Assembly: GCA_903916255.1 (NCBI GenBank)
Contig: CAIWVW010000086.1
Coordinates: 64,381-117,267, forward strand
DNA: 52,887 bases
Direction of reading: 5' to 3'
Source: an uncultured Bacteroidota bacterium
Lineage (GTDB): Bacteria; Bacteroidota; Bacteroidia; JABEUT01
Shown here piece after piece: positions 1-52,887 of the stretch. The first letter of the stretch is position 1, and each line of letters opens with the position of its first letter. The notes below the pieces were generated by a model that ran no database searches, was not told where the DNA came from, and worked only from the letters and a program-made list of their open reading frames with translations. A program made the translations under genes and the position numbers.

Positions 1-2
1 AA

Positions 3-932
3 GTGCAGGTGAGCGCGCGGATTGACAGTACTTCTATTTTGATTGGAAGCCAAACCCATCTCCACCTTACGGCAGCATACGACTTGAAAAACGGACAACC
101 CAATATTCAATTTCCTCAAATTGGAGATTCGCTGGTATCGAAAATTGAAGTAATAAGCAAATCGAAGATTACCACAGTCCGTGACAGCGCGCATCCGAAT
201 ATCCAGCAACAAACCGAAGATTTAGTTATTACATGCTTTGATTCGGGCTACTATGCTATTCCACCTTTCCAGTTTGTGGTGAACGGGGATACTTCTAATC
301 CGCAGTCTACCGAAGCCATGATGCTGGAGGTGAATACCGTTCATGTGGATACTACCAAAGGATTCAAAGACATTAAAGGGCCGATACAAGTGCCTTTTAA
401 TTTCCTTGAATTATTGCCCTACATCGGGTGGGGATTATTAGCATTGTTAGTGATAAGCGGCTTAATTTACCTGATACTCCGTTTGACCCGAAAAGAAAAA
501 ACTGTTGTTGTTGAACAACCCAAGGTAATAATCCCTCCGCATGTAAAAGCATTGCAGGAGTTGGAAAGCCTCGCTCTTAAAAAGCTATGGCAGGAGGGAA
601 AAATTAAAGAATATTATACCGGTATTACCGACATTTTAAGGATATACTTAGACGAAAGATATGGAATTGGAGCACTTGAAATGACATCAGACGAAATTAT
701 GGCTGCGTTGAAAAGGAAAGATATTAATGAAGCCATGAAGGCTAAACTCAGGGATATTTTGGTGCTGGCAGATTTGGTAAAGTTTGCCAAAGAAAACCCA
801 TTGCCCACCGACCATGAGTACTGCTTTAATGCATCAGTTGATTTCGTTAAAGAAACGGCTATACAACCGGAATCGGTAATGGCGTCAACAAATGAGGCCG
901 CACCGCACCCCCAAAATACGCAACCTGTATGA
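3..932 (+). CDS. Bat-operon membrane protein (DUF4381/BatD-like), 5' truncated
   Basis: This is the C-terminal 309 residues of a membrane protein whose N-terminus, presumably with a signal peptide, lies before the window; the GTG at its head is only the first possible codon. An extracytoplasmic beta-rich part (about 1-125) is followed by one strong membrane helix (about 136-160) and a charged cytoplasmic helical tail with the LDERYGIGALEMTSDE segment typical of the small protein encoded just before batA in Bacteroidota. Its stop codon overlaps the batA start (ATGA), so it belongs to the same operon. Members of this operon form an envelope complex linked to oxygen or stress tolerance; the role of this member is not defined. 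The family call rests on context and topology. Confidence 0.7.
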   Translation: MQVSARIDSTSILIGSQTHLHLTAAYDLKNGQPNIQFPQIGDSLVSKIEVISKSKITTVRDSAHPNIQQQTEDLVITCFDSGYYAIPPFQFVVNGDTSNPQSTEAMMLEVNTVHVDTTKGFKDIKGPIQVPFNFLELLPYIGWGLLALLVISGLIYLILRLTRKEKTVVVEQPKVIIPPHVKALQELESLALKKLWQEGKIKEYYTGITDILRIYLDERYGIGALEMTSDEIMAALKRKDINEAMKAKLRDILVLADLVKFAKENPLPTDHEYCFNASVDFVKETAIQPESVMASTNEAAPHPQNTQPV

Positions 933-1953
933 TGACCTATTTGAATAACATACAGTTTGCATATCCGTTGGTGTTTTGGTTCCTGCTCACAATACCTGTA
1001 TTGGTGGCGTATTATATCTGGAAACATAATTACCTTTCTTCTGAAGTTGTTATGCCGTCGCCATGGAGTGGGCAAAAAATGCCGTTCACTTCATACAAAA
1101 CTATTTTAAACCATGTGTTTTTTGGAACGCGGATGATAGTACTTGGTTTATTAATAGCCATTTTAGCAAGGCCGGAGTCTACAGTGAACTGGAAGAATGT
1201 TACAAAGGAAGGTATCGATATTATGATTACGCTCGATATTTCAAGCAGTATGCTTTCCAAAGATTTCTCGCCCAACAGGGTTGAAGCCGCAAAAAAGTCG
1301 CTGAAAAATTTATCGATTCACGCCCGGAAGACAAAATTGGCCTGGTAATATTCAGCCGTGAAGCGTTGACTATATCTCCATTAACAACAGCTCATTCGGT
1401 TATAAAAAACCTGTTTGAAGACATACGGATTGATAAGCCCAGTTTGCGCCCGATTGATGATATGACTGCTATTGGCGATGGGTTGGCAACCGCTGTTAAC
1501 CGCCTGAATGGAGACAATAATAAAAGCAAAGTAATCATATTACTTACAGACGGCGAAAATAACGCGGGTTCCGTGGCTCCGCAAACAGCAGCCGACATTG
1601 CAAAAGTTTTTGGGATACGGGTTTATACCATTGGTGTAGGCACAATGGGAAAAGCATACGGACCGGTGGAAGCCATAGGCGACCAATATGTGTACGACTA
1701 TGTACCGGTAGAGATAGATGAAAAACTCCTTAGCCAGATTGCCAGCACCACAGGCGGAAAATATTTCCGGGCTACGGATAATGAAAGCCTCCAAAAAATA
1801 TATAATGAAATCGATAAAATGGAGAAATCGAAAATAGAGGTAAAAAACTTCTCGGAACGGCCCGAGGAATTTCTTCCCTGGGCTGAATTAGCAGGCCTTT
1901 TACTATTGATTGAACTGATTTTTAGAAATACCTTATTAAGAACTATACCCTGA
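929..1953 (+). CDS. batA: BatA, von Willebrand factor A membrane protein, read through a -1 frameshift
   Basis: BatA is a membrane-anchored vWA protein of the Bacteroides aerotolerance operon. The first frame (929-1348) gives two membrane helices (about 11-30 and 67-82) and the metal-binding MIDAS motif DISSS at residues 103-107, then stops. The rest of the vWA domain (TDGEN, the IGVG strand) and the final membrane helix are in the -1 frame, ending at 1953. Switching at 1291-1297 restores a continuous VEAAKKVAEKFIDSRPEDK-type sequence and a product of about 341 residues, close to the usual family length of about 330. The switch lies exactly at an in-frame A-AAA-AAG heptamer, so it may be programmed frameshifting. 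A missing A in a true A7 run (assembly error or mutation) would look identical. The start overlaps the preceding stop. Confidence 0.85.
1291..1297 (+). other. A-AAA-AAG slippery heptamer, candidate -1 frameshift site
   Basis: In the zero frame of batA the bases read gcA-AAA-AAG, the X-XXY-YYZ arrangement used by E. coli dnaX and many IS elements. A one-base backward slip joins the two batA frames with no lost residues. A purine-rich AGGG (1277-1280) lies 10 nt upstream, the spacing at which an internal Shine-Dalgarno stimulates dnaX frameshifting. I saw no strong downstream hairpin. Bacteroidota seldom use Shine-Dalgarno for initiation, so that part is weak. Confidence 0.5.
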
Positions 1954-1954
1954 C

Positions 1955-3013
1955 ATGATAGATTTTGCACATAAGGAGTTTTTTTATGCATTGATTGCAT
2001 TGCCCATTTTGGTGGCTGTCTATTTCCTGTCACTTTATTTACGCAAAAAAGCCATTGCCCGCTTTGCTGAAACCACTCTTTTTAAAAGGCTTTCAACTGA
2101 TAGTTCATTATCCAAGAAAAACCTGAAGTTTATTCTCGCTTTAGTCGCGTTTGCATTTGTACTGGTTGCCATGATTGACCCGGAAACCGGCGCACATCTT
2201 GAAAATGTAAATACCAGCGGCAGCGATATTGTAATTACGCTGGATGTATCGAACAGTATGAATGCGCAGGATATTACTCCCAGCCGCTTGGAACGAGCTA
2301 AGGAAGCAGTAGAACAATTAATAAATAAATTGCAGGGTGATAGGATTGGAATAGTAATCTTTGCGGGCACTTCCTTTGTTCAACTGCCTATAACCACCGA
2401 TTATAATTCAGCCAAGCTTTTCTTAAACGAAATAAATACAGGCTTAATACCGGTGCAGGGAACAGCCATTGGCGAAGCAATAACCCGGTCCGCCAATCTT
2501 TTAACCGGGCAAACTGACAGCTTGATTTCAAAAAGAAGCAAGTCCATTATTTTGATTACTGATGGTGAGAATTTTGAAGACGATGCGGTGGCTGCATCGA
2601 GAGAGGCTGCCGGAAGGGGAATTGTAATTCATACTATCGGAGTCGGTTCGCCGGAAGGAGTTCCTATTCCTGTGATGGCAAATGGCAAAACTACAGGGTA
2701 TAAAAAGGATAAAGACGGCAATACGGTAATTACAAAATTAAATATGAACCTGCTTGAAACAATAGCTGCTAATTCCGGCGGAATATGCATACAAGCCAGT
2801 AATTCGGATATGGGGCTTGATAAAGTAATTAGCCAGATAAACAAAATGAAAAAGTCTAATATCTCCATTAAAAGATACAGGGATTACAATGAACACTTCA
2901 TGATTTTTGCTTTCATTGCCCTTATTATTCTTATTATTGACACATTTGTTACGGAAAGGAAAACCAAATGGTACCAGCAACTGAATTTATTTGGCAAGCA
3001 AAATGAAAAATAA
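1955..3013 (+). CDS. batB: BatB, von Willebrand factor A membrane protein
   Basis: This is the second vWA protein of the Bat operon, 352 residues and full length. It has membrane helices near residues 10-28 and 57-74, the MIDAS motif DVSNS at 97-101, a conserved IGIVIFAG strand, the TDGEN loop, and a C-terminal membrane helix (about 317-335) that holds the domain at the periplasmic face. It starts one base after the batA stop and its 3' end overlaps batC by 11 bases, which indicates translational coupling. BatA and BatB are expected to work together in an envelope complex with the TPR proteins BatC and BatE; the molecular activity is still unknown. Confidence 0.93.
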   Translation: MIDFAHKEFFYALIALPILVAVYFLSLYLRKKAIARFAETTLFKRLSTDSSLSKKNLKFILALVAFAFVLVAMIDPETGAHLENVNTSGSDIVITLDVSNSMNAQDITPSRLERAKEAVEQLINKLQGDRIGIVIFAGTSFVQLPITTDYNSAKLFLNEINTGLIPVQGTAIGEAITRSANLLTGQTDSLISKRSKSIILITDGENFEDDAVAASREAAGRGIVIHTIGVGSPEGVPIPVMANGKTTGYKKDKDGNTVITKLNMNLLETIAANSGGICIQASNSDMGLDKVISQINKMKKSNISIKRYRDYNEHFMIFAFIALIILIIDTFVTERKTKWYQQLNLFGKQNEK

Positions 3014-3641
3014 ATTTTTAACATATGGCTTTATTCTGTTCTTCTGCACGGCCTGGGTTTATTCTGGCCAGGCCCAGCAGGGTAATTTGCATATCCGAAA
3101 CGGTAATAAGGCATATGCCGATAAAGATTATTCCAAAGCATCCGATGAATATCAAAAAGCGTTAAACGATAAATCGAACGAATTGAAGGCTAAGTTTAAC
3201 ATGGGCGATGCTTATTATAAGCAAGGACAATACGACCAGGCTATCGATGAATATAATAAAGCGCTTGCATTAACCAAGGATAAAACATTATCGGCGCATG
3301 CTTACCACAATATCGGCAACTCTTATTTGGAGCAGAAAAAATTCGATGAAAGCATAAAGGCATACAAGAACTCGCTGAAAGCGGAGTCGACCGATGACGA
3401 TACACGCTATAACCTAGCGTATGCCGAGGCTATGGAAAACCAGAAAAAACAACAGCAGCAACAGAAGCAAAACCAACAGCAGCAGCCACAGCAAGCACAA
3501 CCCCAGCAGGCGCAGCCAAAACCGGACAATATTACCAAACAAAATGCCCAACGGATTCTGGATGCTTTAGATAATGATGAAAAAAATAACCGCAAGCCAC
3601 CCCAGCCTACGGCAAAAAAACAGATTGAAAAAGATTGGTAA
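3003..3641 (+). CDS. batC: BatC, TPR-repeat periplasmic protein
   Basis: This is a secreted tetratricopeptide-repeat protein of the Bat operon. I start it at the ATG at 3003 rather than the TTG at 2991, because the ATG gives a clean signal peptide (basic start, hydrophobic core, cleavage near GQA-QQ). About three TPR units follow (AYADKDYSKASDEYQKAL, AYYKQGQYDQAIDEYNKAL, SYLEQKKFDESIKAYKNSL). After them comes a low-complexity glutamine/proline stretch, where the DNA is rich in CAG/CAA codons, and a short charged tail. The start lies inside batB and the stop abuts batD. It probably acts as a protein-protein scaffold for BatA/BatB. Confidence 0.9.
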   Translation: MKNKFLTYGFILFFCTAWVYSGQAQQGNLHIRNGNKAYADKDYSKASDEYQKALNDKSNELKAKFNMGDAYYKQGQYDQAIDEYNKALALTKDKTLSAHAYHNIGNSYLEQKKFDESIKAYKNSLKAESTDDDTRYNLAYAEAMENQKKQQQQQKQNQQQQPQQAQPQQAQPKPDNITKQNAQRILDALDNDEKNNRKPPQPTAKKQIEKDW

Positions 3642-3643
3642 AA

Positions 3644-5473
3644 ATGCGTAACCTGAAAACAAACATATGTCTTGCAATTTTTCTTTTTTGCGGAGGGTTT
3701 CTTTCAACTCTCTCAGCTCAAACACTTACTGCAAAGGCCGAATCGAACCTTGTTGCGGTGGGGCAGGAGTTTCAGGTGGATTATTCATTGAATGCAAGCG
3801 GAACCGATTTTACACCTCCTTCCTTTGAAGGGTTTAATGTTTCCGGTCCTGCGCAGAGTCAAAGCGTAAATATTATTAACGGGGCATATTCGCAAGCCAT
3901 TACTTTCTCGTATTACCTGGTTCCGAAATCGGAAGGGACTTTTACTATTGGCCCTGCTTCAATTAAATGCGGAAATAAAACGATTACTTCCAATTCACTA
4001 ACCATAAAAGTATTTAAAGCGGGAAATGTACCTGCTTCAGGTGGTTCTGCTCAATCTCAGCCGGGAAATGGCAGTTCTTCCCCGGCTGAAATTACAGGAA
4101 AAAACAGCAACCTCTTCATCCGCATAGTACCCAGTAAAGCGAAAGTTTATGAAGGCGAATCTATTACGGCTACTATTAAAATTTATACACATGTGAATAT
4201 AGAATCTATACAGGAAACGGATGCTCCTGATTTTTCAGGTTTCTATACCGAGGATATTACTCAAAATAATCACGGGCAGTTATCTGCTACCAGCGAAACC
4301 GTGGACAGAGTGCCTTATAAGGTAGCTACCTTTCAGCAAAAAATCCTGTTCCCGCAACGCACCGGAAAAATAAAAATTAATCCGGTTACCATGCAATGTA
4401 TAGTGGACGAACAGGTTAAATCGCGGAGTTTGTTCGACCAGTTTTTCGGAGGGTCTTATAAAAGAGTTCCCTATACGGTAAAAAGCGACCCATTGACAAT
4501 AGAGGTAATGCCTTTGCCAAAAACAGAAAAGAATTTTTCGGGTGCAGTCGGGGAATTTACATTAAAAGGCTCTATTGATAAAAAGAAAGTGAAAGCCAAC
4601 GAAGCGCTCAATCTCACCATTACCGTTACCGGTGAAGGAAACCTGAAACTGATAGATACGTTGCCTTTGCAATTTCCAACTGATTTCGACCATTATGACC
4701 CGAAGATTTCAGACCATTTTTCTGTAACTCCGGCAGGGGTATCCGGCTCCCGGACATTCAGCTACCTGCTAATTCCAAGGCATCCGGGCAACTATAAAAT
4801 ACCTCCGGTTGACTTTACGTATTTCAATACTAAAAAGAAACAATATTCTACGCTTTCAACGCCTGAAATGAATTTGGAAATAGACAAAGGAGATAACAGT
4901 TCCGCGTTATCGGTAACAAATTCCGGGCCGGTGGAAAAAGAAGATGTAAAAACTTTAGGTTCTGATATCCGCTATATACATTCAGGGCATGAGGCTTATT
5001 ACCATACCGATAATTTCTTCCTTTATTCCGTTCCTTTTTTTGCAGGTTTGTTTGCTCCTATTCTAGCATTTATAGGTTTTGTAATGGGCAGAAGGAGGTA
5101 TGTTGAACTCCACAAAGACACCGTAGCTTTAAAGAAAAGAGGCGCTACCCGTATGGCTAAAAAAAGGCTCAAAGTGGCACATCAGAATATTGCATCCGCT
5201 AATAAAGAAGTTTTCTATGCTGAATTGCTAAGCGCACTTAACGGATACTTTAGCGATAAGTTTACCATTCCTATGGCTGATTTATCGCGGGACAGCATAA
5301 CGGCAAACCTTACACAAAAAAATGTGAAACCGGAAACATTGCAAATGGTAAATAAAACATTGGATGATTGCGAATTTGCCAGATATGCGCCGGCTACCGT
5401 TACCGGAAACTTGGGTGAAGTTTATGCATCGGCAGTGAACCTGATAACTTTATTGGAAGATGAAATTGCATAA
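3644..5473 (+). CDS. batD: BatD, multi-domain membrane-anchored oxygen-tolerance protein
   Basis: A BatD family protein of about 609 residues from the ATG at 3644; an in-frame TTG at 3635 is less likely because it overlaps the batC stop. It has a signal peptide ending near LSAQ-TL, then repeated beta-sandwich domains with the SYYLVPKSEGTFTIGPASI and FSYLLIPRHPGNYKIPPVDF signatures of BatD. A single membrane helix near residues 465-485 leads to a basic cytoplasmic helical tail. The length is typical of the family. The 3' end overlaps batE by 14 bases. BatD is thought to be the large periplasmic partner in the Bat complex; its biochemical function is not established. Confidence 0.93.
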   Translation: MRNLKTNICLAIFLFCGGFLSTLSAQTLTAKAESNLVAVGQEFQVDYSLNASGTDFTPPSFEGFNVSGPAQSQSVNIINGAYSQAITFSYYLVPKSEGTFTIGPASIKCGNKTITSNSLTIKVFKAGNVPASGGSAQSQPGNGSSSPAEITGKNSNLFIRIVPSKAKVYEGESITATIKIYTHVNIESIQETDAPDFSGFYTEDITQNNHGQLSATSETVDRVPYKVATFQQKILFPQRTGKIKINPVTMQCIVDEQVKSRSLFDQFFGGSYKRVPYTVKSDPLTIEVMPLPKTEKNFSGAVGEFTLKGSIDKKKVKANEALNLTITVTGEGNLKLIDTLPLQFPTDFDHYDPKISDHFSVTPAGVSGSRTFSYLLIPRHPGNYKIPPVDFTYFNTKKKQYSTLSTPEMNLEIDKGDNSSALSVTNSGPVEKEDVKTLGSDIRYIHSGHEAYYHTDNFFLYSVPFFAGLFAPILAFIGFVMGRRRYVELHKDTVALKKRGATRMAKKRLKVAHQNIASANKEVFYAELLSALNGYFSDKFTIPMADLSRDSITANLTQKNVKPETLQMVNKTLDDCEFARYAPATVTGNLGEVYASAVNLITLLEDEIA

Positions 5474-6239
5474 GTCGTTTATAGTATCCTTTACGCTTTT
5501 GTTTTGCCTGATGGCAACCACAAAAACATTGTTTGCATTTACAGGTGATTATCTTTTATTGGATAGCGCCAATGCAGCCTACAATAAAACCAATTATACA
5601 AAAGCCATTGGTTTTTACAAGGACTTTATAAAGCAGGGTATTGAATCGGCGCAAGCCTATTACAATCTTGGAAATTGTTATTACAAAACAGGGGAATATC
5701 CTAAAGCTATACTATATTATGAAAAGGCGGAGAAGCTTGCTCCTGCAGATGCCGATGTACAATTCAACCTGCAACTTGCCAATCTGAAAATAGTGGACAA
5801 AATACCTGCAGATGCACCTTTGTTTATTTTCAGCGGATGGAAGAAATTTGAAAACAAATACACTGAAAAGGAATGGGCAATTATATTTATAGTGATTTTA
5901 TGTTTAAGCCTTTTATTGTTTGCCTTGTATCTCACTGTCTCAGGCATACTTGCCAAGCAACTGTGTTTCTGGTCCGGATTGGTAATTTTCTTTTTAAGCC
6001 TTTTTACATTTTATATTGCACACGGGCAGTATGAATTATTAAACGCACACGATACCGCCATTGTAATGACTGCTTCGGTAACCGTGAAAGGCGCTCCTGA
6101 AGAAAAAGCTACACAATTATTCGTGCTTCACGAAGGAACTAAAGTAAGCATTGTAAAAACCGATGGCGACTGGACGGAGATAAAACTGCCAAATGGTAGC
6201 CAGGGTTGGCTCAATTCAACAGATATTACGGAGATATAA
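5460..6239 (+). CDS. batE: BatE, TPR plus SH3-like protein
   Basis: This is the last gene of the Bat operon, 259 residues. It has a signal peptide (to about residue 26), then TPR repeats (NAAYNKTNYTKAIGFYKDFI and CYYKTGEYPKAILYYEKAE), two adjacent membrane helices (about 138-160 and 166-187), and a C-terminal bacterial SH3-like domain (about 195-257, ending QGWLNSTDI). The start lies within the end of batD. In other Bacteroidota BatE has this same order of TPR, membrane and SH3 segments. The SH3-like part may bind peptidoglycan or a partner peptide; that is inference from the fold. Confidence 0.9.
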   Translation: MKLHKSFIVSFTLLFCLMATTKTLFAFTGDYLLLDSANAAYNKTNYTKAIGFYKDFIKQGIESAQAYYNLGNCYYKTGEYPKAILYYEKAEKLAPADADVQFNLQLANLKIVDKIPADAPLFIFSGWKKFENKYTEKEWAIIFIVILCLSLLLFALYLTVSGILAKQLCFWSGLVIFFLSLFTFYIAHGQYELLNAHDTAIVMTASVTVKGAPEEKATQLFVLHEGTKVSIVKTDGDWTEIKLPNGSQGWLNSTDITEI

Positions 6240-6294
6240 AGCCCGCATCCGGTTTCTATTTCATTTTGTATTTAACGGGCACGGGTTGGATTCG

Positions 6295-6302
6295 TATATT
6301 TG
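6295..6302 (+). promoter_or_regulatory. TAnnTTTG -7 box before rmuC
   Basis: TATATTTG matches the Bacteroidota -7 consensus exactly and lies 20 bases before the rmuC ATG. No well-spaced TTTG -33 element is obvious. It suggests that rmuC has its own promoter rather than depending on the bat operon. Confidence 0.5.
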
Positions 6303-6321
6303 CTAATCTAATATTTTGTTT

Positions 6322-7638
6322 ATGGTTCTCTACCTTCTTATAGGTTTAATAATCGGATTTCTCATTGGATACTTACTGTTGAAGTCGACAGTACTAAAGA
6401 ATAGTATTTCTAATAACGAAATTGAAGAACGCTATGTTGGCAAAGCACTTTACCAGGATACAGCCGAAAGATTGAAAGCAAAAGAATTGGAATTGGCAGA
6501 ATCCAGTCAGCGGAATATGGAATTGAAAACACAGCTTGCCATTTTAGAAACGGAAAAAATGAACCAACTGGAAAAACTGAATACGCTTAAGCAGGATATG
6601 GAGAATCTGCATAGCCAATCGCGGGAACAGTTTAAAAATCTGGCCAATGAAATACTGGAAGAGAAGAGCCAGAAATTTACCAACCAAAACAAAGAGAATA
6701 TAGATGCTATTATGACTCCTTTGCGTGAACGAATAAAGGAATTTCAGGAAAAAGTGGAGCATGTATATAAAGTTGAGTCTACCGAACGGAATACACTAAA
6801 AGGGGAAATTACCACGCTGGTTGACCTGAATAAAAAAATAAGCGAACAAGCTAACAACCTTGCCAGCGCCTTAAAAGGCGACAGCAAAACACAGGGAAAT
6901 TGGGGGGAAATGATTTTGGAAAGAGCGCTGGAACGCTCCGGGCTTGAGAAGGACAAAATGTACAGAATACAATATAGTTTAAAAAATTCAGAAGGAGACC
7001 GCCTGCAGCCTGACGTGGTGTTGTTCCTGCCGAATAATAAGCACATTATTATTGATTCAAAAGTATCACTTACAGCGTATGAAGCATTTGTAAGCGCAGC
7101 AACGGAAGAAGAAAAAAAGCAATTCCTATTACGGCATATTGTCTCTGTTAAAAAGCATATCGATGAATTAAGCCGAAAAGAATATCAGTCTCTTATTGAT
7201 ATAAACACATTGGATTTTGTGTTACTCTTTATGCCCATAGAATCCTCCTTCAGTATAGCCTTGCAACAGGATAATGAACTATTTAATTATGCATGGGATA
7301 AAAAAATTGTGATAGTGAGCCCTACCACGCTGCTGGCTACATTATACACCATAGCATCTCTATGGAGGCAGGAAAAGCAAGCCCGGAATGTATTTGAAAT
7401 AGCGGAAGAAAGCGGGAAGCTGTATGATAAATTCCACGGCCTTATGGAAGACTTGCTGGATGTGGGCAAAAAGATGAATTCGGCTAAACTAAGCTATGAA
7501 GAGGCGATGAAAAAGGCCTCTACCGGTCCCGGTAATATCGTTAAAAGGATTGATAATATTAAAAAATTAGGCGCAAAAACTACTAAATCTTTGGAGAGCA
7601 TTTCTACGGAATTGGTAAATAAAGCCCGGGAAGAATAG
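6322..7638 (+). CDS. rmuC: DNA recombination protein RmuC
   Basis: 438 residues from the ATG at 6322; a TTG two codons earlier is possible. An N-terminal membrane helix (about 1-20) is followed by a long coiled coil (about 50-180). The RmuC nuclease-like domain comes next, with the hallmark KGDSKTQGNWGEMILERALE segment, RLQPDVVLFLPNNKHIIIDSKVSL (the D...DSK core of a PD-(D/E)xK-like fold) and YEAFVSA. RmuC limits inversions at short inverted repeats in E. coli and is predicted to be a membrane-tethered nuclease. Family length is usually 400-500, so this copy looks complete. It is monocistronic by spacing. Confidence 0.93.
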   Translation: MVLYLLIGLIIGFLIGYLLLKSTVLKNSISNNEIEERYVGKALYQDTAERLKAKELELAESSQRNMELKTQLAILETEKMNQLEKLNTLKQDMENLHSQSREQFKNLANEILEEKSQKFTNQNKENIDAIMTPLRERIKEFQEKVEHVYKVESTERNTLKGEITTLVDLNKKISEQANNLASALKGDSKTQGNWGEMILERALERSGLEKDKMYRIQYSLKNSEGDRLQPDVVLFLPNNKHIIIDSKVSLTAYEAFVSAATEEEKKQFLLRHIVSVKKHIDELSRKEYQSLIDINTLDFVLLFMPIESSFSIALQQDNELFNYAWDKKIVIVSPTTLLATLYTIASLWRQEKQARNVFEIAEESGKLYDKFHGLMEDLLDVGKKMNSAKLSYEEAMKKASTGPGNIVKRIDNIKKLGAKTTKSLESISTELVNKAREE

Positions 7639-7645
7639 AGCCGCC

Positions 7646-7677
7646 ATTTTATAGAACCCAATATTAGCTTATATTTG
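7646..7677 (+). promoter_or_regulatory. Candidate promoter of the GWxTD gene
   Basis: TATATTTG at 7670-7677 is a perfect TAnnTTTG -7 box 15 bases before the start codon, with a TTTT stretch at 7646-7649, about 20 bases upstream, as a weak -33 element. Confidence 0.5.
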
Positions 7678-7692
7678 CAGTAAGATAGCATC

Positions 7693-8970
7693 ATGAAAAC
7701 GGGCAGAAAAGGATTTTTAATTGGCGCAGTAATGGCAGCCCTGTTTTCTTTTTATTCCTGTTATACGGCTACTAAAGTCAGCAACCAGAATATTGTAGGT
7801 ACTTACAAAAACGACTTTCATACCCTGCACCCTGAATTTAAGTTGCTGCATGTGAATGATTCCATTTCGCAGCTCTATTTTAAAATAAACGAAAGTGAAC
7901 TTTTGTTTGAAAGAAGAAGCCTTGCCGACAGTTTCTCAGCTACGGTGAAAATTTTCTGCCGTGTTACGTTAAATTATGAATCGCCCTTAGTGATGGACAG
8001 CAACACGGTTGTCCTGAATATTGAGAGTTCTACCAATAATAAAAAGGAATTTGCAGTCGGGTCTATGAACCTGAAACTGAACCGGGGCGGAAGATATATT
8101 TTATCTGTCAATACCTCAGATTTGGTGAGCAAACGTAATGACCTTACATATCTGGAAGCGAATAAAACGGATTATCTAGGGGAACAAAACTTTCTGGTCC
8201 GCGACCCGGCCAATGGACATATACTTTTTACCCGTTGGTTTGATACTACCACGCAAATTGCTATCCAGTGCTTTCATCCCATCAACAAACTACTGGTAAG
8301 GTTCTACCGGAATAATTTTCCAATAGCTGCTCCGCCCTTTAGCGCTGATGAGTACGAATCACCACGATTGAAATCCGATACTTCTTATTTTATAGTGCAG
8401 CACAGCGGAGTTTTTCAGCTAACTTTAAAAGGCAGGGGCCTCTATCATCTGATGGCAGATTCCAATGATTTGGAGGGGATAACCTTTTTTCGCTTTGATG
8501 AAAGCTATCCCGATATAACCCAAGCCTATCAAATGGTGGCACCCTTACGCTATATTTCATCCAATGATGAATTTGAAAAACTGATGAGTTCTAAAACTCC
8601 CAAGCAAGAGGTGGACAACTTTTGGCTCACTGCTTCCAGCGGAAATCAGGAAAAAGCCAGAGAACTTATTCGTGGCTATTATAGCCGCATACAGGATGCA
8701 AATCGCTACTTCACATCCTATCAGGAAGGCTGGAAAACCGACCGTGGTATGATTTATCTGGTATATGGCGCTCCATCGTCTATTTACCGCACTTCCAGCG
8801 GAGAAACTTGGACCTATGGTGAAGAAAAAAACTATATGTCGCTTACCTTTTATTTCCTGAAACTGGAAAACCCTTTCAGCGATAATGACTATGCCCTGCA
8901 ACGCCAGGCAACCTACCGCAATCTATGGTACAATGCCGTCGATTTGTGGCGGGAAGGAAGAGTTTACTAA
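7693..8970 (+). CDS. GWxTD domain-containing lipoprotein
   Basis: 425 residues. The N-terminus is a lipoprotein signal (hydrophobic core 8-20, Cys23 in FYSC), so the protein should be anchored in an envelope membrane. A beta-rich middle part is followed by a C-terminal GWxTD domain (about 300-425) with the diagnostic GWKTD at 346-350, then RGMIYLVYGAP and the WTYGEE segment. These proteins are common in Bacteroidota and some other phyla; their function is unknown, although GWxTD domains recur in secreted or envelope proteins. The gene is followed by a decayed region without an obvious partner. Confidence 0.88.
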   Translation: MKTGRKGFLIGAVMAALFSFYSCYTATKVSNQNIVGTYKNDFHTLHPEFKLLHVNDSISQLYFKINESELLFERRSLADSFSATVKIFCRVTLNYESPLVMDSNTVVLNIESSTNNKKEFAVGSMNLKLNRGGRYILSVNTSDLVSKRNDLTYLEANKTDYLGEQNFLVRDPANGHILFTRWFDTTTQIAIQCFHPINKLLVRFYRNNFPIAAPPFSADEYESPRLKSDTSYFIVQHSGVFQLTLKGRGLYHLMADSNDLEGITFFRFDESYPDITQAYQMVAPLRYISSNDEFEKLMSSKTPKQEVDNFWLTASSGNQEKARELIRGYYSRIQDANRYFTSYQEGWKTDRGMIYLVYGAPSSIYRTSSGETWTYGEEKNYMSLTFYFLKLENPFSDNDYALQRQATYRNLWYNAVDLWREGRVY

Positions 8971-8976
8971 TTGTGG

Positions 8977-9260
8977 TTACTCCGTCGTCGGAAGTTCCTT
9001 CGCATCACCATCTTTATTAATAATGTAATAAACCTTTTTCGGGGTTTTAATAATCGGTTCGCTTTTCAGTAAGTATTTCACATCAATAGTGAATGAAAAT
9101 TGTATTAATCACTTGGTAATCAAAAATTAATAACAATATCCCAGTTGTCATAATTTACCAGGTTATAATACCTTGAAACCGGAGTAGTATATTCTCTTAC
9201 TAACGGCTGGTCGGTCGCCCTCTTTTTAAGTGATGCAAAAGATGGCCTTGAAAATGCGGA
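8977..9260 (-). pseudogene. Decayed coding fragments of an unidentified protein
   Basis: Reading the minus strand, two protein-like stretches without start codons lie side by side in different frames. One (9120-9260) ends ...YYNLVNYDNWDIVINF, with a terminal Phe like many outer-membrane barrels. The other (8977-9108) contains VKYLLKSEPIIKTPKKVYYI and ends at a stop at 8977. Both have the amino-acid make-up of real Bacteroidota protein, but no continuous frame or start exists. This looks like a gene broken by frameshifts and stops. The parent family is not recognised. Confidence 0.4.
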
Positions 9261-9346
9261 CTAACTGTAATAACGGGTTTGCGGGAAAATGCTTGAAACC
9301 AAGCTAAACAACTTTTTTATGGTTCAAACGGCCGGTCGACGGAAAA

Positions 9347-9613
9347 ATGTATGCCGACTATATAGATAGTTGTTTTAACCTGCAAAAGGGGGGCAACTGG
9401 AAAGCTATAAATGCCATAGTTTCTAAACCAATGAATGCAACCACCGATGCCATGGGGAATATTATTTATAAAGGAGAGCTGTCATTTGATGAATCAAAAG
9501 ATGGGGTAATAGCTGGCGATAAAAAGGCGGAAATAGTATTATCCAAAAGCGAAAAACAGTTTGGCGGAACCAAAAGGGATGTATGGACAATATATCTCTG
9601 TTTAATAGAGTAA
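9347..9613 (+). CDS. Small uncharacterised protein, possible gene remnant
   Basis: An 88-residue open frame beginning MYADYIDSCF and ending WTIYLCLIE. It has plausible composition (mixed charged and aromatic, with SFDESKDGVIAGDKKAEIVL) and no signal peptide or membrane segment. The frame stays open for about 13 codons upstream of the ATG with sensible residues (FLWFKRPVDGK) before a stop, so it may be the tail of a longer decayed gene. It sits between a broken minus-strand gene and the tRNA promoter. I do not recognise a family. Confidence 0.35.
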   Translation: MYADYIDSCFNLQKGGNWKAINAIVSKPMNATTDAMGNIIYKGELSFDESKDGVIAGDKKAEIVLSKSEKQFGGTKRDVWTIYLCLIE

Positions 9614-9629
9614 AATATTCTATTTTCTC

Positions 9630-9656
9630 TTGGAGTGAATAAAATAAATATATTTG
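9630..9656 (+). promoter_or_regulatory. Promoter of the tRNA pair
   Basis: TTG at 9630-9632 and TATATTTG at 9649-9656, separated by 16 bases, form a good Bacteroidota -33/-7 pair. The -7 box ends 33 bases before tRNA-Gly. Confidence 0.6.
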
Positions 9657-9689
9657 CACCCCGAAAAGTTCATTTGATAATAAAATAAT

Positions 9690-9762
9690 GCGAAAGTAGC
9701 TCAGTTGGTAGAGCGCAACCTTGCCAAGGTTGAGGTCGCGGGTTCGAGACCCGTCTTTCGCT
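9690..9762 (+). tRNA. tRNA-Gly (anticodon GCC)
   Basis: A 73-base cloverleaf. The acceptor arms GCGAAAG and CTTTCGC pair fully. A D-arm with AGTTGGTAGA is present, the anticodon loop CTTGCCA gives GCC, and the T-arm is GCGGG-TTCGAGA-CCCGT. No encoded CCA, as usual in this phylum. It reads glycine codons GGC and GGU. Confidence 0.96.
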
Positions 9763-9769
9763 CTAAAGT

Positions 9770-9792
9770 CCGCCACCAAGCCAGTCTGGCGG
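9770..9792. repeat. Palindromic hairpin between the two tRNAs
   Basis: CCGCCA (9770-9775) and TGGCGG (9787-9792) can pair around an 11-base loop. Inside it GCCAG-T-CTGGC (9780-9790) forms a competing perfect palindrome. GC-rich nested palindromes in an AT-rich spacer resemble short dispersed palindromic (REP-like) elements. An RNA-processing hairpin between the tRNAs is an alternative. Confidence 0.4.
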
Positions 9793-9853
9793 GCTGTCAG
9801 TGATTCCTGAAGATAAGTTTTTAGTTCTTCACTATTCACTCGTAGTTCTTTAT

Positions 9854-9938
9854 GCCCTGGTGGTGGAATTGGTAGACACGCAGGACTTAAAATCCTGTAT
9901 TCATTGCGAATGTGCGGGTTCAAGTCCCGCCCGGGGTA
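9854..9938 (+). tRNA. tRNA-Leu (anticodon UAA)
   Basis: An 85-base class II tRNA. The acceptor is GCCCTGG/CCGGGGT with a G1-U72 wobble. The D-arm contains GGTGGAATTGGTAGACACG and the anticodon arm is CAGGA-CTTAAAA-TCCTG (anticodon TAA). A long variable arm and the T-arm GCGGG-TTCAAGT-CCCGC follow. It lies 91 bases after tRNA-Gly and probably shares its transcript. tRNA-Leu 3' ends are frequent integration sites, and a recombinase relic follows. Confidence 0.96.
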
Positions 9939-9999
9939 CTTTGGCAATCAATAGTTTAAGCAGAAATATCCAAACGGAGTACACCTCCTGAAAAGTCAA

Positions 10000-10025
10000 G
10001 GTGCACACTTTTGGTGCACACTTTT
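10000..10025. repeat. Two perfect tandem copies of a 13-bp unit
   Basis: GGTGCACACTTTT occurs at 10000-10012 and again at 10013-10025, each holding the GTGCAC palindrome. The pair lies about 60 bases after the tRNA-Leu end and about 60 bases from the recombinase 3' end. Tandem short repeats at that position could be recombinase arm-binding sites left from an integrated element; that is inference. Confidence 0.6.
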
Positions 10026-10084
10026 TTCTTCTTTTTAATTTCTATTTTTTTCCTAATTCAGAACATTTTAAAGTCAGCAATGTT

Positions 10085-10816
10085 TCATGTGATAAAAGCA
10101 TTGGACAGATAATGGTTTTTCAATACCTGGTCATTTATATGTCCAGTGAATAGTTTTGCGTTCGGGCCAAGTGCAAATGTGAGATGCGTTATGTAAGTCT
10201 TCCGCAGGTCCTTAAATTCGATATTCCGGTCAGTTGCTTGCTTAATGTAATGTGCGAAGCTCCTGCTAAGGATGTTTTTGAGATAGGTCATTCCCAGTTC
10301 GTCGGACCTTTCAATAATGTAGCCAGATGTTTCTTTTTTATCAGCATAGTTCAAGTTTGAAAGTAGCTGCATAAGGCTTTTTGTAACAGGGACATACTTT
10401 ATGCTCTTCCCATTGCCGTCGCCACTGGCGATTCGATTCACCTTAAGTTTCATCACTCGGATTATTAGAACACCTTTCTGCATTTCAATAATATCAGACC
10501 ACCGTAGGCCAAAAAATTCCTCCCTGCGCAACCCTGTCTCCAGCGCCAGTTGAAAAGCTGTCCGCAACCAGGGATGATAGTAATGCCTGTTCTTATCTCG
10601 CCCCTTGCACATTCCATTTTTAGGGGTGATTACGCTTAACAAGTTTTCAAATTCTTCTTTTGCAATGATGGTTGCATCACCTTTGTTTTCTGTCCGCAAT
10701 TCTATATGATTAAAGGCATTGATGCTCGGATAGTTTTTCACACGGATACCCCAATTAGTGAAAGTGCGCATTACAGAAATATGTTTGTTATAGGTCCTTA
10801 GCCCTAACAAAACCAA
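10085..10816 (-). CDS. Tyrosine recombinase/integrase, N-terminally truncated
   Basis: The 243-residue frame carries a complete catalytic domain of a phage-type integrase: Arg97 in TGLRREE, a basic Lys near 137-140, the box II set Lys202-x-x-Arg205 (Lys in place of the common His, an accepted variant), His226 in TGH, and the nucleophile Tyr236 in NHY. Only the last part of the SAM-like core-binding domain remains (about 8-25) and the arm-binding domain is missing. An in-frame stop lies two codons before the apparent TTG start, so the gene looks truncated. The ATG at residue 16 is the first normal start. Family members are usually about 400 residues. Position beside tRNA-Leu fits a decayed integrative element. 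Confidence 0.75.
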   Translation of the reverse strand: MVLLGLRTYNKHISVMRTFTNWGIRVKNYPSINAFNHIELRTENKGDATIIAKEEFENLLSVITPKNGMCKGRDKNRHYYHPWLRTAFQLALETGLRREEFFGLRWSDIIEMQKGVLIIRVMKLKVNRIASGDGNGKSIKYVPVTKSLMQLLSNLNYADKKETSGYIIERSDELGMTYLKNILSRSFAHYIKQATDRNIEFKDLRKTYITHLTFALGPNAKLFTGHINDQVLKNHYLSNAFIT

Positions 10817-10983
10817 AAATTAGCCGAGGCTTAGTTATTTAATATGTACTTAATCAGTGTTTTTTATGAGAACAATCATAATCAGGCTTTTAGGGTATGG
10901 TTAGTTTAGCTATGCAATTTTTTTGTAAATTGTGCGTGTAAGCCAAGCATTCTAAGAGTGAGAAAATAATAAAGAAAGAACAA

Positions 10984-12483
10984 GTGAAATTCTGGAATAT
11001 ATTGAAAGCGCGAAGGCTTGGAATTGATACGCAAAAAGAACATGTGGCTTATGTTCGCGCCGATTCGCATGTCATTATTTCTGAAGGTTTTGAAGCATTG
11101 GCAAGGGTTCGGATTAAAAAAGCACGGCTTTCAATCGTAGCGAGTTTGCATATTGTGCATTCAAACCTTTTGAGCAGAGGGGAACTTGGGCTATCGGAAA
11201 TGGCATGTGCATCTTTGAATGTGAAAGATGGCGACAAAATAGAAATAACTCACCTTGAACCGTTGGTTTCATTGGGCTATATAAGAGCCAAGATATACGG
11301 GAAGAGTATTGATGACAAAGGTATAAACGAAATTGTGGATGATGTGGTGAAAGGGAACTATTCAAACATTCATCTTTCATCTTTCATAACTGCATTTGCA
11401 GGAGCCCACATGAATCTGAATGAGATAATATCATTGACAAAAGCTATGATAAGGAGCGGCGACCGGATTCACTGGAAAGAAAAGGTAATAGTGGATAAGC
11501 ACTGCATTGGCGGATTACCCGGCAACAGAACCACTCCGATTATAGTTTCAATCGTATCAGCGTTGGGGCTTACAATGCCAAAAACATCATCACGTGCCAT
11601 TACTTCCCCGGCAGGAACGGCAGATACCATGGAAGTTATGGCACCTGTAAATTTATCGATGGAAAAAATTAAAGAAGTGATAGGTAAGCAGGGTGGTTGT
11701 ATTGCCTGGGGAAGTGGTGCCAATCTTAGCCCTGCCGACGATATTCTTATCCGTATTGAAAGGGCGCTGGACTTAGATAGCGAAGGTCAATTAATTGCAT
11801 CTGTTCTTTCTAAAAAAGTAGCTGCGGGTTCAACGCATTTGGTAGTTGATATGCCCTTTGGAGAAACTGTGAAACTAAGAAGCATAGAAGCTGCAAACCA
11901 TTTGAAAATTTTAATGGAGCAAGTGGGTCATGCTGTGGGGCTGAAACTGAAAGTGGTGGTTACGGATGGTTCGCAACCTGTCGGAGTAGGGTTGGGGCCC
12001 TCGCTGGAAGCGATGGACATTTTAGCGGTTTTGAAAAATGAAAATAATGCTCCGCAGGATTTAAAAGAGAGGTCATTATTACTTGCAGGGGAGTTGCTTG
12101 AACTTTCGGGTTATTCTAAGCTTGGTAAAGGATATGAAAATGCGGAGAAGGTTCTTTATTCGGGAGATGCTTATAAAAAATTTATCGCTATCTGTAATGC
12201 CCAGGGCGGGTTCACGGAACCTCAGTTTGCGAAATACCGGCATAATATTCTGGCACCCAAATCCGGAACCATTCAGTTTATCGATAACCGTAAAATATCA
12301 AGAATTGCTAAACTCGCCGGTGCCCCTGACCATCCCAGTGCCGGAATACAATTCTATTCTCCGGTGGGGAAAAAAGTGAAGAAAGGGGAGGTTCTCTATA
12401 CTATATTTACTGAAACCACAGGGGAGTTAGAGTATGTTTTACAATATGTAAATATAGAAAAGGGTATTATTTCTGTTAAATAA
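10984..12483 (+). CDS. AMP phosphorylase-type thymidine phosphorylase family enzyme
   Basis: 499 residues with the layout of nucleoside-5'-monophosphate phosphorylases: an extra N-terminal beta domain (about 1-85) before the phosphorylase core. The signatures DKHCIGGLPGNRTT (171-184) and SRAITSPAGTADTMEV (203-218) distinguish this group from ordinary thymidine phosphorylases. The C-terminal pyrimidine-phosphorylase domain has the KSGTIQFIDN segment. The expected reaction is AMP (or another NMP) plus phosphate to base plus ribose-1,5-bisphosphate. The start is GTG at 10984, with an in-frame stop 45 bases upstream and no better ATG. The next gene (PRPP synthetase homologue) begins 9 bases after its stop, so they are co-transcribed. 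The family is best known from archaea and sporadic in bacteria, suggesting ancient transfer. Confidence 0.88.
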   Translation: MKFWNILKARRLGIDTQKEHVAYVRADSHVIISEGFEALARVRIKKARLSIVASLHIVHSNLLSRGELGLSEMACASLNVKDGDKIEITHLEPLVSLGYIRAKIYGKSIDDKGINEIVDDVVKGNYSNIHLSSFITAFAGAHMNLNEIISLTKAMIRSGDRIHWKEKVIVDKHCIGGLPGNRTTPIIVSIVSALGLTMPKTSSRAITSPAGTADTMEVMAPVNLSMEKIKEVIGKQGGCIAWGSGANLSPADDILIRIERALDLDSEGQLIASVLSKKVAAGSTHLVVDMPFGETVKLRSIEAANHLKILMEQVGHAVGLKLKVVVTDGSQPVGVGLGPSLEAMDILAVLKNENNAPQDLKERSLLLAGELLELSGYSKLGKGYENAEKVLYSGDAYKKFIAICNAQGGFTEPQFAKYRHNILAPKSGTIQFIDNRKISRIAKLAGAPDHPSAGIQFYSPVGKKVKKGEVLYTIFTETTGELEYVLQYVNIEKGIISVK

Positions 12484-12492
12484 ATAAAATAT

Positions 12493-13389
12493 ATGGATAA
12501 AATTTTGTTTTCTATGCCAGGCAATGAACAGTTGGCCAAAAGTATTTCAAATGGTATAAATTGTTCTATGGGAAAATTTGTGTTTCACCATTTTCCCGAT
12601 GAGGAATCATACATCAAGCTGGAAAGCGATGTTAACGGAAAAGAAGCTATTATTGTTTGCACGCTGGACCGTCCTGACAATAAATTTCTTCCGCTTTATT
12701 TTTTAGCCGAAATAATACGGGATGCCGGGGCTGATAAAATAACATTGGTGACCCCCTATCTTGCATATATGAGACAGGACAAAAAATTTAACCCCGGGGA
12801 GTGTATTACTTCCGAGCATTTTGCCAATATTTTATCATCTTTTATAGATGAAGTTATTACGGTTGACCCACATCTGCATCGTATAAGTTCGCTGGATTCT
12901 ATTTATTCCATACCCACTAAAGTAATTAATTCAACTCCCTTTATTTCTAAATGGATTAAGGAAAACATTTCCAATCCAATCCTTATTGGGCCTGATATGG
13001 AAAGCAAGCAATGGGTGAGCCGGGTTGCTAAGGATGCGGATGCTCCCTATGTTGTATTGGTGAAGTCGAGGCTGGGAGATAAAAATGTGAAGGTATCGAT
13101 TCCGCATATTCATAAATACATTGATAAATATACTCCGGTAATTGTCGATGATATCATTTCGACAGCAGTAACCATGATAAAGACGGTGGAGCATTTGAAA
13201 GAAGCAGGAGCAAAACCACCTGTATGTATTGGTATCCACGCGGTATTTTCGGGAGATTCATTTAAGGAGCTTAATGCTTCAGGTGTCGAAAAAATAATAA
13301 CCTGCAATACTATTCCGCATCCAACTAATTCGATAGATTTAAGTGAAGTATTTATAAAGCTGCTTCAATTGCACCCTGTTAAAATTTAA
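12493..13389 (+). CDS. prs: Ribose-phosphate pyrophosphokinase homologue (PRPP synthetase, short archaeal-like type)
   Basis: 298 residues with the two phosphoribosyltransferase-like halves of PRPP synthetases. Visible are PYLAYMRQDKKFNPGE (flexible loop and ATP region), VDPHLHRISSLD, GPDMESKQWV, and the PRPP-binding loop VIVDDIISTAVTM. In standard enzymes that loop is DDIISTGGT, so the Gly-Gly pair is replaced by Ala-Val, which could weaken or alter substrate use. The protein is shorter than the usual bacterial Prs (about 310-320). Being coupled to an AMP phosphorylase suggests a role in ribose-phosphate salvage rather than housekeeping PRPP supply; a separate housekeeping prs is expected elsewhere. 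Confidence 0.85.
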   Translation: MDKILFSMPGNEQLAKSISNGINCSMGKFVFHHFPDEESYIKLESDVNGKEAIIVCTLDRPDNKFLPLYFLAEIIRDAGADKITLVTPYLAYMRQDKKFNPGECITSEHFANILSSFIDEVITVDPHLHRISSLDSIYSIPTKVINSTPFISKWIKENISNPILIGPDMESKQWVSRVAKDADAPYVVLVKSRLGDKNVKVSIPHIHKYIDKYTPVIVDDIISTAVTMIKTVEHLKEAGAKPPVCIGIHAVFSGDSFKELNASGVEKIITCNTIPHPTNSIDLSEVFIKLLQLHPVKI

Positions 13390-13398
13390 TTTTTAAGT

Positions 13399-14778
13399 AT
13401 GGCGAAAGAAGTTTCAATTAAGTTCCTTGGTGCGGCATCCACCGTTACAGGTTCAAAACATTTATTAAAAACACCGGACAGGAATATCCTTATAGACTGC
13501 GGGCTTTTTCAGGGTATAAAATCTTTGCGGAGGAAAAATTGGGAAGCATTGGATGTTTCGGTAGATAAAATAGATACTGTTATTATAACCCATGCGCATT
13601 TGGACCATTGCGGATATATTCCACTTCTTGTTAAATCAGGTTTTAAGGGTGCTGTATGGATGACCGCGCCCACCCGCGACTTAGTTGAAATTATTCTTCG
13701 CGACAGCGCCAGAATTCAGGAGGAAGATGCCGAAAGGGCAAATAAATACGGATATACAATACATAAACCTGCGTTGCCTTTATATACAATGGCAGATGTT
13801 GAAAAATCACTTGTATTATTCAACGTATGCAATGATAAAGAATGGATACAATTATCCTCCGATATCCGGTTTCAATTTCTTAAAAATGGCCACATATTGG
13901 GTTCCTGTTTTATCGAAATGGAATGTTTCGGCAATACCATCATATTCTCGGGTGATATTGGAAGGAAGAAATCGGAATTATTGGCTCCGCCAACACAGAT
14001 AGATAAAGCTGACTTTGTAATAATGGAAAGCACCTATGGCAATCGCTTGCATACTAACGATAATGTTATGGACGACTTGAGCGAAGTAATTAACTCGACC
14101 ATTCATAGGCGCGGAGTGCTGCTTATTCCCAGTTTTGCAGTGGGCAGGGCACAGGAACTGATGCACATGGTTTTGTTGCTTAAGCGCGAATTATTCATTC
14201 CCGATATTCCGGTGTTTATGGATAGCCCAATGGGAGCGGATGCTACTGAAATTTTAAATAAATACCCTGCCTGGCATAAATTAAGCGTTGAGGATTCTAA
14301 AGCGCTACATGATAATATAGCTATTATAAGAGATTGGCATGATACCCAAAAGGTGCTTGACAAAAAGGGAAGTAAAATAGTTATAGCTGCAAGCGGAATG
14401 TTAACTGGCGGAAGGGTTTTGGAATATGTAAAACAGTATATAGAGAATAAGAGAAACACTATTTTGCTGGTGGGCTACCAGGCCGAAGGTACACGTGGCA
14501 GGGCTTTACAAGAGGGGGTTCATGAAATAAAAGTGCATGGTAAATATTATACGGTAAATGCCAGAGTGGCGCAAATTTCTTCCCTTTCGGCCCATGCCGA
14601 CCAACTGGAAATGATAGACTGGCTGAAAAATTATAAGCAAAAACCAGGTAAAATATTTTTGGTTCACGGAGAACCAATGGTGCAGGAAGCTTTTCGTGTG
14701 AAAATAAATGATGAATTGGGAATAGATACGGTTATTCCACTGCAGAATGAAGAATACAACTTGTTTACAACAGAATAA
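13399..14778 (+). CDS. MBL-fold beta-CASP hydrolase, probable RNase
   Basis: 459 residues. The metallo-beta-lactamase core has HAHLDH at 65-70 for two zinc ions, a further His in the GHILGS motif and Asp in FSGDIG. The beta-CASP insert and the C-terminal RMMBL segment (SSLSAHADQLEMIDWL, then FLVHGEP) place it with CPSF73-like and bacterial YsH1-type nucleases. The likely activity is Zn-dependent RNA cleavage; DNA cleavage cannot be excluded. It starts 9 bases after prs and overlaps the pfkA upstream region, so it is the third gene of the four-gene operon. An RNase here could feed nucleotides to the phosphorylase. Confidence 0.88.
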   Translation: MAKEVSIKFLGAASTVTGSKHLLKTPDRNILIDCGLFQGIKSLRRKNWEALDVSVDKIDTVIITHAHLDHCGYIPLLVKSGFKGAVWMTAPTRDLVEIILRDSARIQEEDAERANKYGYTIHKPALPLYTMADVEKSLVLFNVCNDKEWIQLSSDIRFQFLKNGHILGSCFIEMECFGNTIIFSGDIGRKKSELLAPPTQIDKADFVIMESTYGNRLHTNDNVMDDLSEVINSTIHRRGVLLIPSFAVGRAQELMHMVLLLKRELFIPDIPVFMDSPMGADATEILNKYPAWHKLSVEDSKALHDNIAIIRDWHDTQKVLDKKGSKIVIAASGMLTGGRVLEYVKQYIENKRNTILLVGYQAEGTRGRALQEGVHEIKVHGKYYTVNARVAQISSLSAHADQLEMIDWLKNYKQKPGKIFLVHGEPMVQEAFRVKINDELGIDTVIPLQNEEYNLFTTE

Positions 14779-14791
14779 TCAAGAAAAAAGC

Positions 14792-15763
14792 ATGAAAAAA
14801 ATAGGCATATTAACTTCAGGGGGGGATGCCCCCGGCATGAATGCGGCTATTAGAGCGAGTGTACGCACTGCCATTTACCGCGGGCTTGAAGTAGTTGGAA
14901 TAAAAAGAGGATATGACGGGTTAATGGATGGTGATTTTATTCCCATGGATTCGAACTCAGTGAGTGATATTATACAACGGGGTGGAACTATTTTAAAAAC
15001 ATCACGGAGCGAACGTTACAAAACAAAGGATGGAATGCTGGATGCCAAACAAAAGGCAAGTGAAGCAGGTATTGAAGGGCTTATATTAATTGGAGGAGAC
15101 GGTACTTTTAAAGGTGCCAGAGAATTTTCTGAAATAAGCGGAATAAATTCCATAGGGATACCCGGCACAATAGATAATGATTTATTTGGAACGGACTATA
15201 CAATTGGGTATGATACTGCCTTGAATACTGTTATTGATGCGGTAGATAAAATCAGGGATACGGCTTCATCGCATCACCGGCTTTTCTTTGTGGAAGTAAT
15301 GGGCAGAGATTCCGGCTTTATAGCTCTGAACAGCGGAATTGCCGCAGGAGCCGAGGATATACTTATTCCTGAGGAAAAAACAGATATAACAGAACTTATA
15401 GAAAGGCTGGAGGCAGGCCGTAAAAGAAATAAGTCATCTTTTATAATAATTGTTGCGGAAGGAGAAGAGCCGGGAGGAGCGTTTGAACTAGCCAAAAGGG
15501 TGAAAGAAAAGTATAATTTCGTTGAAACCCTTGTAACTATTATCGGACATATGCAACGCGGTGGAAATCCCACTTGTTTTGACCGCATATTGGCCAGCAG
15601 GTTGGGTGTGGCTGCAACAGAAGGGCTTATTAACGGGAGAATAAACGAAATGGCAGGCTTGATAAATAATGAAATCGTATTTACACCATTTGCCAAAACA
15701 CGCAAGCACCTTTTAAATAATAATGAAGAGCTTTTGAGGATGGCTCGAATGCTGTCTTTGTAA
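14792..15763 (+). CDS. pfkA: ATP-dependent 6-phosphofructokinase
   Basis: I start at the ATG at 14792, giving MKKIGILTSGGDAPGMN, the canonical PFK N-terminus; an in-frame ATG 45 bases upstream adds a non-conserved tail. The 323-residue product has GGDGT (ATP site), GIPGTIDNDLFGTDYTIGYD with the catalytic Asp in TIDND, the MGRDSG fructose-6-phosphate segment, and GHMQRGGNPT. The length matches bacterial PfkA. It follows the nuclease gene by 13 bases, so glycolytic PFK is co-expressed with nucleotide-degrading enzymes. A terminator is not obvious downstream, where 190 bases separate it from the efflux operon. Confidence 0.95.
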   Translation: MKKIGILTSGGDAPGMNAAIRASVRTAIYRGLEVVGIKRGYDGLMDGDFIPMDSNSVSDIIQRGGTILKTSRSERYKTKDGMLDAKQKASEAGIEGLILIGGDGTFKGAREFSEISGINSIGIPGTIDNDLFGTDYTIGYDTALNTVIDAVDKIRDTASSHHRLFFVEVMGRDSGFIALNSGIAAGAEDILIPEEKTDITELIERLEAGRKRNKSSFIIIVAEGEEPGGAFELAKRVKEKYNFVETLVTIIGHMQRGGNPTCFDRILASRLGVAATEGLINGRINEMAGLINNEIVFTPFAKTRKHLLNNNEELLRMARMLSL

Positions 15764-15954
15764 ATTAAATTTGCAGATAATAGCCTGCCGGGGAATATGT
15801 TGCATCGATAAGTGTTGTAAATCAGAAAGGTATCGGTGTGTTTCGCTGTTCCCTCAAAAATAGCTATTTTCGCATAAACTCCCCTACCTATATTATTACT
15901 GTTTATGCTGAACTATAGCAAGGTATTTTTCCCAGTGTCGTCCAACCCCCCTGA

Positions 15955-17358
15955 ATGCTTATGAACTATATAGTGGTAGCCGGCAAAATCCGGATGGGTT
16001 TTGGAAAATATTTCAGGTTGAATCGAATATTCATTGTGGGCGCCTTCCTACAATATGGTGCATTGCATAGTGTGGCTCAAGGTAAAGGGACTCTGGACTC
16101 TGTTCCCTATCTTAATCTTGACCAATGTATTGCCTATGGGTTGGAACATCAGCCGGGTGTAATGCAGTCGAATATCGAAATTTCTATAGCTAAAAAGACA
16201 AACGAATCGAATTTGTCCGGTTGGTTGCCGCAGGTAAGCGCGAATGCTACTTTTTACCATTATGACCAATTGCCCACTTCTGTTACAACAAATGCGGAAG
16301 GCCAGCAAACTACTGTGAAAACGGGTATTTATAATACACTTACTCCCCAGTTAGCAGCTACCGAAACACTTTTCAGTCCCTATCTTCTTTACTCGGCAAA
16401 CAATGCGCATTTACTGGTTCAACAAGCTATGCAGGCTAATGACAGCAGCAAGATAAATATTGTCAGCTCTGTAAGCACAGCGTTTTACAGCCTGTTAAAT
16501 ACGTTGGAACAAATAAATGTATTGAAAGAGGATACGGCCCGTCTTGGTAAAAACCTGAAAGATTCTTACCATCAATATGTGGGTGGCATAGTCGATAAAA
16601 CAGATTACGAGGAAGCCATCATAACACTCAACAATTCAAAAGCCCAGTTAAAGCAGGCTAATGAAAATGTGCGGCCGCAATATGCTGCGTTAAAACAATT
16701 GATGGGGTTTATGCCGGAAAAGAATTTTAACGTTAGTTTTGATACCGCGCAAATGATACGGGAAATAGCCTTTGATACCACTCAACAGTTGCAATATGAA
16801 AACCGAATAGAATATCAATTACTGGAAACTCAAAAAAGCTTGCAAAGGCAAAACCTGGACTATTACCGCTATAATTTTCTGCCAACTATATCGGCTTTCT
16901 ACACCTATAACTACGAGTATGAAAGCAATGAGTTTTCTAATCTGACTGCACAGGCATACCCCTACTCATTTTTCGGGGCATCTCTCAGCATCCCTTTATT
17001 TACAGGTTTTAACAGAATTATAAATGTTCAGAAAGCAAAACTGCAAACTCAGATAATCGATTTAAGTGAAGTAAATCTTAAATCGATAATCTATACACAA
17101 TATGCATCGGCCCTTGCCAATTACAAGAGCAATCTTTACAACCTGAATCTTCAAAGATATAATGTGTCAATGGCGAAAGATGTATATAACGTGGTATCCC
17201 TTCAGTATAAGCAGGGCATTGTGGCATACCTGAATGTAATTACGGCCGAAGATAATTTAATTACCTCTGAAATAGGCTATATAAATGCACTGTTCCAGGT
17301 ATTGCTGAACAAAGTGGATTTAGAAAGGGCCTTAGGTACAATAGCTGCCAAACATTAA
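15955..17358 (+). CDS. TolC-family outer-membrane efflux protein
   Basis: 467 residues from the first ATG. The ATG at 15994 (MGFGKYFRL) is the more likely start because it gives a normal signal peptide ending near HSVAQ-GK. The mature part has the TolC layout of alternating long helices and barrel strands, including YLNLDQCIAYGLEHQPG near the N-terminus, LNTLEQINVLKED and VVSLQYKQGIVAYLNVITAEDNL near the C-terminus. It forms the outer-membrane exit duct. It is the first gene of the RND operon; the adaptor gene starts 19 bases downstream. Confidence 0.93.
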   Translation: MLMNYIVVAGKIRMGFGKYFRLNRIFIVGAFLQYGALHSVAQGKGTLDSVPYLNLDQCIAYGLEHQPGVMQSNIEISIAKKTNESNLSGWLPQVSANATFYHYDQLPTSVTTNAEGQQTTVKTGIYNTLTPQLAATETLFSPYLLYSANNAHLLVQQAMQANDSSKINIVSSVSTAFYSLLNTLEQINVLKEDTARLGKNLKDSYHQYVGGIVDKTDYEEAIITLNNSKAQLKQANENVRPQYAALKQLMGFMPEKNFNVSFDTAQMIREIAFDTTQQLQYENRIEYQLLETQKSLQRQNLDYYRYNFLPTISAFYTYNYEYESNEFSNLTAQAYPYSFFGASLSIPLFTGFNRIINVQKAKLQTQIIDLSEVNLKSIIYTQYASALANYKSNLYNLNLQRYNVSMAKDVYNVVSLQYKQGIVAYLNVITAEDNLITSEIGYINALFQVLLNKVDLERALGTIAAKH

Positions 17359-17377
17359 CGAAATAATAATCTCCTCT

Positions 17378-18598
17378 ATGAAAAGAGTTTATGTAATACT
17401 TTTAATAGCATGCCTGTTTGCAGGCGCATGTACCCAACCGCCGCCGCCTAAAATCCAACCCGTGGCGGTTAATTTATATGCGGTGAAATCGCAAATAGTA
17501 ACTTATTACGATAAATATCCGGCTAATACCGTTGCACTTAGCCAGGTTGATTTGCGCCCTGAAGTTCAGGGGTATATAACTGATATTGCATTTACGGAAG
17601 GTACCCATGTGAAAAAGGGACAGAAACTCTATGAAATTGACCAACGCCTATACCAGGATGCCTATGACCAGGCAAAGGCCAATGTGGAAGTGGCAGAAGG
17701 AAATTTGAAACAGGCCCAACAGGACGCTGACCGCTATACGTATTTAAATATGCAAGATGCTGTGGCAAAGCAAACTCTCGACCATGCGGTTATTGCATTG
17801 GATAATGCAAAGAGTGCGTTGAAAGCAGCTCAGCAAGCTGAAAAAATAGCTGCAACTAATTTGACTTATTCCGTCATCCTGGCTCCTTTTGATGGCACTA
17901 TCGGTTTCAGCCAGGTGAAACTTGGGAACATGGTAACAGTTGGAACAACAGTATTAAACACGATTTCTACCGATGACCCTATGGGTGTCGATTTTTTGGT
18001 TTCGGAAAAGCAGTTGCAGCATTTCGACGATTTGAAAAATACTACACAACAAAATATCGATTCCCTTTTCACGATTATGCTACCCAATGATTCCATTTAC
18101 CCTTATACCGGAAAAATTTCGGTAATTGACCGTGCTGTTGACCAGCAAACAGGTACCATTCGAATTCGTGTAGTATTCCCTAATCCAAAACTTTCATTAA
18201 GGCCCGGATTAAGTTGTGTGCTGCGGGTCCACAATGAAGAAACCACTCCGAAAATAGTTGTTCCAAGTAAAGCGGTGGTAGAACTGATGGGTGAGTATTT
18301 TGTATACATAGTAAAGGATACTACAGCCCGTAATCCGGAGGATTCTACTAAAACACACCCGGTAACAATAGTCATTCAGAAAAAAGTAAAACTAGGGCAA
18401 ACTATTGCTCCCAATGTGATTGTTGAAGGGGGGCTGAAAGAAGGGGCAAAAATTGTTGTGGATGGGGTGCAATCGCTTCACACAGGTTCTGAAATAATAG
18501 TTGGAATGAGACCGCAAGGCTCAGGAGGTAAAGATGGCATGAGTAAAGGAGATGCTGCGATGCCTAAAAAAGATAGCAGCAAAAATAGCGGACATTAA
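17378..18598 (+). CDS. RND efflux periplasmic adaptor lipoprotein (HlyD/AcrA family)
   Basis: 406 residues with a lipoprotein signal (AGAC, Cys18), so it is inner-membrane anchored on the periplasmic side. The lipoyl-like half domains (VDLRPEVQGYITDIAFTEGTHVKKGQKLYEID and the returning VILAPFDGTIGFSQVKLGNMV) flank a helical hairpin (about 95-165). Beta-barrel and membrane-proximal domains follow (GTIRIRVVFPNPKLSLRPGLSC, IVVPSKAVVELMGEYFVYIV). The Ser/Lys/Gly-rich tail is typical. It bridges TolC and the pump. It sits between TolC and two RND pump genes and is the only adaptor visible. Confidence 0.95.
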   Translation: MKRVYVILLIACLFAGACTQPPPPKIQPVAVNLYAVKSQIVTYYDKYPANTVALSQVDLRPEVQGYITDIAFTEGTHVKKGQKLYEIDQRLYQDAYDQAKANVEVAEGNLKQAQQDADRYTYLNMQDAVAKQTLDHAVIALDNAKSALKAAQQAEKIAATNLTYSVILAPFDGTIGFSQVKLGNMVTVGTTVLNTISTDDPMGVDFLVSEKQLQHFDDLKNTTQQNIDSLFTIMLPNDSIYPYTGKISVIDRAVDQQTGTIRIRVVFPNPKLSLRPGLSCVLRVHNEETTPKIVVPSKAVVELMGEYFVYIVKDTTARNPEDSTKTHPVTIVIQKKVKLGQTIAPNVIVEGGLKEGAKIVVDGVQSLHTGSEIIVGMRPQGSGGKDGMSKGDAAMPKKDSSKNSGH

Positions 18599-18619
18599 AA
18601 CAGACCCTCGTCAAGAACT

Positions 18620-21600
18620 ATGATTGCAGACACATTTATAAAACGGCCCGTCACAGCGATTGTTGTATCGCTTGTGTTAGCTATTATTGGCGCCATCTGC
18701 ATATTAAACCTTCCTGTTAACCAATACCCCGATATTACTCCGCCGGTGGTGCAGGTTACAGGACAGTATACCGGAGCAGATGCGACAACAGTGGAACAAA
18801 CTGTTGCCACGCCCATTGAAGAGCAGGTGAACGGTACGCATGGTATGGAGTACATGCAGAGCAACAGCGGCAATAATGGTGAGATGCAAATTAATACTAC
18901 ATTTAAAGTAGGTACTAATATTGACATTGCCACATTGGATGTTCAAAATAGGGTAAGTATTGCAACGCCTTTGCTTCCTGCTGCAGTAAGCCGTTTGGGG
19001 CTTACGGTCAGGGCCCTTAATCCCAGCGCATTAATGTTAGTTGCGCTTTATTCGCCCAACGGAACACATAATGTAACGTTTCTTGATAATTACACCAATA
19101 TTTTTATTCAGGATGCATTGCTGCGTGTTCCGGGGGTAGGAGCTATTACCACGCTGGCCGATAATTTCAGTATGCGGGTTTGGCTGAATCCGGATAAAAT
19201 GGCGGCGTACTCATTGTCGCCTACGGATGTTATAAATGCATTGAATGAGCAAAACCTTCAAGTGGCTGCAGGCTCTGCCGGTGTTCCGCCCCAGCAAAAA
19301 ACACAGACTTATGAATTAAGCATCCTTGTAAACGGCAGGTTGAGTACAGCCTCGCAATTTGGAAATATTATAGTTAAAACATTGCCTGATTCAGGTAAAA
19401 TGGTTTACCTGAAAGACGTCGGGCGTGTGGAATTGGGAAAGTTTACATATTCCAGCAATTCGTATGTGGATGATAAGCGCGCATCTATATTAACCATATA
19501 CCAGACGCCTGGCAGCAATGCATTGGAAACAGCCAATGCCATTACAAAGGAGTTGAATGAATTGAAAAAGTCTTTTCCAGCCGATGTGGATTATAATATC
19601 CCTTTTGAAACAGTTACAGTAGTGAAGGTTTCAATGCAGGAGGTGGTCGAAACGCTACTGATTGCGCTCTTTCTTGTTGCATTCGTAGTGTTTTTATTCC
19701 TGCAAAACTGGCGTGCAACACTTATCCCTGTGTTGGCGATTCCTGTTTCCATCCTTGGCACATTTGCTTTTTTTATTCCGCTCGGGTTTACGATTAACAC
19801 ACTAACCATGTTTGGTTTTGTACTGGCAATCGGTATTGTGGTGGATGATGCAATTATTGTGGTGGAGGCTGTTCAGCATTATATGGATTCACAAAAACTG
19901 CCTGTAAAGGAAGCTACCCATCGGGCCATGAATGATATTTCAGCCCCGGTAATTGCCATTGCATTAATTCTTGCATCAGTCTTCGTTCCGGTGGGTTTTA
20001 TTCCCGGAATAGTAGGGCGCTTATATCAGCAGTTTGCTATTACTATTGCAGTTTCTATTGTACTCTCGGCGTTTATTGCATTATCCCTGACTCCTGCTTT
20101 ATGCACGTTGCTTTTAAAGCCAAGGGTGGAAGGTGAAAAGACCAAAGGCATAAGTAAACTATTCGAAAAGTTTAATACTTGGTTCGATTCTATTACGAAT
20201 AGGTACTCCAAAGGAGTTCAAACAGGAATCCGCAAATCTAGATATGTGATAATATTGTTGTTGTGTATTGGAGTTGCTACCTTCTTTCTATTTCAACATA
20301 AGCCTTCCGGATTTATTCCGAGTGAAGACGATGGCCTTATTTATGTTACCTACGAATTGCCGGAGGCATCATCAACCAATCAGTCGGTGGATGTGATGAC
20401 CAAATTAATGAAAGTAGTGTCATCTACTCCGGGTGTTGAACACTATGCTGCCTTGGCTGGATTTAATGTAATAACGGGAGCAACTAAATCAAACAGCGGC
20501 ACTATTTACCTTCAGCTTAAACCATGGGACGACCGCAGTAAATCAAACGAAAAAATACCGAAGATTATTGATGTTTTACGCGACAGTATTGCCAAAGCAA
20601 ATATTAAAAATGCAAATATTGTAGTCATTCCGCCTGCGCCTATTCCGGGTATCGGACAAACAGCCGGATTCAGTTTCCAGATTGAACAGCGAAATACGAA
20701 TGATGATGTGCATCAATTTGAAGATGTGGTGAAAAACTTTGTGAATGAAGCAAATAAAAACCCTGCCATTACCGGTGCGTTTAGTTATTATTCTGCCCAC
20801 ACTCCAAGCTATAACCTTACCGTGGACAGGGAAAAATGCAAAAAAATGGGTGTGCTTATTTCCGATGTTTTTACAGCCATTCAGGTTTATATGGGCAGTT
20901 ATTATGTAAACGACTTTACATTATACAACCGTACTTTTCACGTGGTGGTTCAGGCAGATACTACCTACAGGAGAATGATTCAGAACATGGATAAATATTA
21001 TGTGAGAAATCAAACAGGGGAGATGCTGCCTTTGAGTTCGCTTATAAGTTATCAGCCATCAATTTCGGCTCCATTGTTATCGCACTTCAATATATTCCGC
21101 TCGGCAGAAGTGGATGGAACATCGCCGGAAGGATACAGCAGTGGCCAATCTATAGATGCGTTAAAACAAATAGCTGATAAAGTATTGCCGCAAGGCTATG
21201 GTTATGATTTCTCCGGATTGAGTTACGAAGAAATACAGGCCGGAACGCTAACGATATATATATTTCTGTTTTCATTGCTCTTTGTTTTTCTTTTCCTGGC
21301 TGCGTTATACGAAAGTTGGTCAGTTCCCTTTTCTGTATTGCTGGCAGTGCCTATTGGAGCATTTGGCGCCATACTAACACTCATATTTATTCCAAGCCTT
21401 ACAGATAATGTGTATGCACAAATAGGGCTTATTACCCTCATCGGACTTGCCGCAAAAAATGCAATTTTAATTGTGGAATACGCTAAAATACGGCTGGATA
21501 TGGGAGAAGACCTGATAGAATCTACCATTGAAGCGGTAAAACTGCGGTTACGCCCTATTGTTATGACATCGCTTGCATTTATTTTAGGGGTAATGCCGCT

Positions 21601-21817
21601 CGTTTTTGCCAGCGGTGCGGGTGCTGTTGCGCGCCGCACCATTGGTGTAACTGTGCTAGGCGGAATGGTTGCCGCCTCTTCATTAGCCATATTTATTGTT
21701 CCTGTATTGTTTGTGGTAATTGTAAAAATTGCCTACGGAAAAAAAGAACTGGAATGGTTAGTGGCGCATAAGGATGAATTGGCTGCTAAGGCAAAGGAAT
21801 CTGAACAGAAGCATTAA
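18620..21817 (+). CDS. RND multidrug efflux permease, first copy (HAE1 family)
   Basis: 1065 residues, AcrB-sized. It starts MIADTFIKRPVTAIV, the standard N-terminal helix. The twelve-helix, two-large-loop arrangement is evident. The proton-relay residues are present: Asp409-Asp410 in GIVVDDAIIVVEAV (TM4) and Lys946 in AAKNAILIVEYAK (TM10). The trimer-forming porter motif NQYPDITPP and FIPGIVGRLYQQFAITIAVS are conserved. It is expected to be a drug/proton antiporter working with the adaptor and TolC encoded upstream. It starts 21 bases after the adaptor stop. Confidence 0.95.
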   Translation: MIADTFIKRPVTAIVVSLVLAIIGAICILNLPVNQYPDITPPVVQVTGQYTGADATTVEQTVATPIEEQVNGTHGMEYMQSNSGNNGEMQINTTFKVGTNIDIATLDVQNRVSIATPLLPAAVSRLGLTVRALNPSALMLVALYSPNGTHNVTFLDNYTNIFIQDALLRVPGVGAITTLADNFSMRVWLNPDKMAAYSLSPTDVINALNEQNLQVAAGSAGVPPQQKTQTYELSILVNGRLSTASQFGNIIVKTLPDSGKMVYLKDVGRVELGKFTYSSNSYVDDKRASILTIYQTPGSNALETANAITKELNELKKSFPADVDYNIPFETVTVVKVSMQEVVETLLIALFLVAFVVFLFLQNWRATLIPVLAIPVSILGTFAFFIPLGFTINTLTMFGFVLAIGIVVDDAIIVVEAVQHYMDSQKLPVKEATHRAMNDISAPVIAIALILASVFVPVGFIPGIVGRLYQQFAITIAVSIVLSAFIALSLTPALCTLLLKPRVEGEKTKGISKLFEKFNTWFDSITNRYSKGVQTGIRKSRYVIILLLCIGVATFFLFQHKPSGFIPSEDDGLIYVTYELPEASSTNQSVDVMTKLMKVVSSTPGVEHYAALAGFNVITGATKSNSGTIYLQLKPWDDRSKSNEKIPKIIDVLRDSIAKANIKNANIVVIPPAPIPGIGQTAGFSFQIEQRNTNDDVHQFEDVVKNFVNEANKNPAITGAFSYYSAHTPSYNLTVDREKCKKMGVLISDVFTAIQVYMGSYYVNDFTLYNRTFHVVVQADTTYRRMIQNMDKYYVRNQTGEMLPLSSLISYQPSISAPLLSHFNIFRSAEVDGTSPEGYSSGQSIDALKQIADKVLPQGYGYDFSGLSYEEIQAGTLTIYIFLFSLLFVFLFLAALYESWSVPFSVLLAVPIGAFGAILTLIFIPSLTDNVYAQIGLITLIGLAAKNAILIVEYAKIRLDMGEDLIESTIEAVKLRLRPIVMTSLAFILGVMPLVFASGAGAVARRTIGVTVLGGMVAASSLAIFIVPVLFVVIVKIAYGKKELEWLVAHKDELAAKAKESEQKH

Positions 21818-21822
21818 TTAAA

Positions 21823-24800
21823 ATGATTGCCGATACATTTATACGAAGGCCGGTTACTGCAATCGTTATTGCTTTGGTGATAGTTATCCTTGGCGCGATT
21901 TGCATTTATACACTCCCTATAAATCAGTATCCAAACATAACCCCTCCGGGCGTATCCGTCAGCACCAACTATACCGGGGCTGATGCGCAGACTGTAGAAC
22001 AAAACGTGGCCACACCTCTTGAAGAAGCTATCAATGGTGTGAAAGGAATGGAGTACATACAAAGCAACAGTACAAGCACAGGGGCTTTGTCTATCAACAC
22101 TACTTTTAAAGTGGGCACGAATGTCGATATTGCCGCACTCGACGTTCAAAACCGGGTAGGTATCGCAACTCCTTTACTTCCGGCAGATGTAAGCCGATTG
22201 GGAATAACGGTGCGTGCAAAAAATACCAGCGCCTTAATGCTGGTAACACTTTATTCGCCTAAGGGAACGCACAATATCACCTTCTTAGATAACTACAACA
22301 ACATTTATATAATGGACGCTCTGCTGCGTGTTCCGGGCGTGGGCGATATTACAACCCGTGCCGATAACTTCAGTATGCGTATATGGCTCGACCCGAATAA
22401 AATGGCATCTTACTCCATAACCCCGCAGGACGTAAAGAATGCGCTGGATGAACAGAATGTTGAAGTGGCTGCAGGTGCAATAGGGGCACCACCACAGGAG
22501 GTAAACCAGACTAATGAGATGACCGTATTGGTAAATGGCCGACTAAATACAGTTACTGATTTTGAAAATATTATAGTTAAAACTACCCCTGCAACAGGCG
22601 AAATGGTTTTCCTGAAAGATATTGCCCGTGTTGAGTTAGGTAAGTTTACTTTTTCCAGCAATTTCTTTGTAGATGGAAAAAGGGCATCCCTGTTGCTCGT
22701 GTATCAAACCCCCACAAGTAATGCACTGGATGTGGCAAATGGCGTATATGCCGCGATGGAAAAACTAAAAAAAACATTCCCCGAGGATATAGATTATAAA
22801 GTTCCTTTCGAAGCGGTTACCATTGTTAAGGTTTCTATGCAGGAAGTAGTTAAAACATTAATAATTGCCTTGCTATTGGTTGCATTTGTCGTATTCCTTT
22901 TTTTACAAAACTGGCGCACGGCAATTATTCCGATTCTTGCTATTCCTGTTTCGATTATAGGCACTTTTATATTTTTTGTTCCTCTGGGTTTTACCATAAA
23001 TACCCTTACTATGTTTGGCTTTGTTCTTGCTATTGGTATAGTGGTGGATGATGCAATTATAGTTGTGGAAGCAGTGCAGCATTATATCGATGTGGAAAAA
23101 CTTTCGCCTGTCGAAGCTACAAAGCATGCCATGAAAGATATTACTGCACCTGTAATAGCAGTAGCATTAATACTGGCAGCTGTATTTGTTCCGGTAGCAT
23201 TTATACCGGGTATTGTTGGAAGGTTATATCAGCAGTTTGCCATAACAATTGCAGTCTCCATTTTAATTTCGGCATTTATCGCACTGTCATTAACGCCTGC
23301 ATTATGCACCTTGCTTTTAAAGTCGCATATAATCGATGAAAAATCTACAGGGATAAATAAATTTTTCTTTTGGTTTAATAGGGGCTTTGCCAAGTTTACA
23401 AAGTCTTATTCGAATGGGGTTAAACATGGCATTCATGGGGCAAAATATGTTATTGTACTATTGATATGTATTTGTGTAGGTGCATTTTTCTTATTTAAGT
23501 ATACTCCGTCCGGATTTATTCCGAATGAGGACGTTGGACGGTTACAGGTTACTTATGAATTGCCGGAAGCCTCATCTACTATTCAGTCCGTAGAGTTTAT
23601 TAGCAAACTTATGAAAATTGTGGGCAGTACTCCGGGAGTATTGCATTATGGCGCACTGTCGGGGTTAAATGTAAGTAACGGCGCAGCTAAATCGAACAGC
23701 GGCACCATATTTGTACAGCTGAAACCCTGGGATGAGCGCAAAGCGGATAGCGAAAAGGTAACGGGCATTACTACAGGTATTATTGCATCAATGTATAAGC
23801 GAATAGCCCATGCTGATTTGAAAAATGGAAAGGTTAATATTCTTCAACCTGCTTCTATTCCCGGTATAGGCCAATCTGCCGGGTTCTCTTTTCAGATTGA
23901 GCAGCGAAATACAAATGATGATGTGCATGCATTTGAAAAAGTAGTAAACAAGTTTGTTGCGGAAGCCAATAAAAATCCGGCCATTTCCCGCGCTATTAGT
24001 TATTATTCGGCACATACGCCAAGTTATGACCTTACGGTTGACAGAGAGAAATGCAAAAAAATGGGAGTTAATATTGCCGATGTGTTTTCAACCATACAAG
24101 CCTACATGGGCAGTTCGTATATAAATGATTTTACCCTGTATAATCGTACCTATCATGTCGTTATTCAGGCCGACACTATTTTCCGTAGGGTAGTTACAGA
24201 CATGGATAAGTATTATGTAAGAAATCAGAATGGCGCAATGCTTCCGTTAAGTTCACTCATCCATTACCAACCAATAGCCGCAGCACCTGTAATCTCCCAC
24301 TTCAATATCTTCCGTTCTGCTGAAGTGGATGGCAGTTCAGGCCAGGGGTATAGTACGGGACAGACAATTGAAGCATTGAAAGAAGTTGCAGATAAGGTTT
24401 TACCCCAGGGTTATGGCTATGAATGGTCGGGATTAAGTTATGAAGAAATAGTTGCAGGCGGACAAACCTTGTATATATTTATTTTTTCGTTGACATTTGT
24501 TTTTCTCTTCCTTGCTGCTTTGTACGAAAGCTGGTCGGTTCCCTTTTCGGTTATGCTTTCGGTGCCTATAGGTGCTTTTGGTGCAATCTTAACTCTTTTT
24601 TGCATTATGATGTTCAGTAAAAATACCGCATTAAGTAATAATGTTTACGCACAAATTGGATTAATAACGCTTATCGGTTTGGCAGCTAAAAATGCTATTT
24701 TGATTGTTGAGTACGCCAAGGTGCGAGTAGATGCAGGCGAAGAATTAATACAATCTACTATTGATGCGGTATCTCTCAGGTTGCGACCGATTATTATGAC

Positions 24801-25032
24801 TTCATTGGCATTTATATTTGGAGTTTTGCCGCTGGCACTTGCTTCCGGTGCAGGTGCGGTTGCCCGTCAAACTATTGGTATTACGGTGCTGGGAGGGATG
24901 ATTGCTGCATCATCGCTCGCTATTTTTATTGTACCCGTACTTTTCGTTGTGATAATAAAAATATCCTACGGTAAAAAGAAACTGGCCTGGCTGGCCGAGC
25001 ATCGGGAAGAGTTAAAAGGAAATTCCAATTAA
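21823..25032 (+). CDS. RND multidrug efflux permease, second copy (HAE1 family)
   Basis: 1069 residues and highly similar along its whole length to the preceding pump (for example MIADTFIRRPVTAIVIALV, NQYPNITPPGVSV). Asp409-Asp410 and Lys956 keep the proton relay, so it should be active. It starts 5 bases after the first pump. The periplasmic loops differ more than the membrane parts, as expected if the copies diverged in substrate range. Near the C-terminus it has a longer loop (MMFSKNTALSNN) before TM10. Either two homotrimeric pumps share one adaptor, or they form a mixed trimer like MdtB/MdtC. Confidence 0.95.
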   Translation: MIADTFIRRPVTAIVIALVIVILGAICIYTLPINQYPNITPPGVSVSTNYTGADAQTVEQNVATPLEEAINGVKGMEYIQSNSTSTGALSINTTFKVGTNVDIAALDVQNRVGIATPLLPADVSRLGITVRAKNTSALMLVTLYSPKGTHNITFLDNYNNIYIMDALLRVPGVGDITTRADNFSMRIWLDPNKMASYSITPQDVKNALDEQNVEVAAGAIGAPPQEVNQTNEMTVLVNGRLNTVTDFENIIVKTTPATGEMVFLKDIARVELGKFTFSSNFFVDGKRASLLLVYQTPTSNALDVANGVYAAMEKLKKTFPEDIDYKVPFEAVTIVKVSMQEVVKTLIIALLLVAFVVFLFLQNWRTAIIPILAIPVSIIGTFIFFVPLGFTINTLTMFGFVLAIGIVVDDAIIVVEAVQHYIDVEKLSPVEATKHAMKDITAPVIAVALILAAVFVPVAFIPGIVGRLYQQFAITIAVSILISAFIALSLTPALCTLLLKSHIIDEKSTGINKFFFWFNRGFAKFTKSYSNGVKHGIHGAKYVIVLLICICVGAFFLFKYTPSGFIPNEDVGRLQVTYELPEASSTIQSVEFISKLMKIVGSTPGVLHYGALSGLNVSNGAAKSNSGTIFVQLKPWDERKADSEKVTGITTGIIASMYKRIAHADLKNGKVNILQPASIPGIGQSAGFSFQIEQRNTNDDVHAFEKVVNKFVAEANKNPAISRAISYYSAHTPSYDLTVDREKCKKMGVNIADVFSTIQAYMGSSYINDFTLYNRTYHVVIQADTIFRRVVTDMDKYYVRNQNGAMLPLSSLIHYQPIAAAPVISHFNIFRSAEVDGSSGQGYSTGQTIEALKEVADKVLPQGYGYEWSGLSYEEIVAGGQTLYIFIFSLTFVFLFLAALYESWSVPFSVMLSVPIGAFGAILTLFCIMMFSKNTALSNNVYAQIGLITLIGLAAKNAILIVEYAKVRVDAGEELIQSTIDAVSLRLRPIIMTSLAFIFGVLPLALASGAGAVARQTIGITVLGGMIAASSLAIFIVPVLFVVIIKISYGKKKLAWLAEHREELKGNSN

Positions 25033-25068
25033 ATAAGGGTATGGATATCTCCATTTAAAAGGAATTGA

Positions 25069-25076
25069 TACTTTTG
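25069..25076 (+). promoter_or_regulatory. TAnnTTTG -7 box before the M13 peptidase gene
   Basis: TACTTTTG fits the Bacteroidota -7 consensus and lies 43 bases before the ATG at 25120. It suggests separate transcription from the RND operon, which ends at 25032. Confidence 0.4.
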
Positions 25077-25119
25077 GGCAAACCTTTTCCTAATAAAATA
25101 TTTTTAATGGTACTATTAT

Positions 25120-27171
25120 ATGAAAAAACTGGCAGCCCCAATTTCTTTATTAGTAGCAATAAGTATGCTGCTTTCATGCAACAATCCATCCGGAAAAAAT
25201 ATGAATACCGGACCGGATGCGCTTGTGGCAAATATCGATTCGACGGTAAAGCCGCAGGATGATTTTTTTCGTTTTGCGAACGGTCGTTGGTTTAAAAATC
25301 ATCCTATACCAAACAGCGAGCAGCAGAATGGATTGTGGCAGATGATTGGCGATACTATCAATGCGCAAATCCTTAATCTCTGCGAAACATCTTCTAAATT
25401 GACGAATGCTGAACCCGGAAGTGCCAAACAAAAAATCGGCGATTTCTTCTATACTGCGATGGATAGTGTAACGCTTAATAAAAAGGGTATTTCTGATATT
25501 AAAGCTGACCTGGATAAAATAGATAATATTAAAGATATAAATGGTGTTATTGCCGAAGGCGCCTATATCCAAACTGTTTCCGGTTCACCGTTTTTCGAAT
25601 TCGGAGTGGGGCAGGATGATAAAATCAGCAGCAAAAATGCAGTTCAGATAAGCCAAGGCGGACTGAGCCTGAATAACCGTAACTTCTATTTCGATATGGA
25701 TGCCCGTGCGGTGATGATTCGGGAAAAGTTTGTTAAGCATTTGTTCAATATGTTTAAAATAATGGGCTATGATGATACTAAAGCTCAAAATGCGGCAGAC
25801 AATGTTATGAAACTTGAAACTGAAATTGCGAGGACATCAAGGAAGAGGGAAGACACCCGAGACCCGCTGAAAAATTACAATAAAGTTACTTTTAAGCAAC
25901 TATGCGATTCGATGCCTAATTTCAACTGGACAATTTTTATGGATGGAGTGGGGCTGCACAATGTAGATTCTGTGATAATAGGCCAACCCGAGTTTTTAAC
26001 CGCGCTCAACAAATATATTAAATCCTTTTCGCTGGATGACTGGAAAAACTATTTGAAATTCCATTATATACATGGCTTATCAAGTTATATGGACGATAAT
26101 ACATATATGGAAACATTTAGTTTTTACGGCACTGTTTTAAGGGGTGTGAAAGAGCCGAAACCAAGATGGAAAAGGGCCGTTACCCAAACCAATTCTTCGC
26201 TGGGTGAATTGATAGGGCAAGTGTATGTTTCGGATTACCTTCCGCAAGGAACAAAAGAGAAGTTACTGCAAATCGGCAATGATATTAAAGTCGTATATGC
26301 TGAGCGCCTGAAAAACCTTGATTGGATGAGTGCCGCTACAAAAGAAAAGGCGTTGCATAAGCTTAGCGTAATGATTATGAAAGTGGGATATCCCGATAAA
26401 TGGAAAGATTTGAGTTCGCTGAAAGTGGACAGAACTTCGTATGTGAAAAATGTGATGAATGCCAATCGTTGGGCATTCAATTATGATATTGCAAAATATG
26501 GCAAGCCTGTCGACCGTACCGAATGGGATATGGAACCTCAAACCTATAACGCTTACTACAATTCCAGCAATAACGAAATTGTAGTGCCGGGGTGCAACAT
26601 AATTATTCCGGGATATGAACGCAAATTTGCAGACGATGCTTTGTTATATTCTGTAATTGGAGGCTCCACTTTTGGGCATGAAATGACACACGGATTTGAT
26701 GACCAGGGAAGCAAATATGATGAATTTGGAAACTTGCATAATTGGTGGACTCCTGAAGACAGCGCCAAATTTTACGCGAAAACAAAAATGATTGTAAAAC
26801 AATTCAGCAGCTATGTGGTGGTTGACAGCCTGCACATAAATGGCGAGCTTACACAAGGCGAAAACATTGCCGATTTAGGAGGAATTATGTTTGGCTATGA
26901 AGCTTTCAAAAAGACGAAACAATACACCGAAAAGCAAATGATTGGAGGATTAACGCCAGACCAACGCTACTTTCTGGGATGGGCTTATGGATGGATGATA
27001 AATGAACGTCCGGAAGCGCTGGCCGACCAGGTTCGGAGTAATGAACATTCCCCGGCTGAATTCCGAGTTGTTGGCCCATTGACAGATATGCCGGAATTTT
27101 TTGCAACATTTAATATTAAGCCGGGCGATAAAATGTGGCGACCGGATAGCTTGAGGGTGCGTATCTGGTAG
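25120..27171 (+). CDS. M13 family zinc metallopeptidase (PepO/neprilysin-like) lipoprotein
   Basis: 683 residues. A lipoprotein signal (LLSC, Cys20) indicates an envelope location. The N-terminal all-helical M13 domain starts VKPQDDFFRFANGRWFKN. The catalytic domain has the zinc helix HEMTH (520-524) and the third ligand in ENIADLGG (Glu581), plus NAYYNSSNNEIVVPG before it and the C-terminal NEHSPAEFRVVGPLTD, as in neprilysin and PepO. It should cleave small extracytoplasmic peptides. Length is normal for the family. It is apparently monocistronic. Confidence 0.96.
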   Translation: MKKLAAPISLLVAISMLLSCNNPSGKNMNTGPDALVANIDSTVKPQDDFFRFANGRWFKNHPIPNSEQQNGLWQMIGDTINAQILNLCETSSKLTNAEPGSAKQKIGDFFYTAMDSVTLNKKGISDIKADLDKIDNIKDINGVIAEGAYIQTVSGSPFFEFGVGQDDKISSKNAVQISQGGLSLNNRNFYFDMDARAVMIREKFVKHLFNMFKIMGYDDTKAQNAADNVMKLETEIARTSRKREDTRDPLKNYNKVTFKQLCDSMPNFNWTIFMDGVGLHNVDSVIIGQPEFLTALNKYIKSFSLDDWKNYLKFHYIHGLSSYMDDNTYMETFSFYGTVLRGVKEPKPRWKRAVTQTNSSLGELIGQVYVSDYLPQGTKEKLLQIGNDIKVVYAERLKNLDWMSAATKEKALHKLSVMIMKVGYPDKWKDLSSLKVDRTSYVKNVMNANRWAFNYDIAKYGKPVDRTEWDMEPQTYNAYYNSSNNEIVVPGCNIIIPGYERKFADDALLYSVIGGSTFGHEMTHGFDDQGSKYDEFGNLHNWWTPEDSAKFYAKTKMIVKQFSSYVVVDSLHINGELTQGENIADLGGIMFGYEAFKKTKQYTEKQMIGGLTPDQRYFLGWAYGWMINERPEALADQVRSNEHSPAEFRVVGPLTDMPEFFATFNIKPGDKMWRPDSLRVRIW

Positions 27172-27280
27172 GGATAGATATAATGCCTATATATTACTTG
27201 TACTTTAATGTTTTTTTTGAAAGCGGTAAATATCATATAGGAAACTGATTCAAATCAGGGTTTAAAAAAGTGCGTCATAT

Positions 27281-27288
27281 TAAATTTG
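27281..27288 (+). promoter_or_regulatory. TAnnTTTG -7 box before a short membrane ORF
   Basis: TAAATTTG matches the consensus and is followed 17 bases later by the ATG of a 33-codon frame. Otherwise the spacer between 27172 and 27564 shows nothing recognisable. Confidence 0.4.
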
Positions 27289-27304
27289 CATTAAATTATT
27301 GCAA

Positions 27305-27406
27305 ATGCCTACACTATCTATTGTTCTTATTATGCTTTTGGTGGTAGCCATGGAAGGCGCTGAATTTGTAAGATATTGGCTTAAAAGAGAATTAAAGGTC
27401 AGGTAA
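27305..27406 (+). CDS. Small single-pass membrane protein, 33 residues
   Basis: The frame reads MPTLSIVLIMLLVVAMEGA and then a basic amphipathic tail with FVRYWLKRELKVR. It has one hydrophobic helix followed by charged residues, a common design for small membrane proteins. A consensus -7 box lies 17 bases upstream. No homologue is known to me and short frames occur by chance, so confidence is low. Confidence 0.35.
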   Translation: MPTLSIVLIMLLVVAMEGAEFVRYWLKRELKVR

Positions 27407-27564
27407 TATTTCTTGCCTGTACAAAATCTATTTTCAAATTCCAGTTTAAGAAAATTGGAAATCAATTCTTGTTTCTTTTCAAAATAAGTTATCAGTAATC
27501 AGAGTTTGGGAGATTATATCCCTTTAACAGTTTTTGTCTAATTTTAAAATCTTTATAAATAGAT

Positions 27565-28035
27565 ATGGCAGATAAATTGGAACGGATGTTGCAACTGGTA
27601 GGCGATTTTTTTGATGTGAAAAATGACCCTGACCAATTGAGTGTAAATGAAGAAGCGATGGAAAAGTTAAATAAAATTCATCCGGCGTGCATGTCGGAAT
27701 ATAATGAAGGGGATGGGCCAATTGTGTGGATTTTGCTTATTCCAACTACAGAGGCAATAATGAAAAGATTTCTGAAGAAAGAGATTACAGAAACGCAATT
27801 ATTGAATGAAACACCGCTTAATACAAACTATGATGCTATATACCTTTGCTCGGCATCCGTTTTGCCTGAATATCGCCGCAAAGGGCTTGCCATGAAAGTG
27901 GGACAGGAGGCGATTTCCAAAATAATGGAAGACCATAAGATAAAAGCCCTTTTCTACTGGTCATTCAGCCCGGAAGGCCAGGCTTTGGCAGAAAAGGCAT
28001 CCAAAGAGCTAAAATTACCTTTATATAAACGATAA
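27565..28035 (+). CDS. GNAT-family acetyltransferase-like protein
   Basis: 156 residues. The C-terminal half has the acetyl-CoA-binding signature VLPEYRRKGLAMKVGQEAI (the R-x-x-G-x-A turn) preceded by a beta strand (AIYLCSAS), and ends with the ALFYWSFSPEGQALAEKASKEL region typical of strand beta5 and helix alpha4. The N-terminal part is less conserved. The acyl acceptor is unknown. The next gene starts three bases after its stop, so the two are likely co-transcribed. Confidence 0.75.
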   Translation: MADKLERMLQLVGDFFDVKNDPDQLSVNEEAMEKLNKIHPACMSEYNEGDGPIVWILLIPTTEAIMKRFLKKEITETQLLNETPLNTNYDAIYLCSASVLPEYRRKGLAMKVGQEAISKIMEDHKIKALFYWSFSPEGQALAEKASKELKLPLYKR

Positions 28036-28038
28036 TAA

Positions 28039-29247
28039 ATGAACGTAGCTGTAATAGGGGGCGGAGCAGCAGGTTTTTTTGCTGCTATTTCCTGTAAAGC
28101 TCATCATCCTGATGCACATGTAACTATTTATGAAAAATCAGATAAGCTACTGGCTAAAGTAAAAATTTCGGGCGGCGGAAGATGTAATGTTACACATGCC
28201 TGTTTTTCAAATTCCCAATTGGTAAAATATTATCCGAGGGGAGAAAAGCAACTCAAAAAGGCATTTGCATATTTCAACCCGACAAACACTATAGAGTGGT
28301 TTGAAAACAGGGGTGTCAAACTTAAAACCGAAGAGGACGGCCGGATGTTTCCGATTACCAATGCTTCGCAAACAATTGTTAATTGCCTGATGAAGGAAGT
28401 TGAAAAATCAGGCATCTCAATAGAACTACACCAACCTATAATTGCAATAGAAAAAGAAAATAATAATTTTAAACTAACCTTACGAGATAAACTGATTTAT
28501 GCGGATAAAGTAATTATTGCCAGTGGAGGCTCTCCTAAAACAGAAGGGTTTGCATGGCTTGAGAAATTGGGACATACAATTGAATCTCCGGTTCCTTCTT
28601 TATTCACTTTTAATATGCCTGATGAGCCAGTGAAAATTTTAATGGGTGTGTCTGTTGATAATTGCAGTGTGAGGATTCCTGGAACAAAACTAAAAACAGA
28701 AGGCCCTTTGCTTATAACACATTGGGGAATGAGCGGGCCGGCCATTCTGAAACTTTCTGCCTGGGGTGCACGGGTTTTGAAGGATTTGAATTATCGTTTT
28801 ACGATACAAATAAACTGGCTTGGTGCAATGAATGAAGATGCTGCCCGTACTATTTTGACGAAAGAAATAATGCTTCATCCGAAGAAAAAAATAAGTAATA
28901 GTAATCCCTTTCAATTGCCCGGCAGGTTATATAATTTCTTGTTATCGAAAGTTAATATTAACCAGGATGCATTATTGGAAGAGATTGGGAAAAAAAATGA
29001 AAACAGATTACTCAATACGCTGCTGAACGATGAGTATAAAGTGGAAGGCAAAACAACTTTTAAAGAAGAATTTGTTACCTGTGGTGGTGTTAAGTTAGAT
29101 GAGGTTTCTATGGAAACGATGGAGAGCAAGGTTTGTCCGGGTCTTTATTTTGCCGGGGAAGTACTGGACATTGATGGCGTTACCGGCGGTTTTAATTTTC
29201 AGGCCGCATGGACAACCGGGTTTATTGCAGGCAAACTCAGTTTATGA
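28039..29247 (+). CDS. NAD(P)/FAD-dependent oxidoreductase, HI0933/YhiN (BaiN-like) family
   Basis: 402 residues. The FAD-binding GGGAAGFFAA motif is at about 7-16, followed by the family hallmark KVKISGGGRCNVTHA and the ENRGVKLKTEEDGRMFP segment. Near the C-terminus are FVTCGGVKLDEVSMETMESK and GLYFAGEVLDIDGVTGGFNFQ, which close the flavin site. The family has no settled substrate; the name BaiN comes from a proposed bile-acid reductase role in clostridia, which need not apply here. Full length. It is paired with a GNAT gene upstream. Confidence 0.93.
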   Translation: MNVAVIGGGAAGFFAAISCKAHHPDAHVTIYEKSDKLLAKVKISGGGRCNVTHACFSNSQLVKYYPRGEKQLKKAFAYFNPTNTIEWFENRGVKLKTEEDGRMFPITNASQTIVNCLMKEVEKSGISIELHQPIIAIEKENNNFKLTLRDKLIYADKVIIASGGSPKTEGFAWLEKLGHTIESPVPSLFTFNMPDEPVKILMGVSVDNCSVRIPGTKLKTEGPLLITHWGMSGPAILKLSAWGARVLKDLNYRFTIQINWLGAMNEDAARTILTKEIMLHPKKKISNSNPFQLPGRLYNFLLSKVNINQDALLEEIGKKNENRLLNTLLNDEYKVEGKTTFKEEFVTCGGVKLDEVSMETMESKVCPGLYFAGEVLDIDGVTGGFNFQAAWTTGFIAGKLSL

Positions 29248-29296
29248 AAATGTTAACAATATTTTGAGTGTAAAATGGTTATTAACCTGCATATGT

Positions 29297-29304
29297 TATT
29301 TTTG
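29297..29304 (+). promoter_or_regulatory. TAnnTTTG -7 box before the beta-barrel-like gene
   Basis: TATTTTTG fits the consensus and lies 22 bases upstream of the ATG at 29327. A -33 element is not clear. Confidence 0.4.
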
Positions 29305-29326
29305 TAAGCAATAACGAATCTGTTTT

Positions 29327-30247
29327 ATGAATATAAAGACACTATTTTTATGTTTTATTTTTTCTTTTCTGTTGCATGCAGCTTATGCCCAAGATACGTT
29401 GTTGCATGTTGATAAAAGCACTAAGTCAGGGAAGAAGCATATTGCTAAAATAAAAAATAACGATTCGCTGAAAGCCTTAACGGCAAGCCATGAGAAGTAT
29501 ATAAAAGATACAACAAAAACGAAACCTATTCAGAGCATCAAATATCAGCGCGATGGATTTATAGCAGTTGGCAGAGGATTAGGGATACCCAATAACTCAT
29601 TTGTTTCTAATGGAAATGCAGCGAATGGAAAAGTATATTCTGTAAGTGCTGCCTTTCCGGGAATTATTTCCCATTGTGGTATTGCCTTTAAGTTTGACTA
29701 TGGAGAAAATAGAGTAAATGAAACGCAATTGCAGGCATCTTTAAACTCAGCTAACCAAGCAAATTTTCCAAATATCAATACTACATTGGCCGGTGCTGTA
29801 GGCCAATATTCATACACTACTTTGCTCACCGGATTATGCCTTACATATCCTGCGAAGCACCTTACCATTGATGCCCGGATTTTAGGGGGTGTTATGTTTG
29901 CAACGATACCTAATGTAAGTGTTGGTTATTATGATGTGGCCACCGGAAATACCGGTACTTACTATCAGGCAACAAGTTCAGGAAATGCCTTTTGTTTTGA
30001 TATGGGTATTGGAATAAGGTATGCCATTTTGCCTAAACTATGTGTTATGCTTACAGCCGACTATTTAACCGCATCGCCTTCCTTCAATTATGTTACAACG
30101 GGTGCAGGGTTAAGTTCGGACGGAAGTATTATTCAGGAAACAGGAAGGGAAACAATCGTTGGACAGTCGTTTGACCTGAGTAATTTTACACTAAGTGTTG
30201 GCTACACTATTTCGGCACAAAAGCAAGCAGTCGTACAGGCAAACTAA
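29327..30247 (+). CDS. Secreted protein, probable outer-membrane beta-barrel
   Basis: 306 residues with a clear signal peptide (cleavage near AYAQ-DT). A short charged segment rich in Lys (about 25-65) is followed by alternating hydrophobic and polar strands with many Gly, Tyr, Thr and Asn residues (KHLTIDARILGGVMFATIPN, MGIGIRYAILPKLCVMLTAD, NFTLSVGYTISAQ), as in small outer-membrane barrels of the OmpW/OmpA type. No specific family is recognised. The gene converges on the TonB receptor gene with only six bases between stops, so their transcripts probably overlap. Confidence 0.6.
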   Translation: MNIKTLFLCFIFSFLLHAAYAQDTLLHVDKSTKSGKKHIAKIKNNDSLKALTASHEKYIKDTTKTKPIQSIKYQRDGFIAVGRGLGIPNNSFVSNGNAANGKVYSVSAAFPGIISHCGIAFKFDYGENRVNETQLQASLNSANQANFPNINTTLAGAVGQYSYTTLLTGLCLTYPAKHLTIDARILGGVMFATIPNVSVGYYDVATGNTGTYYQATSSGNAFCFDMGIGIRYAILPKLCVMLTADYLTASPSFNYVTTGAGLSSDGSIIQETGRETIVGQSFDLSNFTLSVGYTISAQKQAVVQAN

Positions 30248-30253
30248 AACCCC

Positions 30254-32590
30254 TTAAATTTTTATTGTTGATTGAACCATAAATGTGCGGGGCGGGTCAA
30301 TCATTCCCGGTCGGTCAGTATATAGTGTGTTCAAAATATTTTTAACCAAGAACGCCATCCTGATAGAACTGTTTATCTGGAAAGCGATGTGCGTATCAAA
30401 TATGCATTGCCCGTTGTTGTGGGTTGCCCTGAAATCGCTGATGCCCGGAATTTCGGCTTCAAAAATAGGGTCGATATTTACCTGGAAGCTGGAATATCTT
30501 GCATTTGCCCCAAAACTGAATTTGTGAATAAAGACTTCAAAACCTGCTTTGGCAGTATATAAAGAGCGGTAGTTAAGTATTTCCGTTTTTTGCAGGGAAT
30601 CTTTAAATGCACTCGATAGGTTGGGGTGCTCTGATTCATATTTATTTACAGAATCTCTGGTATCCACATTTATGGGATTAATGACTGTAACCCCCAGCAT
30701 AAATGTAATAGGGCATCCCAATATTTTTCCTTCGGCGTTGGTGGATAACTCTATCCCCTGAATTAAGGCATTTTCAATGTTTAAGGATTTGAAACCTAAA
30801 TCGTACTGATAATTAGGAATGGTTCCGGGCGGATAGTATACACCGAAGGTAAAGTCGATTAAGTTGTTGTAAATAGTTTGAAATGCTGCCACATCAACAG
30901 ATGCAAGCCATTTCCCGATTTTAAGCCCTTGGTTAATTCCAACCTCGGAACTGTATGCTTTTTCAGGCTGAATCTGAGGGTTGGGGAAAATGGTAAACCC
31001 CGCAACCGAAGTCTGTATAAACCTTTCGGCAATGGAAGGGAACCGATATCCTTCCCCATAAGATGCACGCAGGTGGGTATATTTAAATAATTCATAATTG
31101 GCACCGGCGCGAAATACAAGTGGAGAACTTGCACTGGTAGAATCTTGCTTATATGATTCTTTACGGACTCCGCCGGTGAGAATCAATTTTCCCAATTTCT
31201 TTTCAAGTTGCAGGTAGGCAGCTAAATTTGAGCCAACATGGTCACCATATAATTGTGCTGCCACTTCATCGCCGCTTGCAACAGCCCCTACTGTAAGCGT
31301 AAAGTGATATTTAAATGCTTTTAAATAGGTAATTTCAGAATAACGTAATTGCGACCTTGAGCCTTTATCAGTAGCCCCATAGTCTTCATTATCCGATAAA
31401 AAATACCTGCCCTGCAAGTTAATTTTGCTGCCATCATTGAAATAGTAAGTTATGTAAGGGTCTATGGATTCACGGATAAACTTACCGGGCACAATACTGG
31501 CATTTTTTCCCGTATCGCCTCCAAACGGTTGTAATATCCCATTTTTATCATTGGCCCATGCCAAATAGGAAGATTCATTATTATACATTTCGCTTACGCG
31601 TAAGCCAATCATAAGTCCTTTAATTTTTTTAAAACGGTAACGAGCGTTAACGGAGCCTCTTATTCTTTGGGTGTATTGCCCCTGCAGGTAACTTGTTTCA
31701 TTATATACATCCCCGCTGGTTATCAGGTCAAGCTGGCCAAACTGTTGGCTATGCATAAAGGTGAACCCTTGAAACCCCGGAGCCTGGCCTGCTTTCCATG
31801 GAACAGAATCAATATTGGGGTTACCGTAAATTCCTTCATATATGTTAAAGGTAGTTTGTGGAGTAGGCCCGGGCATGGTTGTCCGTAAGTTAATTACACC
31901 ATCCAATGCGGATGAACCATAAAGTACAGAGGATGCTCCTTTAATTACTTCCACCTGTTGAACTTCTTCAATAGGCAGAAAGTCCCAAATTACATCCGCA
32001 GCATCCGCTGTTAATTCAGGCAGCCCATCCACCAGCATAAGCACTCGGCTTCCGGCTCCATACGTCCAACCACTTCCGCCGCGGATATTGGCTTGTCCGT
32101 CGTAGGTAATATTTACACCGGGAACATTATTCATAGCCTCATCAATTTGCACAGCTCCTGTATTTTCGATTGTTTTGGCTTTTAAAACCTCCATCGATAC
32201 ATTTTCCCGCGCAAGGTTTTTTTCATACATACTGGCGCTCACAACTACCGGGTTTATTTCCTGTGCAAGGGATGGGAGGCCGGTACTTAATATAACCGTA
32301 TCACGGTTTGCATTAACCTTTGTAATTTTTGACCCATAACTGAAATAGGTAATAACGGCTCTGTGCTCACCCTTCGGTATTTTCAGGGTGTATTCTCCAT
32401 TCATATCTGTTGCGGTTGTATAGTTGCTGTCGACCGAAACAACAACTCCGGGCAGTTTTTCGTTGGTAGCGGAATCTGTTATTACTCCTCTTAAAATGGT
32501 TTGAGCATTTAATAAGACGGAAGAAAAAGCGAAAAATGACAGGCAAAAGCAAAAGAGATAAACCTGCTTAAAAGTATATGTTTTATACAT
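30254..32590 (-). CDS. TonB-dependent outer-membrane receptor with carboxypeptidase-like N-domain
   Basis: 778 residues. After a signal peptide (to about residue 29, LLNAQ) comes a CarboxypepD_reg-like beta domain (TILRGVITDSATNEKLPGVVVSV, DMNGEYTLKIPKGEH), then the plug (INPVVVSASMYEKNLARENVS, IQGGSGWTYGAGSRVLMLVDG-like segment, EVIKGASSVLYGSSALDGVINL) and a 22-strand barrel ending in MVQSTIKI. The substrate is not evident: no SusD partner is adjacent, so polysaccharide uptake of the Sus type is unlikely, while a metal chelate or cobalamin is plausible. A palindromic operator candidate lies at its promoter. Confidence 0.93.
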   Translation of the reverse strand: MYKTYTFKQVYLFCFCLSFFAFSSVLLNAQTILRGVITDSATNEKLPGVVVSVDSNYTTATDMNGEYTLKIPKGEHRAVITYFSYGSKITKVNANRDTVILSTGLPSLAQEINPVVVSASMYEKNLARENVSMEVLKAKTIENTGAVQIDEAMNNVPGVNITYDGQANIRGGSGWTYGAGSRVLMLVDGLPELTADAADVIWDFLPIEEVQQVEVIKGASSVLYGSSALDGVINLRTTMPGPTPQTTFNIYEGIYGNPNIDSVPWKAGQAPGFQGFTFMHSQQFGQLDLITSGDVYNETSYLQGQYTQRIRGSVNARYRFKKIKGLMIGLRVSEMYNNESSYLAWANDKNGILQPFGGDTGKNASIVPGKFIRESIDPYITYYFNDGSKINLQGRYFLSDNEDYGATDKGSRSQLRYSEITYLKAFKYHFTLTVGAVASGDEVAAQLYGDHVGSNLAAYLQLEKKLGKLILTGGVRKESYKQDSTSASSPLVFRAGANYELFKYTHLRASYGEGYRFPSIAERFIQTSVAGFTIFPNPQIQPEKAYSSEVGINQGLKIGKWLASVDVAAFQTIYNNLIDFTFGVYYPPGTIPNYQYDLGFKSLNIENALIQGIELSTNAEGKILGCPITFMLGVTVINPINVDTRDSVNKYESEHPNLSSAFKDSLQKTEILNYRSLYTAKAGFEVFIHKFSFGANARYSSFQVNIDPIFEAEIPGISDFRATHNNGQCIFDTHIAFQINSSIRMAFLVKNILNTLYTDRPGMIDPPRTFMVQSTIKI

Positions 32591-32616
32591 ACGTCAGATG
32601 GGGTTGGTTAATATAT

Positions 32617-32633
32617 GTTGCGCAACAAATATA
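32617..32633 (-). promoter_or_regulatory. TonB receptor promoter with overlapping palindrome GTTGCGCAAC
   Basis: On the minus strand TATATTTG (32626-32633) is a consensus -7 box about 35 bases upstream of the receptor start. Immediately after it, overlapping by one base, is the perfect 10-bp palindrome GTTGCGCAAC (32617-32626), framed by ATATAT runs on both sides. The place, at the expected transcription start, fits a repressor operator. The regulator is unknown. Confidence 0.5.
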
Positions 32634-32729
32634 TGGATTTTGAATTGCCTGAACAGAAATGGCAGTCTCAATGCAATATTTTGAGTTTTTAATTCCTTAA
32701 AAACAAGGTTATGCCATATATATTTTTTT

Positions 32730-32737
32730 TATATTTG
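32730..32737 (+). promoter_or_regulatory. TAnnTTTG -7 box before the T9SS cargo gene
   Basis: TATATTTG lies 22 bases before the ATG at 32760. No clear -33 TTTG is present at the usual spacing. Confidence 0.5.
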
Positions 32738-32759
32738 CATCACTAAATAAATACATAAA

Positions 32760-33845
32760 ATGAAAAAAAATACTCTTCTATCCGGTATGGCTCTGGTGGC
32801 TGGCTTATTTGCCCTATCACCTCGGGCTTCTGCACAAATCACCATTACGCAGGCTGATTTACCAACGACTCCGCTTACTGTAATAACTGATTCAGACGGT
32901 TCTACAAAACCATTGCCGTTGGGTCCCAGTGCAAGCGCTCAATCTTGGGATTTTTCGCACTTGCAAAAGCAAAAGACCAAAACAATTAATTTTATGACTC
33001 CCGGTGCTACTCCTTATGGCAGTACATTTTCATCAGCTAATTTGGCCGATTCTACTTATGGTGGAAACGGATATAACTTTTTCTCTGCCGGTTCCAGCCA
33101 ATTTGCAGTAGAAGGAGCAGAAGAAAACCAATTGGTGAGTGGTGATAATTTTAAAATTGAAATTAACTTAGCTCCTGAGTTTGTGCAAGCAAACCTTCCG
33201 GCAACCTATGGAAATGTTGTTCCTCCAAGTGTTGCATTAGGCAGCCAAACATTTTCAGTTACTTTTTCCATAGTAGTTACTGGAGAAAAGTTTGATACAT
33301 ATATTGAATATTCAGATACTGTAGATGCATGGGGAACCATGAAAATGCCAAACGGACACACCTATAATGTATTGCGTCAAAAACATCATGAAGTTGATTA
33401 TGACAGCGTATATTTAAAAATTGCAAATACCTGGACCTATTATGAAAGAATCATATCCAATAAAAACCAATATGATTGGTATACCAATGGAGTTGGCTAT
33501 ATATTAGCTGAAGAAGACATGAGTCCAACTTTCGATACTATTGTGGATGTTGTTTGGGATACCAATGCGCCTGCTCCTACAAGTATTAATGAAATTAGCG
33601 TTGCTAATAACGTAAATGTTTATCCTAATCCTGCAAATAATCAAATTAATTTTGTTACCGGGATTAAGCAAGATGCATATATTTCGATATATGACTTAAC
33701 CGGAAGGGAACTGGATAAAGTGGCAGTTAAAAATGGCATGAGCGCCTTAAATACCAACACCTATAATAACGGCATCTACCTATATAGCTTAACGGATAAT
33801 TCCGGAAATCTTTTAGACAGAGGCAAGTTTATCGTTCAGCACTGA
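32760..33845 (+). CDS. Secreted protein with type A T9SS sorting domain
   Basis: 361 residues with a signal peptide (cleavage near ASAQ-IT). The central part (about 25-275) is an unrecognised beta-rich domain with LPLGPSASAQSWDFS near its start. The C-terminal 75 residues form a Por-type sorting domain: VNVYPNPANNQINF, then ISIYDLTGRELDK, NGIYLYSLTDNSG and GKFIVQH at the end. This domain directs export through the type IX secretion system and surface attachment or release. The gene has its own promoter and a strong terminator. Confidence 0.9.
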   Translation: MKKNTLLSGMALVAGLFALSPRASAQITITQADLPTTPLTVITDSDGSTKPLPLGPSASAQSWDFSHLQKQKTKTINFMTPGATPYGSTFSSANLADSTYGGNGYNFFSAGSSQFAVEGAEENQLVSGDNFKIEINLAPEFVQANLPATYGNVVPPSVALGSQTFSVTFSIVVTGEKFDTYIEYSDTVDAWGTMKMPNGHTYNVLRQKHHEVDYDSVYLKIANTWTYYERIISNKNQYDWYTNGVGYILAEEDMSPTFDTIVDVVWDTNAPAPTSINEISVANNVNVYPNPANNQINFVTGIKQDAYISIYDLTGRELDKVAVKNGMSALNTNTYNNGIYLYSLTDNSGNLLDRGKFIVQH

Positions 33846-33869
33846 TTTTTCTAAGAGAGAAATAAAAAA

Positions 33870-33900
33870 GGCGACCGGCAATTTGCGGGTCGCCTTTTTT
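33870..33900 (+). terminator. Strong rho-independent terminator
   Basis: GGCGACC (33870-33876) and GGTCGCC (33888-33894) form a perfect seven-pair GC-rich stem with an 11-base loop. It is preceded by a run of A and followed by six T. It ends the T9SS cargo transcript; the A run could also let it act in the reverse direction. Confidence 0.9.
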
Positions 33901-33924
33901 ATTTAAAAAAATGCTCCGCACACC

Positions 33925-33951
33925 TTTGTTCAACAGAATTTCATACATTTG
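33925..33951 (+). promoter_or_regulatory. Candidate promoter of the first usp gene
   Basis: TTTG at 33925-33928 and TACATTTG at 33944-33951 match the Bacteroidota -33 and -7 elements. The 15-base spacer is slightly short. The -7 box ends 19 bases before the ATG. Confidence 0.5.
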
Positions 33952-33970
33952 TTTCGACTAAAAATAGAAT

Positions 33971-34411
33971 ATGGCATACTCGAATATATTAATTGCTGTG
34001 GACGGAAGCAAATGTTCCATGAGCGCGGTCGAAAAGGGCGTTGAACTTGCACGCGACCTTTCGGCTAATGTGATTTTATTATCTGTGGTTGATATGACTT
34101 CGATGGTGGATAATGCTGCCGTTGGGGCTATAATAGATAAAGATATGGAAACGGTTTTTGAGGATGAGGCGGATAAATTGCTTGATGTTTTAATGAAGAA
34201 ATATCCCTATGAGAAAACTCGGAAAATAGCCGAGGAAGGGATTGCTAAAGAGGCTATCAATTCAATTGCGGAAGAAGAAAAGGCTGATATGATAGTTATG
34301 GGAACACATGGCAGAACAGGCCTTATGCATCTGTTTATGGGAAGTGTGGCTGAATATGTTGTAAGGCATTCCAAAATTCCTGTAATGGTGGTTACATCTG
34401 CTGAAGAGTAA
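33971..34411 (+). CDS. Universal stress protein, single UspA domain
   Basis: 146 residues with one UspA Rossmann-like domain: NILIAVDGSKCSMSAVEKGVELA at the N-terminus and the nucleotide-binding GTHGRTGLMHLFMGSVAEYV near the C-terminus, ending with the hydrophobic strand PVMVVTS. The intact G-x-x-G-x9-G-S pattern indicates ATP binding. Cytoplasmic, usually induced by starvation or redox stress. It heads a group of stress-type genes up to 36641. Confidence 0.93.
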   Translation: MAYSNILIAVDGSKCSMSAVEKGVELARDLSANVILLSVVDMTSMVDNAAVGAIIDKDMETVFEDEADKLLDVLMKKYPYEKTRKIAEEGIAKEAINSIAEEEKADMIVMGTHGRTGLMHLFMGSVAEYVVRHSKIPVMVVTSAEE

Positions 34412-34468
34412 GGCTGGCTTCATTTCCGCAGGCGGTTTTTTATTAGTAACCCCAAATAAACAGTCTAT

Positions 34469-34849
34469 ATGAATGAATATATGCTACTCATCAGAAATCA
34501 GGGAGATGGAAAAGCAGGGCTTTCCAAAGAACAACACCTTGAGTTTGTAAAGAAGTGCGAGGTATATGTTGGAATTTTGCAGAAAGTCGGGAGGCTTGTT
34601 GCAGCGCAACCCTTATTGCGGGAGGGTAAAACTATTTCAAAAGTAAATGGTGAATGGCAGGAATCTGCTGTTAACCCTGTGAAAGAAATACAGGTAGGGT
34701 ATTACCATATACTTGCTGATAACATAGAAGATGCTGTTACAATAGCAAAAGGAAATCCGGAGTTTGAATACGTTAAAACAGCGACTATAGAGGTCCGCCC
34801 TTTAAAAATGAAGGAGGAGAAAACAGGTTTTATTTACCCCGGCAAGTAA
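34469..34849 (+). CDS. YciI-family protein
   Basis: 126 residues with the YciI-related dimeric alpha-beta fold: MNEYMLLIRNQGD strand, helix HLEFVKKCEVYVGILQKVGRL, the strand YYHILADNIEDAVTIAKGNPEF and the VEVRPL-like strand IEVRPLKM. Members are small putative enzymes of unknown reaction. The start ATG lies 57 bases after usp. Confidence 0.78.
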   Translation: MNEYMLLIRNQGDGKAGLSKEQHLEFVKKCEVYVGILQKVGRLVAAQPLLREGKTISKVNGEWQESAVNPVKEIQVGYYHILADNIEDAVTIAKGNPEFEYVKTATIEVRPLKMKEEKTGFIYPGK

Positions 34850-34974
34850 ACTGTTTTTTAGCAGATTATAATGAGCTAATCAAATATACAGCAGCAACAC
34901 TCAATATGAAGAATGACTATTATCATATCCGCTAAGTATAAAATCCTTACATTTGATAATTAGAATACCGACCT

Positions 34975-35421
34975 ATGAATTTCCCAATACCTGTTCGTGA
35001 AATGGATGCCGCCTTTATAGTGAGGGTATTTCTTGGAATTGTGTTTTTTCTTCAGGGATACGACAAGGTTTTCCGGATAGGTGTGAGGCAGGTTATTCAA
35101 ACGGTTAATCAATCTCTTTCTTCTAAAGGAATTCCAAAAATATTCAGTATCATTGGTGCTTACTTCACTTCGTATTGCGAACTGGTATGCGGAGCGTTCC
35201 TAATTATTGGCTTTTTGAAATACTATTGTCTTTATCTATTAGGTTTTGATTTGATTTTTGCTGCTGTTGCATTTGGAATCATAGAGCCTGTTTGGGATAT
35301 GAAGCATATTTTCCCCCGTCTCGCCTTATTGATATTTTTGATGGTTATTCCTTCTCAATGGGATATTATTTCTGTTGATTACGTTTGGTCATTTATTAAA
35401 TTCGTGAAAACAACTTTTTAA
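34975..35421 (+). CDS. DoxX-like integral membrane protein
   Basis: 148 residues with four predicted membrane helices (about 15-32, 55-78, 83-103, 114-130). The first helix has RVFLGIVFFLQGYDKVFRIG, the start pattern of DoxX/TQO small-subunit-like proteins. Function unknown; relatives are linked to quinone or redox reactions at the membrane. It lies between YciI and a second usp gene, and its end is 13 bases before the latter, so the two are likely co-transcribed. Confidence 0.75.
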   Translation: MNFPIPVREMDAAFIVRVFLGIVFFLQGYDKVFRIGVRQVIQTVNQSLSSKGIPKIFSIIGAYFTSYCELVCGAFLIIGFLKYYCLYLLGFDLIFAAVAFGIIEPVWDMKHIFPRLALLIFLMVIPSQWDIISVDYVWSFIKFVKTTF

Positions 35422-35434
35422 AAAAAATAAATTC

Positions 35435-36253
35435 GTGAAAAATATTCTTGTTCCCACCGATTTTTCTGATGTATCGGACAATGCAGTCGATTATGCTGCC
35501 GAACTGGCTAAAGCTACCAATGCCAGGCTTATTTTATATTATATTTTCACGGTACCTGTTCCGGTGGCTGAAGCTCCTGTTATAGCTATACCTTTAGAAG
35601 AACTGGAAAAGGAAAGCATGAAACTTTTGCATGGGTTAGATAAGAAAATGAAAGCCAAACATGGCAATGTAGAAACCGAACTGCGCACACAGCCCGGTTT
35701 TGTAGTAGATGAAATAATAAGCTTTACCAAGGAAAATAAGGTTGATTTGGTAGTTATGGGGGTTACAGGCGCAGGTAAAACACCCGGAGTGCTTGGCAGC
35801 AATGCCACTTCGGTAATGCATCATGCGGCAAGCCCGGTTATGGTTATTCCGAAAGGATATAAATTTAAAAAGCCGGATGCTATTGCATTGGCTTGCGACT
35901 ATAAATCGGTTATACCGGATGAAGCAGTCGGTAAATTCAAATCATTTGTCGGGTTGTTCAACTCAAAAGTATTGGTATTTAATGTTTTAAAACCGAAGGA
36001 ACTTGCAAACTATCAAAAAGCTGCCAGTGAAGTTAATCTGGAAAACGCGCTGGGAGATATAGAACATTCAATGTATTTTCCTGCCAGCGAAAACCTCCAT
36101 CATGAAATAAATACATTTGTAGATAGGCATAGTGCTGACGTATTGGTTATGTTTCCTCATAACTATAGTTTTTTAAAAGGAGTTATGCATCACAGTGCAA
36201 CAAAAGAAATGGCCTTTTTAACACATGTTCCGCTTCTGAGTATTCACGAATAA
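35435..36253 (+). CDS. Universal stress protein with tandem Usp domains
   Basis: 272 residues. The first Usp domain is well conserved: KNILVPTDFSDVSDNAVDYAAELA and GVTGAGKTPGVLGSNATSVMH with the final strand SPVMVIP. The second half (about 145-272) is a diverged Usp domain lacking the glycine-rich ATP loop, ending THVPLLSIHE. It starts at GTG, since the first ATG in frame would cut into the conserved strand. It is followed by a small hypothetical gene 10 bases later. Confidence 0.9.
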   Translation: MKNILVPTDFSDVSDNAVDYAAELAKATNARLILYYIFTVPVPVAEAPVIAIPLEELEKESMKLLHGLDKKMKAKHGNVETELRTQPGFVVDEIISFTKENKVDLVVMGVTGAGKTPGVLGSNATSVMHHAASPVMVIPKGYKFKKPDAIALACDYKSVIPDEAVGKFKSFVGLFNSKVLVFNVLKPKELANYQKAASEVNLENALGDIEHSMYFPASENLHHEINTFVDRHSADVLVMFPHNYSFLKGVMHHSATKEMAFLTHVPLLSIHE

Positions 36254-36263
36254 ATTTTGAATT

Positions 36264-36641
36264 ATGGAAATTACACTAAATGACCACCGTAAAATAGTTG
36301 CCATTCAAAAAGACTTCAGTGATATGTTCCCCAATCTGAAATTGGAGTTTTATGCCAAATTAAACAAAGGAGACGGGTCTCCTTCAGTAAAACTGATGAA
36401 GCATATAAGTAAAACGATTGCTGAATGCCGTACCATAAATAAAGCGGGAAATATTACAATCCAACCCAATATGACAATTGGTGAACTGGAACAAGGTTTC
36501 ATGGATACATATGGACTTTCCGTTGAAGTTTTCCATAAATCAGCCAGCGAGTGGCTGGGGACAAAAGGAAACAATGACCGGACATTGGATAAGCAAAATG
36601 CCGAAGCTGGAACTATAAATATGCTGGAAGAAGTTAAATAG
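36264..36641 (+). CDS. Conserved-looking hypothetical protein
   Basis: 125 residues, soluble, no signal peptide. It contains MEITLNDHRKIVAIQKDFSD, a basic patch, GNITIQPNMTIGELEQGFMD and a C-terminal helix ending MLEEVK. The alternating charged and hydrophobic pattern is that of a real small alpha-beta protein. I do not recognise the family. It starts 10 bases after usp, so it is probably part of that transcript and of the stress group. A small imperfect hairpin (36682-36706) follows. Confidence 0.65.
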   Translation: MEITLNDHRKIVAIQKDFSDMFPNLKLEFYAKLNKGDGSPSVKLMKHISKTIAECRTINKAGNITIQPNMTIGELEQGFMDTYGLSVEVFHKSASEWLGTKGNNDRTLDKQNAEAGTINMLEEVK

Positions 36642-36847
36642 GCTTTTGCAGTGGTGAAATTTAGAAATCTATCCTCAGGTTATCAAAACCTTCGTCGGTT
36701 TTTGATGATATAAATCACTTAAAAGGTTAGACAGAAAAGGTACTTTTCCTCTTGTCCTAGGCAATAATCTATAATATTTGGAACTTTTTTGAGTTATTGT
36801 CGTAATAAATGTAGTTTTACACTAACAAAATCAATATTATAAAATAA

Positions 36848-39304
36848 TTGTACAAAACATTTCTTATATTAGGTGGTGACGGTTATTTCGGTTGGCCATT
36901 GGCCATGCGCCTTGCAGTGCAGAACCCGGAAAGCAAGATTATTATTGTTGATAATCAATGGAGGAGAAATGCCGTAAAAATACAGGGGTCTGATTCTATA
37001 ATTCCAATTGCGACTCCGCAAGAGAGAATAGAGGCATTTAATAAAATACATTCATTAAGTAACATCCGGTATTTTGATATGGATGTGAACAGTTCCGGGT
37101 TAGAGGAACTGATACGATACGAACAGCCGGGAATAATATATCATTTAGCACAGCAATGTTCCGCACCCTATTCCATGAAAGGGGAGGAGGAAGCCATGTA
37201 TACCCTTTTGAACAATGAAGCAGGCAATATGCGCCTGTTATGGGCAGTAAAGAAACATGTACCCGATACACATATTATTAAACTAGGTTCTTTTGGAGAG
37301 TATGCCAAGGGGGGAATCGATATTTCAGAAGGATATTTTCAGCCCGAATATAAAGGTAAAAAGGCCAGTAAACTTATGCCTTTTCCGCGCGAGGCAGACG
37401 ATATTTACCACGTATCTAAAATTAATGATACCAATTACGTGGCTATGGCATGCCGCAAGTGGGGGCTGAAAATTACCGATGTTATGCAGTCTACCATATT
37501 CGGAAATATTACCGATGAAATGATGAACTGTCCGGAACTGTATACTCGGTATGATTATGACGAAGCTTTCGGAACAGTATTAAACAGGTTTTTGGCACAA
37601 GTAGTAGTTGGATACCCGCTTTCGGTATACGGCACCGGGAAACAACGTACCGGCCTAATGTGCCTGAAGGACTCTGTAAATTCCTTAGCCGGATTGGCGG
37701 AGGAAACTCCTTCCCCCGGAGAACATAAGGTAATTAACCATGTTACTGTCACCAATTATTCCATTAATGAATTGGCTGAATCAGTACGCAGCATTGCCGA
37801 ACAGGAAGGATATAAAGTAAGTATTAAACATGATGCGTTCGACCCCCGCATGGAACGGCCCGACCAGAAACTGGAATACGGTATTAATACCGATTATATA
37901 GATGAAAAAAGGGTGCATTCGCCATTTGCAGATATTATAAGAGAAACATTAAAATTAATTGCGAAACATAAAGACCGAATATCCCTTAATGTATTTCCTC
38001 CTGCCATTAACTGGGCACACGACGAAAAGATGAAGCAAAAAGTGCTCATTAAAGATGAAAAAATTGTAATTCTTGAAGAGGAAAGCAAGAAGGAAGAAAG
38101 CATAGATAATGAAGCATACTGGGCAAAATTCAGGAAAGAGAATTTTCACTCCCGTCGCATTAATTTTAACCCTGGAACATTAGGTACGCCTTCTGAAAGG
38201 GTAAAGCATGCCCGGATTTTTACGGCCAAGTCAGATGAGATGGACGCCCATCCATTAGGGTTGTATGAATTCGGAAGAAAGTGCCAGAATGAAATTCAGG
38301 ACCTTTGCAAAGAGATTTGGCACTCACCCGGATACTATTCCATGGTAGTGCATGGCACTTCTCAAACGCTAAACCTGATTGCCTTGTCGATGCTTCGTGT
38401 TTTTCATAGTGAGGGTAAAGCACCCTATCGAATAATGACTACTGAGCATGAACATATTGGCGGAATAGGCTGCTTTGAAAATATCCCTGAGTACGAAGTT
38501 CACTATATAGATGATAAAACACTTGATGATAAAGATGCCTTAAAAAAGAAAATTGAACAGATAAAACCGCACATGGCATTTTTCTCCCATGTATATTACG
38601 ACACAGGAAGCAAAACTCCGGCTGCTGAATGGGCAAGTATTTTCAAAAAATATGCACCTGAATGCAAGGTGTTCATTGACGCGGCCCAATCGCTCGGAGT
38701 TATGGATTTGCCTTTCGGCGATGCCGATGTTATACTGGGCAGCGCCCATAAATGGCTGTTCGGCCCGCATGGAGGCGGATTAATATGGATGAAAAACAAT
38801 TTTAAAAACTGGATTCAATCTCTTTACTGGAGCGGGCATGGACTGATTGCTGACGCCGATTTGGAATCGCTAAGTATTCCGGGTGGACAAGATTTTATGC
38901 TCTATCCGGCTATGGTGGAAGCACTGAAGCTATATAAAAGCGTGGGCAAGGATACTATAATGCAGCGCTCGGCTATGCTTGCAAACTGGTTTCAGAAAAA
39001 ATTGACTGATGCAGTTTCGCCATTAAAATCAGATTGTGTGTTCATGAATACTACCATGAATTCACCGGTTATCACTATTGCATTCCAGGAGTTTGACCCA
39101 TATCCGCTTTACAAATCACTCAACGACCGCCATATTCATGTTAAGTGCATTAAGGAGCATAAAATAGGAGATAAGGTATATCATATTCTCCGCTTTGGGT
39201 TTCCTTATTTTGAAACACTAGACAGGCTTGACTATGCTGTTGGCCAAATTAAGCAATTGGTAGCGGCTGAAACAGAACACAAAGAATTGAAATTCGGCAC
39301 CTGA
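36848..39304 (+). CDS. Fusion of UDP-sulfoquinovose-synthase-like SDR and class V PLP enzyme
   Basis: 818 residues in two enzyme parts. Residues 1-395 resemble SQD1/Agl3-type UDP-sulfoquinovose synthases: the NAD loop GGDGYFGW (9-16), QCSAPYSM (103-110), KLGSFGEY (145-152), the YHVSK catalytic pair Tyr187/Lys191, and FGTVLNRFLAQVVVGYPLSVYGTG. A charged linker (396-435) leads to a class V aminotransferase fold (436-818): GTSQT (503-507), TEHEH, IDAAQ with Asp611 for the PLP ring, and SAHKWLFGP with Lys635 as Schiff-base lysine. The canonical RTGHHC desulfurase loop is absent; the matching place reads VKCIKEHK. The start is TTG, fixed by a stop codon directly before it and by the GGDGY motif nine residues on. 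The fold calls are firm; the joint reaction is inference: sulfite made by the PLP part could feed sulfosugar synthesis. Confidence 0.85.
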   Translation: MYKTFLILGGDGYFGWPLAMRLAVQNPESKIIIVDNQWRRNAVKIQGSDSIIPIATPQERIEAFNKIHSLSNIRYFDMDVNSSGLEELIRYEQPGIIYHLAQQCSAPYSMKGEEEAMYTLLNNEAGNMRLLWAVKKHVPDTHIIKLGSFGEYAKGGIDISEGYFQPEYKGKKASKLMPFPREADDIYHVSKINDTNYVAMACRKWGLKITDVMQSTIFGNITDEMMNCPELYTRYDYDEAFGTVLNRFLAQVVVGYPLSVYGTGKQRTGLMCLKDSVNSLAGLAEETPSPGEHKVINHVTVTNYSINELAESVRSIAEQEGYKVSIKHDAFDPRMERPDQKLEYGINTDYIDEKRVHSPFADIIRETLKLIAKHKDRISLNVFPPAINWAHDEKMKQKVLIKDEKIVILEEESKKEESIDNEAYWAKFRKENFHSRRINFNPGTLGTPSERVKHARIFTAKSDEMDAHPLGLYEFGRKCQNEIQDLCKEIWHSPGYYSMVVHGTSQTLNLIALSMLRVFHSEGKAPYRIMTTEHEHIGGIGCFENIPEYEVHYIDDKTLDDKDALKKKIEQIKPHMAFFSHVYYDTGSKTPAAEWASIFKKYAPECKVFIDAAQSLGVMDLPFGDADVILGSAHKWLFGPHGGGLIWMKNNFKNWIQSLYWSGHGLIADADLESLSIPGGQDFMLYPAMVEALKLYKSVGKDTIMQRSAMLANWFQKKLTDAVSPLKSDCVFMNTTMNSPVITIAFQEFDPYPLYKSLNDRHIHVKCIKEHKIGDKVYHILRFGFPYFETLDRLDYAVGQIKQLVAAETEHKELKFGT

Positions 39305-39306
39305 TT

Positions 39307-40581
39307 TTATATCAGTACGGCAATAATACCGGCCACTATCAATACTAAAAATCCAATCAGGATTTCTTTTCGCAATGACTTTTCAGAGAGGGTCAGCGCA
39401 TAAATCATTTTTAAGATATTATTACTGGTAATGGCATTCAATACTGCGAAGCTTATAACGGCAGTATCGATACTCAGTTTTCCCTGAAAAAGATTAATAA
39501 TAAACGGGTCAATATCTGTTACACCCACCAGAAGAGCCAATGTTTTAACGCCTTGTGCACCATATTGCTTAATAACAAAACCTGTTATAACTGCAAATAA
39601 AATAAATAAGAAGCCAAATAAAACCGCCGTTTTAAATTCCAGCGGATTCTGATGTGTTTCCGCAGGCACTGCTTCATTATCGGTAATAACGTGTGATTTT
39701 TTTAGTATACTGAAATAAACAGCTATCAGCGTACTAAGCAGAGTGAGGGCAGCAAAATAAGGCAAAAGCTTCATGGCTACCTGCATATTAAAGAAAGCTG
39801 CAAGTATGAATAAGCGCAAATACATCATGGTAATGGCCAAAAACATTGCAGCAATTATCCGGTTGCCCGCAATATTTTCCTTGCTTTTTCTGGCAAGGAT
39901 TACAACAGTGGCTGTGCTGCTGTATAAACCGCCAAGTACCCCGGTAAGCAGTATTCCTGTCTTTGGGAAAACAAACTTTCTCAGCAAATAACTTATGTAT
40001 GAAATAGCAGATACCACTACTATTGCCAGCCAAAATTTATAGGGAGAAAAATTCAGCGTTGTGGAAATAGGCTCATCCGGGAGCAATGGAAGTATTACTC
40101 CGGCAAGTACAAGGAATTTTGCCAACGTAATAAACTCATCGTTGTCGAATTTTTTGGAAAATTTCAGAAGCGTTTCCTTTATTTCTGAAATAACTAAAAC
40201 GCCTACTACTATTAACAATACAAGCCATTTTGGTTGAGTATAAATAAGCGGACCAAGCGAATATGTAATAAGAGCAGTAACCAATGAGGTCATTCCGAAC
40301 TTCTGGTGTATTTTAATTTTCTGGAAATAGTATATACCCAGCAAGCCGCCAATAATAATTCCTCCGGCAATAAAAAGCCAAAGATTTTGGGGGTCTATTA
40401 CATAGAGAATAAATCCGGTAATCCCAATAAGGGTAAAAGTGCGGTCGGTTCCGAAAACAGATTCGGGCGCTTCATTAATAAAATGCCTGCGCTGCTCCAA
40501 ACCTATTAAAAGGGAAAAAACAACCACCAGAAGAAAAGGAATCAGTCCGGGTGGTATGTCATTGAGTATATCATTAAACAT
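39307..40581 (-). CDS. Polytopic membrane protein, MgtC/SapB N-domain plus DUF4010
   Basis: 424 residues, nearly all hydrophobic, with roughly twelve membrane helices. The N-terminus LLIGLEQRRHF... and the GTDRTFTLIGITGF segment are typical of the MgtC/SapB-like part; the C-terminal half, with LLTGVLGGLYSSTATVVILARKS and ALLVGVTDIDPF, is the DUF4010 signature. The function of the family is unknown; transport of small molecules is a guess. It is convergent with the fusion gene (two bases between stops) and follows the PPK2 gene by 33 bases on the same strand, so those two are probably an operon. Confidence 0.85.
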   Translation of the reverse strand: MFNDILNDIPPGLIPFLLVVVFSLLIGLEQRRHFINEAPESVFGTDRTFTLIGITGFILYVIDPQNLWLFIAGGIIIGGLLGIYYFQKIKIHQKFGMTSLVTALITYSLGPLIYTQPKWLVLLIVVGVLVISEIKETLLKFSKKFDNDEFITLAKFLVLAGVILPLLPDEPISTTLNFSPYKFWLAIVVVSAISYISYLLRKFVFPKTGILLTGVLGGLYSSTATVVILARKSKENIAGNRIIAAMFLAITMMYLRLFILAAFFNMQVAMKLLPYFAALTLLSTLIAVYFSILKKSHVITDNEAVPAETHQNPLEFKTAVLFGFLFILFAVITGFVIKQYGAQGVKTLALLVGVTDIDPFIINLFQGKLSIDTAVISFAVLNAITSNNILKMIYALTLSEKSLRKEILIGFLVLIVAGIIAVLI

Positions 40582-40614
40582 TACAACAAGATTATATAAA
40601 GTACTAAATTACAA

Positions 40615-41346
40615 TTATTCCGGATATTTCATTTTTAACCCTTTCAGCGTTTTAACAATTTCCTTTGCTATTAAATAATTCCGGTACCATTTTTGGTCTG
40701 CGGGAACAATCATCCACGGAAATTCGGGGCCGCAACGCTCGAATATTTTTTCATAAACACCCATGTAGGCATCCCAGTTGCCTGCTTCCCTTTTATCGGC
40801 CGGGTCATATTTCCATTTTTTTTGCGGGTCTTTCAGGCGCTCTTCAATACGTTCTTTTTGTACCTTTTTAGATATATTGAGGAAGAATTTTAAAATCACT
40901 GTTCCATTATCAGACAGGTTCCTCTCGAAGCAGTTTATAATATCATAGCGGCGTGAAATTAAATCCTTATCAAGCAATTTATGTACCGAGGGTACAAGAA
41001 TATCTTCGTAATGCGAACGGTTAAATATTTGTACCATGCCTTTGGCCGGGGTATGAGGATAAACCCTCCATAAAAAATCGTATTGTTTTTCTTCTTCGGT
41101 TGGCTCTTTAAAGGCTTTCACTTCAATACCCATCGGGTTCATGGACGAGAAAGCGTGTTTTATAGTTCCGTCTTTACCTGCGGCATCCATACCTTGTAAA
41201 ACAATTAAAAGAGAATGTTTTTTTTCGGCAAATAAAAGATTTTGCAGCGGCGCCATCTCTTTATATAACTCTACAGTCTCCGCTTCAATACTTTTTCTGT
41301 CAATACTTTTATCGGCCTCAGTAGGTTCTTTAGAAAGCGTAATCAT
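40615..41346 (-). CDS. ppk2: Polyphosphate kinase 2 family protein
   Basis: 243 residues. The Walker A motif GMDAAGKDGT (52-61) and the FNRSHYEDI motif (108-116) with the following VPSVHKLL are the PPK2 signatures; the region KKWKYDPADKREAGNWDAY closes the domain. PPK2 enzymes transfer phosphate between polyphosphate and nucleotides (AMP, ADP or GDP, by subclass). Length suits a single-domain PPK2. The subclass cannot be set by eye. It is the first gene of a two-gene minus-strand unit with the DUF4010 gene. Confidence 0.92.
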   Translation of the reverse strand: MITLSKEPTEADKSIDRKSIEAETVELYKEMAPLQNLLFAEKKHSLLIVLQGMDAAGKDGTIKHAFSSMNPMGIEVKAFKEPTEEEKQYDFLWRVYPHTPAKGMVQIFNRSHYEDILVPSVHKLLDKDLISRRYDIINCFERNLSDNGTVILKFFLNISKKVQKERIEERLKDPQKKWKYDPADKREAGNWDAYMGVYEKIFERCGPEFPWMIVPADQKWYRNYLIAKEIVKTLKGLKMKYPE

Positions 41347-41371
41347 AGTATCCTTAGGTTTGATGTTTTTA

Positions 41372-41379
41372 CAAAAATA
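41372..41379 (-). promoter_or_regulatory. Minus-strand -7 box of the ppk2 unit
   Basis: TATTTTTG on the minus strand matches TAnnTTTG and lies 25 bases upstream of the ppk2 ATG. Confidence 0.45.
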
Positions 41380-41392
41380 GCAGGTATCTGAC

Positions 41393-41400
41393 TATCTTTG
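41393..41400 (+). promoter_or_regulatory. Plus-strand -7 box of the thioesterase gene
   Basis: TATCTTTG matches TAnnTTTG and ends 22 bases before the thioesterase ATG. It is back-to-back with the minus-strand box, a compact divergent promoter. Confidence 0.45.
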
Positions 41401-41422
41401 CTTTTTATATTCATACCGACAA

Positions 41423-41854
41423 ATGGAAAACCACGCCGATACCCCTAATTTCCCTGTAAAATTACACCTTCGTTTAGACTGGAGCGAAATGGATATGTAC
41501 GGACATATTAATAATGTGATGTTCTTTAAGTTTGTGCAGGCGTCAAGGGTGGGTTTCTGGCAAAAGGCCGGATTGGAGAATGGTTTTTATAAAGATAAAA
41601 TAGGGCCGATATTGGTTTCTACCGGGTGCCAGTTCAGCAAGCCTTTATTTTATCCGGATAATATAACAGTTGAAGTTCGGTTGGAGTTTATTAAAACTAC
41701 CAGCATCGGGCTCCATCATCGCATATTGAATGGTAAAGGTGAACTTTCCGCCGAGGCACACGATGTGATAGTGCTGTATGACTTTGCAAAGAATGAGAAA
41801 GTAACGATTCCTTCAGAGCTGAGAGGGGCTATGGAAAAGGTTGCAAAAGGGTAG
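41423..41854 (+). CDS. Hot-dog fold acyl-CoA thioesterase
   Basis: 143 residues with the 4-hydroxybenzoyl-CoA thioesterase pattern: LRLDWSEMDMYGHINNVMFFKFVQASRVGF, where Asp and the GHINN loop form the active site, followed by the strands of the hot-dog fold (ILVSTGCQFSKPLFYPDNITVEVRL, SIGLHHRIL). It should hydrolyse acyl-CoA thioesters; the acyl group is unknown. Length is typical. It stands alone on the plus strand, divergent from ppk2. Confidence 0.9.
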   Translation: MENHADTPNFPVKLHLRLDWSEMDMYGHINNVMFFKFVQASRVGFWQKAGLENGFYKDKIGPILVSTGCQFSKPLFYPDNITVEVRLEFIKTTSIGLHHRILNGKGELSAEAHDVIVLYDFAKNEKVTIPSELRGAMEKVAKG

Positions 41855-41975
41855 TACTTATTAACATTTTCAGGTTTATTTCTTTCACTGTATTTGCTAT
41901 TTGATAATATTGCCGTAACGTGTAAGCCTTATTAACAGCCGATTTTTGCATCATAGAAATCAAAACCTTGATGCC

Positions 41976-42086
41976 ATGAAAACACTATCGGTTAAATTTT
42001 TCAGCAGCTTCTTTTTTTATTTCACAATTCTCCTGTTTTTTACCTGCTACCTTATTTTGCAGGGAATGTTAAAAATTCAATATTAA
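41976..42086 (+). CDS. Small hydrophobic protein, 36 residues
   Basis: MKTLSVKFFSSFFFYFTIL and then LFFTCYLILQGMLKIQY: a basic start and one long aromatic-rich membrane helix. The stop is eight bases before the next gene start, so it may be a leader gene of that unit. No homologue is known to me. Confidence 0.35.
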   Translation: MKTLSVKFFSSFFFYFTILLFFTCYLILQGMLKIQY

Positions 42087-42094
42087 CGCAGCCT

Positions 42095-42547
42095 ATGAGA
42101 GAGATGACATACAGCGTGCCGGGATATGCCATGCCCGGCTTCACCAAACCGCCCATTGAAAATGCAAATCATATTTTCGATTCGGCGGATGAAGGAAGTG
42201 AAAAGTACCTGCTCTCATTTTTTGAAATTTTTAAAACCCGCCATGCCGGAGAGAAGCTATTCTCCTACCTTTTAAGGCTTGGCCTGGTAAGAAATGAAAA
42301 TGGCAAATTTGTTTTTATTCCCAAAACCCGCAGCGCGGTATTGCCTATTGTCTGTTTATATAAAACCTTGAATGAAAAAGGCTATTTAAAACGAATGACC
42401 CAAACCGAAGCCGGTTTTTATTTTTGCAAAGCATTCGATAAAAATATGAGCAACATCCGCCTGTTTTATTCCGACCAGTTGGATGTTTGTTTGAAATATC
42501 ACGAATACTTTTTTCATATTCCCGATTACGCGGAATTTATCAGGTAA
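42095..42547 (+). CDS. Hypothetical protein
   Basis: 150 residues, cytoplasmic, with no signal. The middle part (YLLSFFEIFKTRHAGEKLF, LLRLGLVRNENGKFVF) looks like a helical, possibly nucleic-acid- or partner-binding segment. The tail (NIRLFYSDQLDVCLKYHEYFF) is aromatic-rich. No family recognised. Its start ATG is the first good one; a second ATG is three codons later. Codon use matches its neighbours. Confidence 0.5.
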   Translation: MREMTYSVPGYAMPGFTKPPIENANHIFDSADEGSEKYLLSFFEIFKTRHAGEKLFSYLLRLGLVRNENGKFVFIPKTRSAVLPIVCLYKTLNEKGYLKRMTQTEAGFYFCKAFDKNMSNIRLFYSDQLDVCLKYHEYFFHIPDYAEFIR

Positions 42548-42922
42548 GTACAATTCAACTTTTTTTATTAAAACCTGCTATTTTCCTTCCGGTGAAATGT
42601 CCGGGTTTTACGCGTATTTAAAAATGGACAAACCCTTGTATCCTTTATTGGATATAGCTTTGAGGCATGTCCTGCTTTTTTAGCATTTTTGGACATTTTT
42701 GATGACAAGCAAATGCGTGGCATTTGTAGGGTAAACGGACAAACATTGCAGGGAAAAAGCCAAATACACTTATTAGTGGTACCGAATTAGGCCGGAGCCC
42801 GACAGGCAATTATACTGCAAATATCACATAAATATATTGCAAATATGTTAATAAAATAATAATATACCTTTATTTCCCTATATCACTTTTATTTTTACAT
42901 TTGTATTGGTCAAAACACATTT
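42548..42922. other. 375-bp spacer with a short perfect hairpin
   Basis: No convincing gene. It has a perfect inverted repeat CAAATGC-GTG-GCATTTG (42710-42726) and several GGACA-containing words (near 42632, 42690, 42739) of unknown meaning. A consensus promoter box lies at its end. Confidence 0.4.
42896..42903 (+). promoter_or_regulatory. TAnnTTTG -7 box before the NHL-repeat gene
   Basis: TACATTTG fits the consensus and lies 19 bases before the ATG at 42923. Confidence 0.5.
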
Positions 42923-44272
42923 ATGAAAAAACTACTATTCACACTATTAGTTCTTGGGTTTTCATTTATTGCTTTAAAAGCCCAAATTATTTCCACATTT
43001 GCTGGAAACTATCTATTTGGGGCAGGATATAGCGGTGATGGCGGTACTGCCACCGATGCAGAATTAAACCTTCCTGTTGATGTCGCTTTTGATAAGATTG
43101 GAAATCTCTATATTGCTGATAGGAATAATAACGTTGTTAGGATGGTAAATAATTCTGGAATTATTTCAACTATCGCAGGAAATGGAGTCTCTGGCTTTAG
43201 CGGAGATGGAGGCCCTGCAACTGATGCGGAATTTAAAGATGATGTTGGGATTTTAATAGATAGCATTGGTAATATATTTCTTTCAGATCATGGGAATGAA
43301 AGGATTCGAAAAATAAATACAGCCGGAATAATTTCTACAATTGGAGGCAATGGAGTTGCAGGATATTCGGGAGATGGAGGGGCGGCGACTTCGGCTGAAA
43401 TGAACATTCCATGTTTTATGGCATTGGATAATAAGTATAATCTATTTTTTGCTGACGTTATGAACGATGTAATTCGCAAGATAGATACAGCCGGAATAAT
43501 TTCTACCGTTGCCGGTAATCATATAATGGGTTATAGCGGTGACGGAGGGCCTGCCATAACAGCGGAATTGAATGCTCCAGAAGGCGTTGCCATTGATATG
43601 TATAGCAATATCTTCATTGCAGATGCAGGTAATTACGTGATAAGAAAAATTGATACAGCTGGGGTTATTTCAACCATTGCTGGAATTCATTGGCCTGGTT
43701 ATAGTGGAGATGGAGGTCCTGCAACTGCTGCAGAATTAGACCAACCGGATGGCATAATTATAGATGTGTTAGGTAATGTTTATTTTGCGGATGAGCTTAA
43801 TAATGTAATTAGAGTAGTAAATACGTCTGGAACTATTAATACCTTAGTTGGTAATGGAGTTCGAAATTATAGTGGAGATGGTGGACCAGCAACGGCAGCC
43901 GAATTGGATTTAGTATCTAATCTTGCGTTTGATACATCGGGTAATATGTTTCTTGCGGATGAGTTTAATAATGTAATTAGAGAAGTAACTTGGTCAAATA
44001 TTTCAACGGGCATAGACCGAGCCCCTGCTTTTCAATTTGCAATTTTCCCTAATCCAACATCAAACAATCTGAATTTAATTTTCAATAAGCAAATAAACGA
44101 GCTAGGAACTATCTCAATAATGGATATTGCCGGAAGGGAAATAATAAATTCAAAATTTACAATTTACAATTCACAATTTACAATGGATGTTTCTTCCCTT
44201 TCTTCGGGCATATATTTTGCCGATATTTTAATGAATGGACAAAAAATCACCCTGAAATTCATTAAAGTATAA
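42923..44272 (+). CDS. Secreted NHL-repeat protein with type A T9SS sorting domain
   Basis: 449 residues. Signal peptide to about residue 20 (ALKAQ-II). Six NHL-type beta-propeller repeats, each with a GYSGDGGPATAAEL-like turn and a (V/I)-x-N-x-(I/V)-R-(K/V) blade edge, probably form one six-bladed propeller. The C-terminal 80 residues are a Por sorting domain: FAIFPNPTSNNLNLIF, ISIMDIAGREI, SSGIYFADILMNGQKITLKFIKV. The product should be exported by the type IX system; propellers of this kind bind proteins or sugars. Inside the sorting domain the DNA holds four heptanucleotide repeats. Confidence 0.92.
   Translation: MKKLLFTLLVLGFSFIALKAQIISTFAGNYLFGAGYSGDGGTATDAELNLPVDVAFDKIGNLYIADRNNNVVRMVNNSGIISTIAGNGVSGFSGDGGPATDAEFKDDVGILIDSIGNIFLSDHGNERIRKINTAGIISTIGGNGVAGYSGDGGAATSAEMNIPCFMALDNKYNLFFADVMNDVIRKIDTAGIISTVAGNHIMGYSGDGGPAITAELNAPEGVAIDMYSNIFIADAGNYVIRKIDTAGVISTIAGIHWPGYSGDGGPATAAELDQPDGIIIDVLGNVYFADELNNVIRVVNTSGTINTLVGNGVRNYSGDGGPATAAELDLVSNLAFDTSGNMFLADEFNNVIREVTWSNISTGIDRAPAFQFAIFPNPTSNNLNLIFNKQINELGTISIMDIAGREIINSKFTIYNSQFTMDVSSLSSGIYFADILMNGQKITLKFIKV
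44154..44181 (+). repeat. Four heptanucleotide repeats AATTTAC in the sorting-domain coding region
   Basis: Units at 44154, 44161, 44168 (AATTCAC variant) and 44175, fully tandem. Seven is not a multiple of three, so gain or loss of a unit would shift the frame of the last 30 codons. Confidence 0.8.
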
Positions 44273-44285
44273 GAAAGCAGACCCC

Positions 44286-44314
44286 GTAAGCGCTGATTTG
44301 CAATCAGTGCTTAC
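44286..44314. repeat. REP-like palindrome, copy 1
   Basis: GTAAGCGCTGAT and ATCAGTGCTTAC pair in 11 of 12 positions (the other is a G-T) around a five-base loop. The core word GCGCTGATT recurs in the neighbouring copy. It could also act as a terminator-like structure after the NHL gene, although no T run follows. Confidence 0.65.
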
Positions 44315-44370
44315 CTGATGTTTTAATTTGTAATTAAATTCTTTCATCCACTTTTATCGGGCTTTTTACA

Positions 44371-44398
44371 TTGGCACTGATTACAAATCAGCGCCTAC
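44371..44398. repeat. REP-like palindrome, copy 2
   Basis: GGCACTGATT and AATCAGCGCC pair in nine of ten positions around ACA. Read on the minus strand it starts GTAGGCGCTGATTTGTAATC, clearly the same element as the copy 57 bases upstream. Confidence 0.65.
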
Positions 44399-44443
44399 TT
44401 TATGGACGCCCAAATTATTTTCCACTTTTAAAAGCATATTTCA

Positions 44444-44451
44444 TAGTTTTG
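44444..44451 (+). promoter_or_regulatory. TAnnTTTG -7 box before the MFS pump gene
   Basis: TAGTTTTG matches the consensus and ends 19 bases before the ATG at 44471. Confidence 0.5.
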
Positions 44452-44470
44452 CGTCTCCTTAGAATATCCC

Positions 44471-46018
44471 ATGATAGAAACAGGCGCAAGAAAATGGATT
44501 ATTACCTTAACGGTAATCCTTGCTGCATTACTGGAACTGATTGATACAACTATTGTTAACGTATCACTCCCCCAGATAATGGGCAACCTCGGCGCCACCC
44601 TCGACGAAGTAGGGTGGGTGGTAACCTCCTATACGGTTGCCAACGTTATAATCCTGCCCATGTCGGGGTGGATAGGCCATAAATTCGGGCGCAAGCAATA
44701 TTTCATATTTTCCATTATAGCTTTTGTGGTAGCTTCCTTTTTCTGCGGACATGCACACACGCTTACCGAACTTATCATATTCCGTATCCTTCAGGGGTTC
44801 GCCGGGGGCGGTTTGCTGTCTCCCGCACAGGCTATTTTAATTGAAATATGGCCGCCTGCCGAAATCGGTATGGCTATGGCTTTATTCGGGTTGGGCGCTG
44901 TTGCAGGCCCTACCGTTGGCCCTACAATAGGCGGCTTTATTACCGACCATTTCTCCTGGCCCTGGATATTTTATGTAAACATTCCCGTAGGTGCTTTTGC
45001 GGTGTTTATGGCTACCACTTTTATACGTGATACGCCCAAAAGCGGTAAGGACGAGAAAATAGATTACTGGGGAATACTGTTTTTGGCCGTGGCTGTGGGT
45101 AGCTTGCAGGTAGTGTTGGAAAAAGGGGAAAGCGAAGATTGGTTTCACACAACATATATAGTTGTGTTAGCGGCTTTGGCATTTGTTTTTCTCATTTCAT
45201 TTATCTGGCGCGAATTAAATATAGAATATCCTGTTGTCAATTTCAGCATTATGCGGCACCGGAGTTTTAGCATAGGTATGTTCACTTCCTTTATGCTGGG
45301 CTTTGCCATGTATGTATCCGTATTTGTATTTCCTGTTTTTTGTCAGAATATTCTGGGCTTTTCAGCTCTTCAAACGGGTGAATTGCTTTTCCCGGGAGGA
45401 ATAGCCACCATTTGTATGATGCCATTTGTGGGGCAAATGCTGAAGCGCGGGGTTCCTGCGCAAATTATGTCTACTATAGGAATGGTAGGGTTCTTTATAT
45501 TCTCATACATGATGGCGAGTTCCAATGTTTTCTCGGGAACTGAGAATTTCTTCTGGCCTTTAATTGTCCGCGGTGTTGGCATGTCGTTGCTTTTCGTTCC
45601 GCTTACTACGCTTGCCATGCAGGATTTGAAAGGCAAAGAGTTGGGACAGGGCACAGGCTTGAATAATATGATGCGTCAGTTGGGTGGCTCCTTCGGAATT
45701 GCAATAAGTACCGTATTTCTTAATTCCCGCATCGCGTTGCACCGGACTATGCTCATAGAACACATTAACAATTTTAATGATGCCTTTACCCAGAAATTCA
45801 ATTTGATTTATAACGGTTTCCTGGCAAAAGGTTTCAGTATTACCCAAGCCCAGGCTATGGCGTTGAAAGCTATCGATGGTTCTATGACCAAACAGGTTTA
45901 CCTGCTTTCATACAATGACGTGTATTTATTTGTAGGGGTATTTTTGCTTTGCTGCATACCGCTTCTCTACCTGCAAAAGTTTAAAAAGAAACCGGTGATT
46001 GTTTCCGGCGGACACTAA
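44471..46018 (+). CDS. DHA2-family MFS drug efflux transporter (EmrB/QacA type)
   Basis: 515 residues with about 14 membrane helices, the number that defines DHA2 pumps. Helix 1 has LELIDTTIVNVSLPQI (the motif D1 equivalent), loop 2-3 has GHKFGRKQYF (motif A), and helix 5 has GLGAVAGPTVGPTIGG (motif C, the antiporter signature). WIFYVNIPVGAFA and RQLGGSFGIAIS are conserved. It should be a proton-coupled exporter. No adaptor (EmrA) or TolC gene is adjacent, so it may work alone or with unlinked partners. Confidence 0.93.
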   Translation: MIETGARKWIITLTVILAALLELIDTTIVNVSLPQIMGNLGATLDEVGWVVTSYTVANVIILPMSGWIGHKFGRKQYFIFSIIAFVVASFFCGHAHTLTELIIFRILQGFAGGGLLSPAQAILIEIWPPAEIGMAMALFGLGAVAGPTVGPTIGGFITDHFSWPWIFYVNIPVGAFAVFMATTFIRDTPKSGKDEKIDYWGILFLAVAVGSLQVVLEKGESEDWFHTTYIVVLAALAFVFLISFIWRELNIEYPVVNFSIMRHRSFSIGMFTSFMLGFAMYVSVFVFPVFCQNILGFSALQTGELLFPGGIATICMMPFVGQMLKRGVPAQIMSTIGMVGFFIFSYMMASSNVFSGTENFFWPLIVRGVGMSLLFVPLTTLAMQDLKGKELGQGTGLNNMMRQLGGSFGIAISTVFLNSRIALHRTMLIEHINNFNDAFTQKFNLIYNGFLAKGFSITQAQAMALKAIDGSMTKQVYLLSYNDVYLFVGVFLLCCIPLLYLQKFKKKPVIVSGGH

Positions 46019-46059
46019 CAGATTTTTCTTCCTTTTTTTATCCAAACTTTTTTTTACGG

Positions 46060-46077
46060 TTTACGTTAAAGCGTAAA
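46060..46077. promoter_or_regulatory. Inverted repeat TTTACG-N6-CGTAAA
   Basis: A perfect six-base inverted repeat around TTAAAG, 41 bases after the MFS stop and 200 bases before the adhesin start. It may be a regulator site of the adhesin or part of a weak terminator. The rest of this spacer is AT-rich without other recognisable structure. Confidence 0.3.
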
Positions 46078-46278
46078 GTGAAATAATTTATAATTTTAGT
46101 AATATATAATTAACATTGTATTGTGTTGATTATCATTTGAATGAATGGCAATTAAAATAAACTGACAAAAATCATGTGTCTGATAGTAATAATAAAATAA
46201 TAAAATCGTTCTTTGTATGTATTATTGCTTTTAACCTTTAAACAGGACGCATATAACATATAAATACCACTGCCCTTG

Positions 46279-49200
46279 ATGAAAAAAACTCTACTCCCCC
46301 GCATTCTTGTTCTATTTATTTTATCAGTTCTTTTTGGTAGAACTTCCGCACAATGCCCTACTTGCCACGACGGTGCGCATTGGTCTGTAATAAATGACAG
46401 TACCCACCACCTTCCCCCAAACGTTACCCCAAATGGAAATGATGCGATGGGAACAGCCCCCAGTTTCATATTTCAAAATATTTGCGGGCTTAATTATGTC
46501 ACAGTAAGCGTTGAAACTACCACACGGGAGTCCTCTAATCCGGGTACCGGTTTTCCCGCCACCTTTACCCTGCCGGCTTGTCTTGGCGCGCCATTACATG
46601 CTTACCTTTTCTGGGGTGTTTCCTATTGGGAAGCTTCTCCGCCCAACTATACCGTTACCATTACAAATCCTGTACCTAATACAACAAACTACCCTACTGT
46701 AAATAATATTGGAACAGGGCCATCCAAATGTTGGGGCGAAGTTGGAACCGCTGCGTATGAATGTGATGTTACCGGCTCTCTGGGTGTAGGCGGCCTATAT
46801 TCAGTTACAATTAACGGGCCTTCCACATCAAGCGATGAAAAAGAAATCGATGGATTTACACTTGTATATATATACAACAGCGGCGCAGCCTATAGCGGCA
46901 GTATAGCCCTTTGGGATGGGGACGATATTTCGTCTTCAGGCAGCCCGCTTTCAGCTACCCTTAACGGATTTAGCGTATGTGCTGCACCGGCCACCGCTTC
47001 CGGATTTACCTCCTGCGGCGATGAACAAGCCAACATTTCTGCCACACATACCGATTTAATTAATGGAACTACCGGAACATTCAATAATAGTTTTTGGAAC
47101 ACGGATATTATTCCGTTAACCTTAACAGCCGGACAAACGACCTGCGCTTATGAGCCCTATTCGAGTGATGCCGGCGATTGTTATTCATGGATTTTATCCG
47201 GCTTGTACTGGCAAAATACAAGTTGTGTTGTGTGCACCCCAACGGCGTTAACGGTAACAATACCTACGTTTGTTAATCCTACTTGCGGAAACAACAATGG
47301 CAGCGCCGATGCTACCGTAACCGGAGGAACACCACCTTACACGTATTTATGGACCCCGGGCAATCAAACTACTGCCAATGCTACCGGCCTAAGTGCAGGA
47401 ACCTATACTGTTACTGTTGAGGACGCTACCGGATGCACCACTGTAACCGCAACTGTTACTCTCACCACATCTCAACTCACCGTTAATGCAAATACAACTG
47501 CCAATGAGCCTTGCAATGGCAATTCTGTTGGAAGTGCCAGTTCAACAGTTACAGGCGGAACAGCCCCTTTTACATATACATGGACGCCTGCCGGCGGAAC
47601 AAATGCTAATGCCAGCGGCCTGAGTGCAGGAACATATACTATAACCGTAAAAGATAATTCCGGTTGTACCGGTACAGCAACAGTAACGATTACTCAACCG
47701 CCACCTATAGTTGTTACAGCAACCCCGGTAAATATTTTATGTAATGGCGGAGTTGGCAGCGCTACTACGGTGGTAACGGGAGGAACCCCTAATTATACGT
47801 ATGCGTGGACGCCAATAGGCGGAACAAATGCAACAGGTACCGGGTTAACAGTGGGAACATACACTGTAAATGTTACTGATGCAAATGGTTGTACAGGCAG
47901 TACTACAGTTGCTATCACCCAGCCACCGGTTCTTACAGCAACTACTACCATGACACAGGCTAACTGCGGTAATGCGAACGGAACTGCAACCGTAACAGCC
48001 GGGGGTGGAACACCAAACTACACATATTCTTGGGCGCCATCGGGCGGAACAAATGCAACGGCTACCGGATTAACTGCCGGTTCCTATACTGTAACTGTTA
48101 CCGATGCCAATTCATGCACAACAACTTCTGTTATTGTTGTTACAAGTTCAGGAGGAATAACAGTTACTATGGGAGCGAATACCAATGACCCTTGCAATAA
48201 CAGCACAAGTGCAACTGCAACTGTTAATGTAACGGGTGGTACAATGCCATACACTTATGCGTGGACGCCAACGGGAGGAACCAATGCTACAGGCACAGGA
48301 ATGACTGCGGGCACATATACCGTAACGGTTACCGATGCGAATGGTTGCAATGGAACAGCTACTGTAACTATCACTTCACCGCCTGCATTAGTGGCCACTA
48401 TGGGCGCACCTACAGACCCAAGTTGTGCAGGTGGAAACAATGGCAGCGCAACCGTGGCAATGGCAGGAGGAACACCCCCATATACCTATGCCTGGACACC
48501 GATTGGCGGAACAAATGCTACAGGCTCAGGCTTATCTGCCGGAACCTATACCGTGAATGTTACCGATAATAATGGCTGTACAACTTCTGCCACAGTTACT
48601 TTAGTTGACCCACCGGCAATAAATATTATTACCACAACTGTTGCTGCCAACTGTAATCAGAGTGATGGTTCAGCTACTGCCGCAGTAACTGGCGGCACCG
48701 GAGCATACACATATTCATGGGCGCCTGTTGGCGGAACAAACGCAACAGCAACGGGCCTTAGCGCAAATACATATACTGTTACAGTTACCGATAATAATGG
48801 GTGTACGCAAACGGCTACCGCCGTGGTAAGCAACCTTAATGGCGAAACAGCAACAATGGGTGTAATAACCAATGTAAGCTGCTTTAACGGAACGAATGGA
48901 ACAGCTACCGTAAATGTGGTGGGCGGCTCGGCGCCATATACCTATTCATGGGCTCCTTCAGGGCAAACTAATGCTACTGCCACAGGGCTAAGCGCCGGTA
49001 CGTATGTAGTAACTGTTACAGATGCGAACGGATGTACATCATTGGCAACAGCTATAATAACAATGCCTTCACAATTGGTAGCAACTATGGGTGCCGCTAA
49101 TAATATTTTATGTGCCGGAGGCACCGGAAGTGCTACGGTAACCGTAACAGGAGGAACAGGGCCTTATACCTATGCCTGGACTCCTGCCGGAGGTACCAAT

Positions 49201-51240
49201 GCAATGGGTACAGGATTAACAGCTAATACCTATACCGTAAATATTGCCGATAATAATGGCTGTACAACATCATCCACGGTTACCATAACTGCGCCACTTG
49301 CGCTTACAGCAACCATTTCTGCTACCAATAACGTAAGTTGCAGCGGTGGTAATAATGGAAGCCTTGCCGTTACAGCTGCCGGTGGAACTGCACCCTATAC
49401 TTACGCGTGGACTCCTGCCGGAGGCAGCAATGCCATTGCAAATAGCCTAACAGCAGGCATCTATACTATTACAGTAACGGATGCCAATGGCTGTACGGCT
49501 ACTGCCACAGGCACAATTAACCAGCCAAATGCTATAACTATTACAACTACCTCTACACAAACTTCCTGCCAGCCTACAGGTACTGCCACTGCCACAGCAG
49601 CCGGAGGAACGGCTCCCTATACATACAAATGGACACCGTCAAATCAAACAACCGCTACGGCCACCGCGTTGGCTGCAGGAACCTACACGGTAACGGTAAC
49701 TGATAACGATGGTTGTACAGAAACTGCAACTGCAACAGTTACCAGCCTGAATGCAGTTACGGCAACTATGGGGGCCATCGTAAATGTTACCTGTTTCGGA
49801 GGCAATAATGGAACAGCCACAGTTACCGCTGCCAGCGGTACTGCACCCTACACATATTCCTGGTCTCCAATAGGAGGGACAAATGCAACAGGTTCCGGAC
49901 TTTCGGCCGGAACGTATACCGTTACCGTAAAAGATAATAATGGCTGTTCAGCTACAGCTGCCGCAACAATAGCCCAACCCAACCAAATGCTGGTGAGCGC
50001 AACCGGAACACCATCGGTTTGCTCGGGCCAGCCTGCTTCACTGGATGCTACTGTTAACGGCGGAACGGGACCGTATGTTTACACATGGACACCTTTGGGT
50101 GGGAATGGTTCCAGTGCCAGCGTAACGCCCCTTACCACTACTACTTATACTATTAGTGTTGCCGATGCAAATGGATGCAGTGCAAGCACTACAATTACAG
50201 TAAATGTTAACCCGGTTCTTGCCCTTTTAGTTTCAGGCTCTACAGCTGTTTGCCCGGGTAGTACTGCTACTTTTACTGCTACAGGTTCGGGAGGAGACGG
50301 AATATATACCTATGTATGGTCCAACGGGGCACACACACAAACTATATCAGTTACACCAGATTCAACAGAGGTTTTGACAGTAACACTTTCGGATGGCTGT
50401 TCAACACCATTAACGGTACCTGTTACAGTTACGGTGGACCCATTGCCAAATGTGAAATTTGACGAAGACATTGCGCAAGGTTGTTATCCATTATGTGTTC
50501 AATTCCACGACCTATCAACTATCAGCAGTGGTGGAATGGACAAGTGGGTATGGTATTTTGGCGATGGTGACAGCGTTTCTGTAAAAACCCCTACTTATTG
50601 CTATAATACTCCCGGAAATTATAATGTAACGCTTACGGTAGTTTCAGACAGTGGTTGCAGCAGCAGTTTGAGGGTGCTAAACCTGATTAATGTATACTCG
50701 CACCCAATCGCAAGCTTTACCTATTCTCCCAATCCGGTAACTATTCTGACGCCCACTCTTCAGTTTACCGATAACAGCAGCGACCCTTATGGAATTATGC
50801 AATGGCAATGGTCGTTTGGCGATGGCACCGATTCGGCAAGTAGTTTGCAAAACCCAAGCCACACCTACCAGGATACAGGCACATTTTGCGCCAAGCTGGA
50901 AGTAGTTGATGTGCATGGTTGTGTAGACACTACCACTAACTGCATAGATATTCAGCCTTTATTTACATTCTATATTCCTGATGCGTTTACACCGAACAGC
51001 GATGGAATTAATGATGTGTTTTTACCTAAGGGCACGTATATAAAGACCTATGAAATGTATATTTTCGACCGTTGGGGAATGGAATTATTCCACACTACAA
51101 ATATTTTAGACGGATGGGACGGAACAGTTAATGGCGGTTCCACGGTAAGCCAGGAAGACACGTATGTTTACCTGATTAAAGTAACAGATACACAAGGTAC
51201 AGACCATAATTATACTGGCAAGGTTAGTTTGATTAAATAA
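46279..51240 (+). CDS. Giant SprB-repeat adhesin with PKD domains and type B T9SS sorting domain
   Basis: 1653 residues from the ATG at 46279; a TTG lies directly before it. Signal peptide to about residue 25 (TSAQ-CPTC). The N-terminal domain (about 25-320) is Cys-rich and beta-rich, with LYWQ at its end, and is shared with the next gene. Then come 12 SprB-type repeats of about 75 residues (each G-G-T-x-P-Y-T-Y-x-W, G-T-Y-T-V-x-V-x-D-x-N-G-C), two Ig-like repeats, two PKD domains (WYFGDGD, WSFGDGT) and a CHU_C gliding-associated C-terminal domain (YIPDAFTPNSDGINDVF, IFDRWG, DGWDG). The sorting domain is type B. SprB in Flavobacterium is the moving gliding adhesin; here the role is attachment or gliding by inference. 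Confidence 0.93.
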   Translation: MKKTLLPRILVLFILSVLFGRTSAQCPTCHDGAHWSVINDSTHHLPPNVTPNGNDAMGTAPSFIFQNICGLNYVTVSVETTTRESSNPGTGFPATFTLPACLGAPLHAYLFWGVSYWEASPPNYTVTITNPVPNTTNYPTVNNIGTGPSKCWGEVGTAAYECDVTGSLGVGGLYSVTINGPSTSSDEKEIDGFTLVYIYNSGAAYSGSIALWDGDDISSSGSPLSATLNGFSVCAAPATASGFTSCGDEQANISATHTDLINGTTGTFNNSFWNTDIIPLTLTAGQTTCAYEPYSSDAGDCYSWILSGLYWQNTSCVVCTPTALTVTIPTFVNPTCGNNNGSADATVTGGTPPYTYLWTPGNQTTANATGLSAGTYTVTVEDATGCTTVTATVTLTTSQLTVNANTTANEPCNGNSVGSASSTVTGGTAPFTYTWTPAGGTNANASGLSAGTYTITVKDNSGCTGTATVTITQPPPIVVTATPVNILCNGGVGSATTVVTGGTPNYTYAWTPIGGTNATGTGLTVGTYTVNVTDANGCTGSTTVAITQPPVLTATTTMTQANCGNANGTATVTAGGGTPNYTYSWAPSGGTNATATGLTAGSYTVTVTDANSCTTTSVIVVTSSGGITVTMGANTNDPCNNSTSATATVNVTGGTMPYTYAWTPTGGTNATGTGMTAGTYTVTVTDANGCNGTATVTITSPPALVATMGAPTDPSCAGGNNGSATVAMAGGTPPYTYAWTPIGGTNATGSGLSAGTYTVNVTDNNGCTTSATVTLVDPPAINIITTTVAANCNQSDGSATAAVTGGTGAYTYSWAPVGGTNATATGLSANTYTVTVTDNNGCTQTATAVVSNLNGETATMGVITNVSCFNGTNGTATVNVVGGSAPYTYSWAPSGQTNATATGLSAGTYVVTVTDANGCTSLATAIITMPSQLVATMGAANNILCAGGTGSATVTVTGGTGPYTYAWTPAGGTNAMGTGLTANTYTVNIADNNGCTTSSTVTITAPLALTATISATNNVSCSGGNNGSLAVTAAGGTAPYTYAWTPAGGSNAIANSLTAGIYTITVTDANGCTATATGTINQPNAITITTTSTQTSCQPTGTATATAAGGTAPYTYKWTPSNQTTATATALAAGTYTVTVTDNDGCTETATATVTSLNAVTATMGAIVNVTCFGGNNGTATVTAASGTAPYTYSWSPIGGTNATGSGLSAGTYTVTVKDNNGCSATAAATIAQPNQMLVSATGTPSVCSGQPASLDATVNGGTGPYVYTWTPLGGNGSSASVTPLTTTTYTISVADANGCSASTTITVNVNPVLALLVSGSTAVCPGSTATFTATGSGGDGIYTYVWSNGAHTQTISVTPDSTEVLTVTLSDGCSTPLTVPVTVTVDPLPNVKFDEDIAQGCYPLCVQFHDLSTISSGGMDKWVWYFGDGDSVSVKTPTYCYNTPGNYNVTLTVVSDSGCSSSLRVLNLINVYSHPIASFTYSPNPVTILTPTLQFTDNSSDPYGIMQWQWSFGDGTDSASSLQNPSHTYQDTGTFCAKLEVVDVHGCVDTTTNCIDIQPLFTFYIPDAFTPNSDGINDVFLPKGTYIKTYEMYIFDRWGMELFHTTNILDGWDGTVNGGSTVSQEDTYVYLIKVTDTQGTDHNYTGKVSLIK
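47241..49980 (+). repeat. Array of 12 SprB-type coding repeats
   Basis: Each unit is about 225 bp, with conserved words such as GGCGGAACAAATGC and ACCGATAATAATGGCTG. Units differ at many silent sites, so the array is old and probably stable. Such arrays are prone to recombination and to assembly collapse. Confidence 0.85.
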
Positions 51241-51261
51241 TAATAGGCTGATAGTTAATTT

Positions 51262-51294
51262 AATAAGCCGGGAATGTTAATTTTCCGGCTTATT
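51262..51294 (+). terminator. Hairpin terminator after the adhesin gene
   Basis: AATAAGCCGG (51262-51271) and CCGGCTTATT (51285-51294) are perfectly complementary around a 13-base loop that can pair further. The T run after it is weak, so termination may be partial. Confidence 0.65.
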
Positions 51295-51404
51295 CATTTA
51301 CTTAAAGCAATAATAACCTCAAATTGCCGTTACAATAGAGTAAATATTTTTAATTTTACAATCCTTAATCTGCAAGTTTATAGATTAAATAAAAATACGT
51401 TGAA

Positions 51405-52887
51405 ATGAAAAAAAGACTACTTGTTGCAATTATTTCCCTGTTATCGATTGGAGTTAGCGCTCAAATAACACCTTGTCCCAGCTGTTATCAGGGCGAACAT
51501 CGCGGAAAGGTAGTAATGGATTCCCTGCACCATTCAAGAATGCCCAATGCCCATTCAAGGGTAGGTAATGGAAATAACGGGCTTGGAACTACGCCAAGTT
51601 ATATTAACCAGAATGTGTGCGGCTTGAATTATTTTACCGTGAGCCAGGAAATTACTACAAGAGCTACCTGGCAGCCCGGCGTAGGTTTCCCTGCCACATT
51701 TCCAATTCCAAATTGTTTAGGAAGCACTATTAAAGCTTTTCTTTATTGGGGGATTTCTTATTGGGGAGCAGTGCCAACTTACACAGCCTCTGTTAAAGAC
51801 CCGAACAACCTAACGACAACCTATCCGGCAACGCTTATTGGAACCGGCCCTGCAAAATGCTGGGGAGAAACCGGAACTGCGGCATACCGGTCTGATGTTA
51901 CAGCTGCAATGACTGTAGGCGGACCATATAGTATATCTCTTACAGGTCAATCTGTTTCAAGTGAAGATAAAGATATTGACGGCATGACTTTGGTGTATAT
52001 TTATAGTGAACCAGCTACCTTTAGCGGCAGTATCGCCCTTTGGGATGGGTGCAATGCCTGGTATGGAATCGGTCCCGACCTTTCTGAAACATTTACCGGA
52101 ATCAACGTTTGTGCGGCAAGTTCCGTCGCTTCGGCATTTGTAGCCTGCGGCGATATGCAAAACAATGTGGCCCCCACACACGTTGAAAGTGAGAATGGTA
52201 CTTCCGGAACATTTCCGAATACCTTCTGGAATACAGATATAGTAAACACTACGGTTACGGCAGCGCAAACCACCTCGACATATAGTGTTGATGTGGGCAA
52301 TTCCGGAGATTGTTATTCCTGGATATTGGCCGGTTTATATTGGCAAAACACAACGTGTGTGACCTGTGTTGTCCCGGGTGTATTAACTATAAACCTTACG
52401 TCGGGAGACCCAACCTGCGGCAATATAAATGGCTTTGTTACAGCCAATGTTACCGGCGGCACACAGCCGTACACATACATATGGTCGAATGGACAAACTA
52501 CCATGACTATTTCAAATTTAAGTGCCGGAACTTATTCCATTACTGTTAAGGATAATACCGGGTGCGATTCTATCAAAGCGAATGTAACACTTGTAACTAC
52601 TACTGTAAGAGTAACACCAACATATACCAATGTGCCTTGTAACGGGCAGTGCAATGGCAGTATTCATATATCAGCCACCGGAGGAGTTCCGCCATTTACA
52701 TTTACATGGGCTCCGAGTGTGGGTATCGATTCCAATGCTACCAATCTTTGCGCCGGTTCATATACTGTAACGGTACAAGATAATAACGGATGTACAACGA
52801 TTGATACACTGACCATAACGCAGCCGCCGGCATTAACGGCTACACTAACCTCTGTCGGGGTATTGTGTAACGGAGGCTCCACAGGTA
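51405..52887 (+). CDS. Second SprB-type adhesin, 3' end outside the window
   Basis: An open frame from the ATG at 51405 runs to the window edge without a stop (494 codons seen). Signal peptide ending near GVSAQ-IT. The N-terminal domain matches that of the preceding adhesin in order and motifs (CPSCYQGEH, NVCGLNYFTVSQEITTRA, FLYWGISYWGA, GPAKCWGETGTAAY, DIDGMTLVYIYS, SGDCYSWILAGLYWQNT). From about residue 325 SprB-type repeats begin (GGTQPYTYIWSNGQTT, GTYSITVKDNTGCD, GGVPPFTFTWAPS). It is therefore a tandem paralogue, and more repeats plus a sorting domain are expected beyond the edge. The upstream gene ends at a hairpin, so this one probably has its own promoter. Confidence 0.92.
   Translation, partial: MKKRLLVAIISLLSIGVSAQITPCPSCYQGEHRGKVVMDSLHHSRMPNAHSRVGNGNNGLGTTPSYINQNVCGLNYFTVSQEITTRATWQPGVGFPATFPIPNCLGSTIKAFLYWGISYWGAVPTYTASVKDPNNLTTTYPATLIGTGPAKCWGETGTAAYRSDVTAAMTVGGPYSISLTGQSVSSEDKDIDGMTLVYIYSEPATFSGSIALWDGCNAWYGIGPDLSETFTGINVCAASSVASAFVACGDMQNNVAPTHVESENGTSGTFPNTFWNTDIVNTTVTAAQTTSTYSVDVGNSGDCYSWILAGLYWQNTTCVTCVVPGVLTINLTSGDPTCGNINGFVTANVTGGTQPYTYIWSNGQTTMTISNLSAGTYSITVKDNTGCDSIKANVTLVTTTVRVTPTYTNVPCNGQCNGSIHISATGGVPPFTFTWAPSVGIDSNATNLCAGSYTVTVQDNNGCTTIDTLTITQPPALTATLTSVGVLCNGGSTG

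Follow-up and report, generated by a model that had tools for sequence, protein, structure and literature searches.

The fusion gene and its locus

The window analysed here (the whole stretch of DNA, 52,887 nucleotides, from an uncultured Bacteroidota bacterium) carries on its forward strand, at 36848-39304, a single uninterrupted open reading frame of 818 codons, which opens with a TTG directly after an in-frame TAA and faces an opposite strand riddled with stops. The frame encodes, in this order, an SQD1-like SDR domain, a charged linker and a class V PLP domain, and Pfam reports a domain in each half (Epimerase at residues 6-286, 3e-10; Aminotran_5, PF00266, at residues 499-766, about 1.5e-18 to 2.6e-19), which bears out both the single fusion frame and the class V assignment proposed in an earlier note on this DNA. 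The motifs GGDGYFGW and YHVSK and the residue numbers Asp611 and Lys635 given there are correct, and its charged spacer is seen as nine acidic and six basic residues within 395-425. The features of the locus are the following:

36810-36847, + strand: upstream leader common to the window and L021 (the full-length copy in a related genome), TGTAGTTTTAC ... TATAAAATAA, ending at the TTG start
36848-39304, + strand: whole fusion gene, 818 residues, TTG start
36848-38032, + strand: SQD1-like extended-SDR half, residues 1-395 (NF041015 341 bits; 1qrr 2e-67; TM 0.93)
36872-36895, + strand: GGDGYFGW, residues 9-16, the NAD-binding GxxGxxG motif of SQD1
37157-37159, + strand: Cys104, at the position of SQD1/Agl3 Arg101 in the alignment with 75 other SQD1-like proteins, within QQCSAPYS (residues 102-109)
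37289-37303, + strand: Ser148-Phe149-Gly150-Glu151-Tyr152, aligned with SQD1 Thr145-Met146-Gly147-Glu148-Tyr149
37406-37420, + strand: YHVSK, residues 187-191, with catalytic Tyr187 and Lys191 by alignment
38033-38107, + strand: charged linker, about residues 396-420, fast evolving and with indels (AF2 pLDDT below 50 over 391-413)
38108-39262, + strand: class V PLP half, about residues 421-805 (Pfam Aminotran_5; PDB matches)
38453-38455, + strand: His536, at the place of the ExEH-motif His in the alignment with SufS, IscS and CsdA, a position that we take to be that of the PLP-ring-stacking His
38678-38689, + strand: Asp611-Ala-Ala-Gln614, the PLP-binding D-x-A-Q by alignment
38741-38755, + strand: Ser632-Ala-His634-Lys635-Trp636, the Schiff-base lysine motif by alignment
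39140-39154, + strand: VKCIK, residues 765-769, in place of the desulfurase RxGHHC; Cys767 also present in L021

When the regions upstream of the window gene and of L021 are compared, the leader stretch TGTAGTTTTAC ... TATAAAATAATTG recurs in the related-genome copy, and the TTG is supported as the start because the leader is common to both up to that codon. Downstream, the two loci share a DUF4010/MgtC-like gene and a PPK2 gene, and their upstream genes differ. Neither a glycosyltransferase nor a sulfur gene lies beside the fusion gene among its neighbours in the window, and no polysaccharide cluster surrounds it; the gene stands alone at its locus.

Conservation and distribution

The genome to which the window belongs (G000) holds one copy of the fusion. 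A search for further genomes, suggested by the earlier note, added the congeneric G002 (record KR3_bin-0479), which carries the full-length 813-residue copy L021 at 80% identity, together with a second, diverged copy, L022, which matches residues 1-729, after which its frame continues into a foreign tail where the short contig ends. Among the three copies, pS is 0.72-0.88 (saturated), dN is 0.08-0.16 in the SDR and PLP halves, and the linker evolves fast; because dN is low while synonymous sites are saturated, the two halves are under strong purifying selection as one polypeptide. The fusion is confirmed as a genuine, conserved polypeptide, having held up in a second genome, in a third diverged copy and under selection. 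An assembly artefact or a decaying gene, for which the MAG-type contigs and the foreign tail of one of the two G002 copies might speak, has a practically negligible probability and is ruled out by the full-length copy at 80% identity in an independently assembled species, the absence of stops, and, in each half, a dN far lower than dS.

Outside G000 and G002, the architecture was found neither in a pattern scan of 84,980 species nor in about 800 Bacteroidota genomes, nor among plasmids, phages and viral contigs, and an exact-peptide scan of the 84,980 species matched just the two G002 loci. By profile, SQD1-like proteins occur in 1 of 395 Bacteroidota and in 3 of 395 Bacteroidia (G000, G002 and G449, the last with a standalone, Arg101-type protein inside a polysaccharide cluster); these profile searches covered Bacteroidota and Bacteroidia, and other phyla may hold fusions. 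In plasmid records, matches were confined to the SDR or to the PLP half and stayed below 38% identity, phage records gave no match for the fusion, and viral contigs held no relatives of the fusion or of its PLP half. Additionally, no class V partner was fused or adjacent to SQD1-like proteins in 80 viral and 6 plasmid loci. An enzyme pairing an SQD1-like SDR with a PLP enzyme was likewise found nowhere in the open-access papers searched, in agreement with the earlier note, which knew of none. The combination of an SQD1-like SDR with a class V PLP enzyme thus appears as a new domain architecture inside known superfamilies, seen in a rare Bacteroidota lineage and in no second lineage found.

Sequence and predicted structure of the two halves

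The NCBIfam model of UDP-sulfoquinovose synthase, NF041015, matches residues 5-379 of the SDR half at 341 bits (5.7e-102), as high as S. meliloti SqdB at 332 bits; both lie below the cut-off of 575 bits, and the shortfall was dropped as proof of non-membership since SqdB itself falls short. A PDB search returned SQD1 (1qrr, 2e-67, 33% identity) as the only close structure. The AF2 model of this half, with a pLDDT of about 90, was placed on SQD1 by Foldseek with a TM of 0.93, an rmsd of 1.6 and an E of 2e-38, the next structures being UDP-sugar epimerases at about 1e-18. Furthermore, in trees built without Agl3, the SDR half stands apart from the epimerase outgroups with branch support of 98/98. 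Sequence and model together support a predicted SQD1-like protein rather than an ordinary epimerase, and the grouping with ordinary epimerases that the earlier note had raised is seen neither in the tree nor with Foldseek. A UDP-sugar epimerase or dehydratase of the GalE/RmlB type is ruled out by NF041015, the tree and Foldseek.

Arabidopsis SQD1, SqdB and Agl3 of Sulfolobus have in common with the fusion the fold, the NAD motif, the Ser/Thr-Tyr-Lys triad, His96, Glu148 and Tyr149. The triad Ser148/Tyr187/Lys191 and His99 (SQD1 His96, Agl3 His95) are present in all three fusion copies, Glu151 and Tyr152 (SQD1 Glu148 and Tyr149) are kept, and so are 37 of the 39 family-wide conserved columns in the comparison with 75 other SQD1-like proteins. 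The fusion differs from SQD1, SqdB and Agl3, however, in having Cys104 for Arg101, Phe149 for Met146, Asp for Ser180 and QRTG for QTRG, as well as in its extra C-terminal PLP enzyme, its single-gene locus without sqdBDC partners and its position outside the tested clade. At position 101 (SQD1 numbering) all three fusions have Cys, whereas the 75 other SQD1-like proteins have Arg (39) or Pro (36). The tested sulfoquinovose synthases are marked by Arg101 and Met146, and Agl3 with alanine at R101 (R101A) or at Met145 is inactive (PMC4388408). Two haloarchaeal SQD1-like proteins that were examined carry Pro101 and no Arg, and such proteins belong to the group that the literature calls SqdB (PMC4388408); loss of Arg101 would hence be compatible with sulfoquinovose synthesis.

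In the trees, the Arg101 proteins form one group, which includes Arabidopsis SQD1 and S. meliloti SqdB (support 99/86 and 96/89), within which one Pro101 protein from a viral contig is nested. The fusion SDR lies outside this group, as sister (100/98-99) to the SQD1-like proteins L061, L037 and L043 of T4-like phage contigs, and a tree constrained to place it among the Arg101 proteins is rejected (AU p 0.0019). The SQD1-type assignment of the earlier note accordingly stands as far as SQD1-likeness goes, on the tree support of 98/98 and Foldseek, but does not extend to membership of the tested sulfoquinovose-synthase clade. The fusion and phage SDRs may have been drawn together by long-branch attraction; Ser145 and Asp180, which both possess, are independent hints for the grouping. 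Unlike the fusion, the phage proteins are standalone, have Pro101 and Asn96, and are without a PLP partner. Given the change of Arg101 to Cys, the position outside the SQD1/SqdB clade, Asp180 and QRTG, the sugar, the nucleotide or the nucleophile may differ from those of SQD1. Neither the replacement of Arg101 by Cys104 nor the placement outside the confirmed clade had been picked up in the earlier note.

Relative to E. coli SufS, IscS and CsdA, the PLP half keeps His536, Asp611, Gln614, Ser632, His634, Lys635 and the C-terminal Arg, and like them it has a fold-type-I core with ExEH, DxAQ, S-x-H-K and GPxGxG motifs. Unlike them, it has HKW, is only 16-20% identical to CsdA and SufS, and lacks in the alignment both catalytic-Cys motifs, SSGSAC and RxGHHC, the latter giving way to the short VKCIK, so that the missing RTGHHC loop described earlier is real and SSGSAC is missing too. 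The Asn of THVSN is also replaced (SHVYYDTG). Sulfinate chemistry does not need the loop Cys. SSGSAC and RxGHHC mark the desulfurases of class I and of class II, respectively (PMC8300815), and the step from an absent loop to a desulfinase, taken in the earlier note, is a weak one, because E. coli CsdA, the classical cysteine-sulfinate desulfinase, itself carries a RAGQHCA loop (PMC8300815 Table 1).

Family matches of the PLP half are weak, both among NCBIfam models (EgtE 39 bits, SufS 37, PvdN 33) and in PDB profile searches (PvdN 38 bits, Egt2 36, C-DES 29, desulfurases 21-25), the matches to C-S lyases reaching 29-40 bits over about 100-150 residues. The best of them are mostly C-S-cutting enzymes (Egt2/EgtE, C-DES, SufS), with PvdN as the exception; DegT_DnrJ_EryC1 (PF01041) gave no match, and PF00266 was the only family reported by Pfam. 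Synechocystis C-DES, Egt2/EgtE and PvdN also have no desulfurase Cys loop, and C-DES shares DxAQS and HKW...GPxGxG with the PLP half, but all of these enzymes are standalone and without a sugar-nucleotide domain. The nearest standalone relatives by profile search, none of them close, are secreted class V enzymes of Bacteroidota (G085, L142:6695-7993, 64 bits; G269, L136, 47 bits). These share with the PLP half EHEH (in G085), AQ, HKW, a W-x-x-x-R N-terminus and the N-terminal E-x-(Y/F)-W motif, and differ from the fusion in their putative TAT-like signal peptides and the lack of an SDR. In the tree, the PLP half joins the TAT-type enzyme of G085 with modest support (82/87), on a very long branch of 3.8 changes per column, and its AF2 pLDDT is 42 alone and about 55 in the full model, in which the two active sites could not be placed. 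By its sequence, the PLP half is predicted to be a catalytically equipped class V enzyme, very diverged and not a canonical desulfurase.

Host sulfur metabolism and candidate reactions

Neither G000 (97% complete) nor G002 (98%) yielded a NIR_SIR sulfite reductase or a CysH (PAPS reductase), and the PAPS_reduct matches in the two genomes are only CysD-sized (316 residues), that of G000 scoring as CysD and lying beside CysN. Since both reductases are lacking, G000 and G002 would be without assimilatory sulfite, and activated sulfate in these fusion-bearers seems to go to sulfotransferases (4 matches in G000, 8 in G002) and not to sulfite. Of the fusion-free congeners, G006 (99% complete) has CysH and a NIR_SIR-type reductase, which is nearest the NirA and sulfite reductase models and reaches no cut-off, and G010 (84% complete) has a NIR_SIR-type reductase; other fusion-free congeners, mostly less complete, are also without one, and the genomes are few overall. 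The gene content of the hosts fits an enzyme with a built-in sulfur source and gives independent support to a sulfur donor in cis, as proposed in the earlier note. A search for a cysteine dioxygenase was negative, leaving cysteine sulfinate without an obvious source; cysteine, cystine, S-sulfocysteine or cysteate are possible donors.

In SQD1 and Agl3, oxidation at C4 is followed by loss of water across C5-C6, and sulfite then adds to the ene so formed; when sulfite is missing, Agl3 releases UDP-glucose-5,6-ene (PMC4388408). The sulfite transfer of sulfoquinovose synthases in vivo was stated to be unknown in the 2015 Agl3 paper; recombinant SQD1 is only weakly active, and the plant enzyme is found with a large partner, Fd-GOGAT (PMC4388408). 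The fusion is relevant to this unsettled route of sulfur to C6 of UDP-glucose, and a fused PLP enzyme from a superfamily that cuts C-S bonds would be the simplest donor module.

The reading to which we tentatively incline, at somewhat below an even chance, is by analogy that of a bifunctional sugar-nucleotide enzyme whose PLP half would donate a sulfur nucleophile in cis to a 5,6-ene sugar nucleotide. The identity of the domains, the retained residues, the selection and the gene content are observed, whereas we infer the chemical steps as follows: the SDR half with NAD would oxidise a nucleotide hexose (probably UDP-glucose) at C4 and eliminate the C6 hydroxyl to give a 5,6-ene, to which a nucleophile would add at C6, all by SQD1/Agl3 chemistry; the PLP half, judging from its family and the genome, would bind a cysteine-derived amino acid as an aldimine and free the sulfur by C-S cleavage; and the sulfur would be handed over the linker to C6. 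Sulfite would give UDP-sulfoquinovose, and sulfur of a lower oxidation state a 6-thio or 6-sulfino sugar; the lower oxidation state is thinkable because Cys104 takes the place of an Arg that is essential in the tested enzyme, which uses sulfite. It is possible, if doubtful, that the protein suffices by itself to make a C6-sulfur sugar nucleotide, as the first synthase of this kind, working without assimilatory sulfite and maybe making a thio- or sulfino-sugar via Cys104. The selection on three diverged copies, SQD1 as sole close structure, the retained PLP ligands and the hosts without sulfite assimilation speak for donation in cis. On the other side stand Cys104, the position outside the SQD1/SqdB clade, phage sisters without a PLP partner, weak C-S lyase matches, the long PLP branch, the missing cysteine dioxygenase, the absence of a sulfur or glycosyltransferase neighbour, and active sites left unplaced by AF2.

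It is rather unlikely that the chemistry is free of sulfur, with an SQD1-like dehydratase or epimerase joined to an unrelated PLP reaction (PvdN-like or epimerase-like) for co-regulation or association only. The lost Arg101, the Pro101 genes of T4-like phages as nearest SDR relatives, the E-x-(Y/F)-W and HKW motifs shared with secreted class V enzymes and the presence of PvdN among the best structural matches would suit such a protein, but the two domains have stayed linked over a deep divergence and have kept both sites, and neither genome has assimilatory sulfite, as would fit a built-in sulfur source.

Also unlikely, and somewhat more clearly so, is sugar amination, in which the SDR half would supply a 4-keto sugar nucleotide for the PLP half to transaminate to an amino sugar. 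Fold-type-I PLP sugar aminotransferases classically act on such 4-keto compounds, whose formation is commonly paired with transamination in gene clusters. SQD1 passes via a 4-keto intermediate (PMC4388408), but the PLP half matches only Aminotran_5 and not the sugar aminotransferase family PF01041, no sugar aminotransferase of class V is known to us, and the gene is without a surrounding polysaccharide cluster.

An ordinary UDP-sulfoquinovose synthase acting on free sulfite, with a regulatory or scaffolding PLP half, would agree with the SQD1 fold, the catalytic triad and the binding of plant SQD1 to its large partner Fd-GOGAT (PMC4388408); it is nevertheless very improbable, as the PLP ligands are all conserved under selection, which makes a mere scaffold unlikely, Arg101 is absent, and a host without CysH would have no sulfite from sulfate.

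As a single protein that can be purified, from hosts seemingly without sulfite from sulfate, the fusion lets the donor and the acceptor chemistry be studied together. Beyond the fusion itself, SQD1-like proteins without Arg101 form a large group, comprising 36 of the 75 non-fusion sequences and including many from viral contigs, and databases may label them sulfoquinovose synthases without evidence.

Phage relatives of the SDR half

The SDR half of the fusion is sister to the SQD1-like proteins of two T4-like phage contigs, encoded in both amid T4-like replication genes:

L061:7998-9176, SQD1-like gene
L037:7998-9152, SQD1-like gene

As read from the sequences, the neighbouring genes would encode a clamp loader, a DNA polymerase and a RecA/UvsX-like protein. 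SQD1-like genes are numerous in viral contigs (136 encoding stretches found, of which 80 were kept as L030-L109). At the position aligned to Arg101 of SQD1, proteins bearing Arg and those bearing Pro form largely separate groups, and the label sulfoquinovose synthase may be wrong for the latter.

A second fusion copy and bacterial SQD1-likes

L022:412-3998, second fusion copy of the congeneric genome G002
L026:7992-11467, locus with an Arg101-type SQD1-like gene, Pseudonocardia autotrophica plasmid
L123:7986-9173, standalone SQD1 of the Bacteroidia genome G449, in a polysaccharide cluster

The second fusion copy lies directly behind a predicted IS66-like transposase gene. After residue 729 it changes, where the contig ends, into foreign sequence that stays in frame; this copy is either a paralogue that was disrupted or the product of a join made in assembly. 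On the plasmid, the SQD1-like gene is followed after about 1.2 kb by a gene of the PLP-dependent cysteine synthase family and one for an MFS transporter; SQD1 and PLP-based sulfur chemistry may be paired here for a second time. The G449 protein is close to the plant enzyme, its like being otherwise very rare within Bacteroidia.

Sulfate activation and further genes of the window

L138:6670-8934 (G000:C141; G000 is the genome holding the window), CysD and CysN
window 46276-51240, SprB-repeat/PKD protein of 1654 aa bearing a type IX secretion signal (CHU_C)
window 18620-25032, two successive RND efflux pump subunits (AcrB family)

In G000, CysD and CysN are present but sulfite reductase and PAPS reductase were not found; sulfate activation there apparently serves sulfotransferases only. 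The SprB-repeat/PKD protein is probably a gliding or surface adhesin.
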